Source: Acidimicrobiia bacterium (lineage in GTDB: Bacteria; Actinomycetota; Acidimicrobiia; Acidimicrobiales; MedAcidi-G1). From it: 64,000 nt of DNA. Below the pieces are notes generated by a model that saw only the letters and a program-made list of their open reading frames with translations, did not search any database and was not told the origin of the DNA. Where the stretch lies: assembly GCA_012959995.1 (NCBI GenBank), contig DUCC01000010.1:1-64000 (forward strand). Reading direction: 5' to 3'. Within the stretch, counting starts at the first letter, position 1, and each line of letters opens with the position of its first letter. Below are positions 1-64,000 of this stretch, piece after piece. The position numbers and the translations under genes were made by a program.

Positions 1-503
1 AAGCTGTCATAGAGTTGGCTGGCCAAATCATCCTGAGCGAAACCCACCGAGCTCAACAAATCTGGTCGACCCACATCGCCGATAAACAGCGTGTCGCCGG
101 TCAACACCGCATGGGGTTCTGCATCATCAGCGTGTTCCCACACCACAATGCTCATGGACTCTGGCGTGTGCCCCGGCGTATGACGGAACTCTAAAACCAC
201 CTCGCCAAGGCTCACCCGTTCACCATCTTGCATAGCGCGAAAATCAAAAGCCGGGCTGGCCACCGACGAATACGCCACCTCAGCGCCCGTAGCGGCCGCC
301 AACTCTAAATGGCCCGACAAAAAATCGGCATGAAAATGGGTTTCGATAACCAGCTCGATGGTAAGACCCTTGGCCTCAGCATCAGCCAAATACTCCCCCA
401 CATCGCGGCGAGGGTCCACGACCACCGCCCGTCCTGTGGATTCATCGCCCACCAAATACGAAGCCTGAGAAAGGCAATCCAAGTAGTACTGGTCAAAGAT
501 CAT
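1..503 (-). CDS. MBL-fold hydrolase, persulfide dioxygenase-like (3' end outside window)
   Basis: The reading frame starts at the ATG at 503 and runs off the left edge, so the C-terminus is missing. Residues near 55 show the metal-binding pattern THFHAD followed by FLSGH. Further on are a GHTPESMS stretch and GDTLFIGDVGRPD. This layout is that of ETHE1/persulfide dioxygenase-type metallo-beta-lactamase proteins, which oxidise glutathione or other low-molecular-weight persulfides using one iron. The start overlaps the stop of the rhodanese gene by one base (TAATG), so the two are probably translationally coupled and act together on sulfane sulfur. The exact substrate is inferred. A general glyoxalase II-like hydrolase is the alternative. 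Confidence 0.85.
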   Translation of the reverse strand, partial: MIFDQYYLDCLSQASYLVGDESTGRAVVVDPRRDVGEYLADAEAKGLTIELVIETHFHADFLSGHLELAAATGAEVAYSSVASPAFDFRAMQDGERVSLGEVVLEFRHTPGHTPESMSIVVWEHADDAEPHAVLTGDTLFIGDVGRPDLLSSVGFAQDDLASQLYDS

Positions 504-1078
504 TAGGCAGAAAGCTCCAAGCCTTTACGCAACTTGGCAATGGTTGCGTCTGGGTCGACCACCGGACCACGGTTATAAGGCAACTTTGCCAGACCCAAGG
601 CCATAGTGCAAGTGTTCGTCACGGCAGAAAACACCAGACCGGCCCCCACAAACAATGACAAATAACGCAAGCCCGGCACCACAAAATCAAGCAACACGCC
701 AAGCACCACCAAAGACCCAGCGGTCAACCGCACCTGACGGTCCATAGCCCAACGAGCCTCACCGTAGATCAAATCACCATTAATTTCGGCCCACGACATG
801 ATGCCGCCGGCAAGCACCTGGGCATTACCGCAACCAGTGGCCGCAAGTTTTTGACATGCCTCCTCAGAACGCATGCCCGACTCGCAGACCAACACCACGG
901 TGCCCGGCAAGTCGCCGAGTTTTGAACAACGGCCCGACAAAGCATCCAAAGGCACCAACACTGAACCAGGAATATGCCGGGTCTCGTATTCTGCACTGGT
1001 GCGCACATCAAGCATGATCACCGTTTCACCGGTGCCCAACTTTGCTTGCAGTTCTCGAGATCCAAGGGTGACAGTCAT
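503..1078 (-). CDS. Rhodanese domain protein with C-terminal membrane (DUF2892-type) domain
   Basis: The protein has 191 residues. Residues 1-105 form a rhodanese domain with LDVRTSAEYETRHIPGS and the catalytic loop CESGMRS, whose Cys would carry persulfide sulfur. The C-terminal part has two hydrophobic segments (LTAGSLVVLGVLLDFVVPG and LSLFVGAGLVFSAVTN) of the YgaP/DUF2892 kind, so the rhodanese domain probably sits on the inner face of the membrane. The ATG is preceded by GGAGGAAATGCT, a good ribosome binding site. It lies upstream of, and overlaps, the MBL hydrolase, which suggests a two-gene persulfide-handling unit. Confidence 0.88.
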   Translation of the reverse strand: MTVTLGSRELQAKLGTGETVIMLDVRTSAEYETRHIPGSVLVPLDALSGRCSKLGDLPGTVVLVCESGMRSEEACQKLAATGCGNAQVLAGGIMSWAEINGDLIYGEARWAMDRQVRLTAGSLVVLGVLLDFVVPGLRYLSLFVGAGLVFSAVTNTCTMALGLAKLPYNRGPVVDPDATIAKLRKGLELSA

Positions 1079-1141
1079 AGCATTTCCTCCACATCGGGTA
1101 CCCCGCCACCTTACCGGCCGAATGCTGGCAAGACCAGAAAC

Positions 1142-2716
1142 TCAGCCAATGTGCCCCGGACGCTCCACCGCATTAGGGTCCTCGCCCGAAGAACGAATGC
1201 GAGCAATCTTGTTAAGCGCCGACAAAAAAGCTCGCGCCGAAGCTTCCACCACATCGGTAGACAACCCACGGCCCGCCACCTTGACCCCATCGTCGCTTTC
1301 AAACGACAACGTCACATCGGCCAACGCATCAACCCCACCAGTAACCGACGTCACCAAATAGTCGGTCAAATGGCCCTCTACCCCCGTAGCGTTTTTAATG
1401 GCCGTGCAACAAGCATCGATCATGCCGTCACCATCCGACGAGACCTCCAGAGTTTCCCCGTTGATTTCCAACACCAAATCAGCCGATGGCGTAGTGGTAG
1501 TGCCCCCACGAGCCTCCACGCTGACCAACTCGTAAGCATGCTCGGCCTGGCCACCAATTTCTTCATGCACCAAAGCCTCCAAATCGGCATCGGTGAGTTG
1601 AATCTTGCGATCCGCCAACTCTTTAAAGCGAGTAAACGCCGCATTCAACGCATCGCCTTGAATAGCAACACCCAGTTTTGCCAAACGGTCTTTAAAGGCC
1701 GCCCGTCCCGAATGCTTGCCCAAAACCAACTGGCTTTCCCCTTGACCCACCGCAGCGGGGTCCATAATTTCGTAAGTCGTGCGCTCATTAAGTACCCCAT
1801 GTTGATGAATGCCCGCCTCGTGAGCAAATGCATTACGACCAACCACCGCTTTGTTGAACTGCACCGGATAACCGGTCAAACGGCTCACCATCTGGCTAGA
1901 ACGCGCCAACTCTTCGGTACGGATAGACACCTCCACATTGGGGTAAATATCAGGCCGAGTATTTATAGCCATAACGATTTCTTCCATTGCCGCATTACCC
2001 GCACGCTCACCAATACCGTTAATAGTGCACTCCACCTGGCGGGCCCCGGCATCAACAGCAGCCAACGAGTTGGCTACCGCCAAACCTAAGTCATTGTGAC
2101 AATGCGTCGAAATTACGTAATCGCCCGGCACCCGTTTGCGAATATCGGCAATGCGTTTCGCCCACTCCGTCGGCGTAGCAAAACCCACCGTGTCGGGAAT
2201 ATTCAGCGTGCCCGCCCCGTTGTCGACCACCGCTTGCAACACCTCGCACATGAAATCAAAATCAGAGCGAGAAGCATCCTCCGGGCTGAACTCCACATCA
2301 TCGGTGTACTCCCGAGCCCGCTTCACCGCCGACGCCGCCTCAGCCAACACCTGCTCCGGACTCATCTTTAACTTAAATTCCATGTGCGTTGGGCTGGTAG
2401 CAATAAACGTATGGATACGCCGCTTTGCCGCCGGTTCAATAGCTTCCCAACAACGGTCAATGTCTTTATGCGCCGTACGCGACAAGCCACAAATTACCGG
2501 GCCCTTAACCGACGTAGCAATGGCCTGCACTGCTTCGAAGTCGCCCTGACTGGCAATAGGGAACCCGGCCTCAATGTAATCAACCCCCAAACGGGCCAAC
2601 TGTTCAGCAATCTCTAATTTTTCAACCACGTCCAGCGAAATGCCCGGCGATTGTTCGCCATCACGCAAGGTGGTGTCAAAAATAACTACCCGTTCTTTGT
2701 TGTCGGGGGTGCTCAT
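1142..2716 (-). CDS. leuA: 2-isopropylmalate synthase
   Basis: This 524-residue protein catalyses the first committed step of leucine synthesis, condensing acetyl-CoA with 2-oxoisovalerate. The N-terminal HMGL-like TIM barrel shows [15 protein letters not shown] near residue 14 and the metal-binding [15 protein letters not shown] near residue 200. It is followed by [11 protein letters not shown], a linker, and a C-terminal LeuA allosteric domain from about residue 390 that should mediate leucine feedback. The length matches the bacterial LeuA1 type. AGGAG precedes the ATG. Upstream lie a leader peptide with four Leu codons and a terminator-like hairpin, so attenuation is likely. serA is the next gene upstream on the same strand. 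Confidence 0.96.
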
Positions 2717-2774
2717 GGTTGGCTCCTGGTTGATTGGTTGATGATGCTTCGGTTTTTATTTCTTTCAGAAAACG

Positions 2775-2796
2775 AAAAAACCCCCCGGCCCGGAGG
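2775..2796 (-). terminator. leuA attenuator: terminator-like hairpin
   Basis: On the minus strand CCTCC, a GGGCC loop and GGGGGG are followed by six T residues. This forms a short GC hairpin with a U tract between the leader peptide and leuA. Upstream of it are competing inverted repeats (GGCGAACGCC, and CGAACG with CGTTCG). The arrangement is that of a Leu attenuator, in which ribosome position on the leader decides which hairpin forms. The stem is short and no folding energy was computed. Confidence 0.6.
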
Positions 2797-2834
2797 CAAG
2801 GAGGTTCGGACGAACGAATATGTAGGCGTTCGCC

Positions 2835-2870
2835 CTAAGTAAGCAGAAGGAGGTAAGTGAACTGTTGCAT
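2835..2870 (-). CDS. leuL: leuA leader peptide (MQQFTYLLLLT)
   Basis: This is an 11-codon ORF with four consecutive Leu codons (CTC CTT CTG CTT) close to its stop. It lies 118 bases upstream of leuA, just before the attenuator hairpins. Stalling at the Leu codons under leucine shortage would favour the antiterminator fold. Leader peptides of this kind are known upstream of leucine genes in actinobacteria and enterobacteria. A TATGAT hexamer ends 7 bases before its ATG, so the transcript may begin at the leader start codon. Confidence 0.82.
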   Translation of the reverse strand: MQQFTYLLLLT

Positions 2871-2877
2871 CCCCCAC

Positions 2878-2908
2878 ATCATAGGCAGGTCTTTACCGCA
2901 CAATGCAA
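2878..2908 (-). promoter_or_regulatory. Probable leuL-leuA promoter
   Basis: TATGAT at 2883-2878 is an excellent -10 hexamer. A possible -35, TTGCAT, lies at 2908-2903 with a long 19-base spacer. The -10 stands 7 bases before the leader peptide ATG, the same geometry seen at many other starts in this window. Confidence 0.55.
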
Positions 2909-2911
2909 CTC

Positions 2912-3847
2912 TTATTTTTGATTCACCGCAAACGGGACCGGTTTACCGGCCAGCGCCAACACCACCTGTTCAGCAATATCGGTGCCCGCTTTGTCTTGCG
3001 CTTCCGCCGTCGAAGCTCCCAAATGCGGGGTAACCACCACCCCGGGCAACCCAAATAACGGCGACTCGGTAGTGGGCTCTACAGCAAAAACATCTAAGGC
3101 CGCTCCTGCTATTTGGCCTGAAACAATAGCCGCCGCCAAATCATCTTCGTCAATTACCCCACCTCGAGCCACGTTCACTACCCGCAAATTAGGTTTGGCA
3201 TACGACAACAACTCGGCATTAACCAAACCTACGGTCTCTGGGGTGCGAGCCAAATGCAAAGTCAAAAAATCTGCCTGGCCCACCAACTCTTGGAGCGGAA
3301 CCAACGTCACCCACGGCGGTATGGCCTCAAGGTAAGGGTCATGGGCCACCACATGCATGCCAAATGCCTTAGCTCGATCGGCCACCAACCGGCCGATACG
3401 TCCCAACCCGATCACCCCTAAAGTCTTGCCCGACAACTCCACGCCGGTCCACTGAGCACGGTTCCATTTTCCGTCCACCAAATCTCGATGCGCTTGAGGA
3501 ACATTGCGGGCCACGGCCAGCAACAAAGCCATAGTGTGTTCAGCTGCAGAAACAGAATTGGCGTACGGAGCATTAGCCACCAACACCCCTTGGTTTGAGG
3601 CAGCCTCCACATCAACGTTGTCGAGCCCCACCCCGGCCCGTCCCACCACCACCAGGTCTTGGCCGGCGGCCAACATCTGCGGTGTTACCTGGGTCGCCGA
3701 GCGCACAATCAGCGCCTGTACACCTTCTAGTGCAGCCCACAAACCCGGTTCGTCTAAACCCTCTTGCACATCAACCTGATGGCCGGCCTGGCGCAAAACT
3801 GCTAGTCCTGCTTTAGCTATTTGCTCGGTGACCAGTACACGTGCCAT
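2912..3847 (-). CDS. serA: D-3-phosphoglycerate dehydrogenase-like 2-hydroxyacid dehydrogenase, short form
   Basis: This is a 311-residue NAD-dependent dehydrogenase. The Rossmann motif GVIGLGRIGRLVA lies near residue 142. The catalytic Arg is in VARGGVIDEDDL and the catalytic His in TPHLGAST near residue 281. The likely reaction is oxidation of 3-phosphoglycerate in serine synthesis. The protein stops right after the catalytic core, so it lacks the ACT/ASB regulatory domains of long SerA proteins and would not be serine-inhibited that way. It precedes leuA on the same strand, separated by the attenuator region. Another 2-hydroxyacid substrate is possible. Confidence 0.8.
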   Translation of the reverse strand: MARVLVTEQIAKAGLAVLRQAGHQVDVQEGLDEPGLWAALEGVQALIVRSATQVTPQMLAAGQDLVVVGRAGVGLDNVDVEAASNQGVLVANAPYANSVSAAEHTMALLLAVARNVPQAHRDLVDGKWNRAQWTGVELSGKTLGVIGLGRIGRLVADRAKAFGMHVVAHDPYLEAIPPWVTLVPLQELVGQADFLTLHLARTPETVGLVNAELLSYAKPNLRVVNVARGGVIDEDDLAAAIVSGQIAGAALDVFAVEPTTESPLFGLPGVVVTPHLGASTAEAQDKAGTDIAEQVVLALAGKPVPFAVNQK

Positions 3848-3903
3848 AACAACATCGTGGCTGCTGCAGACCTCTAACGCAACCTCTTTTTGTAAATGGG
3901 TTG

Positions 3904-5805
3904 TTAACCCTCAATGTTTAGCGGCGGCAAATCATCGGCAGCCACAAAACCAAACCGGTCCGCAAAAAAAGCCTGCTCGGCTTCGAGGGCTCGCACCTGA
4001 TTCTCTGCTTTACGAAAACCATGGCCCTCGTCGGCGAACTCCAGCAAAGCAAACGGCACCCGGCGTTGCCGCAGGCCCTCCGCCATAAGGTGCGCCTGGT
4101 TAGGGGGCACGATTTTGTCCAAAGAACCCTGCAACAACAACATGGGGGTGGCCAATTGATCCAAATGATTAATAGGCGACCGCTGGGCATAAACCGCCTC
4201 ATCTTCGGGCCATTGACCCACCAAGCGATCTAGGTAACGGGCTTCAAACTTGTGAGTGTCGGCCGCTAAAGCAGCAAGGTCTGCCACCCCGTAGCGGCTA
4301 GCCCCTGCAGAAAACAGGTCGTAAAAAGTAACGGCCGCCAACACCGTGAACCCGCCGGCGCTGCCCCCTTTAATAGCCAAACGGTCGCCATTGGCTTTGC
4401 CCTGGTCCACCAAATGCTGGGTCACGGCAAGGCAATCCTCAACATCAAGCACCCCCCAATTGCCCCACAAGCGGTGGCGAAAAGTCCGACCGTACCCGGT
4501 AGAGCCCCGATAATTCACATCGGCTACACAAAAGCCCCGACTGGTCCAATAAGTAACAGACAATTGCAACTGAGTGCGGGCCGCTCCGGTAGGGCCCCCG
4601 TGAGCCAACACCATTAACGGCGGGGCCTGCCCCTCTTCGGCTTCAAAATTAGGGTTGGTGGGCGGATACACCAAGGCATAAGCCACCTCATTATTGCTGC
4701 TGGCAAAAGTCACCATCTCAGGTTGCGGAAACCACGACGAGTCAAGACCCAAATCTCGGCGAACCGAAAGCGTTTGGCTCTCGGTGCCCGTAACCACCGT
4801 CACCGCTGGCTCTTCACCAAACGACGCCAGCACCGCCACCACACCTTCGCTATAAGCCGCCAACGAGTTGATGCTGGTGGCAGAAGTCTCCACCCGACGC
4901 AACTGGCCATCGGCAGACAAAACCCCCAAATGGTCGGTGCCCTCTTGGGTAAAAGCCAACCACACCTCATCACCCACAAAGGCATAGCGGCTCAAGCCGA
5001 ACACCCACTGCGGCGTCGCCACCTCTAAGTCGCCAAAAGTCAACTGCCGCAAACCGTCGCCCTCTACCCGGTACAAGTGCCACCAATTGTCCCGATCGGT
5101 GACCACATGCAGCACCCCATCGGGGCTCCACGCTGGTTGAAAAAACGACTCACCTTCCGCCGCCACCAAACACTGATTGCTCAGCACCCCATCGTCAAAA
5201 TCGGCCAACCACAACTCAGTGTTATCCCACGGCAAATCAGGGTGATCCCACTGCACCCAACACAACTGAGAACCATCAGGTGACACCCGCGGGTTAGACA
5301 CAAAATCTGGGCCCTCCACCAACACCCGCACTTCTTGGGTGCCATCGAGAGCCACGGCCACAATCTCGTTCTCGGGTTCAAGCAACGAAACCCCATGCCG
5401 TTCACGCACACACACCAACCATCGGCCATCGGGCGTGGGGCAGCCATCGGCGTAACGCAAACCCCGCGATTCCTCAGGCTCCAGAGTTAAAACCGTCAAC
5501 GAGCCATCTGCCTCTTGACGGTACAAACGCTGATCAGAAAAATCAGAAAAAACCAGTCGCCCCGCCACCACCGTCCACGCCCCACCGCCATACTCATGAA
5601 CAGCAGTGCGAACATTTATTTCTGGCCCAACGGCATCAACCCCGTCGCACACCACCACGGTGCGGCCGCCTTCATCGGGACGGCTTTCCGACCACCACAC
5701 CTGGCCATCATGCACCTGAACCTCACCCGGGCTTACCGCCCCAGCCACTACTGCTTGAGCCGTTAACGGCGAAACCCAAGAACCCCCCGGGGCCGCCACG
5801 GTCAC
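3904..5805 (-). CDS. S9 family prolyl oligopeptidase-like peptidase
   Basis: The N-terminal two thirds resemble a TolB/beta-propeller, with repeats such as NPRVSPDGSQLCWVQWDHPD and QPAWSPDGVLHVVTDR. The C-terminal alpha/beta hydrolase carries the nucleophile GGSAGG, the Asp in LQGSLDKIVPP and the His in DEGHGF, so the triad is complete. This fits a dipeptidyl or acylaminoacyl peptidase. The frame is open up to an ATG at 5859, but that start lies inside the upstream aminotransferase and adds a false hydrophobic stretch. Family members begin near an APxGSWxSP motif, so I prefer GTG at 5805 (or 5799), giving about 633 residues. It is probably in an operon with the aminotransferase. Confidence 0.85.
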   Translation of the reverse strand: MTVAAPGGSWVSPLTAQAVVAGAVSPGEVQVHDGQVWWSESRPDEGGRTVVVCDGVDAVGPEINVRTAVHEYGGGAWTVVAGRLVFSDFSDQRLYRQEADGSLTVLTLEPEESRGLRYADGCPTPDGRWLVCVRERHGVSLLEPENEIVAVALDGTQEVRVLVEGPDFVSNPRVSPDGSQLCWVQWDHPDLPWDNTELWLADFDDGVLSNQCLVAAEGESFFQPAWSPDGVLHVVTDRDNWWHLYRVEGDGLRQLTFGDLEVATPQWVFGLSRYAFVGDEVWLAFTQEGTDHLGVLSADGQLRRVETSATSINSLAAYSEGVVAVLASFGEEPAVTVVTGTESQTLSVRRDLGLDSSWFPQPEMVTFASSNNEVAYALVYPPTNPNFEAEEGQAPPLMVLAHGGPTGAARTQLQLSVTYWTSRGFCVADVNYRGSTGYGRTFRHRLWGNWGVLDVEDCLAVTQHLVDQGKANGDRLAIKGGSAGGFTVLAAVTFYDLFSAGASRYGVADLAALAADTHKFEARYLDRLVGQWPEDEAVYAQRSPINHLDQLATPMLLLQGSLDKIVPPNQAHLMAEGLRQRRVPFALLEFADEGHGFRKAENQVRALEAEQAFFADRFGFVAADDLPPLNIEG

Positions 5806-5809
5806 CGCA

Positions 5810-7009
5810 TTAACCGCCCAACAGGTCAGCGATACGACTAACCCCTTCAACCAAATCATCGTCGCCTAAAGCAAACGACAAACGGGCATAACCAGGTGTG
5901 CCGAAAGCCTCACCAGGCACAATCGCTACCTGAGCAACATCTAAAATAATGGCCGCCAACTCGCTCGTCGTCGTAGCCACCCGACCAGCAATCTCTCGAC
6001 CCAAAAAGGCCGACAAATCTGGGTACGCATAAAAAGCCCCCTGCGGCACCAACATCTCCACCCCATCAATGGCCTGAAGCATCTGCGTCATCACCACCCG
6101 ACGCCGGTCAAAAGCCGAGCGCATTTCAACCACCGCCGACAAATCTCCCGACACGGCCGCCAACGCTGCGTACTGCGACACGTTGGCCACGTTGCTCGTG
6201 GCATGCGACTGCAAGTTAGTGGCCGCCTTAATAGCGTCTTCGGGGCCGATCATCCACCCCACACGCCACCCAGTCATGGCATAAGTTTTAGCCACCCCGT
6301 TGACGATCAAACACGTATCCGCCAACTCAGGCACCGCAGCTCGAATGGAATGATGCTCATGACCGTCGTAAGTCAAATGTTCATAAATCTCGTCAGCGAT
6401 AACCCAAATGCCGTGCTCCACACACCAGCGCCCAATGGCTTGAATTTCCTCCAACGAATACACCGCCCCCGTTGGGTTCGACGGCGACACAAACATCAAA
6501 GCCTTAGTGCGGTCGGTGCGCGCCGCTTCAAGTTGATCCACGGTCACCTTAAAACCAGCCGCCGTATCGGTAAGCAACGGCACGGCAACGCCGCCCGCCA
6601 AAGCAATGGACTCCGGGTAAGTCGTCCAATAAGGAGCCGGCAGCAACACCTCGTCGCCGGGGTCTAGCAACACAGCACACGAGTTATACACCGCATGCTT
6701 GCCGCCGTTAGTAATCAAAAACTGCGACGCCGTAGGCCGCCAACCAGAATCACGCTCCGTTTTTTCTACCAACGCTTCTTTGAGTACCGGCAGCCCGCCC
6801 GCCGGGGTGTACTTATGCGACGCCGGATTCAAACACGCCTCTACAGCCGCTTCAACAATGTGAGGCGGGGTAGCAAAGTCTGGCTCACCGGCCCCAAAAC
6901 CAATAACCGGCTCACCGGCCGCCTTAAGGGCCTTGGCTTTTTTATCCACGGCCATAGTGGCCGATTCGGCAATAGCGCCAATGCGTTGAGAAAGTCGATT
7001 GCTGGTCAT
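5810..7009 (-). CDS. Pyridoxal-phosphate aspartate/aromatic aminotransferase, class I
   Basis: This 399-residue fold-type I aminotransferase shows [15 protein letters not shown] near residue 38, [10 protein letters not shown] near 175, [12 protein letters not shown] near 205, and the PLP lysine in [16 protein letters not shown] near 239. The sequence is closest to the Ibeta aspartate aminotransferase group, which moves amino groups between aspartate or other amino acids and 2-oxoglutarate. It is followed after a few bases by the S9 peptidase gene. Prephenate aminotransferase activity is possible in this subgroup and cannot be told from sequence alone. Confidence 0.9.
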
Positions 7010-7064
7010 GAGGATGAAAACTCCGTACGTAGATTCGGGTACCCCATCACTCTAAACCAAGAGG

Positions 7065-7433
7065 TCAGTCACAAGCCGCTAAATAAGGAGCTAAAAAATC
7101 TCGCGCCAACTCGCCTTGGGCATCAAACTCTAAATCGGCGTAAACCGAACAAGCCTGCAACCGCAACTGATCAGTACCGCAACCCAAAACCACCGCCCGC
7201 TGCGTGAACTCATCAGAACGCATCAACCGCTCAATAGGAGCAAACGGAGTTTCTGGATCAGCCGCTTCTAACTCAGACAACGTTTGGCCTTCTAAACGCT
7301 CCAACACCCGCTCGGCCACCGCACGTCCCGCCTCAACGAGCTCTGTGCAGTCCTGAGCCTGCGCCGGGTCGGTCACCGACGTCGACCCACAAGACACCGC
7401 CACCAAGGTCATCAATACAAAAAACCATCTCAC
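7065..7433 (-). CDS. Small predicted lipoprotein, unknown function
   Basis: The protein has 122 residues. It starts with a short signal sequence and lipobox (LVAVSCG), so it should be lipidated at Cys15 and held on the outer face of the membrane. The mature part is acidic, with three more Cys residues (in QDCTEL, VLGCGTD and QACSVY) and one near the end (AACD). I recognise no family. The GTG start is preceded by TAGGTT and six bases, consistent with a leaderless transcript. Confidence 0.7.
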   Translation of the reverse strand: MRWFFVLMTLVAVSCGSTSVTDPAQAQDCTELVEAGRAVAERVLERLEGQTLSELEAADPETPFAPIERLMRSDEFTQRAVVLGCGTDQLRLQACSVYADLEFDAQGELARDFLAPYLAACD

Positions 7434-7469
7434 GCTGGCAACCTATCGCAGTCACAGCCCACCCACCGG

Positions 7470-8168
7470 TCAGGCATTGGTTATCAAAACCACCACCACG
7501 TAATGCACCGCCACCGCACAGGTAACCAGCACATGCCATATCTCGTGGTAACCAAAAACATGCGGAGAAGGGTTCGGCCAACGCGCCCCCAACATGAGCG
7601 CCCCGGCGCTATACAACACCGCCTCAACCCCAATAAGCACCAACACCGTGAGGCTCAAAGCATGATACAAATCAGTGGCCACCAAAATCGGCACCCAACC
7701 CAGCACCAAAAACAACGTATTCATCAACCCCTTCGGCGGATGAAACGGCAACAACCGCAAACCCACCCCCACTGCAGCCCCAATCCACACCGCCCACAAC
7801 ATGAGCGCTTCCGAACGACCACTAAGTGCCGTAATCGCCACCGGGGTAGCACCCGAAGCAATCAACACAAAAATTGCGGCATGGTCAAAACGGAACAAAC
7901 GCTCCCACAGAGGAATCGGCCAATGCTTGAGATGCACCAACGCACTAGCGATAAACATCAACGACGCCCCAAAGGCATACACCGCCGCCCCAAAACGATC
8001 ACTCCCCGCCGGAGCATAAGCAACGGTGATGGCTCCGGCCACCAACGAACAAGGCACCGCTACCCGATGAATAACTCCCCGCCATCGCGGTCGCGGTCGC
8101 GACAACATGCGTTTGATTGACGGCGACACACCGGGCGGTATCACCGGTTGAAAATCTGGTTGGTCCAC
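7470..8168 (-). CDS. Hemolysin III (PAQR) family membrane protein
   Basis: This 232-residue protein has about seven hydrophobic segments. The family metal-site residues are visible as SALVHLKHW in the second segment, FRFDHAAIF in the third, and HEIWH in GYHEIWHVLV near the C-terminus. Bacterial PAQR/HlyIII proteins are membrane hydrolase-like proteins of uncertain role and are rarely true haemolysins. It lies alone between the lipoprotein gene and azlD. Confidence 0.9.
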   Translation of the reverse strand: MDQPDFQPVIPPGVSPSIKRMLSRPRPRWRGVIHRVAVPCSLVAGAITVAYAPAGSDRFGAAVYAFGASLMFIASALVHLKHWPIPLWERLFRFDHAAIFVLIASGATPVAITALSGRSEALMLWAVWIGAAVGVGLRLLPFHPPKGLMNTLFLVLGWVPILVATDLYHALSLTVLVLIGVEAVLYSAGALMLGARWPNPSPHVFGYHEIWHVLVTCAVAVHYVVVVLITNA

Positions 8169-8198
8169 AAGGTCACGCTAGTCAATACAACGCACAGA

Positions 8199-8495
8199 TT
8201 AAGTGACGGCCCGCCAAGCCGCCGTAGAAGCCATAGCAACAAGCACCACCAACACAAAAGGAGCCCGCCGCCACAACGCCACCGCACCCGCAGCCACCCC
8301 CACCAAACGGGCATCAAACACCAAGCGGCCCCCCTCGGCGAAAGTCATCAAAACAATAATGGCCGCGAACAAAGCCGCCGGCAACAAACTGGCCACCACA
8401 GAAAAACGCGTCGCCAAACGATCCCCAACCAACATGCCAATCAACTTAAAGGCATACGCCCCGGCCGCTAACAACAAAAGGGCCGACCAACTCAT
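8199..8495 (-). CDS. azlD: AzlD-family branched-chain amino acid exporter subunit
   Basis: The protein has 98 residues and about four hydrophobic segments, with the family-like motifs GAYAFKLIG and LPAALFAAII. AzlD is the small partner of AzlC in a two-component amino acid exporter, known for branched-chain amino acids. Its start overlaps the azlC stop by four bases (ATGA), so the two are translationally coupled. The ilv and leu genes in the same window make branched-chain amino acid balance a plausible role here. Confidence 0.88.
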   Translation of the reverse strand: MSWSALLLLAAGAYAFKLIGMLVGDRLATRFSVVASLLPAALFAAIIVLMTFAEGGRLVFDARLVGVAAGAVALWRRAPFVLVVLVAMASTAAWRAVT

Positions 8496-9160
8496 AATGG
8501 GTCACCATTTTGGCGTTGCATCCACCAGCCCAAACCGACCGCTAAGGCCGCCAACAACATGGGTAGCCCCACCGGCACTAGCGGCACAGCCACCAAAGCA
8601 ATCAACGCCCCCAAAGCAGCCGTGCTTTGGCTCGGGCGAGTTTTAATATGCGGCACCAACAAAACCACAAAAGCCGCTGGGAACGCTGCATCAAGACCCC
8701 ACGCCTGAGGGTCCTCAAGCGAACTGCCAGCCACCACGCCGGCCATGGTGCCCAGATTCCAAAAAATAAACAACCAAACACCGGTGAACCAAAAAGCATC
8801 CCGCCCGGCTTCGGGATCTTTTTGAGCAGTAGCCATAGCGGTGGTTTCGTCGATAACAAAATGGGCGGCCACCGCTCGGCGGCCCAAAGATTTCGTGCGT
8901 AACAACGGAGCCACCACCGGGCCGTACAAACTATTACGAGCCGCCAACAACAAAGCGCTACCTACCGCAGCAAGCGGAGTACCCCCAGAACCAATAACCG
9001 AAACAGCGGCAAACTGAGAAGCCCCGGTAAAGGTTAAGGACGACAGAACCATGGCCTGAGCGAGCGAAAATCCAGCAGAATCAGCAAAGACACCAAAAGT
9101 GACCCCCACCAAACCAGTAGCCAACGCTAAAACAAAAGACTCCCGACGATGCGGGCTCAT
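8492..9160 (-). CDS. azlC: AzlC-family branched-chain amino acid exporter, large subunit
   Basis: This 222-residue membrane protein carries the AzlC signature FTGASQFAAV near residue 46 and GVTFGVFADSAGFSLAQ before it. I place the start at ATG 9160 (MSPHRRES), not at the longer upstream frame. That gives a 4-base ATGA overlap with the phosphatase stop at 9157 and fits the family length. It works with AzlD as an exporter. Confidence 0.9.
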   Translation of the reverse strand: MSPHRRESFVLALATGLVGVTFGVFADSAGFSLAQAMVLSSLTFTGASQFAAVSVIGSGGTPLAAVGSALLLAARNSLYGPVVAPLLRTKSLGRRAVAAHFVIDETTAMATAQKDPEAGRDAFWFTGVWLFIFWNLGTMAGVVAGSSLEDPQAWGLDAAFPAAFVVLLVPHIKTRPSQSTAALGALIALVAVPLVPVGLPMLLAALAVGLGWWMQRQNGDPL

Positions 9161-9666
9161 AAACGCAACCGCTTCGCTAACTCGCTCACCAACTCGTTGA
9201 GCTCCTCTGCACAACGATGAAATGCTTCTTGGTCGCCGCCCGCTGGGTCAATAACTTCTTCCCACGATTCGACCTCAAGATCTGCGAGTTGCAGGGCGGC
9301 CAGTTGCTCAGCCAAGTTTTTTCCTGGTTGAAGGTGGCGAACCAACCGAGGCAGCGAAGCGGTGCGGCTCGCTGCTTCGGGAAAATGGCGGCGCATCCAC
9401 GCAATGTGTCCCGGTTCCATCACCACCATCAGGTCGGCATGCACATGGCGTTCATCAAACTGCACGCTGAGATGACCCGGGTCGTCGAGACCCAAATCTC
9501 GTAACGCCTGACGGGTACGCAGGCTCATGGGTTGGCCTTCAAGAACCAGCGTCCCGGCGCTTAACGGTTGGGCCTCAGGCATCTGTTGGGCGTACATGGC
9601 ACGAGCCATAACCGATCGGGCGGCATTACCGGTGCAAACAAAACACACCACCGGTTGCTGGCTCAT
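9157..9666 (-). CDS. Low-molecular-weight phosphotyrosine phosphatase-like protein
   Basis: The protein has 169 residues. The P-loop FVCTGNAARSVMA matches the CxxxxxRS phosphatase signature at the N-terminus, with Cys as nucleophile. The acid-containing loop near the C-terminus is WEEVIDPAGGD, which is more like arsenate reductase or protein-arginine phosphatase relatives than the classical DPxY loop. The start at ATG 9666 overlaps the thioesterase stop by four bases. The four-gene run thioesterase, phosphatase, azlC, azlD is coupled throughout. Substrate unknown. Confidence 0.82.
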   Translation of the reverse strand: MSQQPVVCFVCTGNAARSVMARAMYAQQMPEAQPLSAGTLVLEGQPMSLRTRQALRDLGLDDPGHLSVQFDERHVHADLMVVMEPGHIAWMRRHFPEAASRTASLPRLVRHLQPGKNLAEQLAALQLADLEVESWEEVIDPAGGDQEAFHRCAEELNELVSELAKRLRL

Positions 9667-10304
9667 GCACTGCCCATGGAACGCATATCCAAACTGATAA
9701 ACAAAGCCTCGGCTTCGGCGGTGACCTCGCCGTTGGCCACACACTGGGCTCGGGCGGTGAGGCGGCTACCTTGGTGATGCTCGACCCAGGCCTCGAAACG
9801 CAGATCAGTATTTATTGGCGTAGGCCGACGATAGCGCACGGTGAGTTTGCCGGTCACCGAACCCGAGGCTCCGGCGGTGGCCAACACCCCAGAGAGCACA
9901 TCGTCAAACACTGCGGCCACCATGCCGCCATGCACGGTACGCGGTGGCCCTTCTCGCTCAGAACCCAAACAAAGCATGCCCACTATCCGCTTCGACCCAT
10001 CTGCTTGACTTTCCTCGCTCATGGTTATTGGAGGAGCCAAAGGGTTATGGCCGCCACGAAACAGCGAATGCTGTCGATACTCTTTTTGAAGTTTGGCGGC
10101 TGTTTCGTCATCGGCGTCAACGTCTACTTCGTACCAACGAAGGCGCACCGGGCCGTCCAACACTTTGCGAGCTTGAGCGACGAACTTGGCCGCCTCGACC
10201 AACGCTTGGTCTGTGGAGTCTCGCTGGTTGAGGTCAGCGATAAGGCTGCGTACTTGGTCAGCCACCTCGGCACCGGGGCTGTTTTGTGTTGGCTGATTTA
10301 GCAT
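9663..10304 (-). CDS. Hotdog-fold thioesterase, PaaI-like
   Basis: The protein has 213 residues. The C-terminal half holds the hotdog domain: GPPRTVHGGMVAAVFDDVLSG is the typical HGG active-site helix region, followed by GKLTVRYRRPTPI. It probably hydrolyses an acyl-CoA thioester. The N-terminal 90 residues are charged and helical. I place the start at ATG 10304, because a longer frame adds 38 unlikely residues. CAGACT and six bases precede this ATG, which suggests a leaderless transcript divergent from cysH. Confidence 0.8.
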   Translation of the reverse strand: MLNQPTQNSPGAEVADQVRSLIADLNQRDSTDQALVEAAKFVAQARKVLDGPVRLRWYEVDVDADDETAAKLQKEYRQHSLFRGGHNPLAPPITMSEESQADGSKRIVGMLCLGSEREGPPRTVHGGMVAAVFDDVLSGVLATAGASGSVTGKLTVRYRRPTPINTDLRFEAWVEHHQGSRLTARAQCVANGEVTAEAEALFISLDMRSMGSA

Positions 10305-10336
10305 TCGCTTAGTCTGGCAGATGCACAGCAAAATCA

Positions 10337-10410
10337 AATCCCGACAAAAATAGTCGTATTTAGGTTGCGTTGAGTTTTCATTGTGATTACAGTCTTTTCT
10401 TAATCCCGAC
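10337..10410 (+). promoter_or_regulatory. cysH promoter with direct repeat
   Basis: TTGCGT (10365-10370) and TACAGT (10388-10393) with a 17-base spacer make a plausible -35/-10 pair upstream of cysH. The 9-mer AATCCCGAC occurs at 10337-10345 and again at 10402-10410, flanking this promoter. The first copy is also part of an imperfect dyad (CGAC...GTCG). This could be a sulfur regulator site. The regulator is not known. Confidence 0.45.
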
Positions 10411-10439
10411 CAAATCACTCAGGTTTAAGGAATTGCACC

Positions 10440-11132
10440 ATGGAAACCATCACAACGGTAAACATTCGACGCACCCCGGCCCTTAACGCCACCGAAATTG
10501 AAAAACTCAACACCCAATACGAAACCGCCCACCCCTGCGAAATCATTACCTGGGCCCAACAAAACTTCGGCCACAACCTCGCCCTCACCACCTCATTTTC
10601 CGACACCCTCCTCATCGACCTCGCCCTCAAAGTCGACCCCGACCTCGAAGTCATCTTCTTAGATACCGGCTACCACTTTTCCCAAACCCTCCAAACCCTC
10701 CGCCAAGCACAAAAACGCTACCGCATCAACCTGCGAGTAATACGGCCCCAACCCCCAGCCGCCGACCTCTGGGCCGCCGACACCGACCAATGCTGCAACC
10801 AACGCAAAGTCGAACCCCTCAACCAAGCCCTCGCCGACAAAACCGCATGGCTCTCCGGGTTACGCCGCACCGACAGCCCCCAGCGAGCACACACCCCAAT
10901 TATTGAACAAGACCGACGCGGGCTCATCAAAATAAACCCCCTCGCCGCTTGGCCAGAAAAAGACCTCACCGAATACTGGGAACAAAACAATATTTTGACC
11001 AACCCCCTCACCGCTGAGGGCTACTCATCTATCGGTTGCTGGCCCTGCACCGAACGACCAGCAGAGAACGAAGACCTCCGCAGCGGCCGCTGGACCTCCA
11101 GCAACAAAACAGAATGCGGAATCCACCTCTAA
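10440..11132 (+). CDS. cysH: Adenylylsulfate (APS) reductase, CysH family
   Basis: The 230-residue protein reduces activated sulfate to sulfite. The PP-loop-like TTSFSDTLLIDLA lies near residue 47. The Cys pairs CCNQRK near 119 and GCWPC near 200 are the [4Fe-4S] ligands typical of APS-using enzymes and absent from PAPS-only CysH. The catalytic Cys is in the C-terminal ECGIHL. It is the first gene of an operon with siroheme synthesis genes and a sulfite reductase. Sulfate adenylyltransferase genes are not in this window. Confidence 0.93.
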   Translation: METITTVNIRRTPALNATEIEKLNTQYETAHPCEIITWAQQNFGHNLALTTSFSDTLLIDLALKVDPDLEVIFLDTGYHFSQTLQTLRQAQKRYRINLRVIRPQPPAADLWAADTDQCCNQRKVEPLNQALADKTAWLSGLRRTDSPQRAHTPIIEQDRRGLIKINPLAAWPEKDLTEYWEQNNILTNPLTAEGYSSIGCWPCTERPAENEDLRSGRWTSSNKTECGIHL

Positions 11133-11134
11133 CC

Positions 11135-11791
11135 ATGACCTCCCCCACCCCCTACCCCATCAACCTCAACCTCCAAAACCGCCCCGTACTCTTAGTCGGT
11201 GCCGGGCCAGTCGCCGCCCGCAAAAGCATTGAACTCCTCCAAGCGGGTGCCGCCCTCACCGTGGTAGCACCCCGCGCCGTACCCGCCATAGCCAACCACC
11301 CAAACCTGCGCTGGCACCAACGCCCCTACCAACGCGGAGAAGTGGCCTCCTACCGGCTCGCCCTCACCGCCACCGGCCACCCAGAAATAGATGCCCAAGT
11401 TCACCAAGACGCCGAAGCAGCCGGAATATGGGTAAACAGCGCCGACGATCTCCCCAACTGCAACTACACCCTGCCCGCCATCACCCGTCAAGGACGCCTC
11501 CAAATAACCATCTCCACCGAAGGCCAAAGCCCAGCCATCGCCACCTGGCTACGCAAACGCCTCGACCAACAAATCGGCGCCGAACACACCGCACTCTTAG
11601 ACCTCGCCCACGAAACCCGCAACGAAATGAAAACCCAATTAGGCAGCAGTGAATCCCCCGGATGGGCCGCCGCCCTTGACACCACCTTCGCCCTCCTCTG
11701 CCGTGGCCAACACCCCCAAGCGCGCATCTACCTACGCCACGCCGTGGGTTTAGATTCCGTGGGCCTAGACCAAGTCGCAGCAGCCTCATGA
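11135..11791 (+). CDS. Precorrin-2 dehydrogenase / sirohydrochlorin ferrochelatase (siroheme synthase N-terminal type)
   Basis: The protein has 218 residues from ATG 11135, two bases after cysH. The NAD-binding motif LLVGAGPVAARKSIELLQAGA lies near the N-terminus, followed by NSADDLPNCNYTLPAI and SPAIATWLRKRLD, the usual CysG/Met8 signature. It converts precorrin-2 to sirohydrochlorin and probably to siroheme, the cofactor needed by the sulfite reductase in this operon. The longer frame from 11036 would overlap cysH by about 97 bases and is unlikely. Confidence 0.9.
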   Translation: MTSPTPYPINLNLQNRPVLLVGAGPVAARKSIELLQAGAALTVVAPRAVPAIANHPNLRWHQRPYQRGEVASYRLALTATGHPEIDAQVHQDAEAAGIWVNSADDLPNCNYTLPAITRQGRLQITISTEGQSPAIATWLRKRLDQQIGAEHTALLDLAHETRNEMKTQLGSSESPGWAAALDTTFALLCRGQHPQARIYLRHAVGLDSVGLDQVAAAS

Positions 11792-12549
11792 CCGTACATT
11801 TAGTAGGCGCCGGCCCCGGCAGCGCCGACCTTCTCACCATACGAGCCGCCAAACTCTTAGCCCGCGCCGACATTGTTGTCTACGACCGACTCATCGACCC
11901 CGACGTGCTGGCCCTCATCGCCCCCTGGGCCGAACTCATCGACGTCGGAAAAACCCCCGGCAGTAAAATCAACAACCAAGACCACATCAACCACGTGCTG
12001 ATCACCGCCAGCCAGCGAGCCGAAACCGTCGTGCGCCTCAAAGGAGGCGACCCCTTCGTCTTCGGCCGCGGCGGAGAAGAAGCCCTCGCCCTACGAGCCG
12101 CCGGAGCTGAAGTAACCGAAGTACCCGGCATAACCTCAGCCATCGCCGGGCCCGCCGCCGCCGGCATTCCGGTCACCCAACGCGGGTACTCCAGCGGGTT
12201 CACCGTCATCACCGGCCACCAAGACCCCGCCACCGGCCAGCCCATCAACTGGAAAGCAGCTGCCCAACTGGGCACCACCCTGATCATCCTCATGGGCGCC
12301 TCCAGAACTGTTGCCTTAGCCCAACAACTTCAAGACGGCGGACTCGCCCCCGACACCCCAGTAGCGGCCATCCGCTCCGCCACCACCGACCAACAAGAAA
12401 TACGCCGCACCACGCTGGCTGAACTCCCCGGAGTACCGGTAAAAGCCCCCAGCGTGTTGGTCATCGGTGCCGTAGCGGCCCTCGAAGTCACCGACACCCA
12501 CCTGCATCAACTCACCGACCACCTGTCTACCTCTGGAGACCCAAAATGA
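11788..12549 (+). CDS. cobA: Uroporphyrinogen-III C-methyltransferase
   Basis: This 253-residue SUMT-family SAM-dependent methyltransferase shows VGAGPGSADLLTIRA at the N-terminus, VRLKGGDPFVFGRGGEEA near 80 and VPGITSAIAGPAAAGIPVTQRG near 112. It makes precorrin-2 from uroporphyrinogen III. It overlaps the preceding gene by four bases and the following one by four, so the operon is tightly coupled. Together with the upstream dehydrogenase it replaces the single fused CysG of enterobacteria. Confidence 0.95.
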   Translation: MTVHLVGAGPGSADLLTIRAAKLLARADIVVYDRLIDPDVLALIAPWAELIDVGKTPGSKINNQDHINHVLITASQRAETVVRLKGGDPFVFGRGGEEALALRAAGAEVTEVPGITSAIAGPAAAGIPVTQRGYSSGFTVITGHQDPATGQPINWKAAAQLGTTLIILMGASRTVALAQQLQDGGLAPDTPVAAIRSATTDQQEIRRTTLAELPGVPVKAPSVLVIGAVAALEVTDTHLHQLTDHLSTSGDPK

Positions 12550-14330
12550 ACCCACCCCAGGCCACCCTCACCCCCTTAGACCCCGCCATCGAGGCAGACA
12601 TAGTCAAGTTCGAAGAAATGCTGGCCCTCTACCACGCCGACCAACTCGACCCCGATGTCTTTCGGGTATTTCGCCTCAACAACGGCATCTACGGCCAACG
12701 ACAAGGCGGCACCAACCACATGGTGCGCGTCAAAGTGCCCTACGGCTCAATGACCGCCGACCAACTCGACCTCCTCGGCGCAGTTGTTGAAGAACACAGC
12801 CGCGGTTGGGGGCACATCACCACCCGACAAAACCTACAATTCCATTTTGTGCAACTCGACGACATCCCCCTCGTTATGCGCAAACTGGCCACCGTGGGGC
12901 TCTCTACCCGAGAGGCCTGCGGCGACACCGTACGCAACGTGCAAGGCTGCCACCTGGCCGGCGCCTGCCCTTACGAAGTTCTCGACATAAGCGCCTGGGC
13001 CGAAGCCGTACACCAGCATTTTCTGCGCAACCCACTCGCCCAACGCATGCCCCGAAAGTTCAAAATCAACTTCTCAGGTTGCGACACCGACTGCGGCCAA
13101 GCCATGTTCAACGACGTCGGGGTCATCGCCGCCAAACGCACCGCCGAAGACGGTCAGATCGAACACGGTTTTCGCGTCTTCGTAGCCGGCGGGTTAGGCA
13201 CCACACCATTTGCCGCCTTGGCCCTCGAAGAGTTCACCAGTCGCCAAGACCTGCTGCCAACTATTGAATCCGTACTGCGGGTCTTTGACCAAACCGGCAA
13301 CCGCGACAACAAACTCCGGGCCCGCATGAAATGGGTAGTCGAACACCTCGGCATAGAAGAAGTACGTAAACAAGTTTTCTCTATCCGGAAACTCCTCCCT
13401 GCCTCGGCGACCTGGCCCGGCGGTATCCCCGCGGTGGTCACAGAATTAGGCGACACCCCGGCCGGCCAAGACAGCGACCAAACACCCACCCTTATCGGCC
13501 AAGGAGTAGCCGTAACTCTCGGCCCCGGCACCCCCTACGACCGGTGGGTAAAAGCCAACGTGGTGCGAGGCGCAGCAAACGGAACCGTCTCGGCCTACGC
13601 CTGGTGCGAACTCGGCGACATTACCGGCCACCAATTTCGCGCCCTCGCCGGAGTAGTGCGCAAATTCACCGGCGACATTCGAGTCACCAACCGGCAAAAC
13701 TTTGTCTTGCGCGGGCTCAACGAAAGCCAACTCCCCGAACTCTACCAAGACCTCTTAACCGCCAACATGGCCCAACCAGGCGCCGAACTAGTACGCGATG
13801 TGGTGGCCTGCCCCGGCGCCGACACCTGCAACCTGGCCGTCACACAAAGCCGCGGCTTAGCCAAAGCAATCGACCAAGCCCTCGAAGAAGCCGGCCTGGC
13901 CGACGTGGGCGGCGTGCGCATAAACATTTCCGGATGCCCCAACAGTTGCGGACAACACCACACCGCCGACATCGGTTTCTTCGGCGCCGAACGCCGAGCC
14001 CACGGACAATCAGCCCCCGGCTACCAAATGCTGCTCGGCGGCTACGTCGGCCAAGAACAAATTCACTTTGGCACCAAAGCCCTGCGACTCCCCGCCCGCA
14101 ATGCCCCTCAAGCCGTAGTGCGGGTCATGCGCCAATTTGTCGGCGAACGCCTCGCCGCAGAAACCTTCCGCCAGTGGATAGACCGAGTCGGCGGGGTGAC
14201 AGAAATAACTAAAGGCCTGCGAGATCTTGACCAGTTCCCTCTGCCCACCGAAGGGCCCGAGTTCTACACCGACTTTGACGAAACCGACCCCTATGTAGCA
14301 GAAGTCGGCGACTCAGAATGCGCCACCTAA
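12546..14330 (+). CDS. Siroheme [4Fe-4S] sulfite (or nitrite) reductase, ferredoxin type
   Basis: The 594-residue protein has the two-fold repeat of SiR/NiR enzymes. RVKVPYGSMTADQLDLLG and RGWGHITTRQNLQFHFV form the first half, with a second substrate-binding half from about residue 325 (TNRQNFVLRGL). The cluster ligands are in VACPGADTCNLA and SGCPNSCGQHH. It reduces sulfite to sulfide, or nitrite to ammonia, using ferredoxin. Its place behind an APS reductase and siroheme genes favours sulfite. It is the last gene of the operon. Confidence 0.92.
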   Translation: MNPPQATLTPLDPAIEADIVKFEEMLALYHADQLDPDVFRVFRLNNGIYGQRQGGTNHMVRVKVPYGSMTADQLDLLGAVVEEHSRGWGHITTRQNLQFHFVQLDDIPLVMRKLATVGLSTREACGDTVRNVQGCHLAGACPYEVLDISAWAEAVHQHFLRNPLAQRMPRKFKINFSGCDTDCGQAMFNDVGVIAAKRTAEDGQIEHGFRVFVAGGLGTTPFAALALEEFTSRQDLLPTIESVLRVFDQTGNRDNKLRARMKWVVEHLGIEEVRKQVFSIRKLLPASATWPGGIPAVVTELGDTPAGQDSDQTPTLIGQGVAVTLGPGTPYDRWVKANVVRGAANGTVSAYAWCELGDITGHQFRALAGVVRKFTGDIRVTNRQNFVLRGLNESQLPELYQDLLTANMAQPGAELVRDVVACPGADTCNLAVTQSRGLAKAIDQALEEAGLADVGGVRINISGCPNSCGQHHTADIGFFGAERRAHGQSAPGYQMLLGGYVGQEQIHFGTKALRLPARNAPQAVVRVMRQFVGERLAAETFRQWIDRVGGVTEITKGLRDLDQFPLPTEGPEFYTDFDETDPYVAEVGDSECAT

Positions 14331-14353
14331 CCGCCTGATACCGGTTTAGGCGG
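14331..14353 (+). terminator. Hairpin after the sulfur operon, possible terminator
   Basis: CCGCCT (14331-14336) can pair with AGGCGG (14348-14353) directly after the reductase stop codon. There is no clear U tract behind it, so termination activity is uncertain. Confidence 0.3.
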
Positions 14354-14376
14354 CGCCGGTCGGGCAGACTCTATTT

Positions 14377-15330
14377 ATGGCCGTAAAACATGTTGGCGAA
14401 GATGCTCCTGCTTACGGAGTCATAGAGCAGGTTTCCCCATTAGTGCGCCGGGTTATGGCCCAAAACCCTTCAGTGTTTACCTACCACGGCACCGGCACTT
14501 TTATTGTGGGGCCACCTTCAGGTGGGTCGGTGGCCATTGTTGACCCCGGGCCCGACGACGACGAACATGTGGCCGCTTTGCTGGCTGCCGTAAAAGGCCA
14601 AACGGTCAGCCATTTGTTGATCACCCACACCCACCCCGACCACTCCCCCGCAGCAGCAGCCGTAAAAAAAGCCACCGGAGCCCCCACCTGGGGTTACGGC
14701 CCCCACCCGCAAGCAGCCATCGACGCCCACCAAAAACGTGTAGCACAAGCAATAGCCGACGGAGAAAAACCCGAAGCCTCAGACGGCGAAGGAGCAGGCG
14801 ACCAAGACTTCGTGCCCGACCATTTAGTCACCGATGGGCAAATCATTGCCGGCCCCGGGTACACCTTCGAAGCCCTCCACACCCCCGGGCACATCTCAAA
14901 CCACCTGTGCTTTGCCTTTCAAGAAGAGGCCACACTTTTTTCTGGCGACCACGTCATGGGGTGGTCCACCACGGTGATCCCCGCACCCGACGGCGACCTC
15001 AACGATTACTTGGCCAACCTGCGGCGGCTATTAACCCGAGACGAAACGCTGTACCGCCCCACCCACGGGCCAGCCATCACCGAACCAGTGAGTTACGTAG
15101 CCGACCTCATTGCCCACCGCGAAGCCCGCAGCGAACAAATATTGGCCGGCCTGACCGACGGGCCCCGCACCATCATGTCGCTGGTGACCGAGATGTACGC
15201 CCACGTCGACGAAAAGCTTCACAAACCAGCCGCTGCCTCGGTATATGCCCACCTGTTGGCTTTAAAAACCACCAACAAAGTCACCGCCAACGACCCCACC
15301 GACCCCGAAGCCCCCTGGTCGCTTACCTAA
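14377..15330 (+). CDS. MBL-fold metallo-hydrolase, LACTB2-like
   Basis: The 317-residue protein carries the zinc-binding motif THTHPDHSPAA near residue 90, LHTPGHISNHLCF near 167 and the metal Asp in FSGDHVMGW. A C-terminal segment from about residue 255 resembles the winged helix found in LACTB2-type hydrolases. Substrates in this subgroup range from RNA to thioesters, so the role is open. CAGACT ends six bases before the ATG, which suggests a leaderless transcript. Confidence 0.85.
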   Translation: MAVKHVGEDAPAYGVIEQVSPLVRRVMAQNPSVFTYHGTGTFIVGPPSGGSVAIVDPGPDDDEHVAALLAAVKGQTVSHLLITHTHPDHSPAAAAVKKATGAPTWGYGPHPQAAIDAHQKRVAQAIADGEKPEASDGEGAGDQDFVPDHLVTDGQIIAGPGYTFEALHTPGHISNHLCFAFQEEATLFSGDHVMGWSTTVIPAPDGDLNDYLANLRRLLTRDETLYRPTHGPAITEPVSYVADLIAHREARSEQILAGLTDGPRTIMSLVTEMYAHVDEKLHKPAAASVYAHLLALKTTNKVTANDPTDPEAPWSLT

Positions 15331-15365
15331 ACACCCAGGACGAACCCGAGACATTTTTACCTCTT

Positions 15366-15405
15366 GCCAATAGATGGGGACTGTCCCCATATGTCGGTCA
15401 ATGGC
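15366..15405. repeat. REP-like palindrome, copy 1
   Basis: The core ATGGGGACTGTCCCCAT (15374-15390) is a perfect palindrome around a central T, preceded by GCCAATAG. The same 25-base block, including the flank, recurs at 44859-44883. It sits between two convergent genes, as REP elements usually do. Confidence 0.7.
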
Positions 15406-16653
15406 TTAGGCCGGGGTGTAAGCGCAAGGCAAATGCTTGATGCCATTAACGAAACCCGAACGCAAACGGTCCGGTTCGGCCGTGGTGTGAATATCCGGCA
15501 AACGAGTTAAGAGTTCTCGAAAAATCACCGAGATTTCACGACGAGCCAAATGGGCCCCCAAACAAAAATGCGGCCCCGGCCCACCAAAACCCACGTGCGG
15601 ATTCGGGTCGCGGCGCACATCAAAAACATCCGGGTTCTCAAACACCGCACTGTCCCGGTTGGCCGAGTTGTACCACAAAACAATTTTGTCACCGGCAGAA
15701 AACTCGTGGCCACCCAACATCGCCCCATCGGTAGTCACCGTGCGACGAAAATGAATAACCGGCGACGCCATACGCACAATCTCTTCTACCGCCGACGGCG
15801 TAACACCCTCAATATCGTTCAACCAAATCGCTCGCTGCTCGGGGTTTTGCGTCAGATACTCCAACCCCCACGAAATAGCGGTACGGGTTGTTTCGTTACC
15901 CGCCACGCACAGCAACACAAAAAATGACGCCAACTCTTCTTTCGTTAACCTCTCGCCATCAACCTCGGCGTTGACCAACAGCGACGTTAAATCTGTACCG
16001 TCCCCGCCCCGGCGAGCCTCCGCCGTTTCGTTCATGATCTCCGCCAAACCCGCCCCGGCCATCAAAAAAGCCTCCAACGGGTTGGCCTCCGGGTCGATGT
16101 ACTCCGGGTCACCGTTACTCAAAACAATATTGCTTAGCTGAAACACCTCGTCGTAACGGTCAGGGTCGATACCCATCATGTCGCAAATAATGACCAAAGG
16201 CAGACGACTGGCTACCTCCGTTACAAAATCGCACTCCCCCAACCCGGCAATACGATCCACCACCTCAGTAGCGGTGCGCTCCACCCCTTCCATCAACGAA
16301 GTCATCATGCGCGGGGTAAAACCCGCCGACACGATCTTACGAAAACGAGCGTGCCTAGGGTCGTCCATGTTGATCATGGACCCAAAAAACTCGTTGAACT
16401 CCGGTGGGACATCTGGAATATTTACCCCACTACCCGAACAAAAAAGCTGCGGGTTTTTGCTGGCCTCAATAACGTCGGCATGGCGAGTAATAGCCCAATA
16501 CCCCGGGCCAGGTGGCAAATACGGGGTAACGGCCTCCTCGAAAAACCGGACGGAATCTTCGTTGCGCAAAGTGTTGAAAGCCGCCACCCGATCTTCCATG
16601 GGCAACGCCCAAAACTCATCTAGACCCGAAAGATTAATTTGCCCAAGTTTCAT
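15406..16653 (-). CDS. Cytochrome P450 monooxygenase
   Basis: This is a 415-residue soluble bacterial P450. The I-helix oxygen-binding motif AGNETTRTA lies near residue 252, the ExxR motif is in SAVEEIVRMASP, and the haem-binding loop FGGPGPHFCLGAHLARRE is near residue 355, with the Cys as thiolate ligand. The pattern resembles actinobacterial CYPs acting on sterols, fatty acids or terpenes, but the substrate cannot be told. A SDR gene lies upstream on the same strand. TAGGGT and six bases precede the ATG. Confidence 0.93.
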   Translation of the reverse strand: MKLGQINLSGLDEFWALPMEDRVAAFNTLRNEDSVRFFEEAVTPYLPPGPGYWAITRHADVIEASKNPQLFCSGSGVNIPDVPPEFNEFFGSMINMDDPRHARFRKIVSAGFTPRMMTSLMEGVERTATEVVDRIAGLGECDFVTEVASRLPLVIICDMMGIDPDRYDEVFQLSNIVLSNGDPEYIDPEANPLEAFLMAGAGLAEIMNETAEARRGGDGTDLTSLLVNAEVDGERLTKEELASFFVLLCVAGNETTRTAISWGLEYLTQNPEQRAIWLNDIEGVTPSAVEEIVRMASPVIHFRRTVTTDGAMLGGHEFSAGDKIVLWYNSANRDSAVFENPDVFDVRRDPNPHVGFGGPGPHFCLGAHLARREISVIFRELLTRLPDIHTTAEPDRLRSGFVNGIKHLPCAYTPA

Positions 16654-16687
16654 AAACCGACCCTAACGCCCAATCGTCAACCACTAC

Positions 16688-17521
16688 TCATTCGGAATCG
16701 CCCTCTTCGAGAAGCGACGGGTTACGACCGGCCAGCAAATCAGCAAACCTGCGCTGAGCTTGCGGCACCGTCACCTCATGAGTAAAGACCCAAAAACGAT
16801 CAGCCAAAATTGCTTCCACCACCGCATCGGCCACCAAAGAAGGGGCAATGCCCCTGGTATCTAGTAACTCCCGCAACATCGGCTGCAAAGCGTCATGGGC
16901 CTCATCGACCTCCACCCAATCTGGACGCAACCGCGCCGCATCAAAAATTTCTGTACTCACCAACTCCGGGCATAAACACGACACCCCCACCGGCGAATCA
17001 ACCAACTCTCGATAAAGCGATTCCGACAAACCCACCACCGCATGCTTAGTAGCGCAATACATGCCCAACACTTCGGTAGTCATCAAACCAGCCTGCGAAG
17101 CCGTATTAATAATGTGACCCTCCCCCTGAGCCACCATCAACGGGCCAAAAGTCGTCACCCCGTAAGCCACCCCCAAAACATTTACCCCCACCGTCCACTG
17201 CCACTCTTCGGCGGTGACCCCCAACATGGGGCCCGCCGGAGCAATACCCGCGTTATTACACAACACATGCGCCGCACCAAACTGCTCAACTGTCGCATCA
17301 GCCAAAGCCTGCACCGCCGCCGGGTCAGTGACGTCACAAAGCACACCCAACACGGCCGCCCCCGATGCCTCAAGCCGAGTGGCTTGAGCCGACAAAGCAT
17401 TTTCATCTACATCGGCCATGACCACCTTCATGCCTTGCGCCACAAACGCTTCGGTCATAGCCAGACCAATCCCACTGGCCGCCCCGGTCACTACCGCTAC
17501 TTTATTTTTTAAATCTTTCAT
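16688..17521 (-). CDS. Short-chain dehydrogenase/reductase
   Basis: The 277-residue classical SDR has the NAD(P) motif VTGAASGIGLAM near residue 11, LCNNAGIAP near 89 and the catalytic YCATK near 159, with Ser in NTASQAG. MADVDEN after strand beta2 carries an Asp, which favours NAD. The ATG has a ribosome binding site (AAGGAGGCCAC). The adjacent P450 and nearby CoA-transferase suggest a lipid or sterol side-chain pathway, but this is inference from context. Confidence 0.9.
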   Translation of the reverse strand: MKDLKNKVAVVTGAASGIGLAMTEAFVAQGMKVVMADVDENALSAQATRLEASGAAVLGVLCDVTDPAAVQALADATVEQFGAAHVLCNNAGIAPAGPMLGVTAEEWQWTVGVNVLGVAYGVTTFGPLMVAQGEGHIINTASQAGLMTTEVLGMYCATKHAVVGLSESLYRELVDSPVGVSCLCPELVSTEIFDAARLRPDWVEVDEAHDALQPMLRELLDTRGIAPSLVADAVVEAILADRFWVFTHEVTVPQAQRRFADLLAGRNPSLLEEGDSE

Positions 17522-17595
17522 GTGGCCTCCTTGCCTCTACGCAGATTTAGCACACCGAACTAGCCGAACAAGCATCGGTCGGGGTACGGTCGTGT

Positions 17596-18783
17596 ATGCC
17601 CGGCCCCTTAGATGGAATAAAAATAGTCGAACTCTCCGTAGCCATTACCGGCCCCCTGGCCGCCGGCATTTTGGTAGACCAAGGAGCGGAGTGCATCAAA
17701 ATTGAGCGCGGACCAGGTGGCGACATCTTGCGCCACTTAGGCTGCAAGATCCAAGACATTTCGTCCAGTTTTCAGATATGCAACCGCGGCAAACGCTCCG
17801 TTGTCTTAGACCTCAGCCGGGCCGAAGGCCTAGCAATCACCAAAGACCTCATAGCCAAAGCCGATGTGGTTATCCAAAACTATCGACCCGGAGTAGCCGA
17901 ACGCCTCGGCGTGGCTTACTCAGATGTCGTGGCCTACAACCCTGAAGTTATTTACGCCGACCTCAGCGGTTTTGGCCCCACCGGCCCCCACGCCAGTCGG
18001 CGGGTCTACGACACAGCCATCCAGGCCGCCTCAGGGTTAGCCGACAACCAAACCGGCCTCAACGATGAAAAACCAGTATTCCTGCGCCAACTCATAGCGG
18101 ACAAACTCACCGCCCACACTATGAGCCAAGCCATAACTGCTGCGCTCTTTGCCCGCTCCCGAGGCACCGGAGGCCAACGCATTGAACTCTCAATGCTTGA
18201 TGCAGCCATCGCCTTTTTGTTTGTCGACGGTGCCGACCACGAAATCTTGCTCGACGCCGACCACTCCGGAACACAATCCATGACCGCAGCAAATACGCCC
18301 ATCCCTCTGGCCGACGGCCACGTAGCGGTCGCCGTACCCGACAACACCGGTTTTCACGGACTCGCCGATGCTTTCGGCGTAGACAGTTCAGACCCCGACC
18401 TGACCAACCTCAGCGACCGGTTGCAAAACCTTGACAAGGCCCGGGAAATACGCAAACAAGTCATGGAGAATGCCTTAACGGTCACCGTTGAAGAAGCCAC
18501 GGAAGCCCTCGATGCCCGAGGCGTGCCGTTTGGCATCATCCGCCAAGTTGAAGAAGTTGCCGACGATCCACAGGTCGAAGCCAACCAAACTTTTGTCGCC
18601 CACACTCACCCCACAGCAGGTCGGGTCAACCAGCCCCGACCGCCAGCGGTTTTTCACGGCACCCCAGTGACTTTACGCGAACATTCTGCCCCAACCTTGG
18701 GCCAACACACCGACGAAGTAGTGACCGAAACCGGGCGAGCCGACCAAATCGCCGCCCTCAGAAAAGCCGGAGTTATCGCATGA
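17596..18783 (+). CDS. CoA-transferase family III (CaiB/BaiF)
   Basis: The 395-residue protein has the N-terminal family motif PLDGIKIVELSVAITGPLA and VIQNYRPGVAERLGV. The catalytic Asp is probably the one in SMLDAAIAFLF. These enzymes move CoA between acyl acids without ATP. The start follows TACGGT and five bases, a leaderless arrangement. A Nudix gene overlaps its stop by four bases. Substrate unknown. A second, more divergent CaiB-like gene lies at 23710. Confidence 0.9.
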   Translation: MPGPLDGIKIVELSVAITGPLAAGILVDQGAECIKIERGPGGDILRHLGCKIQDISSSFQICNRGKRSVVLDLSRAEGLAITKDLIAKADVVIQNYRPGVAERLGVAYSDVVAYNPEVIYADLSGFGPTGPHASRRVYDTAIQAASGLADNQTGLNDEKPVFLRQLIADKLTAHTMSQAITAALFARSRGTGGQRIELSMLDAAIAFLFVDGADHEILLDADHSGTQSMTAANTPIPLADGHVAVAVPDNTGFHGLADAFGVDSSDPDLTNLSDRLQNLDKAREIRKQVMENALTVTVEEATEALDARGVPFGIIRQVEEVADDPQVEANQTFVAHTHPTAGRVNQPRPPAVFHGTPVTLREHSAPTLGQHTDEVVTETGRADQIAALRKAGVIA

Positions 18784-19526
18784 TCGAAGAAAACGACCTC
18801 AAGCGTTACGACAGTTGGAACAAACACCACGCCCTGCACGGCACAACCGAACTCATCCCTGCCGCCACCGTAGTTATTTTGCGAGACCAAGAAGAGGGCC
18901 TCGAAGTGCTCATGTTGCGTAAAAATTCCAAAATCGCTTTCGGTGGGGCCTGGGTGTTCCCCGGCGGGCGCATCGACCCCGAAGACCAAGTAACCGGTGC
19001 CGACGGGTCAGTAGACGACCTGGCCACCGCCTCGGCCGCTGCGGCACGCGAAGCCGCCGAAGAAGCCGACATCACCGTCGACGCAGAAAACTTAGTGTGG
19101 TTCGCCCACTGGACACCCCCGCCTATTACCCCCAAACGTTACGCCACTTTCTTTCTGGCCGCCCGATCGGCTGCCGGAAATGCCGGCGAAGTGGCCATAG
19201 ACCACGGCGAAATAACCGAACACGAATGGATGCGCCCCCAAGACGCCTTAACCCGCCGCGACCAAGGGGACATAGAACTGGTAGTCCCCACCTGGATGAC
19301 CCTCACCTTGTTGACCCGCTTTACCAACGTTGACCAAGCCCTAGTCGCACTCGACGACATGGACCCCATATTCTATCTAACCCACATGGCTCGCACCGAC
19401 AACGGCCCGGTGGCCATGTGGGAAGGCGACGCTGGCTACGACGCCACCGACTCATCAATACCCGGTGCCCGTCACCGTTTGACCTTGGGCAAAGAGCGCT
19501 TTGTTTTTGAACAAACCACCGACTAG
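18780..19526 (+). CDS. Nudix hydrolase, NUDT19-like
   Basis: This 248-residue protein has VLMLRKNSKIAFGGAWVFPGGRIDPED and an extended Nudix box ending in AAREAAEEADITV, which keeps the RExxEE metal-binding core but carries an insertion between its GG and RE parts. That layout is typical of the NUDT19/RP2p type, some of which cleave CoA or acyl-CoA. Overlap by four bases with a CoA-transferase gene supports a CoA-related role, which is inferred. Confidence 0.85.
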   Translation: MIEENDLKRYDSWNKHHALHGTTELIPAATVVILRDQEEGLEVLMLRKNSKIAFGGAWVFPGGRIDPEDQVTGADGSVDDLATASAAAAREAAEEADITVDAENLVWFAHWTPPPITPKRYATFFLAARSAAGNAGEVAIDHGEITEHEWMRPQDALTRRDQGDIELVVPTWMTLTLLTRFTNVDQALVALDDMDPIFYLTHMARTDNGPVAMWEGDAGYDATDSSIPGARHRLTLGKERFVFEQTTD

Positions 19527-19550
19527 CGCCCAGCCGCCTAAAATCAGGGT

Positions 19551-21872
19551 GTGAACACCACCACGCCCCTCAGCGGGCTCACCGCTGCCCAAGTAACCCA
19601 ACGAGTAACCGACGGCCGCACCAACGATGTGCCTGACGCTCCGGTGCGCACCACCACCGAAATCATCCGGACCAACGTACTGACCCCGGTCAACGCCATC
19701 ATGGGGTCGCTGCTGGTGCTCATTTTGGTGGCCGGTTTTGCCAGCGACGCTTTGTTTGCCGGAGTGATTATTTCCAACAGCGTGATCGGTATTTTTCAAG
19801 AACTCAAAGCCCGCAACACCCTCAACGCTTTAGCCGTGTTATCGGCACCACAAGCACGGGTAGTGCGAGACGGCGAAGTTAGCGAACTACCGGTTTCTGA
19901 AGTGGTAGCCGATGACCTTTTAGCTTTATTGCCGGGTGACCAAATTGTGGTCGATGGGCAAATCCTCGACGGTTTGGGTTTAGAAATTGACGAATCGTTG
20001 CTCACCGGTGAAGCCGACCCGGTAGAAAAAACCACCGGCGACGAAGTGCTCTCGGGCAGTTTTGTCTCCGCAGGGTCGGGCCACTACCAAGCCACCCGCA
20101 TCGGTGCCGAGGCCTACGCTGTGTCGCTGGCCGAAGAAGCCCGCCAATTCAAACTGGCCGACAGCGAGCTCCGAAAAGGCGTCAACACCATCTTGCGGTG
20201 GCTGAGTTTCATTATCCCGCCTGCCTCTTTGCTGCTTTTGTTGCGCCTGCTCATGGAAGAAGACGAAGCCTCTGAAGCCTTACGGGGCATGGTGGCCGCT
20301 GCGGTGGCCATGGTGCCCGACGGCTTGGTGCTGCTGACCAGCCTGTCATTCATTGTGGGGGTCATTGCTTTAGCCCGCCGCCAAGCCTTGGCCAAAGAAC
20401 TCGCCACCGTAGAATTACTGGCCCGCGTCGATGTACTCTGCCTCGACAAAACCGGCACCATCACCACCGGAGACATTTCTTACGCCGGGCTTGAAGCCTT
20501 AGGAAGCGCTGACCCAAAAGCCGCTTTGGGTGCCATGGCCGCCGCCGACCCGCACCCCAACCCCACCTTGCAAGCCATCGCTGCCGCTCACCCCAACCCC
20601 GGGTGGACCGCCGCCGCCCTGCTGCCATTTTCTTCAGCCCGCAAATGGGCGGTCACCGACTTTGGCCCCCACGGGGTATTCCATTTAGGGGCACCAGACA
20701 TTTTGTTGAGCGAAGAAGCCACCGACCTGCGCCAACAAGTAGTAGCCCACGCCGAACAAGGCCGGCGCGTGCTGGTACTTACCCACTGCACCGAATCGGG
20801 CGCCGACTTAGAAACCTTGCCCGGCCAGCGCACCCCCCTTGCTTTCGTACTCTTAGAAGACACCGTCAAGCCCGATGCCCCAGAAATCCTTGGTTACCTC
20901 GCTGACCAAGGCATCACCTTGAAAGTTATTTCTGGGGATCACCCCTCAACGGTGGCCGCCGTGGCTCGCCGAGCCGGCATAGCCAACGCCGACACCGGTT
21001 TTGATGCTCGCGACCTGCCCCAAGACCCCGAAGAGTTGGCCAAAGTTTTAGCCAACCACACTGTTTTTGGTCGCGTCACCCCGCATCAAAAACGAGCCAT
21101 GGTGGCCGCCCTGCAATCTAGTGGCCACACGGTCGCCATGACCGGCGACGGGGTAAACGACGTGCTGGCGCTCAAAGACGCCGACATGGGTATCGCCATG
21201 GGCTCCGGCAGTTCTGCTACTCGAGCAGTAGCCCAATTGGTGTTGCTCGATGACCGGTTTGCCACCCTGCCCCGGGTGCTCAGCGAAGGCCGCCGGGTAA
21301 TCAACAACATTGAGCGAGTAGCCAACCTATTTATTACCAAAGCCACCTATGCGGTGCTACTTACCGTACTTGTTGGTTTGCTGGGCAGCCCGTTTCCTTT
21401 CTTACCCAAACAACTCACTTTGATCGGCACATTTTCGATCGGTTTACCCGGGTTCTTTTTAGCCTTAGCGCCCGACACCAGTTTGGTGCGTCCAGGGTTT
21501 TTGCCGCGAGTACTGCGTTTTTCGTTACCGGCTGGGGTGGCCGCCGGCTTGGCCACGTTTGTGGGCTACGAGATAGTGCGGGCCAGCAGCGCCACCTTGG
21601 ATGAAGCCCGAACAGCAGCCACCATCATTTTGCTGGCCACCGGATTGAGTATTTTGTTGTCTATCAGCCGCCCGCTACTGCGCTGGAAGGTCGCCTTGGT
21701 GGCCGCCATGGGGCTGGCCTACGTGGGGATCATGCTTAGCGCCTCGGCTCGAGAGTTTTTTGAATTGGCTTCACCGCCCACCAGCATGTGGTGGGTCATT
21801 GCATTATGCGCAGGCCTTGGTTCGTTGGCGGTTGCTTTAGTCCCCCGTTTTTTTGTCAACCCACAAGAGTAA
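19551..21872 (+). CDS. Cation-transporting P-type ATPase, CtpE-like
   Basis: The 773-residue pump carries the phosphorylation motif DKTGTIT near residue 299, an actuator motif SLLTGEADPV near 146 and the hinge AMTGDGVNDVLALKDADMGIAMG near 530. The fourth membrane segment reads MVPDGLVLL, which is shared with CtpE, the actinobacterial calcium importer, rather than with heavy-metal CPx pumps. About eight to ten membrane segments are visible. GTG is the start, preceded by TAAAAT and six bases. Calcium as substrate is inferred from similarity to CtpE. Confidence 0.88.
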   Translation: MNTTTPLSGLTAAQVTQRVTDGRTNDVPDAPVRTTTEIIRTNVLTPVNAIMGSLLVLILVAGFASDALFAGVIISNSVIGIFQELKARNTLNALAVLSAPQARVVRDGEVSELPVSEVVADDLLALLPGDQIVVDGQILDGLGLEIDESLLTGEADPVEKTTGDEVLSGSFVSAGSGHYQATRIGAEAYAVSLAEEARQFKLADSELRKGVNTILRWLSFIIPPASLLLLLRLLMEEDEASEALRGMVAAAVAMVPDGLVLLTSLSFIVGVIALARRQALAKELATVELLARVDVLCLDKTGTITTGDISYAGLEALGSADPKAALGAMAAADPHPNPTLQAIAAAHPNPGWTAAALLPFSSARKWAVTDFGPHGVFHLGAPDILLSEEATDLRQQVVAHAEQGRRVLVLTHCTESGADLETLPGQRTPLAFVLLEDTVKPDAPEILGYLADQGITLKVISGDHPSTVAAVARRAGIANADTGFDARDLPQDPEELAKVLANHTVFGRVTPHQKRAMVAALQSSGHTVAMTGDGVNDVLALKDADMGIAMGSGSSATRAVAQLVLLDDRFATLPRVLSEGRRVINNIERVANLFITKATYAVLLTVLVGLLGSPFPFLPKQLTLIGTFSIGLPGFFLALAPDTSLVRPGFLPRVLRFSLPAGVAAGLATFVGYEIVRASSATLDEARTAATIILLATGLSILLSISRPLLRWKVALVAAMGLAYVGIMLSASAREFFELASPPTSMWWVIALCAGLGSLAVALVPRFFVNPQE

Positions 21873-21902
21873 GGTTCTCTGTCAGAGAGATGGAGTCACA
21901 AA

Positions 21903-23171
21903 ATGTCCGATGAACACATCAGTTTGTTCGCTACGGCGACTGCTCAATTCAACCGTGGAGCCGACCTGGTTGGCCTCTCCGATGATTTGCGTTGCATTAT
22001 GTCGCAACCAAAAAATGAGATCATCGTCAACTTTCCTGTTTTGATGGATGACGGCAACTACCGGGTTTTCCGTGGCTACCGCATTCAACACAACAATTTG
22101 CTTGGGCCTTTCAAAGGGGGCATGCGTTTTAGTCCCTTGGTGAACCTTGATGAGGTAAAGGCCTTGGCCTCGTGGATGACTTGGAAATCCGCTTTGTGTG
22201 ACATTCCTTTTGGGGGCGCTAAAGGCGGCATCACCTTTAACCCGTGGGACCACAGCACCGGCGAATTGGAACGCATTGTGCGGCGCTTCACCCACAGTTT
22301 GAGCACCAACATCGGGCCCGACCACGATATTCCGGCACCCGACATGGGCTCGAATGCGCAGTCCATGGTGTGGATGATGGATACCTACGCTAATTCCACC
22401 GGGGCCTCGGAGCGCCAAAACGTAAAACGGATTGTTACCGGTAAAACGTTAGAAACCGGCGGCAGCCCTGGACGAGAAAAAGCCACGGGCCAAGGCGTGG
22501 TATTTTGTTTACAACACTGGGCCGACGAAGTGGGGTTTGATTTGTCAAGCGCCACCGTAGCCATACAGGGTTGGGGCAACGTGGGAAGCGCCACAGGCCG
22601 TATTTTGCAGGTCCATGGGGCACAGGTTTTGGCCGCTTCTGACCATGCGGGAGCCATTGCTAACCCCGAAGGCATCGATGCTTTTGACCTCACCGACTGG
22701 GTACAAGAACATGGTTCGGTAAAAGGTTTCCCCCAAGCCGAGGCCATAGACCCCGCCGATTTGTGGTCTCAGGATGTAGATATTTTGATTCCGGCCGCTT
22801 TAGAAAATCAGGTCACTTCAGAAAACGCTGGATCAATCAAAGCCCAGGTAATTGTGGAAGCAGCCAACGGCCCCACCACTTTGGCTGCCGAAGATATTTT
22901 GGCCGAACGAGGCATAGATATTTTGCCGGACATTTTGGTTAACGCCGGTGGCGTGGTGGTGTCTTACTTTGAATGGCTGCAGAACCGTTCGGCACAACGC
23001 TGGGATATTGACGACGTGGATTTCAAACTGCGAGAGATTTTATGGTCGGCCAGCGATGCGGTGGTGGCCATTCGTCAAGAACTCGGTATCGCGTCTCGGC
23101 GTGATGCGGCCTACGCCGTGGCTTTACGCCGGCTCGAGAAGGTGTACCAGCAGCGGGGAATTTTCCCCTAA
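21903..23171 (+). CDS. gdhA: Glutamate dehydrogenase
   Basis: The 422-residue protein carries the Glu/Leu/Phe/Val dehydrogenase signature with the catalytic lysine region (PFGGAKGGITF near 105) and the Rossmann motif QGWGNVGSATG near 223. It interconverts glutamate and 2-oxoglutarate plus ammonia. The length and PDMGSNAQSMVWMMDTY resemble the NAD-type hexameric enzymes. GGAG lies seven bases before the ATG. A short dyad (TCTCTGTCAGAGAGA) overlaps the upstream leader. Confidence 0.93.
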   Translation: MSDEHISLFATATAQFNRGADLVGLSDDLRCIMSQPKNEIIVNFPVLMDDGNYRVFRGYRIQHNNLLGPFKGGMRFSPLVNLDEVKALASWMTWKSALCDIPFGGAKGGITFNPWDHSTGELERIVRRFTHSLSTNIGPDHDIPAPDMGSNAQSMVWMMDTYANSTGASERQNVKRIVTGKTLETGGSPGREKATGQGVVFCLQHWADEVGFDLSSATVAIQGWGNVGSATGRILQVHGAQVLAASDHAGAIANPEGIDAFDLTDWVQEHGSVKGFPQAEAIDPADLWSQDVDILIPAALENQVTSENAGSIKAQVIVEAANGPTTLAAEDILAERGIDILPDILVNAGGVVVSYFEWLQNRSAQRWDIDDVDFKLREILWSASDAVVAIRQELGIASRRDAAYAVALRRLEKVYQQRGIFP

Positions 23172-23175
23172 CTCA

Positions 23176-23191
23176 GGCTGGTTGATCAGCC
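23176..23191 (+). terminator. Possible terminator after gdhA
   Basis: GGCTG and CAGCC form a 5-bp stem with a six-base loop followed by GGTTTTG, a few bases after the gdhA stop. It overlaps the stop codon of the convergent whiB gene. Confidence 0.4.
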
Positions 23192-23524
23192 GGTTTTGAA
23201 AAGTGCAGCGGCGGCTCGTTGAGCGGCGACCTGGCGGCGACCGATGATAGGTGTGGTGGGAGCGAACCCGGCGGTGGCTCGTTCGGACTCTGATTCGCCA
23301 CCCCAGAAACCGAGTTCACGATTGGTGCGTGCGTAGGTTTTGCAGGGGTCCATGGAAGCGCATTCGGCGCATACTTGTCGAGCTTTGGCCTCGCGGCGCA
23401 CTCGAGCTTCGGGACGTTCGGCGAAAGGAGCGAAGAATATTTTGCTTTCACCGCGGCAACTGCCATTGTCTATCCAACTCATGGTGGGGTATTCCTTTGG
23501 CATGGTGACTGCTACTTCGGTCAT
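23186..23524 (-). CDS. WhiB-family iron-sulfur transcription regulator
   Basis: The 112-residue protein has four Cys residues at 23, 52, 55 and 61 in the WhiB spacing (Cx28Cx2Cx5C) that bind a [4Fe-4S] cluster, followed by the conserved GFWGG turn and a basic tail. WhiB proteins are found only in actinobacteria and their phages. I place the start at ATG 23524, which has AGGAG eight bases upstream. A longer frame exists but is unsupported. A promoter and a Fur/Zur-like palindrome lie upstream, so control by iron or zinc is possible. Confidence 0.9.
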   Translation of the reverse strand: MTEVAVTMPKEYPTMSWIDNGSCRGESKIFFAPFAERPEARVRREAKARQVCAECASMDPCKTYARTNRELGFWGGESESERATAGFAPTTPIIGRRQVAAQRAAAALFKTG

Positions 23525-23578
23525 TTCCCTACTCCTTGCTGAAACCACCCGTGTCGGCTCCCTCGTCCAGCAACATTG

Positions 23579-23607
23579 AAGGTAGGCAATATTTAGCGCG
23601 AAGTAAA
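23579..23607 (-). promoter_or_regulatory. whiB promoter
   Basis: TTTACT (23607-23602) and TACCTT (23584-23579) are separated by exactly 17 bases, about 55-80 bases upstream of the whiB start. This is the best sigma70-like pair in the gap. Confidence 0.5.
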
Positions 23608-23611
23608 GCAA

Positions 23612-23632
23612 TTGATAATGATTGTTATTGAA
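23612..23632. promoter_or_regulatory. Fur/Zur-like operator upstream of whiB
   Basis: The core TGATAATGATTGTTA (23613-23627) matches 12 of the 14 defined positions of the 7-1-7 Fur consensus, and the flanks extend the dyad. It stands just upstream of the -35 of the whiB promoter. Zur sites have a similar shape. Which regulator binds is unknown. Confidence 0.5.
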
Positions 23633-23709
23633 TTACAGTATCTTTTTTACAGATAGTACAGTGAGGCCCTGATACCTCCCTACGATTACTCCCCGGTAGT
23701 AACAACCAG

Positions 23710-24912
23710 TTACCGGTCGGTAGCCACCACGCCACGGTCGATAAGTCCGCCAATAACCGCCGACCCTAGGCCCAAATCCTCAGCCAAAATTTGTTCCGTG
23801 TGCTGACCCAAACGCGGCGCCGTAGCCGCCCCCCGCTCAACCCCCGCAAAAGCCAACGGCGAACCAGGCACCAGGTGCTGGCCCACCCCCGGTTGATTCA
23901 AATCAGCAAACATCGGGTTGGCCGTCGAACACCGTGGGTCTTCTTGCGGCAACTGCGCAAACGTTCGATACGGCCCCCAACACACCCCATGAGCATCAAG
24001 CGCCTCCGCCACCTCGCTCAAGGTTCGACCAGCAAACCACGGGCCGAATACCGTTCGCAAATCTTCACGGGCCAAAAAGCGCTGCCCCTCATCAGAAAAA
24101 TCCACCCCCAACGAAACCGACAATGCAGCCACCGCATCAACCGTTTCGGTAGCCGCCTGCAACCCTCGCCACTGCTTCGGGCTAATAGCCACCACCATGA
24201 CACGCCGGCCATCGCTCGTAGTAAAGTCCGTGCCATACGCCCCATAAAGGTCGTTGCCAATAGGTTGACGCTCCGTGCCATTAATTTGCGCCTCAGCCAA
24301 ATTACCCAACATGCCCACCGTGGCCAACGCCACATCAGCCAACGCCAACGCCACCAACGAACCCTGACCAGTTCGCGTGCGCTGGCGATCAGCAGCCAAC
24401 AACCCAACCGCCGCCATCTGCCCACACATTAAATCCCACGCCGGCACCACATTATTAACAGGACGCTGATCATCAGCAAAACCAGTAGCTGCCGGATACC
24501 CCACCGCACAATTCACCGTGTAATCCACCGCCGTAGTGCCATCGTGACTACCCGTAATAGCCACCATCACTAAATCCTTTTTGCGCTGACTAAGGCGGTC
24601 ATAAGACATCCACCCGCCCGCCGGAAAGTTCGTCAAAAAATTACCCGCCCCAGCAATCAACTCGGTGAGTAATTCTTGAGCTTCGGGGTCTCGCAAGTTG
24701 ACCGCCAACGAACGTTTACCTTTGTTTAAACCGTTCCAATACAAGCTCACCCCGTCGCCGGTAAGCGGCCAGCGCTGATGATCTATCCCACCACCTAAGG
24801 CATCAAAACGTATGACATCAGCGCCCAATTGCGCCAAAGTCATACCGCCCGAAGGGGCAGCCACAAAAGCCGACCCCTCCACTACCCGCAGGCCGTCTAA
24901 AGGCCGAACCAC
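23710..24912 (-). CDS. CoA-transferase family III (CaiB/BaiF), second copy
   Basis: The 400-residue protein starts with GTG and PLDGLRVVEGSAFVAAPSGG, the family N-terminus, and has FLTNFPAGGWMSYDRL and a C-terminal RLGQHTEQIL block. At the place of the catalytic Asp it reads LVALALADVALATVG. It resembles actinobacterial 2-methylfumaryl-CoA isomerase-like members, in which CoA moves within one molecule. That assignment is tentative. Its start is only two bases after the stop of the UGA-containing peroxiredoxin gene, so the two are probably co-transcribed. Confidence 0.85.
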   Translation of the reverse strand: MVRPLDGLRVVEGSAFVAAPSGGMTLAQLGADVIRFDALGGGIDHQRWPLTGDGVSLYWNGLNKGKRSLAVNLRDPEAQELLTELIAGAGNFLTNFPAGGWMSYDRLSQRKKDLVMVAITGSHDGTTAVDYTVNCAVGYPAATGFADDQRPVNNVVPAWDLMCGQMAAVGLLAADRQRTRTGQGSLVALALADVALATVGMLGNLAEAQINGTERQPIGNDLYGAYGTDFTTSDGRRVMVVAISPKQWRGLQAATETVDAVAALSVSLGVDFSDEGQRFLAREDLRTVFGPWFAGRTLSEVAEALDAHGVCWGPYRTFAQLPQEDPRCSTANPMFADLNQPGVGQHLVPGSPLAFAGVERGAATAPRLGQHTEQILAEDLGLGSAVIGGLIDRGVVATDR

Positions 24913-24914
24913 CG

Positions 24915-25382
24915 TTAACTCAACGCGGCAATATCTGCCAACAAGTCATCAGCATGCTGATCCAATGTTTTGGACTCATTCAAGTCGTAGGTCTTAGCAA
25001 TAGTGCCGTCCGGGGCAATGAGATAAGTAATGCGCTGCGGATAATCAGAAAACGGGGTGCCCGCAGGACGCTCCGCTTCATAAGCCGCACCCATAACCCG
25101 GTCGGGGTCTGACAACAAGGCGTAGCCAAAACCCTCCGCATCAGCGAAAGTTTTTTGTTCTTCAACGGTGTCAAAACTGACGCCAACGGCCACCGCATTG
25201 GCGGCCGTAAATTCGGAGGCTCGATCACGGAGCCCCCCTCCTTGAATCGTTCAACCAGGGGTACTGGCTTTGGGGTACCACCAAAGGGCCACCCACTTAC
25301 CGGCCAGATCACCCGAACTCACGGTGCTGCCGTGCTGATCAGGCGCCGAAAAAGCCGGCGCTGCACTCCCTACTTCAAGCAT
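24915..25382 (-). CDS. Probable selenoprotein peroxiredoxin (Bcp/PrxQ type) with in-frame UGA at the peroxidatic position
   Basis: The frame opens at ATG 25382 behind a strong GGAGG site and reads through one TGA (25253-25251, codon 44) to TAA at 24915, giving 155 residues, the normal Bcp length. Before the TGA come WVALWWYPKASTPG and after it TIQGGGLRDRASEF, so the TGA stands exactly where Bcp proteins have the peroxidatic Cys (TPGCT). Later blocks, LLSDPDRVMGAAYEAE and ITYLIAPDGTIAKTYD, match the family. No other stop or frame change interrupts it. The natural reading is selenocysteine insertion, and a SECIS-like hairpin follows at once. The protein has no Cys, and the usual resolving Cys position reads Gly. 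It would reduce hydroperoxides through the selenol, then need an outside thiol. Decoding is inferred, because no sel genes are in the window. A Cys-to-stop mutation is the alternative. Confidence 0.85.
25210..25250 (-). promoter_or_regulatory. Candidate bacterial SECIS hairpin directly after the UGA
   Basis: From the first base after UGA the RNA can fold as a lower stem AUUC with GAAU, a five-base bulge (AAGGA), and an 8-bp upper stem GGGGGCUC with GAGCCUCC (one G-U pair) closed by the seven-base loop CGUGAUC. The loop starts 22 bases after the UGA, with G as its second base followed by U. Bacterial SECIS elements lie in this place, within the coding region, and usually have a G among the first two loop bases. 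Confidence 0.7.
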
Positions 25383-25564
25383 ATTTTCCTCCAAAAGTTT
25401 CGAACAGCCAAGACCCTAGTGCAACGCAGCCAAGCAACAGCAACTAGCGGACGCGTAAGGCGATACCCCTCCCTCAACGCCCGCTTCGGAAAGAAGTGAA
25501 CAACAAGGTTAGGCTGCCCCTACCGGCCGGTAACCCACCGGACCAAAAAACGAGGAGACCCCCC

Positions 25565-26770
25565 ATGCCCGAAGCAGTAATCGTCGCCACCGCCCGCACC
25601 CCCATAGGCCGAGCCGTCAAAGGCAGCCTCCCCGACGCCCGCCCCGACGACATGTCAGGTTTCATCGTGGACGCTTTGCTCAACAAAGTCCCCGACCTGC
25701 CCCGCAACGAAATTGAAGACGTCATCTGGGGCACCGCCCAACCCGGCGGCGAACAAGGCTTCAACCTTGGTCGCGTGGTCAGCTTGCTGGCCGGCCTCGA
25801 AGCCCCCGGCGTAACCGTAAACCGCTACTGCTCCTCATCGTTGCAAACCATCCGCATGGCCGCCCACGCCATCATGGCCGGTGAAGGCGACGCCTTTGTC
25901 TCAGGTGGCGTGGACTGCGTCAGCCGCTTCATGTATGGAGCTGCCGACACCGCTACCCACAACGAAAACTTTGCCGCCGCCGAAGCCCGCAGCGCCGAAC
26001 GCAGCGCCGAAGGTGCCGCCCCTTGGTCGCCCCTAGAAGGCAGCTTGCCTGACCTTTACATCGCTATGGGTCAAACCGCCGAAAACGTAGCGGAATCCCG
26101 TGGCATTTCTCGTCAAGCCCAAGACGAGTGGGGCGTACAGTCGCAAAACCGGGCCGAAGACGCCCTCAACCGTGGTTTCTTCGAACGAGAAATCAGCCCC
26201 TACACCCTGCCCGACGGCACGGTAGTTTCTGTCGATGACGGTATTCGCCCCGGCACCACCTACGAAAAAGTGTCGCAACTGAACCCCGTGTTCCGCCCCG
26301 ACGGCACAGTGACCGCCGGCAACGCCTGCCCCCTCAACGACGGCGCAGCAGCCGTAGTAGTAATGAGCGACACCCGGGCCGCCGAGTTGGGCCTCAAACC
26401 ACTGGCCCGCATTATTTCATCCGGCGTGTCAGCCCTTAACCCAGAAATCATGGGCTTAGGGCCCATCGAAGCCATCACCCAAGCTTTGGGGCGAGCCAAC
26501 ATGTCGGTCAGCGACATCGATTTGTTCGAAATCAACGAAGCCTTCGCCGCTCAGGTACTGGGTTCTGCTGACGAACTGGGTATTCCCTACGACAGGCTCA
26601 ACGTAAACGGTGGCGCTATCGCCTTGGGTCACCCCTTTGGCTGCACCGGCGCTCGCATCATGACCACCCTGCTTAATGGCCTCGAGGATTCTGACAAAGA
26701 ATTCGGTGTGGAGTCCATGTGTGTAGGCGGCGGCCAAGGCATGGCCATGGTTGTCCAACGCCTGAACTAA
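25565..26770 (+). CDS. Acetyl-CoA acetyltransferase (thiolase)
   Basis: This is a 401-residue thiolase. The acylated Cys is in NRYCSSSLQTIRMAAH near residue 89. The other active-site blocks are GGAIALGHPFGCTGAR near 350 and CVGGGQGMAMV near 384. It cleaves 3-ketoacyl-CoA in beta-oxidation or condenses acetyl-CoA. ATG 25565 has GAGGAG eight bases upstream. The longer frame adds 23 basic residues without support. It is divergent from the peroxiredoxin gene and is followed by a strong terminator. Confidence 0.94.
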   Translation: MPEAVIVATARTPIGRAVKGSLPDARPDDMSGFIVDALLNKVPDLPRNEIEDVIWGTAQPGGEQGFNLGRVVSLLAGLEAPGVTVNRYCSSSLQTIRMAAHAIMAGEGDAFVSGGVDCVSRFMYGAADTATHNENFAAAEARSAERSAEGAAPWSPLEGSLPDLYIAMGQTAENVAESRGISRQAQDEWGVQSQNRAEDALNRGFFEREISPYTLPDGTVVSVDDGIRPGTTYEKVSQLNPVFRPDGTVTAGNACPLNDGAAAVVVMSDTRAAELGLKPLARIISSGVSALNPEIMGLGPIEAITQALGRANMSVSDIDLFEINEAFAAQVLGSADELGIPYDRLNVNGGAIALGHPFGCTGARIMTTLLNGLEDSDKEFGVESMCVGGGQGMAMVVQRLN

Positions 26771-26780
26771 CCCGCAACGC

Positions 26781-26810
26781 AAAAGCCCCCCCAATGGGTG
26801 GGGGGCTTTT
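26781..26810. terminator. Bidirectional terminator between thiolase and ilvC
   Basis: An AAAAGCCCCCC arm (26781 onward) pairs with GGGGGGCTTTT ending at 26810, around a short loop. A run of A on one side and T on the other means it can stop transcription from both convergent genes. Confidence 0.9.
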
Positions 26811-26830
26811 GTTGTTTGTGCCTAAGTTGC

Positions 26831-27862
26831 TTAGCCTTGGCCACCCGAAGCATCCTGAACGGACACCTTGCCGGCGCTGATCCACGGCATCATGGCACGA
26901 AGCTCGGTGCCCACCTTTTCAATACGGTGCTGGCGGCCCTCTTCTTCCATGGCGTAGAAGTTCTTACGACCCGAACGAGCTTCGGCTACCCACTCCTCAG
27001 CAAACTGCCCCGACTGAATCTCGTCCAAAATCTGTTTCATAGTGGCCCGCACGCTGTCATCAATAACCCGAGGTCCACGGGTCAAATCGCCGTACTCGGC
27101 GGTATCTGACACCGAGTAACGCATGCCGCCAATTCCTTGTTCGTACATGAGGTCCACAATCAACTTCAATTCGTGCAAGCACTCGAAGTAGCAGATCTCT
27201 GGCTGATAACCAGCGTCTACCAAAGTGTCGAAAGCGCTACGCACCAACTCGGTGACCCCGCCACACAACACCACCTGCTCACCGAACAAATCGGTTTCGC
27301 ATTCCTCAGTAAAGGTGGTTTCAATAACCCCGGCTCGAGCGCCACCCACGCCATCGGCGTAAGCCAAAGCGAGGTCCTTAGCGCCACCCGTAGGGTCTTG
27401 CTCAACGGCGATCAAACACGGCACACCGCCACCCTCTTCATAAGTACGGCGTACCAAATGGCCAGGGCCCTTCGGGGCAATCATGATCACATCCACATCT
27501 TCTGGCGGAGTGATCAAATCAAAACGAATATTAAAGCCATGTGAAAAAGCCAAAGCATCGCCCGGGTTCAGGTTCGGGGCAATGTGCTCTTCGTAAATAG
27601 CGGCCTGATCAGTGTCAGGCAACAAAAGCATGATGACATCAGCCCACGCCGAAGCATCCGCCACGGTACGCACCGTCAAACCGGCCTCTTCGGCCTTAGC
27701 GACCGAGCTGGACTCCGTACGCAAACCAACGCACACGTTGACCCCGGACTCTTTCAAGTTCAGGGCATGAGCGTGACCCTGCGAGCCATAACCCAAAATT
27801 GCCACCTTGCGGTTAGCAATAGCTTCTTTTTTAACATCGCCTTCGTAATAAATATTGGCCAT
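26831..27862 (-). CDS. ilvC: Ketol-acid reductoisomerase, class I
   Basis: The 343-residue protein has the NADPH-binding [17 protein letters not shown] near residue 25 and class I knotted C-terminal metal-binding blocks ([18 protein letters not shown] and [17 protein letters not shown]). It converts acetolactate or acetohydroxybutyrate to dihydroxy acids in valine and isoleucine synthesis. It is the last gene of ilvB-ilvN-ilvC and is followed by a strong terminator. Confidence 0.97.
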
Positions 27863-27897
27863 TGTTCTCTCCTGGTTTTCTTTTCAGTTAGTAGTAA

Positions 27898-28407
27898 TTA
27901 ATCGATTGGTTCGTCAAGGTTAGCTAAAGCCACCCGACCAGTGCGCTGCAAATCTAAAATACCGTACGGGCGAAGGAACTCTTCAAATACGTCAATGCGG
28001 TCCGGGGTACCGACCAGCGAAAGCATCATGGCATCAATACCCACGCTCATCACTTTGCCACCGGCGCGATCCAGTTTTTCTACAATGTCGTCCCGATGGT
28101 CTGGTTCCACCGTCACCGTGACCAACATGAGCTCACGCTCCACCGCATGACCAGGCTGCAAATCTTGAATATGGACCACGTTAATTAACTTGTTGAGCTG
28201 ATTCACCACTTGTTCCAACGGAGCCGAAGCACCATCAACCACAATAGTGATCCGACTCAAATCTTCATCGTCAATAGGAGCCACCGCCAATGATTTGATG
28301 TTGAACGCCCGACGAGCAAACAACGAAGCAACCCGAGCCAAGACACCCGCTTTGTTCTCTACCGTCACCACCAACGTGTGGTTACGGCGCTCAGTTTCCT
28401 CAGTCAT
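27898..28407 (-). CDS. ilvN: Acetolactate synthase, small regulatory subunit
   Basis: The 169-residue protein has an N-terminal ACT domain (HTLVVTVENKAGVLARVASLFARR) and a C-terminal regulatory domain ending in FLRPYGILDLQRTGRVAL. It confers valine feedback on the large subunit. Its start overlaps the ilvB stop by four bases. Confidence 0.97.
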   Translation of the reverse strand: MTEETERRNHTLVVTVENKAGVLARVASLFARRAFNIKSLAVAPIDDEDLSRITIVVDGASAPLEQVVNQLNKLINVVHIQDLQPGHAVERELMLVTVTVEPDHRDDIVEKLDRAGGKVMSVGIDAMMLSLVGTPDRIDVFEEFLRPYGILDLQRTGRVALANLDEPID

Positions 28408-30137
28408 CGGGGCTGGTCCTCCTGCGAAGGGTGCACCAACAAATCAGAGTTGGTGGTTCCCGAAGCAACCATGGGATACACCTTCTCACGAGCCTCAGTA
28501 CGGAAATCAATAACCACCGGACGGTCATTAACCTCGTTAGCTTGCGCAATAGCGTTCTCAACCTCGTCGGGATCATCGACCCGCAAAGCAAAACAACCCA
28601 TAGCTTCGGCCCAACCCTTGTAATCCGGAACATCCTTAGACAAAAAGACTTCAGAATGGCGCTCGTCATAAAACATGTCTTGCCACTGACGCACCATGCC
28701 CAAATACGAGTTATTCAACAAAGCCACCTTGATCGGAATATTCTCCACAGTGGCCGTCACCAACTCTTGGGCCGTCATCTGAAAACAACCATCGCCATCA
28801 ATAGCCCACACCGTTTTATCAGGGCAACCCACTTTAGCCCCAATAGCCGCCGGAATAGAAAAACCCATCGTGCCCAAACCCCCGGAGTTAATCCAAGTGT
28901 AAGGATGGTCAAACTTCCAGTACTGGCTGGCCCACATTTGGTGTTGCCCAACCCCCGACGCCACAATGGTGTCATCCGGAGTAGCGTCCCGAAGCTTTTC
29001 GATAACGAACTGAGGCTTCAACGCCTCACCAGGCACCGAAGGGTCATAAGTCAACGGGAACCGTTCTTGCCAGCCGCTTATACGCGAACGCCAAGCCTGA
29101 CGATCGGATTCACCCACTCCCTGAACACGCAACAACTCCACCATGGCTTCAATAGCCACCCGGCAATCACCCTGAATGGCCACATCAGGGCGGCGCACCT
29201 TGCCCAACTCGGCAGGGTCAATATCAACATGAATGATCTTGGCATCCACCGCAAACCCGTCAAGGCGGCCCGTTATACGATCATCAAAACGAGAACCCAA
29301 AGCAATCAACAAATCAGACTCTTGCATAGCGGTCACCGCAGTGAAATTGCCGTGCATACCTGGCATACCCAAACACAATTCGTGACTATCCGGAAACGCC
29401 CCACGAGCCATCAAGGTGGTCACCACATGAAAACCCGTGAGCTCGGCGAGTTCACGCAACGCCTCAGCCGCTCGGGCCTTCAAAATACCGCCGCCCACAT
29501 AAAGCACCGGGCGTTCTGCTGCTTGCATTAAAGCCACCGCTGCTTGAATAGCCGCCGGTTCTACCGACGTATCCGGGTGATAACCAGGGAGATCCATCTC
29601 AACATTGTCGAACCATTCCATCGCCGAATTGGGATTATTAGGGTCAACAATATCTTTAGGAATATCTACCAAAACCGGGCCCGGACGACCCGTAGTCGCA
29701 ATATGAAAAGCCTCTTTGATAGTGCGAGGAATATCTTGGGCATCGGTCACCAAAAAATTGTGCTTAGTAATACCCGAAGTCATACCCGTGGTATCACACT
29801 CCTGAAAAGCATCAGTACCAATAGCACCCGTCGGCACCTGACCAGTAATAACCACCATGGGCACCGAATCAAGGTAAGCATCACATAACGGGGTCACGAT
29901 ATTGGTGGCCGCCGGACCGCTGGTCACCATAGCTACCCCGGGGCGGCCCGTGGCGTGGGCATACCCCTCAGCCATATGGCCCGCGCCTTGTTCATGGCGC
30001 ACCAAAATATGGCGGATAGACGAATCAATAATGGGGTCATACACCGGCAAAATAGCGCCACCGGGCAGGCCGAACATCACCTCTACACCCTCGAGTTCGA
30101 GGGATCGGATGAGGGCTTGACCACCGTCTAACTTCAT
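28404..30137 (-). CDS. ilvB: Acetolactate synthase, large catalytic subunit
   Basis: The 577-residue ThDP enzyme shows the N-terminal Glu-containing motif MFGLPGGAILPVYD, SGPAATNIVTPL near residue 78 and the ThDP-binding GDGCFQMTAQELVTA through LLNNSYLG. It makes acetolactate from pyruvate. I use ATG 30137 (MKLDGGQAL), with GGAG upstream. The longer frame would run into the attenuator hairpin. Expression is probably set by the Val leader peptide upstream. Confidence 0.96.
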   Translation of the reverse strand: MKLDGGQALIRSLELEGVEVMFGLPGGAILPVYDPIIDSSIRHILVRHEQGAGHMAEGYAHATGRPGVAMVTSGPAATNIVTPLCDAYLDSVPMVVITGQVPTGAIGTDAFQECDTTGMTSGITKHNFLVTDAQDIPRTIKEAFHIATTGRPGPVLVDIPKDIVDPNNPNSAMEWFDNVEMDLPGYHPDTSVEPAAIQAAVALMQAAERPVLYVGGGILKARAAEALRELAELTGFHVVTTLMARGAFPDSHELCLGMPGMHGNFTAVTAMQESDLLIALGSRFDDRITGRLDGFAVDAKIIHVDIDPAELGKVRRPDVAIQGDCRVAIEAMVELLRVQGVGESDRQAWRSRISGWQERFPLTYDPSVPGEALKPQFVIEKLRDATPDDTIVASGVGQHQMWASQYWKFDHPYTWINSGGLGTMGFSIPAAIGAKVGCPDKTVWAIDGDGCFQMTAQELVTATVENIPIKVALLNNSYLGMVRQWQDMFYDERHSEVFLSKDVPDYKGWAEAMGCFALRVDDPDEVENAIAQANEVNDRPVVIDFRTEAREKVYPMVASGTTNSDLLVHPSQEDQPR

Positions 30138-30175
30138 GCTGGCTCCGGGTTGGGTTGATGGGCAGAAAATGAAAC

Positions 30176-30227
30176 GACCTCCCGAAAGCGGGAGGTCGAG
30201 CACACAATCGTCGGCGACGTTGTGTGC
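30176..30227 (-). promoter_or_regulatory. ilvB attenuator hairpins
   Basis: Directly after the leader stop, GCACACAA (30227-30220 on the minus strand reads as one arm) pairs with TTGTGTGC (30207-30200) around a 12-base loop. A perfect 9-bp stem GACCTCCCG/CGGGAGGTC with a four-base loop follows at 30197-30176, then a T-rich run (GTTTCATTTTC). The first is a pause or antiterminator candidate and the second the terminator. Confidence 0.72.
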
Positions 30228-30272
30228 CTAAGGCACTACTACGACCTTGGTCGCGAAGTAAATTCCCTGCAT
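30228..30272 (-). CDS. ilvL: ilvB leader peptide (MQGIYFATKVVVVP)
   Basis: This is a 14-codon ORF with four consecutive Val codons (GTC GTA GTA GTG) and one Ile codon just before its stop, placed 90 bases upstream of ilvB and touching the first hairpin of the attenuator. Stalling under valine shortage would keep the terminator from forming. CATACT ends eight bases before its ATG, and TTGCGG lies 18 bases further up as a possible -35. Confidence 0.85.
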   Translation of the reverse strand: MQGIYFATKVVVVP

Positions 30273-30390
30273 AGGCACTAAGTATGGGGCGATGAGAGCC
30301 CGGGCCGCAACCCGAGGAGCCCACCGAATGGACAACTTGTCGCCAAGTGAGGCAAGATGTGCCCTCACCACACTATTTAAGGAACTTTCA

Positions 30391-30708
30391 ATGTCGCACA
30401 AAGAACTCATTGACCGCCACATGGACGCCATCGTGGCCGGCGATTTAGACACCCTGTTAAGCGACTACGACGACCGTTCGGTCATCGTGTCAGTTATGGG
30501 GATCATCGAAGGGCCCAAAGCCATACGCAACATGTTTGAAAACATCCCCGCAGCCAGCTTTGCCGGATACCAAGAAATCAACAACGCTGAACACGACAAC
30601 ACTTACATCGTCACCTGGAAAACCGACATGATGGCGTTCGCCACCGATACCTTCGTCATTGAGGACAACAAAATTTTTCGTCAAACCTTTGCCTTCCACA
30701 TGGGTTAA
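30391..30708 (+). CDS. NTF2-like/SnoaL-type small protein, tandem copy 1
   Basis: This 105-residue protein starts MSHKELIDRHMDAIVAGD and has the pattern of a single cone-shaped NTF2/ketosteroid isomerase-like domain, with VIEDNKIFRQTFAF at the end. Such proteins bind small hydrophobic ligands or act as isomerases. The role here is unknown. The start is ATG 30391 with AAGGA upstream. It is divergent from ilvB, and a second similar gene follows after ten bases. Confidence 0.75.
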   Translation: MSHKELIDRHMDAIVAGDLDTLLSDYDDRSVIVSVMGIIEGPKAIRNMFENIPAASFAGYQEINNAEHDNTYIVTWKTDMMAFATDTFVIEDNKIFRQTFAFHMG

Positions 30709-30718
30709 TCGGAGAAAC

Positions 30719-31039
30719 ATGTCACACAAAGAACTCATCGACCGTCACCGGGCAGCAATTCTGGCCGGGGACTACGACGCACTCATGGCCACTTACGCCG
30801 AGGACGCAGCAATTGTTTCAGCCATGGCCAACGCCGTGGGACACGAAGCCATCCGCGGCTGGTACGAGTACACACCCGAGGGCACATTCAACGGCTTTCA
30901 GGAGGTTCAAAGCGCCGAACACGACAACGTGTACGCCCTCATTTGGAAAACCGACAGCATGCCGTTCTCTACCGACACCTTCGTCGTCGAAAACGGCAAA
31001 ATCGTCCGCCAAACCGTGGCCATCTCCACCTTTAGCTAA
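30719..31039 (+). CDS. NTF2-like/SnoaL-type small protein, tandem copy 2
   Basis: The 106-residue protein is a clear paralogue of the preceding one: the first ten residues are identical, and AEHDN, the WKTD block and TDTFV are shared. The pocket-facing part differs (MANAVGHEAIRGWYEY against MGIIEGPKAIRNMFEN), which suggests different ligands or a two-subunit complex. GGAG lies four bases before the ATG. Function not known. Confidence 0.75.
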   Translation: MSHKELIDRHRAAILAGDYDALMATYAEDAAIVSAMANAVGHEAIRGWYEYTPEGTFNGFQEVQSAEHDNVYALIWKTDSMPFSTDTFVVENGKIVRQTVAISTFS

Positions 31040-31078
31040 CCGCCTTGTCGTGATGAGCGGCCAAAATACGCGGCGGGA

Positions 31079-32770
31079 TTAGGCCTCGGTGATGGCTCCG
31101 CGTTCGGCGCCTTTAGCTAAGGCGGCGTACTTGGCTAAGAAACCTGAGGTGTAGCGCGGAGCAAACGGCTTCAAGTTGGTTCGACGCTCACCCAAAACTG
31201 CTTCATCGACCATCAAGTCAATACTGTGATTACGCACATCAATCACAATACGGTCACCCTCTTCGATAAGAGCAATAGGGCCGCCATCTACCGCTTCCGG
31301 AGCCACATGGCCCACACAGAAACCATGGGTGCCGCCCGAAAAACGGCCATCAGTAATAAGCGCCGCATCGCCGCCCCGACCCGCACCCTTCATAGCGCCC
31401 GTAATGGCCAACATTTCACGCATCCCCGGGCCACCCTTGGGCCCCTCATAACGAATAACCACAATGTCCCCGGCCTCAATTTGGTCACCCAACACCGCTT
31501 CCATCGCCGCATCTTCGCCATCAAATACCCGAGCCCGGCCATCAAAATGTTCAACATCGATACCCGCCACCTTGAGCACCGACCCTTTCGGAGCCAACGA
31601 ACCACTCAAAATAGCGATGCCGCCAATGTCATGCAAAGGATTATCAAAGGTGTGAATAACCTCACCATCCGGAGCCGGAGCATCAAGCATGGCCAAGTTT
31701 TCTGCCATTGTTTGACCGGTCACCGTAATTTCATCGCCATGCAACAAACCCTCTTCAAGCAGCATTTGCATCACCACCGGCACGCCACCGATTTGATCAA
31801 TATCAAACATGTGGTATTTGCCATGCGGCTTAGTGTCAGCCAAATGCGGCACCCGAGCCGCCACCTTGTTGAAATCATCAAGATGCAAATCAACGCCTGC
31901 CTCAAAAGCGATGGCCAATAAATGCAACACCGCATTGGTAGAGCCCCCGAGAGCCATCACCACAGCAATAGCGTTCTCAAACGCAGCCTTGGTCATAATG
32001 TCACGAGGCCGAATATTGGCCGCCAATAACTGCATGACCGCCGTACCGCTGGCATAAGCCACATCGTTTCGTCGGTCATCCACCGCCGAAGCCGAAGCCG
32101 AGCCAGGAAGCGACATGCCCAACGCTTCACCTACCGCCGCCATAGTGTTCGCGGTAAACATGCCGGCACAAGCACCCACCGACGGGCAAGCCTTACGTTC
32201 AATAGCCAACAACTCGGCGTCATCAATGTCGCCCACCGCATGAGCACCCACCGCTTCGAACACGCTGACGATGTCCAGTTTTTTACCGTTGTGCTCGCCC
32301 GGCAAAATTGACCCGCCGTAAACAAATACCGCCGGCAAGTTAATACGAGCCGACGCCATCAACATGCCCGGCAACGACTTATCGCAACCAGCGAAACTCA
32401 CCAAAGCATCAAAACGCTCCGCATGCATAACCGCTTCAACCGAATCAGCGATAATTTCACGGCTCACCAAACTGGCCCGCATACCTTCGTGGCCCATAGA
32501 AATACCATCCGAAACAGCAATGGTGTTGAACTCCATGGGGAAACCACCAGCCGCAGTAATCCCCAACTTGGCTCGCTTAGCCAGGCCATCAAGGGGCATG
32601 TTGCAAGGCGTAACTTCATTCCACGAAGAAGCCACCCCCACCTGGGCTTTAGAAAAATCGTCTTCGGTCATACCCACGGCACGCAACATGGCCCGAGCCG
32701 GAGCCCGGTTATCGCCATCGGTTACCTCACGGGATCGAGGTTTAAGATCATGTTCTTTAGAGTCGCTCAT
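31079..32770 (-). CDS. ilvD: Dihydroxy-acid dehydratase
   Basis: The 563-residue Fe-S dehydratase shows the cluster motif [18 protein letters not shown] near residue 129 and a second Cys in [16 protein letters not shown] near 190, with [19 protein letters not shown] near 475. It makes the 2-oxo acids for valine and isoleucine. It lies close to ilvBNC but is a separate unit. TAACCT and six bases precede its ATG, so it may lack a 5' leader and therefore attenuation. Confidence 0.97.
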
Positions 32771-32830
32771 ATTCTCAGGTTAGAGCCCCCGAACCCGCAT
32801 TGACGCCTTGGACCGCCCTAGTCTGCAGCA

Positions 32831-34135
32831 ATGAAGATTTCATCACGCGACCGGGAACTCCTCACCCTGGCCATACCGGCCCTCGGGGCACTCATCGCCG
32901 AACCACTTTACGTGTTAGCCGACACCGCAGTGGTCGGCCACCTGGGCACGGTACCCCTCGCTGGGCTAGCCGTAGCCTCCGCTGCTTTGCTGCTGATCTA
33001 CGGACTGTGTTTCTTTCTGGCTTACGGAACCACCGCCGCCATCGCTCGCCTCACCGGAGCCGGAGAAGAAAAACGAGCCGCCGAACACGCCGTACAAAGC
33101 CTCTGGCTAGCAATCTTCCTCGGCCTAGCTCTCGCCGCCGGAGGCACTTTGGCCGCCACTCCCCTGCTGCAACTCTTAGGCGCCCGCGGCGACCTCCTTG
33201 CTCACGCCAGCATCTACTTTCGGCTCAGCATGTACGGTGCGCCCGCCATGCTGGTCATGTTGGCCGGAGTGGGCTACCTGAGAGGCATAAAAGACACCGT
33301 GCGACCCCTTTGGGTAGCCATCGGCACCGCACTCTTGAACCTGGTTCTTGAATTAGTACTGATCTACCGTTTCGACCTGGGGATCGGCGCCTCCGCTATG
33401 GCCACCGTGGTCGCCCAATGGGTAGGAGCATTCTGTTACCTCCTTTGGATCAGCCGAGCCATCCGCCCCCACCACGTATCACTCACTCCCGACTTTGCCG
33501 CCATGCGGCGCCTGCTAACCGTGGCCGGCGAACTACTGGTGCGCAACATGGCCCTGACCAGTACCTTCGTGACCGCCACCGCAGTAGCGGCCCGCATTGG
33601 CACCATCGACGTAGCCGCCCACCAAATAGCATTTCAAGCCTGGTTCGTTATGGCCATGTCCATGGACGCCATGGCCATCGCCGCCCAAGCCATGATCGGC
33701 AACCTGTTGGGCGCCGGCCGAGCCGACGAAGCCCACTTGGTGGGGCGCCGCACCATCGTTTGGTCAGTAGGCATCGGCAGCGCACTTAGCGTGGTGCTCT
33801 TCCTTGCCCAAACGCCTTTCGCTCAAGTCTTTTCCGCCGACCCAGCGGTCATAGCCCTCTCCGGCTTTTTAGTAGTTCACGTAGCCCTCATGGGGCCGCT
33901 CTCTGGCGTGGCCTTCGCTTTGGACGGGATTCTGATTGGCGCCGGCGACCAACGCCACATGGCCAAAGCCATGGCCAGCGCCGCGGGCATCGGCATACCC
34001 GCCATCATCTTGACCAGGGTCGCCGGGCTCGGCATCGGCTGGGTTTGGGGCGGAATTTGGCTCTTCATGCTGGCCCGCACCAGCCTGCTTTATCGCCGCT
34101 TCTTAAGTGGCCGGTGGCAAGTAACCGGGGCTTAG
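32831..34135 (+). CDS. MATE family efflux transporter, DinF-type
   Basis: The 434-residue membrane protein has about twelve hydrophobic segments in two similar halves, with the N-terminal MATE motif EPLYVLADTAVVGHLGTVPLAG. MATE pumps export cationic drugs or metabolites using proton or sodium gradients. TAGTCT stands six bases before the ATG. The gene is divergent from ilvD. Confidence 0.9.
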   Translation: MKISSRDRELLTLAIPALGALIAEPLYVLADTAVVGHLGTVPLAGLAVASAALLLIYGLCFFLAYGTTAAIARLTGAGEEKRAAEHAVQSLWLAIFLGLALAAGGTLAATPLLQLLGARGDLLAHASIYFRLSMYGAPAMLVMLAGVGYLRGIKDTVRPLWVAIGTALLNLVLELVLIYRFDLGIGASAMATVVAQWVGAFCYLLWISRAIRPHHVSLTPDFAAMRRLLTVAGELLVRNMALTSTFVTATAVAARIGTIDVAAHQIAFQAWFVMAMSMDAMAIAAQAMIGNLLGAGRADEAHLVGRRTIVWSVGIGSALSVVLFLAQTPFAQVFSADPAVIALSGFLVVHVALMGPLSGVAFALDGILIGAGDQRHMAKAMASAAGIGIPAIILTRVAGLGIGWVWGGIWLFMLARTSLLYRRFLSGRWQVTGA

Positions 34136-35565
34136 CCGGCAGCCCGTTGGGCCAAAATCTGGTTAACTAATTTGCCGTCAGCCTGCCCGCGGGTGGCTTT
34201 CATAATTTGACCAACAAAGAAACCAGACTTCTTTTTCCGTTCGCCCTCGTCACCCTCAACGTAAGCAGCCCAGTCATCCGGGTGCGCAGCAATGATGCCG
34301 TCCACGATGTCGTCAAGTTCTGAGGTATCCATGGCTTCAAAACCATGAGCGGCGGCGGCCGCTGCCGGGTCGCCGCCCGAAGCCACCAAATCGGCCAACA
34401 CTGTTTTGGCTTGGGTAGCCGACAATTCGCCACCGGTTTCCATAGCCACCAAGGCTGCGAAAGACTGGGCAGAAAGTTCCCCGGCACCGTCAGCCAAGTT
34501 GTTTACACAATGCACCAACACCCGAGCCGCATCAGCACCAGATTCGATCGTTTCAAACGCCAAATCATCCAGCCCTCGCTCAACCACTAAGGCCGCATCA
34601 ACAACCTCACCCTGTGCAGCCTCGGCCAGACGAACCCGACGCTGGCGCGGCAACATGGGCAAACTGGCCGCGATCTTCGCAATCCATTCCGGCGAAGGAT
34701 CAACCGGGACCAAGTCTGGTTCAGGAAAATAGCGGTAATCGAAAGCTTCCTCTTTGGAACGCAACTTGTGGGTACGACCCTCGGCTTCATCCCAATGACG
34801 GGTTTGCTGCTCAATACGTTGACCCGACGTCAACAAATCAACCTGCCGCCGAGATTCATATTCGATCGCACGACCCAAAGAACGCAACGAGTTAATGTTT
34901 TTTACTTCGCAACGAGTGCCAAGTTCTTCAGTACCCATGGGGCGCACCGACACGTTGCAATCCACCCGCATCGAACCCTCTTCCATTTTGCCATCCGAAG
35001 CCCCGATGGCTACCAAAATAGAACGTAACTCAGCGACATAACCGCGGGCCTCTTCTGCACTACGCAAATCAGGAGCCCCCACAATTTCAATCAACGGCAC
35101 GCCAGCACGGTTGTAATCCACCAGCGAATAAGTGGCCTCGTGGATACGGCCCCCACCGCCCACGTGCGAGCTCTTACCGGTGTCTTCTTCGAGGTGTGCT
35201 CGTTCGATCATGGCTTTACGGCCACTAGGCAACTCCAACCAACCGCCTTCGTTGATCGGTAAATCAAACTGAGAAATCTGATAAGCCTTGGGCATATCAG
35301 GGTAAAAATAGTTTTTCCGGGCGAACACCGAGCGTTGCACTTTACAGTTCAAAGCCAACCCCACCCGAATAGCCAACTCGATAGCTTTTTCGTTAAGCAC
35401 CGGCAACGAACCAGGCAAACCCAGCGACACCGGGTCAATATTGGTGTTGGGTTCGCCACCAAACACGTTGCGAGCCGACGAAAACATTTTGGTTTGGGTC
35501 GCCAACTCGGCGTGCACCTCTAAACCAATCACCACTTCCCAACCGTCAAGCACATCGCCGCTCAT
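34132..35565 (-). CDS. gatB: Aspartyl/glutamyl-tRNA amidotransferase subunit B
   Basis: The 477-residue protein has the N-terminal [20 protein letters not shown] and the family blocks [19 protein letters not shown] and RVDCNVSVR, with the C-terminal GatB/YqeY tail. It binds misacylated Glu-tRNA(Gln) or Asp-tRNA(Asn) and phosphorylates the acid before amidation. It overlaps gatA by four bases. Confidence 0.97.
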
Positions 35566-36995
35566 TGGGCACCCCCAGATTTTTCTAGCACCGCGGCGGC
35601 CCGGAACATGGTGGCCTCGCCCATGGCGGGTGCCAAAATCTGTACGCCAACCGGCAAGCCATCGTCACCCACCCCGAAAGGCACCGACATCGCCGGGTGG
35701 CCCGCCAGGTTCGAAGGAATAGTGCACACATCTTGTAAATACATTTGCATCGGATCTTCTGTTTTGTCGCCCAAAGGAAACGCCGTAGTGGGCGCCGTTG
35801 GGCTAATCAACAAGTCAAACTTTTCGTACGCCTCAGCAAAATCTTTCAAAATCAAGGTACGCACTTTTTGGGACTTGCCGTAATAGGCGTCGTAGTAGCC
35901 GGCCGACAAGGCGTAAGTACCCAACATGATGCGGCGCTTAACCTCGTCACCAAACCCTTCGGTTCGGGTGGCCATCATCATCTCGTTGGTAGTTGCCCCA
36001 TCGGTTCGAGGGCCAAACCGCACCCCGTCGTAGCGAGACAAGTTCGACGAAGCCTCCGCTGGCGCAATCACGTAATAAGCCGACAACCCGTACACCGTGG
36101 CCGGCACCGAGGCCCGCTCTACCGTGGCCCCCGCAGCCGTTAACGCTTCAACAGCGGCATCAAGGCGAGCCAACACGTCAGGAGAAATACCCTCAACACC
36201 GTGGCCGCTGAGTTCATCCAAAATACCAATCCGTAAACCCTCAACGCCTTGATCAAGCACCGAAAGCAAGCCAGGGGCAGGTTCAGCAATAGAAGTGGAA
36301 TCCAACGGGTCGTGGCCAGAAATAACTTCCAACAACAACGCCGCATCGGCCACCGTGGCCGCAAACGGGCCAATCTGGTCCAGGCTGGAAGCAAAAGCCA
36401 CTAGGCCGTAACGTGAAACCCGACCGTAAGTGGGTTTCACCCCCACCAAGCCGCAAAGCGCTGCTGGCTGACGAATAGACCCACCGGTATCGCTACCCAA
36501 GGACAATGGAGCAAAACCCGCCGCCACCGCAGCAGCAGAACCCCCCGACGAACCCCCCGGCACCCGACTGGTATCTAACGGGTTGCGGGTCGGGCCAAAA
36601 GCAGAGTTTTCCGTTGAGCCGCCCATAGCGAACTCATCCATATTGGTTTTACCAATGATTACCGCACCAGCAGCAGCCAAACGTTGCACCACCGTGGCGT
36701 CGTAAGGAGGCTTCCAGCCTGCCAAGATTTTTGACGAACACGTAGTAGGCACCCCACGGGTACACATGTTGTCTTTCAAAGCAACCGGCACCCCAGCCAA
36801 CGGGCCCAACTCTTCACCGGCCGCCAAACGGGTATCAACATCTGCCGCCTCTCGGCGGGCCTGTTCGACCATCACCAAGTTAAAAGCATGAATCTCGTCT
36901 TCTCGAGCATCGATAACTGCCAAATGTTCTTCAAGAACATCAACAGCCGAACGCTCACCACTTCGGATGGCCGCCGCCAATTCGAGAGCGCTCAT
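35562..36995 (-). CDS. gatA: Aspartyl/glutamyl-tRNA amidotransferase subunit A
   Basis: The 477-residue amidase-signature enzyme shows the catalytic Lys in [12 protein letters not shown] near residue 75 and the Ser-cisSer-Lys block [17 protein letters not shown] with [15 protein letters not shown]. It releases ammonia from glutamine for GatB. It overlaps gatC and gatB by four bases each. Confidence 0.97.
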
Positions 36996-37294
36996 GCGTT
37001 GCCTCCCAACGCTGGAGGCACCCGAAACTGGTGATCCTCCACACTAGGGGCGGCCGCCAAAACCTCGTCCCGGTCCACCGGTTCACCCGGCACATCGGGC
37101 CGCAACACGTTGACCAGCGGCAAAGGATGCGAGGTGGGTTCCACCCCAGTCAGGTCCAACGCTTCAAGGTCAGTCGCATGGCTCAAAATGTCAGCGAGTT
37201 GGCCAGTAAAGGCCTCAAGTTCTTGATCAGTTAACGACAGGCAAGCCAAACGAGCCACATGGGCTACATCGTCACGAGAAATAGGATCGGTCAT
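36992..37294 (-). CDS. gatC: Aspartyl/glutamyl-tRNA amidotransferase subunit C
   Basis: The 100-residue protein has the GatC pattern [21 protein letters not shown] and [20 protein letters not shown]. It holds GatA and GatB together. First gene of the gatCAB operon. TAACCT lies eight bases before the ATG. Confidence 0.95.
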
Positions 37295-37349
37295 GAGGTT
37301 TGAGGTTAGAGGGCTAGCGGGCAGCGCCCACCATAAGCCGGCGGTTGTT

Positions 37350-39212
37350 TCATCTGGTGATCAATTCAATAGTGTCCGTCGGGACCGCTTCTTCGTCGGC
37401 CATCGGGTTTTGACCGATTACTTCGCCAGCCAACGGGCCATCAACAGCAATCACTCGAAAGCCCGCTGCTTGCAGACGAGCCTCCGCTGCGTCGAGCGAC
37501 AAACCGATTACTCCAGGCACCGGGCGAGGCATAGGGCCTTGAGAAATCGCCAACATGACGACCGAACCGAACGGAACTTCCATGGTCTCTGCCGGGCTCA
37601 ACGAATCAACCGCACCCACCCCTACCGCTTCGCTAAATACTTCGGACCGCTCAACCACAAAACCCAGCGACAGCAAAACCTGTTCAACTTCGTCAGCCGT
37701 ACCGCCCACCAAACCATCAGGAATGACCCGCGGTGCTGGCCCGGTTGACACGATTAAATCAACCGCACCCCCGCGAGGTAAATCATCCGCCAAGAACAAC
37801 ACCTCAGCTACCAAACCAAAATCCACTTCTTCGCTGGCTGTTTCAACAACCGCACCCACCACCAACCCGACCTCTTCAAGAAGTCGGGTGGCTTCTGCCA
37901 AGCTCACCCCGGCCAAGCCAGTAGGAATCTCCACCCGAGTAGGGCCCAACGACACGATGACCGACACCACTTGGTCCACATCAAAGATGGCTCCCGCGGA
38001 AGGGTCGGTCCCTAAAACTTGGCCCTCAACCGTGCCATCACGACGCTCATAACGTTCTTCAACCGTCCACCCGAGATCCATCAAACGCAAATGAGCTTCC
38101 TCAATGGACCGTCCAGCCAAAGAAGGCACCACGCTTTGATCAACCTGCATCCCTTGCCAAAGCCAAGCACCCCCCACCGAAGCACCGGCCAACAACAACA
38201 CGGCCAACAACATCGCCGGCCAACGACGTTTAGGGCCCACCGGACGCACCGAGCGTTCTCGAGGAGTAGCAAGCGGAGGCGAAACCCTGGGCGCCACCAT
38301 GGTCGCTTCCCCCGGCAAAGGAGCAGCCCCCACCTCACCCGGGCCCACCAAAGGCAACGGTTCGGGGCGAGACATTTGCGGCGCCGCACTCAACAACATT
38401 TTCCCCAACTCAGCGGCACTCGGGCGATCCACGGGTTCAGCGGCCCCCGCTTTTTGCACAATGGGACCCAAAGGACCCAACGCCGCAGGCACCGGAACCG
38501 CTTCGCCGTCTCGAGCCCGCAAAGTACCCAACAAAGTGTCAGCCACAAACGGCACATGGCCCGTTACCGCCTCCACCAAAACCAAAGCCAACGCATAAAT
38601 ATCAGATCGCCCATCTAACATTTGGCCTCGAGCTTGTTCCGGCGAGGCATAGCGCACCGTCCCCACCATGCCTTCAGCAAAAATCTCGGTATGTGAAGCC
38701 TCGGCGAGCGCTCGCGCCAACCCAAAGTCACCGATACACATGCGGCCGTCTTGGTTAAATAACAAGTTGGCAGGCTTGATGTCACGATGCACCAAACCTT
38801 GCCCATGGGCGTGATCCAAAGCCCGGCAAGCGTTAAGCCCCAACATGAGTGCCTGAGCGGGGCTCAACGTGCGGCCCGTAGACAACATGGAGCGCAAACT
38901 CCCGCCCCCCAAATACTCCGTTACCAAATAAGCCGACCCATCAACACCCCAGTCGTAAATAGCTAAAACATGGGGGTGATTCAAAGAAGCCACGGTGCGC
39001 GCTTCAGAGCGAAAACGCTCAACGAACTCTTGATCGCCGCTCAACGAGGGGTGCAACACTTTGACCGCTACTCGCCGTTGCAAGTTCGTGTCGTCGGCGG
39101 CATAAACCGTGCCGGAGGTTCCGGTACCCACTGCTTGGCGCAACAAGTAACGACCGTCAAGCAAGGTGCCCGAGAGATCGGGTGTTTGGGAAGAATTTCT
39201 TAGGTTATTCAC
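37350..39212 (-). CDS. Serine/threonine protein kinase with PASTA domains
   Basis: The 620-residue protein has a kinase domain at about residues 15-275. Lys is in VAVKVLHPSL, the catalytic loop is HRDIKPANLLF and the metal motif DFGLA. A Pro-rich linker follows, then a membrane segment near residue 340 (LLAVLLLAGASVGGAWLW) and four PASTA repeats that reach the C-terminus. PASTA domains sense cell-wall muropeptides, so this is a PknB-like regulator of wall growth. No fts or pbp genes are beside it. The GTG start follows TAACGT and seven bases. Confidence 0.93.
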   Translation of the reverse strand: MNNLRNSSQTPDLSGTLLDGRYLLRQAVGTGTSGTVYAADDTNLQRRVAVKVLHPSLSGDQEFVERFRSEARTVASLNHPHVLAIYDWGVDGSAYLVTEYLGGGSLRSMLSTGRTLSPAQALMLGLNACRALDHAHGQGLVHRDIKPANLLFNQDGRMCIGDFGLARALAEASHTEIFAEGMVGTVRYASPEQARGQMLDGRSDIYALALVLVEAVTGHVPFVADTLLGTLRARDGEAVPVPAALGPLGPIVQKAGAAEPVDRPSAAELGKMLLSAAPQMSRPEPLPLVGPGEVGAAPLPGEATMVAPRVSPPLATPRERSVRPVGPKRRWPAMLLAVLLLAGASVGGAWLWQGMQVDQSVVPSLAGRSIEEAHLRLMDLGWTVEERYERRDGTVEGQVLGTDPSAGAIFDVDQVVSVIVSLGPTRVEIPTGLAGVSLAEATRLLEEVGLVVGAVVETASEEVDFGLVAEVLFLADDLPRGGAVDLIVSTGPAPRVIPDGLVGGTADEVEQVLLSLGFVVERSEVFSEAVGVGAVDSLSPAETMEVPFGSVVMLAISQGPMPRPVPGVIGLSLDAAEARLQAAGFRVIAVDGPLAGEVIGQNPMADEEAVPTDTIELITR

Positions 39213-39256
39213 CCTCGCTACGTTACTACCCGAATCGGCTCGCTAACCTCGCCTAG

Positions 39257-39670
39257 GTGAACCGTCGTAACGCACTTGTCATTGCTGTCTTGTTGGCCCT
39301 CGGCGCCGGAGCCTTCGTGGCTGCGTCTTTAGCGGGCGGCGACAACTACGGCGACGTGAGCGTAGACACCAACCCAGCCGTTGTGGAGTTACTTCCGCCC
39401 CGGGGAGACACCATTTTGCCGCAATCAAATGTAGGCATCATTTTGGCTTCCGGTTGGGCCGGAGAAATTATTCATATCGGCGGCACAGCCATACCTTTAG
39501 ACCAGCAACGCATCCAAGCCGCCCTGAACTCCGTCATTTTTCGCCCCGACGAAGGTTTAGCTCTCGAACGGCTCCCCGCTCAAGAAGTTTGCGCCCGAGT
39601 TAGATACTGGCCCATTCGCACCCCCGACCAAACCCAAGTCTTTGACTGGTGCTTCCGGGTAGACGGATAG
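39257..39670 (+). CDS. Conserved-looking exported or anchored protein, unknown function
   Basis: The 137-residue protein starts at GTG with a hydrophobic N-terminal segment (ALVIAVLLALGAGAFVAASLAGG), which could be a signal anchor or signal peptide. The rest resembles an extracellular beta-rich domain with two Cys residues (QEVCARVRYW and FDWCFRVDG) that could form a disulfide. No family recognised. TAACCT stands seven bases before the start. Confidence 0.65.
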   Translation: MNRRNALVIAVLLALGAGAFVAASLAGGDNYGDVSVDTNPAVVELLPPRGDTILPQSNVGIILASGWAGEIIHIGGTAIPLDQQRIQAALNSVIFRPDEGLALERLPAQEVCARVRYWPIRTPDQTQVFDWCFRVDG

Positions 39671-41722
<2,052 letters not shown>

Positions 41723-41777
41723 CTACCCTCTCGGTGTGACAGGGCCGGGACGCTCGCCAACCCTCTAACGTGACAGG

Positions 41778-42662
41778 GTGAATGACGTTTCTCAACGCAA
41801 CGAACAAGTTGCCCTCTGGGCCCTACGAGCCCTCTGGCTTGCCCTGCCAATAACTTTGGGCCCACTGTTGGCCACCAAACTTGACCCCGTAGACCTGCCC
41901 GGGCGCAGCGTGCTATCGGTCGGACTTTGGCTACTTTGGGGTCTCGGTTTTTTCTCTACCCTGCTTCCCCGACCTGCCACCCTGACCGTCGTACGCTTCG
42001 GCTCAGCAGCGCTCATAGGTCTAGTTATCTTTGCCGCCGGATCTACCCTTGATGCTTCACTTGTTGCTGGAGCAGCCAACGTGCTGGCCGCCCTCTTGGT
42101 CAGTGCCAGCGCCCCCCTCGGCGGAGTATTCGTCGACGGCGTTTCTTACGGAGACGAACGGCGCTTTCTGCTACGCGCCCCGGCCTTAGTGGCCACGTTG
42201 CTGCGCCCCCTTGCATTAATAGTCGGGGTAGCCGGGCTGTTTACCGGCCCATGGTTGCTGGTCAACCAGCACCTAATTTCTGGGCTCATTTTTTTAGTAG
42301 CGGGCTGGCTTTTGTTCGCTTTGGTCGTGCGTTCATTGCATCAACTCAACCGGCGATGGGTGGTTTTGGTACCCGCAGGATTAGTTCTCCACGATCACCT
42401 TTCGCTAAACGAACCCACCTTGTTCCAACGCCACGAATTAGCCCAAGTAGGGCCGGCCTCCTCAGAAAGCACCAGCCTTGACCTGACCCAAGGTGCCTAC
42501 GGATTGGCGCTCGACGTACGTTGCGCCACCGAACACGAGGTGTGGCCAACCTCAACTAGTGGCGTAGCCGAAGCCACCAGCATCGCTGGATTACTGTGCG
42601 CACCGGCCCGGCCCGATGCGCTGTTGGCCGAAGCCGCTAAACGCAAGATGCCGGTCGGTTAA
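41778..42662 (+). CDS. Membrane protein of unknown function
   Basis: The 294-residue protein has about five or six hydrophobic segments in the first 190 residues, then a soluble C-terminal part with FVVL-like strands (RWVVLVPAGLVLHDHLSLNEP) that resembles domains seen in actinobacterial membrane proteins of unknown role. I recognise no family with confidence. The GTG start follows TAACGT and six bases. It is divergent from ligA. Confidence 0.7.
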   Translation: MNDVSQRNEQVALWALRALWLALPITLGPLLATKLDPVDLPGRSVLSVGLWLLWGLGFFSTLLPRPATLTVVRFGSAALIGLVIFAAGSTLDASLVAGAANVLAALLVSASAPLGGVFVDGVSYGDERRFLLRAPALVATLLRPLALIVGVAGLFTGPWLLVNQHLISGLIFLVAGWLLFALVVRSLHQLNRRWVVLVPAGLVLHDHLSLNEPTLFQRHELAQVGPASSESTSLDLTQGAYGLALDVRCATEHEVWPTSTSGVAEATSIAGLLCAPARPDALLAEAAKRKMPVG

Positions 42663-43687
42663 CCAGCAATCGCTCCACCAATTACCTGGTCGCCGTCGTA
42701 AAACACCACGGCCTGGCCCGGCGCTACCCGGCGTTGCCGCTGCGCCCAACGAACCTCGTTGCCCGCCAACTCGGCTTCCATAGGCTGACCATGGGCACTA
42801 ATTTGCGCCAGCACTGGCCCAGCAAAAGGTTCTTCTGCCCACGTAAAATTTTTCACCGGGGTGACCTTCACCAGCAAATCGGCCGCCGAACCAACGGTCA
42901 CCGTGGCTGACGGCACGTCTACTGCTATGGCGTAACGCGGGTCAGCGCCCCCCACAGTGGCCACCCCCTTGCGTTGCCCGATAGTCACCATTTCTACCGA
43001 CTCAATCTTGCCCAATTCATTACCGTCGGCATCAACCACTCGGCCCGGGGTAAGAGAAATTCGTTGCCGTAAAAAATCTTGCCGTCCATGTTGTTGGGTA
43101 ATAAAACACACGTCTTGGCTATCGGGCTTAGTGGCCGTACGCAGGCCTAAAATGGCCGCTCGTTGCCGCACCTCATCTTTGGTCATCTCACCCACCGGGA
43201 GATCTAAAGCAGCCAACTGTTCTTGACCCAGCATATGCAAAACGTAGGACTGATCTTTAGCGGCATCAACCGCTCGAGCCATGCGGTACACCCCGGCCGC
43301 CGTTTGCACCACCCGCGCATGATGCCCAGTAGCTAAACGCTCAAAACCCAAGGCCTCTACCCGGCGATGCAACAAGTCGAACTTAATATGGCGGTTGCAT
43401 TCCAGACACGGGTTAGGGGTCAACCCCGCCGCATGGGCCGCCACATACGGCTCCACCACATGCTGATCAAAATCTTCACTCATGTTGAAAACATGGTGAT
43501 CGATACCCAAAGTGTCGGCCACCCGGCGGGCATCGTCCACATCAGAAACCGCACAACACCCTGAGTCAGACTCGCCACCCCATAAACGCAAAGTCACCCC
43601 AACCACTTCGTGGCCGGCTTCAATCATCAACGCCGCCGCTACTGAGGAATCCACCCCGCCCGACATGGCCACCATGACTCGGCTCAT
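42659..43687 (-). CDS. mnmA: tRNA-specific 2-thiouridylase
   Basis: The 342-residue protein has the PP-loop SGGVDSSVAAALM and the two catalytic Cys residues in NPCLECNRHIKF and DSQDVCFITQ. It thiolates U34 of tRNA for Lys, Glu and Gln. It touches the cysteine desulfurase gene upstream by one base, and that enzyme is the natural sulfur donor. Confidence 0.97.
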   Translation of the reverse strand: MSRVMVAMSGGVDSSVAAALMIEAGHEVVGVTLRLWGGESDSGCCAVSDVDDARRVADTLGIDHHVFNMSEDFDQHVVEPYVAAHAAGLTPNPCLECNRHIKFDLLHRRVEALGFERLATGHHARVVQTAAGVYRMARAVDAAKDQSYVLHMLGQEQLAALDLPVGEMTKDEVRQRAAILGLRTATKPDSQDVCFITQQHGRQDFLRQRISLTPGRVVDADGNELGKIESVEMVTIGQRKGVATVGGADPRYAIAVDVPSATVTVGSAADLLVKVTPVKNFTWAEEPFAGPVLAQISAHGQPMEAELAGNEVRWAQRQRRVAPGQAVVFYDGDQVIGGAIAG

Positions 43688-44820
43688 CAGGCGTACTCCC
43701 GCAATCGAGCCACCGCCGGAGGAATCACCTCAAGGGCGTGATCTATTTCAGCCTCGGTGGTGGTCCAACCCAAAGACAACCGCAGCGCGCCCTCAGCAAC
43801 CTGACGATCTACCCCCATAGCCGCCAACACATGCGACGGTTCTTGCGCCCCACTGGCACACGACGACGCAGCACTAGCCGCAATGCCATCTTGTTCCAAA
43901 AGAAACAGCAGCGACTCGCTGGCTATCCCACCAAAGCACAGATGTGCTACCAACGGGGTGCGTTCAGCACCAGAGGGCAAACTGCAGGTGGTGTTTTCAA
44001 CCGTCCTTAATAAGCCAGTTTCTAAACGATCCCGCAACGCACCCACCCGAGCAACCACCGCGGCGCGTTCATCCATAGCCAAGCGCAACGCCGCTCCAAG
44101 CCCCACAATGGCTGGCACGTTTTGGGTACCGCTACGGCGTTCACGTTCTTGCCCGCCGCCACGCAGCACGGGCCGCAAGGGGGTTCCTTTTTTGGCCACC
44201 AGAGCACCCGCTCCTTTGGGGCCCCCAATTTTGTGTCCAGTCAAGCTAATCAAATGAGCCCCGGCACAGTGGGTGGCCAGATCTATCCAAGCGGTGGCCT
44301 GCACGGCGTCGGTATGCACCACCGTGGTAGAGGATTTTTCGGCCACCAAAGCCGCTACCTCGGCTACCGGATTAATGACACCGGTTTCGTTATTGGCCAA
44401 CATGACCGACACCAAGGCCACGTCGTCAACGGCATCAAGAATCTCAGCCAAAGTAGTTAGATCTACTCGACCGGCCTTATCGGTGGGGGCGATAAGGCCG
44501 CCAGATTCTTGCACGGGTTCCAGCACCGCCGGGTGTTCAGTAGCGGAACAAACCGCCAAACCGCCGGTAGCCCCCAGAACCCCATCGACCGCCAAATTGT
44601 CGGCTTCCGTGCCACCACTGGTAAACACCACATCGCCAGGGTCACCGCCGACCAACTCGGCCACCAAATCACGCACATCATCGATGGCGCGGCGGGCTTC
44701 TCGCGCCGACTTGTGTGCCCCCGACGGGTTACCAGGATGGTCAGCCAACCAAGGCACCATGGCGTCAATAACCTCCGGACGGGCCGGGGTTGACGCTGCG
44801 TGATCCAGGTAAGCCTCCAT
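43687..44820 (-). CDS. Cysteine desulfurase, NifS/IscS type
   Basis: The 377-residue PLP enzyme has the PLP lysine in LTGHKIGGPKGAGAL near residue 197 and the mobile-loop catalytic Cys in SAASSCASGAQEPSHVL near 325. It supplies persulfide sulfur, here most likely to the adjacent MnmA. TAGCCT and six bases precede the ATG. The gene is followed directly by mnmA. Confidence 0.93.
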   Translation of the reverse strand: MEAYLDHAASTPARPEVIDAMVPWLADHPGNPSGAHKSAREARRAIDDVRDLVAELVGGDPGDVVFTSGGTEADNLAVDGVLGATGGLAVCSATEHPAVLEPVQESGGLIAPTDKAGRVDLTTLAEILDAVDDVALVSVMLANNETGVINPVAEVAALVAEKSSTTVVHTDAVQATAWIDLATHCAGAHLISLTGHKIGGPKGAGALVAKKGTPLRPVLRGGGQERERRSGTQNVPAIVGLGAALRLAMDERAAVVARVGALRDRLETGLLRTVENTTCSLPSGAERTPLVAHLCFGGIASESLLFLLEQDGIAASAASSCASGAQEPSHVLAAMGVDRQVAEGALRLSLGWTTTEAEIDHALEVIPPAVARLREYA

Positions 44821-44858
44821 ACCCCAAGGCTACGACCAAAAGCCAACCACACCCCTAA

Positions 44859-44933
44859 GCCAATAGATGGGGACTGTCCCCATCTGTTGGCCGAGATGAG
44901 ACGTGGGACCTGGCCCCATGTTTCATCTTGGAA
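44859..44933. repeat. REP-like palindromes, copy 2 plus a second adjacent dyad
   Basis: The core ATGGGGACTGTCCCCAT (44867-44883) is the same as at 15374 and is extended by outer arms GCCAA and TTGGC to 33 bases. Immediately after it, 44891-44933 holds a second imperfect dyad with arms AGATGAGAC and GTTTCATCT around a GGGACCTGGCCCC centre. Paired, differing palindromes in one intergenic gap are typical of REP/BIME structures. Confidence 0.72.
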
Positions 44934-44963
44934 GGCGGGGTAAGTTGGTGGCAGACTATAGGA

Positions 44964-45725
44964 GTGAAGAACTACACAGCACGCACTTACGGCGACCGGC
45001 ACGCCGCTGTTTACGACGAGTGGTACGGCGACGACGGCGGTATCGCTCTCACCCGCATCGGAAACCCCGACCAAGTAGCCACCCACGTCGCCCACCTGGC
45101 CGACGGCGGACCAGTTCTTGAACTCGGCGTGGGCAGCGGGCGCCTGGCCCTCCCCCTGGCCGCTCAAGGCCTCACGGTTACCGGAGTGGATGCCTCGGCC
45201 GCCATGTTGGATTTACTACGAGCCAAACCAGATGCCGACCAAATCACTTTGATAGAAGGCGACATGGCCGACCCGCCCGGGCTCGCAGACAACTCTTTCG
45301 CCGTGGTGCTGGTGGGGTTCAACACTTTTTTTAACCTGACCACCTTGGCTGCCCAGACCACCTGCATGGCCAGCATCGAGCGGCTGCTGCAACCCGGCGG
45401 GCACCTAGTTATCGAAGCCTTTGTACCCGCCCCCGACGGCCACGATGGGCTCACCGTACGCACCGTAGAACTCGACCGAGTGTTACTGGACGCCGTACAA
45501 ATAGACCCCGAGCAACAAACCATCACCGGCCAACGCATAGAAATAACCGAAGACGGCAACCGCTTGTTCCCCTACCTTTTGCGCTACCTCACCCCCGAGC
45601 AATTCGACCAAATGGCAGCCCAAACAGGGATGGGCTTACTCACCCGCCACGAAAACTGGGCCGGCGAAGCATTTACGAAAACCTCCGGCACCCACGTATC
45701 GGTGTGGCAAAAACCCTTGAACTAA
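44964..45725 (+). CDS. SAM-dependent methyltransferase, class I
   Basis: The 253-residue protein has motif I VLELGVGSGRLALPLAAQG near residue 51, an Asp in TGVDASAAMLDLL and LLQPGGHLVIEAF. Substrate unknown. I choose GTG 44964, which is preceded by CAGACT and six bases. A longer frame from a TTG at 44928 would run over the REP-like element. It overlaps the stop of the convergent thiol protein gene by four bases. Confidence 0.8.
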   Translation: MKNYTARTYGDRHAAVYDEWYGDDGGIALTRIGNPDQVATHVAHLADGGPVLELGVGSGRLALPLAAQGLTVTGVDASAAMLDLLRAKPDADQITLIEGDMADPPGLADNSFAVVLVGFNTFFNLTTLAAQTTCMASIERLLQPGGHLVIEAFVPAPDGHDGLTVRTVELDRVLLDAVQIDPEQQTITGQRIEITEDGNRLFPYLLRYLTPEQFDQMAAQTGMGLLTRHENWAGEAFTKTSGTHVSVWQKPLN

Positions 45726-46408
45726 TCCAAACGCCCGGTAAGCAACGGGAGGTCAAGCGACTGACGATCAGAGCGCTTAAGTTCAGAAAAAGTAGCGAAC
45801 TTCGTGAGCGTCAATGCCGCATCATAAAGCTCAAGACAATCAGCATCGCTTTCCGGCACCGCCGAAATAACCGGACCAAAAATAGACGGGCCATCGGGCG
45901 GGCCAAAAGTCAAAATAGGGGTACCTACATCGCTCCCGGCGCGACCCACTGCGGCCTCCGTTTCTGCTCGCAACAGGTCATCCCAAGAATCATCTCGGTA
46001 AGCAGCGGCGTAATCAGTTGAAAAACCGGCCGCCGCCAACACCGCACACAAATGTTCTTCGGTAGCAATATCAGCCCGATAATCAGCGCCGGGTTCCAAC
46101 ACCCGATGCCAAATAGATTGACCAAACGCCTCATATAACGGCCCCATAGCCTCCGCACCTTCAATGTCTTGAACCGCCGCCGCCACCCGCAACATGTAGC
46201 GACCCTTCATATGTGACTCGGCGTAGCCCTCAGGAAATTCGGCGCCGTAATCTCGCTCTTCATTCAAAATAGAAAGGTTAATAAACCGCCAACGCACGGT
46301 GAGGCCACGCAAAACAGCTACTCGACGCAGCCAGCGAGAAGTTTGCCAAGCAAACGGGCAAATAGGGTCCCAAAAAAACTCAATATCGTGATGACTGGTA
46401 CTGTCCAT
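45722..46408 (-). CDS. DsbA-like thioredoxin-fold protein, Rv2466c type
   Basis: This 228-residue protein begins DIEFFWDPICPFAWQTSRWLRR, the N-terminus of the actinobacterial Rv2466c family of mycothiol-dependent nitroreductases. The first Cys of the usual CPxC is kept, but the second is Ala (CPFA). It could work with one Cys and a low-molecular-weight thiol. A helical insert and a second fold half follow. The role is inferred from family resemblance. Confidence 0.75.
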   Translation of the reverse strand: MDSTSHHDIEFFWDPICPFAWQTSRWLRRVAVLRGLTVRWRFINLSILNEERDYGAEFPEGYAESHMKGRYMLRVAAAVQDIEGAEAMGPLYEAFGQSIWHRVLEPGADYRADIATEEHLCAVLAAAGFSTDYAAAYRDDSWDDLLRAETEAAVGRAGSDVGTPILTFGPPDGPSIFGPVISAVPESDADCLELYDAALTLTKFATFSELKRSDRQSLDLPLLTGRLD

Positions 46409-46457
46409 AGACACACCTTAGAATCTGGCCGACCCCAACCAAGCATCAGGAGCCTCC

Positions 46458-46808
46458 ATACCCCCCCATTTGTCAAGAAATAGACTTCGAAATCAAAGGC
46501 GACGACCGGCAATTCGTGGAAATCGGCTTAGACCCCGGCGAAACCATGGTGCCGAAGCCGGCGGCATGATGTTTATCGAAGAAGGCATCAACTACTCCAT
46601 CGAACGAGCCGGAAACCTAAAATCAATGGTCTTCGGCGGCGAAGGAATTTTCTTAGCCACCCTGCAAGGCACCGGCAAAGTATGGCTGCAAGCGCTGCCC
46701 TTCTCTCGCCTGGCCGACCGCATTTTGGCCAACGCACCCTCCGCTGGCGGCACCTCCACCGGCCAAGGATCCGTCCTCGGTGGTCTCGGAAAAATGTTCA
46801 GCGACTGA
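46458..46808 (+). pseudogene. Decayed AIM24-family gene
   Basis: The 5' part encodes [20 protein letters not shown], the start of an AIM24/TIGR00266-type protein, but the start codon is ATA and the C run after it adds a base. At ACCATGGTGCC a base is missing relative to the frame MVAEAGGMM. The next part jumps from MMFIEEGI straight to [18 protein letters not shown], which is the C-terminal part of the family, so about 150 residues are deleted. Three separate lesions point to a dead gene. Confidence 0.8.
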
Positions 46809-46821
46809 CCACCGTGTAACG

Positions 46822-46836
46822 CGGGGACAGTCCCCG
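46822..46836. repeat. Short GC palindrome, REP-like
   Basis: CGGGGACAGTCCCCG is perfect and resembles the core of the two REP-like copies with the centre base reversed. A T run (TTTTTTT at 46844-46850) follows 7 bases later, so it could also act as terminator. Confidence 0.5.
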
Positions 46837-46848
46837 TATTCAATTTTT

Positions 46849-46873
46849 TTGTCTACATTTGAAATTTAGACAA
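46849..46873. repeat. Inverted repeat at the edge of the AT-rich segment
   Basis: TTGTCTA at 46849 pairs with TAGACAA ending at 46873, with ATTT and AAAT inside. This could be an operator, a recombination site or a mobile-element end. It marks the change from GC-rich to AT-rich sequence. Confidence 0.45.
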
Positions 46874-46953
46874 GACAGGAATTTGGCTGTCAGTTGTACT
46901 GTTACTCTCATAGGCCTTAATAAGCAAATTTTTGAGCTCTTTAAGATAGAAAG

Positions 46954-48222
46954 CTAAGGTTTCGAAGCCAAGTAAGAAATAGATTGGGTTTCAGCTGCGG
47001 TTATTAAATTACCTAAAGCAATATTCATATCCACCCCATGTAACCCATACTGAGGATCAAGATCTCCAGAAATTTCATTTGCACGAGGGTCTTCATAATC
47101 AGCCAAAATTTCAACAGACAAGTAACCAAACGTTCCATCATTTATGCATTCACCAGTAAGTAAACCCGGATACGTCACCCAAGTTGTCGCTATTTCAAAA
47201 ACTTCTTCTACGCCCTCATTGACAAAAAAATATGGCGTCAACTCTGCTTTACCGGAACCAAAGTTTCCAGGGTTAACGCATAACGAAGGATTAGATACGA
47301 CTTCATCCCAAGAGATATTTTCCCAAGAAATATCTTGATCTTTCCAAGAGGCATCATGCCATGTCCGACCGAACCATGAATTAGAAGGAGGAGGAGTATC
47401 AATACGAAAAGCGTTATACGCAATGATGCAGCCAATTTCATTTGCCTGTTTACAACCAGAAATTGTTTCAAATTCATTATCGCTTTGAGCTATATGTGCT
47501 CCTCCAAAAAGGTGAGCGGAAACTAGGCGAGCACGAAGTAACGGATTTTGATCAATTTCTCTTTTGAGTAGTTGTGTCAACATTGCTGCACCTTGAGAGT
47601 GGCCGATCAGGATGAAGCCACGCTCTGTGCTGGCTTTTGAAATGTAATATTTGAAAGCATCAGCAACATCCTCATAGGCAATTTCAAAGCCAGTTGTACC
47701 CGGGCCCCCTATTAAGTCGTCTTCTGGAACCTCGATAGCCCTAGAAATATTTGCCTTGGTCATTTGTTGATACATCGGGGCATATACGTCACACACTTGG
47801 CTATAGCGAGAAACTTGAAACCATGCGGTAGAAATTTCTTCTGCCGTTGCGGGAATTAAATCACTGTTTAGAGTCATGTCTCCACTTGTTGTTGGGTAAA
47901 CATAAAAACAATCAACTACAGCTTCTGAGGTCTTTTCAAAAGAAACCACTTCAGATGTTCCATCAGGATAAATGGCTGTTGCTGTTTGATCACGTTCACA
48001 AACATCATCAACGGCTGGCCAGCAAAGCCAAGTTGCTGGATCACTGTACAAATCGCTTACATAGCCTTGATACGGATTCTCTAATATTTGAGGTATTACT
48101 GTCTCAACAATCGGAATTGTCGTCTCAAAACTTACCGTTGAAATTTCATTGAAGGGTTCTGTCTTGTTGCTGCACGCCATCAACAGAAGTACAAAAATGG
48201 CGAGGCCAACAAGTTTTTTCAT
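46954..48222 (-). CDS. DUF3089-type lipoprotein, alpha/beta hydrolase fold
   Basis: The 422-residue protein has a signal peptide with lipobox (LLLMACSN) and a hydrolase fold with the nucleophile elbow GHSQGAAML near residue 210. It resembles the DUF3089 family (secreted hydrolase-like proteins). Codon use is plainly AT-richer than all neighbours, with many AAA, TTT and ATT codons, so recent transfer is likely. Substrate unknown. Next to it are a decayed gene and an excisionase-like fragment. Confidence 0.85.
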   Translation of the reverse strand: MKKLVGLAIFVLLLMACSNKTEPFNEISTVSFETTIPIVETVIPQILENPYQGYVSDLYSDPATWLCWPAVDDVCERDQTATAIYPDGTSEVVSFEKTSEAVVDCFYVYPTTSGDMTLNSDLIPATAEEISTAWFQVSRYSQVCDVYAPMYQQMTKANISRAIEVPEDDLIGGPGTTGFEIAYEDVADAFKYYISKASTERGFILIGHSQGAAMLTQLLKREIDQNPLLRARLVSAHLFGGAHIAQSDNEFETISGCKQANEIGCIIAYNAFRIDTPPPSNSWFGRTWHDASWKDQDISWENISWDEVVSNPSLCVNPGNFGSGKAELTPYFFVNEGVEEVFEIATTWVTYPGLLTGECINDGTFGYLSVEILADYEDPRANEISGDLDPQYGLHGVDMNIALGNLITAAETQSISYLASKP

Positions 48223-48279
48223 TCATTCTGACATTGCGTCTCCTTTGAAGTGTTGAGCCTTGTCACCACAAGGGCGTGT

Positions 48280-48453
48280 CTATAGCGGGTCGGAGGAGTG
48301 GCTTCCCGTCGAAGTTCGCTCGACTAGCCACGCTTCAACGTCATCTGGTCTCCAACGTAGGTGTCGCCCGAGTTTGACTGCGGGTGGTGCGGTGCCGTGG
48401 TATCGCCATGAGTAGATCGTGGCCTTGGGGACTTGAAGGTAGTTGCTCAGTAC
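48280..48453 (-). pseudogene. Excisionase/MerR-like HTH fragment, start missing
   Basis: The minus strand reads LSNYLQVPKATIYSWRYHG, then APPAVKLGRHLRWRPDDVEAWL and ends at TAG. This is the helix-turn-helix domain of AlpA/Xis-type excisionases. No ATG or GTG lies in frame upstream before the stop of the rhomboid gene, so the N-terminal few residues and promoter are gone. It looks like the remnant of a mobile element that could have brought the AT-rich lipoprotein gene. Confidence 0.72.
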
Positions 48454-48462
48454 ATTACAAAC

Positions 48463-49341
48463 TTAGAAAACTGGGTCGTACCAACGGTTGGCGGCCCACA
48501 CGCTGGCCACTAAACACAACACAGTAAAGGCCGCTATCACCAAAGTGCTGCGTTGACGGCTGACTTGTTTTTTATCCATCTCGTCGAGGGCCCAGGCCAA
48601 AAACGCTCCGCCCAGCAAACCACCCAAATGGCCACCGATGCTGATGCCCGGACGACCAAAAGTAAAGAACACATTCAGCAACACCAAACCGCCGATACCG
48701 CTCCGCCACGGGCTAATGCCCCGACGCTGCTGATGCACAAACATGGCGGCCATCAAACCAAACACCGCCCCCGACGCCCCCACCGTCAACGCCGTGGGGT
48801 CCATCAACATGACCCCCAAAGAACCGGCAGCCAACGAACCCACATACAAGCCCACAAAACGGCTCCGGCCATGCAACTGCTCTAACTGGCGGCCCAACAT
48901 CCACAACAAATACATGTTGAAAACAATGTGCAAAATACCGGCATGCAAAAAGGCCGACGAAACCAAACGCCACCACTCGCCCTCAGCCACCCCAATATCG
49001 GTCATCAAACCATCCACCCGAGTGCGGCCAAAGCCCAACAAGCCAAAATCTAACGTGGTGTCACCCCCAGCCCCCGAAAGGCTGCCACCGTTCATCAAAG
49101 ACCAAAGGAATGCCAAAGCATTCAGCCCGATAATGGCCCGAGTGGCCTCCGGGTCGCCCGAAGCCCGCCGAACCCTACGGCGATTCTTGGCCTCTATCGG
49201 CGAACCCGCCGCACACGACGGGCAATGAAACCCCACCGAAGCACTGCGCATACAATCAGGGCAAATACGGCTCCCACAACGCTGACAGGTCACCCCCGCA
49301 CGGCGGTCAGGGTGGCGGTCGCAAGCCTCCGAAGCATTCAT
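48463..49341 (-). CDS. Rhomboid family intramembrane serine protease with N-terminal zinc-binding motif
   Basis: The 292-residue protein starts with a Cys/His-rich B-box-like part (CDRHPDRRAGVTCQRCGSRICPDC), then about six membrane segments. The catalytic Ser is in GASGAVFG, the His in GGHLGG, and NMYLLWMLG carries the conserved Asn region. It cleaves membrane proteins within the bilayer. The fusion of zinc motif and rhomboid is common in actinobacteria. Confidence 0.92.
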   Translation of the reverse strand: MNASEACDRHPDRRAGVTCQRCGSRICPDCMRSASVGFHCPSCAAGSPIEAKNRRRVRRASGDPEATRAIIGLNALAFLWSLMNGGSLSGAGGDTTLDFGLLGFGRTRVDGLMTDIGVAEGEWWRLVSSAFLHAGILHIVFNMYLLWMLGRQLEQLHGRSRFVGLYVGSLAAGSLGVMLMDPTALTVGASGAVFGLMAAMFVHQQRRGISPWRSGIGGLVLLNVFFTFGRPGISIGGHLGGLLGGAFLAWALDEMDKKQVSRQRSTLVIAAFTVLCLVASVWAANRWYDPVF

Positions 49342-49365
49342 AAGACGAAACGGTATCGGGTTAAC

Positions 49366-50157
49366 TCAGCGACCGGAAAAAGTGGCTTTGCCCGGGCCAT
49401 GTTCAAAAAATGAAGCAATGCCAGTTTGTGCATCATCGGTGTCGAAAAGTTCAGTAAATACTTCGCCCTCTAAGTCAAGCCCCTCCGCCAACGAGCCGTC
49501 AATACCAAAATCAATAGCCGCCTTAGCGGCCCGTAACGCCAACTGCGGACCTCGAGCCAACGCTTCAGCCCGAGCCATAGCCACACTCAGCACCTCGTCA
49601 TCGGCCACCACAGCGTTCACCAAACCTAAATCCGCGGCTTGGGTAGCCGCCAACTGCCCGCCCTCAAAAACCAGTTCCTTCGTGCGGGCCACCCCAAGCA
49701 AACGGGTCAAGCGCTGGGTACCGCCCGCCCCGGGGATAATGCCCAACAAAATCTCTGGTTGACCAAACACCGTGGACTCCCCGGCAATGCGATAGTCGCA
49801 GCACCACGCCAACTCCGCTCCGCCACCCAACGCAAAACCATTAACCGCCGCCACCACCGGGCAAGGTATGCCCGCCACCGCATCAAAAGCATCCCGAAAA
49901 GCCTGACCAATAGCACCACGAGTAGCCGGGTCGGTGAACTCAGAAATCTCTGCCCCAGCAGCAAAAAACCGGCCAGCCCCCGTAATGACCACCGCACCTG
50001 GAGGGTCCGCAGTGCAGGCCTCCGCCGCCACCAAGATCTCATTCAATAGTGCCGTCGACAAGGCGTTCACCTTGGGGCGATCCAAAGTAATGACCACTAC
50101 CGGACCGCCATCAGTTACCTCATGACGGGCTACTTGCAAAAAATTAAAATCATCCAT
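49366..50157 (-). CDS. Enoyl-CoA hydratase/isomerase family protein
   Basis: The 263-residue crotonase-fold protein shows the first oxyanion block GAGRFFAAGAEISEF and the second VNGFALGGGAELAWCCDYRI, with the catalytic Glu positions in the PEILLGIIPGAGGTQRL block present. It hydrates trans-2-enoyl-CoA in beta-oxidation. The start at ATG 50157 follows TACGGT and seven bases. The frame reaches back to 50184, overlapping the NifU-like gene. Confidence 0.9.
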   Translation of the reverse strand: MDDFNFLQVARHEVTDGGPVVVITLDRPKVNALSTALLNEILVAAEACTADPPGAVVITGAGRFFAAGAEISEFTDPATRGAIGQAFRDAFDAVAGIPCPVVAAVNGFALGGGAELAWCCDYRIAGESTVFGQPEILLGIIPGAGGTQRLTRLLGVARTKELVFEGGQLAATQAADLGLVNAVVADDEVLSVAMARAEALARGPQLALRAAKAAIDFGIDGSLAEGLDLEGEVFTELFDTDDAQTGIASFFEHGPGKATFSGR

Positions 50158-50180
50158 AGCAGTGACCGTAGCCGCTGTTA

Positions 50181-50480
50181 TCAAAAAGTGATAGCCGTAC
50201 CGTCATCAACCAGCGTCTCGCCGGTATTACGCACCGAAGTAACACCCGGCACCCGGTCTTTCATTATGCGCTCAATGCCTGCTTTGAGGGTTTGGTCCGA
50301 AGCCGGGCATTCCACACAAGCCCCCATTAACTCCACCAGAACCTCGCCGGTTTCTTCATCCACGTTGATCAAAGCTATGTCACCCTCATCAGCCTGGATA
50401 GCCGGCCGAATAACCGCAATAACTTTTTCAACCTGTTCGACTAACGAACCGGCAGCCTCAGGAACAACATTTAGTGACAT
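50181..50480 (-). CDS. NifU C-terminal-domain (Nfu-like) iron-sulfur scaffold
   Basis: The 99-residue protein has the Nfu signature ELMGACVECPASDQTLKAGIE, whose CxxC binds a transient [4Fe-4S] cluster, and an N-terminal IRPAIQADEGDIALINVD. It delivers clusters to client enzymes such as IlvD, the sulfite reductase and WhiB in this window. GAGACT and six bases precede the ATG. Confidence 0.93.
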   Translation of the reverse strand: MSLNVVPEAAGSLVEQVEKVIAVIRPAIQADEGDIALINVDEETGEVLVELMGACVECPASDQTLKAGIERIMKDRVPGVTSVRNTGETLVDDGTAITF

Positions 50481-50508
50481 AGGGTTAGTCTCTCACGCCA
50501 CAACCCCA

Positions 50509-50530
50509 CTCCCACCCACTAGATTGAACC
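50509..50530 (+). promoter_or_regulatory. Promoter element shared with glpX
   Basis: CTCCCACCCACTAGATT is followed by GAACC, and 20 of 22 bases are the same as at 55969-55990 before glpX. TAGATT (50520-50525) would be the -10, six bases before the GTG of the small ORF. Confidence 0.5.
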
Positions 50531-50531
50531 A

Positions 50532-50675
50532 GTGGAAAAAACTCTGATGCTGGCCCACCAAGGTGGCTGGGACGAAATACTGGTGGTGGCCGGCCCGCTA
50601 CTTGTGGTAGCCGCCCTTTTATGGGTCGCCGACCGGCGCTCCCGCCGCATGGACCCGCCCGACGATCAAGCGTAA
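50532..50675 (+). CDS. Small membrane protein, 47 residues
   Basis: GTG start, then MEKTLMLAHQGGWDEILVV, a single hydrophobic segment (ILVVAGPLLVVAALLWVAD) and an RRSRR charged end that fits positive-inside topology. Too short for usual gene finding. The promoter-like element just upstream, shared with glpX, argues that it is real. Function unknown. It is convergent with murA. Confidence 0.6.
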   Translation: MEKTLMLAHQGGWDEILVVAGPLLVVAALLWVADRRSRRMDPPDDQA

Positions 50676-51937
50676 GAAACGTCGGCCCCTAAAGCCGACA
50701 AGTTGCCGACTAAATCCTGATAGCCCCGAGCAACGTGATGCGCCTCAGCAATCAGCGTTTCGCCTTCCGCCGCCAGACCCGCTACCACCAGCGCAGCCCC
50801 CGCACGAATATCCGGCGCCCGCACCGGTGCACCAGAGAGCGCGGCCATGCCCCGCACCACCGCATGATGGCCCTCCACACGAATATCGGCGCCCATGCGC
50901 ACCAACTCATCGGCGTAGCGAAAGCGCCCCGCAAAAATGTTTTCCGTCACGATGCCCACCCCGTCAGCCACCGACAACATGGCCACCAACAACGGTTTGT
51001 AATCGGTAGCCACCCCCGGGTAAGGCAAAGTAGAAACATCAACCGACCGCAAACGCTGGTCGACTTTGACTTCCAATCCATTGACCACCGGGTTGGTCTC
51101 CATACCCATTTCGCCAACTTTTCGCAAAAGCATCGACATGTGGTCGGCTCGTGCCCCGGCAATGGTGATCTCGCCGCCGGCGATCCCCACTGCTGCTAAA
51201 TAAGTAGCGGCCTCAATACGGTCAGGGATTACCGTGTGCTCTACGGCATGAAGTTCAGTGACCCCCTCGACGACGAGCACCGAACGGCCCGCTCCAGTAA
51301 TTTTGGCCCCCATCGCGTTCAAGAAATCTGCCAGGTCTGCAATCTCTGGTTCACGAGCAGCGTTATCGATCACCGTGGTGCCTTGCGCTAACACGGCAGC
51401 CATCAACAAGTTTTCTGTGGCCCCCACACTCGGGAACTCCAACAAGACTCGAGTACCCACTAGGCGTTCGGCACGGCCCTCGATGTAACCATGGCTAGTA
51501 GAAAAAGTAGCGCCGAGTTCTTCTAAAGCTTGCAGATGCATGTCGATGGGTCGATGGCCAAAATCGTCGCCGCCCGGTACCGATACTTTGGCCCGGCCAA
51601 AACGAGCCAACAATGGCCCCAAAACTACAATGGATGCCCGCATGCGTTCCACCAGTTCATAAGGCGCTTCCGGCGTGAGTTGGTCGGGCACCTCAATGGT
51701 CAGCACATCATCCGTTCGACTTACCGAGACGCCCATGTGTTCAAGAAGTTCGCCCATCCACATAACATCAGCAATGGCCGGCACGTTCCTGATGGTGAAC
51801 TGGCCCGGCGCCAACAAAGAAGCGGCCATGAGTTTTAGCACCGAGTTCTTGGCCCCACCCACTTTTACCGTGCCGCGCAGAGGCCCCGAAGGTCGCACCA
51901 AAATTGCTGCCTCGGGAGAAAGAGAATCACTGCTCAC
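50666..51937 (-). CDS. murA: UDP-N-acetylglucosamine 1-carboxyvinyltransferase, Asp variant
   Basis: The 423-residue protein starts the peptidoglycan precursor path by adding enolpyruvate to UDP-GlcNAc. The EPSP-synthase-like fold blocks are visible (VGGAKNSVLKLMAASLLAPG at the N-terminus). In the active-site loop the usual GGC reads GGDDFGHRP, so Asp124 replaces the Cys that fosfomycin alkylates. The same change occurs in mycobacterial and some other MurA proteins and gives intrinsic fosfomycin resistance. The GTG start follows CATACT and six bases. Confidence 0.95.
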   Translation of the reverse strand: MSSDSLSPEAAILVRPSGPLRGTVKVGGAKNSVLKLMAASLLAPGQFTIRNVPAIADVMWMGELLEHMGVSVSRTDDVLTIEVPDQLTPEAPYELVERMRASIVVLGPLLARFGRAKVSVPGGDDFGHRPIDMHLQALEELGATFSTSHGYIEGRAERLVGTRVLLEFPSVGATENLLMAAVLAQGTTVIDNAAREPEIADLADFLNAMGAKITGAGRSVLVVEGVTELHAVEHTVIPDRIEAATYLAAVGIAGGEITIAGARADHMSMLLRKVGEMGMETNPVVNGLEVKVDQRLRSVDVSTLPYPGVATDYKPLLVAMLSVADGVGIVTENIFAGRFRYADELVRMGADIRVEGHHAVVRGMAALSGAPVRAPDIRAGAALVVAGLAAEGETLIAEAHHVARGYQDLVGNLSALGADVSYA

Positions 51938-52010
51938 CTGTTAAGTATGCTGTATCGCAGACCATTTTTGAAAGAGACCTCTTATTTCTTCTGTTTCTCA
52001 TCACCTGACG

Positions 52011-53489
52011 GTGGACGATGCCGGCCTAGCCGAACTTCGTACCGCAAGAGACGACTTGGTAGGCGAACGCCCCGACGGCCCCAACCGTTTCGTTTTAGAC
52101 CACGGGCCGTTTGAGCATTACCAGCGCACCTTGACCGTAACCGAGGGTGCTCAAGAACATCAGGTCACCGAGACCTACCAGTTTCGTTTAAGCGTCCCCG
52201 TCTGGCGGCCCCTTTTTACCTTGATCATGCGTCGTGCCTTACCCCGACGCCGCATCCCTTGGTGGTCACCGCCCAGTCGGCTAGATGCCCGAGCGGCCCG
52301 GGTGCTTTCGCTGCTGGCTGTTTTACAAGTAATCGACGGCTACCTCGGCACAGTCATCACCCAAACCATTACTTTCGCTGCCGACGAGTTCAACCGCACC
52401 AGCACCGCTCAAGGCGTTACCTTGGCTGTCGTGCGCATCGGGGTGTTAGTGGCCTTAGGGGTCATGGTGCTGGCCGACCGTCACGGGCGCCGCCGACTCC
52501 TGCGCTGGGCCATACTCGGGGCGGTTCTCTTGACCGGGCTCGGGGCGCTCTCCCCCGGCCTCTGGTTTCTGGGCGGGTCGCAACTTTTTGCCCGTGGCCT
52601 GACCACCGGCATGGGCATCCTCATTGGGGTTATGGCGGCCGAAGAGTTGCCCCGGGGCGCCCGAGCCTACGGGGTAAGCATGCTGTCGCTCGCTGCCGCT
52701 TTAGGTGCCGGCATGGCGGTTTGGGTCCTCCCGGTAGCCGACCTCAACCCCCAAGGCTGGCGAGTGGTTTACCTCGTGCCCTTACTGTCGCTGCCCTTAG
52801 TGCTGGCTGCTTGCCGTCGTCTCCCCGAAACTCGCCGTTTTGTGGCCAACAAACAAACCCCCGACCTACACGGTGCCCCGTTACGCACCGAATATCGACG
52901 GTTGGCTTTGCTGGCTACCGGGGCTTTCTTGTTCCTGCTTTTTGCTTCACCGGCAAGCCAGTTTCAAAACGACTTCTTGCGCGAGCAACGAGGGTTCAAC
53001 GCCACCGGCATTTCCATCTACACCCTGTTGACCTCCACCCCAGCGGCCATCGGTATTTTTCTGGCCGGCAAATGGGCCGACACCCGAGGCCGCCGCCATG
53101 TTGGTGCCCTCGGTTTGGCTGGAGGAGCAGTGCTCATAACCGGAAGTTACTTTTTTGCCGGGCCCCTCATGTGGGCCAGCCATTTGGGCGGTGTGGTAGT
53201 GGGGTCGCTCACCGTAGCCCTCGGGGTCTACGGCCCAGAACTGTTCTCTACTCATCATCGAGCCAAAGCCAACGGCACCATCGTGACCATCGGAGTGCTG
53301 GGCAGTGTTTGTGGCTTGCTTTTGGTCGGCTGGTTACACAACCACTTCGATGCCTACGGCCCAGCTTTTGCCATTGTGACCTTGGGGCCGTTTCTGGCCG
53401 CCTGGTTGGTCATCTCTCGCTACCCCGAAACAGCCCGCAAAGCCCTCGAAGAACTCAACCCCGACGATGCAAACCTTGAAGATGTTTAG
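52011..53489 (+). CDS. Major facilitator superfamily transporter
   Basis: The 492-residue protein has about twelve hydrophobic segments from residue 95 on, with VLADRHGRRRLLRWA after segment 2, the MFS motif A, and its repeat KWADTRGRRHVGALG in the second half. An N-terminal soluble part of about 85 residues is unusual for the family. Substrate unknown. The GTG at 52011 is the first normal start. An ATT nine codons upstream would add ISSVSHHLT and cannot be excluded. Confidence 0.85.
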   Translation: MDDAGLAELRTARDDLVGERPDGPNRFVLDHGPFEHYQRTLTVTEGAQEHQVTETYQFRLSVPVWRPLFTLIMRRALPRRRIPWWSPPSRLDARAARVLSLLAVLQVIDGYLGTVITQTITFAADEFNRTSTAQGVTLAVVRIGVLVALGVMVLADRHGRRRLLRWAILGAVLLTGLGALSPGLWFLGGSQLFARGLTTGMGILIGVMAAEELPRGARAYGVSMLSLAAALGAGMAVWVLPVADLNPQGWRVVYLVPLLSLPLVLAACRRLPETRRFVANKQTPDLHGAPLRTEYRRLALLATGAFLFLLFASPASQFQNDFLREQRGFNATGISIYTLLTSTPAAIGIFLAGKWADTRGRRHVGALGLAGGAVLITGSYFFAGPLMWASHLGGVVVGSLTVALGVYGPELFSTHHRAKANGTIVTIGVLGSVCGLLLVGWLHNHFDAYGPAFAIVTLGPFLAAWLVISRYPETARKALEELNPDDANLEDV

Positions 53490-54052
53490 CTATTAGGCAG
53501 CGACACCAGCCAGTCGGCCACGGTGGCGGCGATGGTTTCGTCGGCGCCTTTAAGGTCGTGGCGCTTGCCTTCCAAAACCACTCGAGTTACCGGGCCGGGG
53601 ATTTTATGAAGATGTTGGTCAAACTCCTCGGGAGTGCCAAACTCGTCACGGTCGCCTGAAATAAACAAACACGGCACCTGCAGGTCACCAAAATGATCCA
53701 CCCGTAAGGTCTCGGGTTTCTTGACCGGGTGCAACGGATAACAAATCAGTACCAAACCAGCGGCCGGCAAACCCTCAGCCACGGCCATTGAGCAAATACG
53801 TCCCCCCATGGATCGCCCACCTAACACCAGGTTCTGCGGGTCCACCCCCCAAGCAGTCACCGCCTCGTTAACTTCGGCCACCAACTTGGGCGCTCGATCC
53901 GGAAAACGACGGCCTTCTTGGCGGTAACGAAAATCAAAACGTTGCACCGCCAACGGAGCCACCTGTTTTTCTATTTCCACCAAACACGGATGTTCTCGGT
54001 TAGAACCCGCCCCCGGAGTCAAAAAAAGCGAAAGATCAGCAGCGCCGGACAT
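53486..54052 (-). CDS. Alpha/beta hydrolase, KANL3/Tex30-like
   Basis: The 188-residue protein shows LTPGAGSNREHP at the N-terminus, nucleophile GGRSMGGRICS near residue 78, Asp in FISGDRDEFGTPEE and His in GKRHDLKG, a full triad. The pattern matches the small hydrolases annotated KANL3/Tex30 or dienelactone hydrolase-like. Start at ATG 54052; the long upstream frame crosses the divergent desaturase gene and is not real. Substrate unknown. Confidence 0.85.
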   Translation of the reverse strand: MSGAADLSLFLTPGAGSNREHPCLVEIEKQVAPLAVQRFDFRYRQEGRRFPDRAPKLVAEVNEAVTAWGVDPQNLVLGGRSMGGRICSMAVAEGLPAAGLVLICYPLHPVKKPETLRVDHFGDLQVPCLFISGDRDEFGTPEEFDQHLHKIPGPVTRVVLEGKRHDLKGADETIAATVADWLVSLPNS

Positions 54053-54087
54053 AGCACCCAGCCTAAGGCCTTGAGTAACCTGACAAC

Positions 54088-55065
54088 ATGAACCAACCCG
54101 TGGACCACGACACCCTGGTGGCCACCATGACCGGCGGCATGGCCCCCCACCCGGCACCCTTTGCCGGCAGCGACCGCCTGCACCCCGACGGCCGACCCCG
54201 CGGCGCTTTCCGTGACGAACTCCGACGCATCTCAAACCTAAGAAACATCGGCACCGTGCTCGGAGCCGTAGCCCTACCGGTACTCATCGTTTGGGCGGCC
54301 CTAACCCTCAACCACTGGGCCACTTGGGCCGCCGCCGTGCCCCTCATGGCCCTCGCCCAAAACCGATTGTTTATCCTCCACCACGAAGCCGCCCACCGTT
54401 TGCTCTTTAGCAACCAGCGCATCAACGACTTCGTGGGCATCACCCTCATCGGTTGGCTGACCTTCGGCACCGGCAGCCACGGCTACCGCATCGGCCACAT
54501 CAACCACCACCGCGATGAATTCGGCCCCAAAGAACCCGACTTTTTGCTTTACAGCCTTTACCCCATCACCAAAGCCTCAATGCGTCGCAAGTTGGTACGC
54601 GACGCCACCGGGGTATCCGCTTTTCGCATAGTGCGGCCCCGTTTCAGGAACCTCAGTCAGCCCCGGCACCTCAAACTCACCGGCATGTTCCTTCTGGGCC
54701 AAATCCTCATCTTTTCTGTTTTCGCCGCCAACGGCCACCCGTGGCTCTACCTTCTCCTCTGGCTGACCCCGTGGATGTTCATTTACCAAGTAATCAACCG
54801 TCTGCGAGCCTTAGCCGAACATGCCGGTATGACCCGCTCCCCCGACCGGCGCCAAACCACCCACCACATCAAACAAACCCCCTGGTCGCGAGCCATCATC
54901 GCCCCCGTAGGCGTCGGCTACCACTTAGCCCACCACGTCGATATGACCGTGCCATGGCGCAACCTCAAACGCCTACAAACCGCTCTCCAAGAAGACGGCT
55001 ACCTCGGCGACCTGCAATGGCCCAGTTACCTCACCCTCTGGAAGTCCCTCATCAAGCCCCTTTAA
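54088..55065 (+). CDS. Fatty acid desaturase family protein
   Basis: The 325-residue membrane protein has the three His boxes LHHEAAHRLL, GHINHHRDE and HLAHHVDMTVPW that bind the di-iron centre, and four hydrophobic segments. Such enzymes add a double bond to acyl chains or hydroxylate carotenoids and lipids. TAACCT and six bases precede the ATG. The N-terminal GMAPHPAPFAGSD part is soluble. Confidence 0.9.
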   Translation: MNQPVDHDTLVATMTGGMAPHPAPFAGSDRLHPDGRPRGAFRDELRRISNLRNIGTVLGAVALPVLIVWAALTLNHWATWAAAVPLMALAQNRLFILHHEAAHRLLFSNQRINDFVGITLIGWLTFGTGSHGYRIGHINHHRDEFGPKEPDFLLYSLYPITKASMRRKLVRDATGVSAFRIVRPRFRNLSQPRHLKLTGMFLLGQILIFSVFAANGHPWLYLLLWLTPWMFIYQVINRLRALAEHAGMTRSPDRRQTTHHIKQTPWSRAIIAPVGVGYHLAHHVDMTVPWRNLKRLQTALQEDGYLGDLQWPSYLTLWKSLIKPL

Positions 55066-55068
55066 CGC

Positions 55069-55091
55069 GACATGGTGTCAGACACCATGTC
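55069..55091. repeat. Perfect 23-base palindrome, REP-like
   Basis: The arm GACATGGTGTC is followed by one A and its exact complement. It sits four bases after the desaturase stop and before the convergent zinc-ribbon gene. It differs in sequence from the other REP-like copies but has the same central (T/A) layout and size. Confidence 0.6.
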
Positions 55092-55108
55092 ACTGTGGCT
55101 GAAAATAT

Positions 55109-55897
55109 TTAGACCAGTTGGCGTAAAGCCTCGGCCAACACTTTGGCCCGTTCTTTGATCTCGTCAGGGTCGGTGTCGCCGGTGGCCAACAATTCGGCCA
55201 GTTCAGCCGATCGCTCACCCAAGGCATTCCACATTTGCGGATCGAAACCAAACGGAGGACGGTAACTCGTCAACACCGGAGCGTTGTCCACTAAGCCCTC
55301 CACCCCACGGTTGTCATGATGGTCTCGACGCAACCGGTCGCAAGCCACAAAAATATCAGTTAACAAACCATTAGCCGCCAACCCCTCAAGTTCTGGCCGC
55401 TCATCAGACCCACCTTGAAAAGCATCCAAAGCCGACTCCACCGCATCCTCATCAGCGGCCAACACCAACAAATCGCCCGCCTCATCAAACTCATGAGGAA
55501 TACCTAAACGGCCCAACAATTCGGTAAACGCCGTTTGCTCATCAGCCGCCCAACCCTCGACCTCGTAAGCAATCTTCTCCGCAGCCGGGTCCAACACTGG
55601 GCCGCCGGTTCCATCCGTAGAAGCCACCAACTCATCAACCAGCACTTCGTCCTCAGACCGCACCACCAAAGTGGCTCCCTGCCACGAATGCGCTACCGAA
55701 TGTCCGGTAAGTTGCTGATCCAACAATCGACGGGACTCCCCCGCCCACTCGTGCAGTTCATAAGCCAACTGATCTTCGCCTTCCGTGCCGACCTCATCAG
55801 AAGCGGTCGGCGCTTCATCAACAAGTTCAACCCCGCACTCCACGCAGTCCGCCACACCCTCGTCATATTGGATTCCACATTGAAAGCACCATCTCAT
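55109..55897 (-). CDS. Acidic zinc-ribbon protein, unknown function
   Basis: The 262-residue protein starts RWCFQCG, with a second CVECG pair forming a zinc ribbon. Two similar acidic halves follow: residues about 45-105 ([19 protein letters not shown]) and about 115-180 ([20 protein letters not shown]). Each looks like a SPOR/DUF2007-like domain in which a value is compared. The C-terminal part is helical. No function known. ATG 55897 is preceded by GGGGG. Confidence 0.65.
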
Positions 55898-55968
55898 GCC
55901 CCCATCTTCGCACCTGCAGCAACGAACCACACCACCAAAGGAAACTCACTCCGGCCGTGTCACCGCCC

Positions 55969-55990
55969 CTCCCACCCACTAGGTTCAACC
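55969..55990 (+). promoter_or_regulatory. glpX promoter element
   Basis: CTCCCACCCACTAGGTT and CAACC are nearly identical to the sequence before the small ORF at 50532. TAGGTT (55980-55985) would be the -10, seven bases before the ATG of glpX. Confidence 0.5.
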
Positions 55991-55992
55991 TT

Positions 55993-56985
55993 ATGAACGA
56001 AAATCTAGAATTTGATGACCGCAATCTCGCCCTCGAACTGGTGCGAGTAACCGAAGCCGCTGCCCTCGCGGCCTCCCGCTGGATGGGGCGAGGCGACAAA
56101 GAAGGCGCCGACAAAGCCGCCGTAGACGCCATGCGGGACGTACTCAGCGACGTCAACATGGACGGCTTGGTCATCATCGGCGAAGGCGAAAAAGACGAAG
56201 CGCCCATGCTTTTTAACGGCGAAAAAGTAGGAAACGGCTCTTCCCCCGCCACCGACATCGCCGTAGATCCTATCGACGGCACCACCCTCACCTCGCTAGG
56301 CCGCGGCAACGCCGTAGCGGTCATCGCCATAAGCCCACGAGGCACCATGTTTGACCCCGGGCCTTGTGTTTACATGGAAAAAATAGCGGCCGGACCCGAC
56401 TGCGTGGGCGTCATTGACATCACCAAAAGCCCTACCGAAAACCTGCACGCAGTAGCAACCGCCAAAGGCGAATCAGTAAACGACATCACTGCCGTCATTT
56501 TGGACCGCGATCGCCACCACGACCTAATAAGCGAAGTCCGAGCCGCCGGCGCCCGCATACGCCTCATCCCCGACGGCGACGTAGCCGGGGCAATCTCAAC
56601 CGCATGGGCCGACAGTGGCGCCGACGTGCTGTTCGGAATCGGCGGCACCCCAGAAGGCGTTATCACCGCCGCCGCACTCAAATGCATGGGTGGCGTAATG
56701 GAAGGCCGCCTCTGGCCCCGCAACGACAAAGAACGCAACGCCGCCCTAGACCTAAATTACGACCTTGAAAAAGTACTCACCATCGATGACCTGGTATCAG
56801 GCGACAACTGCTTCTTCGCCGCCACCGGCATTACCGACGGCGAACTACTAAAAGGCGTGCACTACTCATCAGGAAAAGTACATACCCAAACTTTAGTCAT
56901 GCGCTCGCTCTCTGGAACAGTCCGGCTTATCTCAGCCAGCCACAACAGCGAAAAATTAGATGCCCACACCGACGGCCCCGCATAA
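55993..56985 (+). CDS. glpX: Fructose-1,6-bisphosphatase class II
   Basis: The 330-residue protein shows [11 protein letters not shown] near residue 55 and the metal-binding [12 protein letters not shown] near 84, both GlpX hallmarks. It removes phosphate from fructose-1,6-bisphosphate in gluconeogenesis. ATG 55993 is chosen because the promoter element ends just before it. A longer frame starts 36 bases upstream inside that element. Convergent with atpC. Confidence 0.95.
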
Positions 56986-57003
56986 GGACCAAAAAACGGT
57001 TCG

Positions 57004-57405
57004 TTACGCCTGTTCAGCGCCCGCTACAGCAAGCCGCAGCTCCGCACGACCCAAAGCACCCGCCGCGTCTTGGTCTTCGCTGTCGGCCGTTAAGGCCGCT
57101 TCAGCGTTATCTTTAGCGGTCTGTGCACGAGCCACATCAATCTCAGTAGCCTCTTCAGACACATCAGACAAAATGCTGATCTTGGTGCCCGCTACTTGAA
57201 CAAACCCTTGATGGACCGCAAAAGCATCACGGCCCCCATCGGGACGAATAACCTCCACTGACCACACCGCCAACACGCCAATAAATGGCACGTGCCCGGG
57301 CTGGAAAGCGATATCGCCGCCTTCTACGGTGCGCGCTACCAGCATCTCGGCTTCGCCGCTATAGGTAATGGCCTCCGGAGAAACCAGTTCAACCTGAAAG
57401 GTCAT
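57004..57405 (-). CDS. atpC: ATP synthase epsilon subunit
   Basis: The 133-residue protein has the epsilon beta-barrel (FQVELVSPEAITYSGEAEMLVART) and a short helical end. It couples rotation and limits ATP hydrolysis. ATG 57405 lies seven bases after the atpD stop. The longer frame overlapping atpD is not real. Last gene of the operon. Confidence 0.93.
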   Translation of the reverse strand: MTFQVELVSPEAITYSGEAEMLVARTVEGGDIAFQPGHVPFIGVLAVWSVEVIRPDGGRDAFAVHQGFVQVAGTKISILSDVSEEATEIDVARAQTAKDNAEAALTADSEDQDAAGALGRAELRLAVAGAEQA

Positions 57406-57412
57406 AACTGCG

Positions 57413-59796
<2,384 letters not shown>

Positions 59797-59800
59797 CAGC

Positions 59801-59849
59801 CGCCCCTAACGTAAGGGCGCCCAGAGACCCCACGGCAAAACCGAGGGTC
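59801..59849 (-). promoter_or_regulatory. Two hairpins between atpA and atpG
   Basis: On the minus strand an 8-bp stem GACCC-CGG with CCG-GGGTC (59849-59826) and a second stem CGCCC with GGGCG (59819-59801) lie between the atpA stop and the atpG start. They could set relative amounts of subunits by RNA processing. No U tract is present. Confidence 0.35.
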
Positions 59850-59880
59850 TTCAAAGCGCAGAAAGAACGAGACATCAAGA

Positions 59881-61500
59881 TCACTCGTTGCCTGCCGAAA
59901 TGTCTTCTTCAGGCAAAGTAGTGTCGGCATCAACAATGTGCGAATCGGTGTCAATGTGTTCTGCATCAGGAGCATCGTCGCTGCTCTGCGAACCAGTGAA
60001 CTGTTCAGCAAAAGCGGCGATAGCAGCATCAAATGCTTCTTCGTCAGCAATTTTACCGGTTTCTTTAATGCTGGCCAGGCTGCCTGCTTCACGAGTACGG
60101 AACCATTCCAACAACTCGGCTTCGAAACGGGTGACGTCCGCTACTTCGATGCCATCAAGGTGACCCCGGGTACCGGCCCACAGCGAAACGGTTTGTTCTT
60201 CCATCAAAAGTGGAGAGTTCAAATCTTGCTTCAACAATTCCACCAAGCGGTAACCACGGTCAAGTTGCGATTGCGATACGGCATCCAGGTCAGAACCGAA
60301 CGCTGCGAAAGACTCCAACTCACGGAACTGCTGCAAGTCAGACTTGAGCGTACCTACGGCGCCTTTCATGGCTTTGGTTTGGGCGGCAGAACCCACGCGA
60401 GATACGGAAATACCCACATCTACAGCAGGACGTACCCCAGATTTGAACAGATCGTCTTGCAAGAAGATCTGGCCATCAGTAATGGAAATCACGTTGGTAG
60501 GGATGAAAGCCGAAACGTCGCCCGCTTTGGTCTCGATAATGGGCAAAGCGGTCATCGAACCGGCACCCAAATCGTCGCTCAACTTGGCGGAGCGTTCCAA
60601 CAAACGGCTGTGCAAGTAGAAAACATCGCCGGGGTAAGCCTCACGGCCCGGAGGACGACGAAGCAACAACGACATTTGTCGGTAAGCCTCAGCTTGTTTA
60701 GAAAGGTCATCGTAAACCGCTAAAGCGTGCTGGCCTTGGTCCATCCAGTGTTGCCCAATGGCGCAACCGGCGTAAGGAGCCAAGTACTTGAACGGTGCGG
60801 GTTCAGAGGCCGGAGCCATCACTACCACCGTGTATTCCATAGCACCATGAGCCTCAAGAACGGCCACGGTTTGCGCAACCGTAGAAGCCTTTTGGCCAAT
60901 AGCTACATAAACGCACTTCACGCCTTGACCAGCCTGGTTAATGATGGTGTCAATAGCAATAGTGGTTTTACCAGTTTTACGGTCACCAATGATCAACTCA
61001 CGCTGACCACGCCCAATAGGGATCAAAGAGTCAATGGCTTTAATACCGGTCTGCATTGGTTCGTGCACCGGCTTACGACCCATAATGCCGGGAGCTTGGA
61101 GTTCCATGCGGCGTTGTTCAACATTGACCAACGGGCCCTTTCCGTCGATGGGTTCGCCCAAAGCGTTTACCACACGACCCAACATGCCGTCGCCCACGGG
61201 CAGCGCCAAAATGTCGCCGGTGGCCCGTACTGCTTGGCCCTCTTCGATGTCGTTTACCTCACCAAGGACCACCGCACCGATGGACCCTTCGTCAAGGTTA
61301 AGGGCAAGCCCAAAAGTGCCGCTCTCAAATTGGAGCAACTCGTTAACCGCTGCGCCGGGAAGACCCGATACACGAGCGATACCATCACCTACGGAAATTA
61401 CCCGCCCCACCTGGGATTGTTCCAGGCTTGGTTGGAAACCTTCAAGGTTTTTCTGGATAGCGGAGGCAATGTCCGCCGTGTTGATCGTCAGTTCAGCCAT
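59881..61500 (-). CDS. atpA: ATP synthase alpha subunit
   Basis: The 539-residue protein has Walker [14 protein letters not shown] near residue 170 and the F1-alpha signature region. The C-terminal 30 residues are an acidic tail not found in short forms. It forms the non-catalytic sites of F1. Confidence 0.98.
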
Positions 61501-61530
61501 TTTTCTCTCTCGTCTCTGATAGCTCGCCGG

Positions 61531-62061
61531 TTAGCGAAAGCTCTCACGAAGCTGGTTTAGGCGGCGTCGCACGCTGCCATCGATTATGTCGTCGCCGATT
61601 TCGGTGATTACCCCGCCCAAAACAGTTGGGTCAATAACCACTTTAATTTCGACGTCTTTGCCGGAAGAGGTTTTAATAGCCTCTGCCAAGCGTTGGCGTT
61701 GGTCGTCCGAAAGGTCGACCGCTGAACGCACGGTGGCGACAGCTTTATTGCGTGATGCGGCACTGCGTTCAATAAAGGCATCCACGATGGCGGGGAGGTC
61801 GGCGGCGCGGCCGGCTCCTACCACGAGGGATACCAACGCTGACGTAGTTGCTGTGGCTTGACCACTCAGGAGGTTTTCAACCACCTGGAGGCGTCGACCA
61901 GCGGGCACGTTTCCGTCAGCGAGCGTTGAACGCAGTTCGTCGTTGGACCGGATTGCCTGAGCAAAACCGAACAGTTCGTCTTCGACAACGGCAAGGTTTC
62001 CCTCTGCCGCCGCTACCGCGAACAAGGCTTCGGCGTAGCCGGCCACCTGGGGGTTAGCCAT
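61531..62061 (-). CDS. atpH: ATP synthase delta subunit
   Basis: The 176-residue stalk subunit shows the N-terminal GYAEALFAVAAAEGNL and the C-terminal VIDPTVLGGVITEIGDDIIDGSVRRRL, the standard OSCP/delta signature. It joins F1 to the peripheral stalk. It overlaps the end of atpF by eight bases. Confidence 0.96.
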   Translation of the reverse strand: MANPQVAGYAEALFAVAAAEGNLAVVEDELFGFAQAIRSNDELRSTLADGNVPAGRRLQVVENLLSGQATATTSALVSLVVGAGRAADLPAIVDAFIERSAASRNKAVATVRSAVDLSDDQRQRLAEAIKTSSGKDVEIKVVIDPTVLGGVITEIGDDIIDGSVRRRLNQLRESFR

Positions 62062-62764
62062 TGTTTCCGGCCACCTCGTCGATGTAAGCGTCGATCAGGC
62101 TGCCGTGCACTTCAGCGTTCAAGCTGGACTGCACTACCCGTTCGGCTGCACCCAAAGCGATGCCGGCCACTTCGGCCCGCAAGTCGGCTATGGCTTGCTG
62201 ACGTGAAGATTCCACGTCGGCAGCAGCGCGTTCACGCATTTCAGCAATAGAAGCTTCGGCTTGGACAGCCAAGTCAGCTTTAAGCTGATCAGCGGTTACC
62301 CGTGCTTCGTTGATGATGCGTGAAGACTCAGCTTTAGCGTCGGCCAACTGTGCTTCGTAATCGGTTTTTACCGATTGGGCATCAGTCTTGGCTTGTTCTG
62401 CAGCGTCAAGATCATCACGAATCTTGTCGGCCCGGGCATCCATAGCGCCTTTAACAGCGGGGAAGCCTTTCTTTACCATGATGACAAACAAGATCAAAAA
62501 GGCAGAACCGCCCCAGATGATTTCGTTTACTTCAGGGATAATGGGGCTTGGCGCTTCGAAGCACTTTTCGAGGGCGCTTTGCACGGCCTCGTCATGAGCG
62601 GCGTGTACAACGTCGCCATGGGCTTCTTCGATTGCCTCGGTGAACAGTTCGGCCATGCAGCCACCCACTGATTCGCCCGACGCAGAGGCCGGTCCGGACA
62701 AGGCCACAAGGCCCAGCACGGCAAGAAGCGGGGCCACCAGTAGGCGGTTCCGTAATTTGCTCAT
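62054..62764 (-). CDS. atpF: ATP synthase b subunit with long N-terminal extracytoplasmic part
   Basis: The 236-residue protein is about 75 residues longer than model b subunits. The first 28 residues look like a signal peptide (LLVAPLLAVLGLVALSGPASA), then about 50 residues with Cys36 and Cys68 precede the membrane segment at about 82-98 (IIWGGSAFLILFVIMVKKG). The rest is the usual long helix that forms the outer stalk. The extra part would be outside the cell, possibly with a disulfide. Confidence 0.9.
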   Translation of the reverse strand: MSKLRNRLLVAPLLAVLGLVALSGPASASGESVGGCMAELFTEAIEEAHGDVVHAAHDEAVQSALEKCFEAPSPIIPEVNEIIWGGSAFLILFVIMVKKGFPAVKGAMDARADKIRDDLDAAEQAKTDAQSVKTDYEAQLADAKAESSRIINEARVTADQLKADLAVQAEASIAEMRERAAADVESSRQQAIADLRAEVAGIALGAAERVVQSSLNAEVHGSLIDAYIDEVAGNNG

Positions 62765-62794
62765 TGGTTTACTCTCTCTCGTCGTCGACGATGC

Positions 62795-63106
<312 letters not shown>

Positions 63107-63138
63107 TTATTAATATTGATCTTTTACTTCGTTGCGCC

Positions 63139-63906
63139 CTAGTGAGCAGGGTGCAGCGAACCGCCGATGTATACAGCAGTAAGAATGGTGAAGATGAAGG
63201 CCTGCAAGACCGACACCAAGATTTCAAAGCCGGTCATCATGACCAGCATGGCAAAGGGGGCCGCCGCACCAATATAGGTGGCGTCCCACAGGGCCGTAGA
63301 AAGAACGGCGAAGGTCACCAACAAAAGGTGGCCGGCCACCATGTTGGCCCAAAGCCGGATAGCCAACGAGAAAGGCCGCACCACAAAAGTGGAGACCAAT
63401 TCGATGGGAGTAACGATGAGGTAAAGCGCCTTGGGCACGCCCGGAGGGAAAAGTGAGTTCTTGAGGTAGCCACCCAACCCTTGAGACTTAATACCCACCA
63501 CGTTGTAAATAACCCAAACCACTAACGCCAAAGTGATGGGTACCGCCATGCGACTGTTGGCGGGAAACTGAATACCAGGAATAACTTCGAAAATGTTAGA
63601 AAATAAGATGAAGAAAAACATGGTGGTCAAGAAAGGCATAAACTTTTTGCCTTCTGGGCCGATGGTTTCCATCACCACAGATTCTTCAATGAAATTAATG
63701 CCTGACTCAGCAACGTGCTGCATGCCAGCGGGAACCATTGATGTTTGCTTGCGGCCCGCCACCAAAAAGATGAGCAAGGTAAGAATTACCGCAGCAAAGT
63801 AAATGAGTACCGATTTGTTGATGGCGTAAAAGGTGCCATTAAAGAAAATGTCGGGCCACTCAAAGAGATGACTGACTGGTGGGAAGTCGAGTGCGAGCAC
63901 GTTCAC
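63139..63906 (-). CDS. atpB: ATP synthase a subunit
   Basis: The 255-residue membrane subunit has the essential Arg in SLAIRLWANMVAGHLLL near residue 185 and a C-terminal FEILVSVLQAFIFTILTAVYIG. It forms the proton half-channels. The GTG start has GGAG upstream that overlaps the end of the next gene. Confidence 0.96.
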   Translation of the reverse strand: MNVLALDFPPVSHLFEWPDIFFNGTFYAINKSVLIYFAAVILTLLIFLVAGRKQTSMVPAGMQHVAESGINFIEESVVMETIGPEGKKFMPFLTTMFFFILFSNIFEVIPGIQFPANSRMAVPITLALVVWVIYNVVGIKSQGLGGYLKNSLFPPGVPKALYLIVTPIELVSTFVVRPFSLAIRLWANMVAGHLLLVTFAVLSTALWDATYIGAAAPFAMLVMMTGFEILVSVLQAFIFTILTAVYIGGSLHPAH

Positions 63907-63914
63907 TTTTGGTG

Positions 63915-64000
63915 CTACTCCTGAGGCTTAAGGTCGGTGGGTGCCAACCCGGGGAAAGCCAGCGACGCCGCAACGTGCTTGGTCTCCCAGGTAAGCAAAC
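63915..64000 (-). CDS. C-terminal end of the gene upstream of atpB, unidentified
   Basis: Only the last 28 codons are in the window, ending TKHVAASLAFPGLAPTDLKPQE and TAG. The frame is the one of three with a natural protein-like composition and it ends nine bases before the atpB start. In this place many actinobacteria have atpI or a small membrane protein, but nothing can be confirmed from this fragment. Confidence 0.5.
   Translation of the reverse strand, partial: LLTWETKHVAASLAFPGLAPTDLKPQE

Follow-up and report, generated by a model that had tools for sequence, protein, structure and literature searches.

Does the UGA inside a peroxiredoxin frame of an Acidimicrobiia bacterium end that frame, or does it encode selenocysteine (Sec) at the catalytic position of a full-length enzyme? 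The frame lies in the window, the 64,000-nucleotide stretch of contig DUCC01000010.1 that was analysed as a whole, and the features discussed here are collected in Table 1. A sequence-only reading of this DNA had described one frame of 155 codons, with an ATG behind GGAGG and a single interruption by UGA at codon 44, and translation of the minus strand agrees: codon 44 is the sole in-frame TGA, and the residues around it read ...WVALWWYPKASTPG-U-TIQGGGLRDRA.... The family motifs had been said to continue on both sides without a change of frame, and the match to Pfam AhpC-TSA (PF00578; 106 bits, residues 4-130) does cross the UGA. The protein combines this domain with the T-x-x-U motif (T41-P-G-U44) by which Sec peroxiredoxins (Sec-Prx) of COG1225 (Bcp) are recognized. 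TPG-UGA-T had been equated with the context of the peroxidatic Cys in Bcp proteins, and more distant Bcp homologues indeed align a Cys at codon 44, so that the in-frame UGA falls where homologues have their catalytic Cys, as in selenoproteins. The best sequence matches among solved structures were Bcp/PrxQ-type chains, and the best plasmid matches were annotated bcp genes with less than 60% identity.

Table 1 Features of the peroxiredoxin locus (window positions)
Feature	Position	Strand	Basis
CDS, predicted Sec-containing Bcp/PrxQ-type peroxiredoxin, 155 residues	24915..25382	-	translation; Pfam AhpC-TSA; model pLDDT 97
TAA stop of peroxiredoxin CDS	24915-24917	-	
UGA codon 44, predicted selenocysteine, peroxidatic position T-P-G-U	25251..25253	-	TGA in homologues; Cys in distant Bcp
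SECIS-like hairpin, stem GGGGGCUC/GAGCCUCC, 7-nt loop CGUGAUC	25215..25237	-	synonymous-codon test; covariation
Shine-Dalgarno GGAGG, 5 nt before peroxiredoxin ATG	25388..25392	-	read directly
CaiB-type CoA-transferase-like gene (presumed), directly downstream of peroxiredoxin	23710..24912	-	sequence recognition

The first in-frame start 3' of the UGA is a GTG at V64, from which the product would be 92 residues long, the length of the fragment that automated annotation had been expected to report. Standard gene calling would cut the enzyme to this fragment, and the selenium dependence of these bacteria is therefore easily missed.

The sequence-only reading had proposed that homologues be compared for Cys or UGA at this codon. 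When 395 genomes of the class were searched with the protein, each of the 34 best rows among the close homologues contained exactly one internal TGA; the nine genomes of the same family, among them the source genome, all had the UGA gene. In a scan of named genomes, which overlaps in part with the genes of the class search, the catalytic codon was TGA in all 80 of the best loci (79 read by script, that of L104 by eye) and the flanking frame was intact; these loci came mostly from metagenome-assembled genomes (MAGs) labelled Acidimicrobiia or Actinomycetota, with a few labelled Deltaproteobacteria or Myxococcota. Altogether about 100 distinct relatives share a UGA at the peroxidatic codon, which is therefore no product of chance. 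Downstream of the UGA, the window gene differs from its closest relative by nine synonymous and two nonsynonymous codons.

In a maximum-likelihood tree built from 119 different sequences, a well-supported branch of 102 contained 100 Sec sequences; the other two, a Cys and a Ser sequence, nest within it on long branches, and their exact placement is uncertain. With so few Cys orthologues in the branch, Sec appears to have been retained for a long time. In G190, the genome of the Cys sequence, no selA was matched, which is what a change from Sec to Cys after loss of the machinery would predict. Ser occupies the catalytic position in the other sequence (L132, G263:C39), whose genome still contains selA. 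A separate Bcp with UGA at the peroxidatic codon and a Cys kept at +5 was seen in three genomes (L147, L148 and L151 in G144, G391 and G082), which suggests that Sec arose more than once in the Bcp proteins of the class.

Decoding of UGA as Sec calls on dedicated genes, and the further proposal to look for selA, selB, selC and selD elsewhere in the genome found all of them present. The source genome is a draft of 2.03 Mb in 37 contigs (96.7% complete), and it encodes a UCA-anticodon tRNA-Sec (C14:61366-61457), whose 63.4 bits exceed the gathering score of 47, together with selA (395 bits), selB (272.6 bits, directly after selA on one contig) and selD (L018, G000:C20:36449-37369; 361 bits), each protein scoring above its curated family cut-off. 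This is the full set expected together in a genome that decodes Sec, and selD carries an in-frame UGA of its own in the motif GAG-U-GCK. By counts tallied by hand, a selA above the cut-off occurred in 35 of the 37 genomes that have the UGA peroxiredoxin versus 21 of 43 comparison genomes lacking the UGA gene, the latter hand-picked from the same search. The two UGA-gene genomes with no selA match, G188, which is incomplete (79%), and G362 (96% complete), weigh against the Sec reading.

We also examined the RNA immediately 3' of the UGA. A SECIS-like hairpin begins 17 nt from the T of the UGA, and its apical loop is small and contains G, as has been described for bacterial SECIS elements (PMC1088965). 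In a synonymous-codon test, in which the protein was held fixed, synonymous codons were redrawn and folding energies compared, the window's own stretch gave p 0.002 (computed for L052, which has the identical 27-nt stretch). The mean z was -1.71 for 54 distinct UGA genes, 28 of them individually reaching p<=0.05, versus -0.43 for 13 Cys genes. Among 49 distinct sequences, standard pairs occupied 88.5% of pair cells versus 83.1% in shuffles, and changes on both sides of a pair numbered 33 versus 8.2, counts that are inflated by the relatedness of the sequences. RNAfold of a 56-nt stretch gave no significant departure from dinucleotide shuffles (z-score 0.25), perhaps owing to the G-richness of that stretch; the synonymous-codon and covariation tests put the question more specifically. 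Where other residues follow RD, members kept the same CGUGA loop with a slightly shifted stem register. Simple folding did not find the hairpin in Myxococcota-labelled members, and an Rfam scan of the window gave no matches. The simple Acidimicrobiia hairpin is missing from four UGA members (L105, L108, L122 and L126) whose MAGs carry Deltaproteobacteria or Myxococcota labels; transfer, mis-binning or a different SECIS are all possible in these cases.

These data bear on three other readings of codon 44, all of which we rejected. Were the TGA a sequencing or assembly error for TGC or TGT, the protein would be an ordinary Cys peroxiredoxin, and in a draft genome of 37 contigs one wrong base would suffice; the independent assemblies of about 100 distinct homologues, with TGA at the same codon, already refute this, the covarying hairpin also speaks against a base error, and we see practically no chance that it is correct. 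A true stop would leave either a decayed pseudogene or a 43-residue fragment with a 92-residue internal product. UGA does serve as the ordinary stop in 9 of 28 long open frames of the window and the GTG at codon 64 is available as a start, but the frame beyond the UGA has been kept throughout the class, with changes mostly at third positions, and the genome has the Sec machinery, making this reading very improbable. The same 9 of 28 frames ended by UGA count against an alternative code in which it would be recoded as tryptophan or another residue, a reading that has the open frame alone in its favour; the genome has a normal tRNA-Trp(CCA), codon 44 aligns with the catalytic Cys of Cys homologues, and the likelihood of such a code is negligible.

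We favour a Sec-containing peroxiredoxin of Bcp/PrxQ type, its UGA44 decoded by way of a SECIS element and the enzyme probably resolved externally, and as a whole we hold this explanation to be very nearly certain. The gene had been called a probable selenoprotein beforehand, and the sel genes, the homologues that keep the UGA and the conserved hairpin now strongly support that prediction. From these sequences we infer that Sec is actually inserted at codon 44: SelB with Sec-tRNA(UCA) would decode the UGA, directed by the SECIS hairpin lying just 3' of it inside the coding sequence. Sec44 would stand in for the peroxidatic Cys and, if the predicted peroxidase activity holds, attack H2O2 or organic hydroperoxides to form a selenenic acid.

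An AlphaFold2 model, made with the window protein and relatives, has a mean pLDDT of 97 and superposes on BcpB (5epf) with a TM of 0.90. In the Bcp family the usual resolving position is a Cys at +5, and a second Cys occurs there in 12 of the 13 Cys Bcp homologues examined. The window protein has Gly49 at +5 of codon 44 and no Cys residue at all. No Cys was found anywhere in 20 of 30 UGA loci and none of the 30 had one at +5, where a Cys occurred in one of 79 UGA loci from named genomes. Because the window protein has no Cys, Sec44 is probably resolved by an external thiol or a reductant of thioredoxin type in a '1-Sec' cycle, in which Sec44 would work alone by analogy with 1-Cys AhpE.

Comparison with characterized systems places the protein within a known family. 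Peroxiredoxins of COG1225 (Bcp, TxxU) are listed among bacterial selenoproteins in reviews (PMC9312934; PMC13188914), and Sec-Prx contributed 43 genes to the Sargasso Sea set (PMC1088965) and 253 to the GOS set (PMC2398784). The present proteins share with Sec-Prx, which is abundant in marine metagenomes, the Bcp-type thioredoxin fold (PF00578) and T-x-x-U at the peroxidatic position; they differ in being assigned to Acidimicrobiia genomes and in mostly lacking the resolving Cys. PrxU (NCBIfam NF040737) has the peroxiredoxin fold in common and matched weakly (29.1 bits, residues 1-129), but its cut-off of 270 bits lies far above that score and its length is 233 positions, so the window protein is not a PrxU member. 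The 2-Cys Bcp/PrxQ proteins (Mycobacterium tuberculosis BcpB, 5epf; Xanthomonas campestris PrxQ, 5iiz) share the fold and the TPG-(C/U)-T motif, whereas nearly all Cys homologues examined carry a second Cys at +5, where the window protein has Gly. M. tuberculosis 1-Cys AhpE (1xxu, 4x0x) has a similar fold (TM 0.89) and one reactive active-site residue and may work alike, although that residue is Cys rather than Sec and sequence similarity is lower (32 bits).

The sequence-only reading was right that Sec peroxiredoxins were already known, marine metagenomes included (PMC9312934, PMC1088965, PMC2398784). Its view that one would be unusual in such an actinobacterium is unsupported, since the family is catalogued and the Sec form is widespread, indeed usual, in Acidimicrobiia. 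A literature search for Acidimicrobiia with selenocysteine or selenoprotein/peroxiredoxin returned no report of this lineage, with many subscription papers outside its reach. What is mildly notable is a protein free of Cys in a clade without the +5 resolving Cys. A definite lineage can now be assigned to a family of selenoproteins known so far largely through metagenome reads.

The downstream neighbour is presumably a CaiB-type CoA-transferase-like gene, named by recognizing its sequence and not by a family search. Of 110 loci searched, some of them duplicated between collections, 35 have it next to the peroxiredoxin, and this adjacency makes co-transcription of the two genes probable in the nearer relatives. 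We give an even chance to the broader proposal of a class-wide Acidimicrobiia lineage of single-Sec Bcp proteins, often Cys-free, with an external reductant of its own and possibly linked functionally to the CoA-transferase-like gene.

Searches with a few families gave four further selenoprotein candidates in the source genome (SelD, SelW-like, AhpD-like and UGC Prx-like), all from families listed for the ocean metagenome (PMC2398784). An Acidimicrobiia genome of about 2 Mb thus combines the whole Sec-decoding apparatus with five or more selenoprotein candidates, the peroxiredoxin included. The SelW-like (Rdx) candidate (L159, G000:C16:21120-21329) has its in-frame UGA in CVPU, followed by a hairpin, and the AhpD-like (CMD) candidate (L163, G000:C22:5549-5782) has an in-frame UGA in CHYU. 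The fourth, a long Prx-like protein (L156, G000:C36:29320-29655), contains W-U-G-C and matches the catalogued family of UGC-containing Prx-like selenoproteins.
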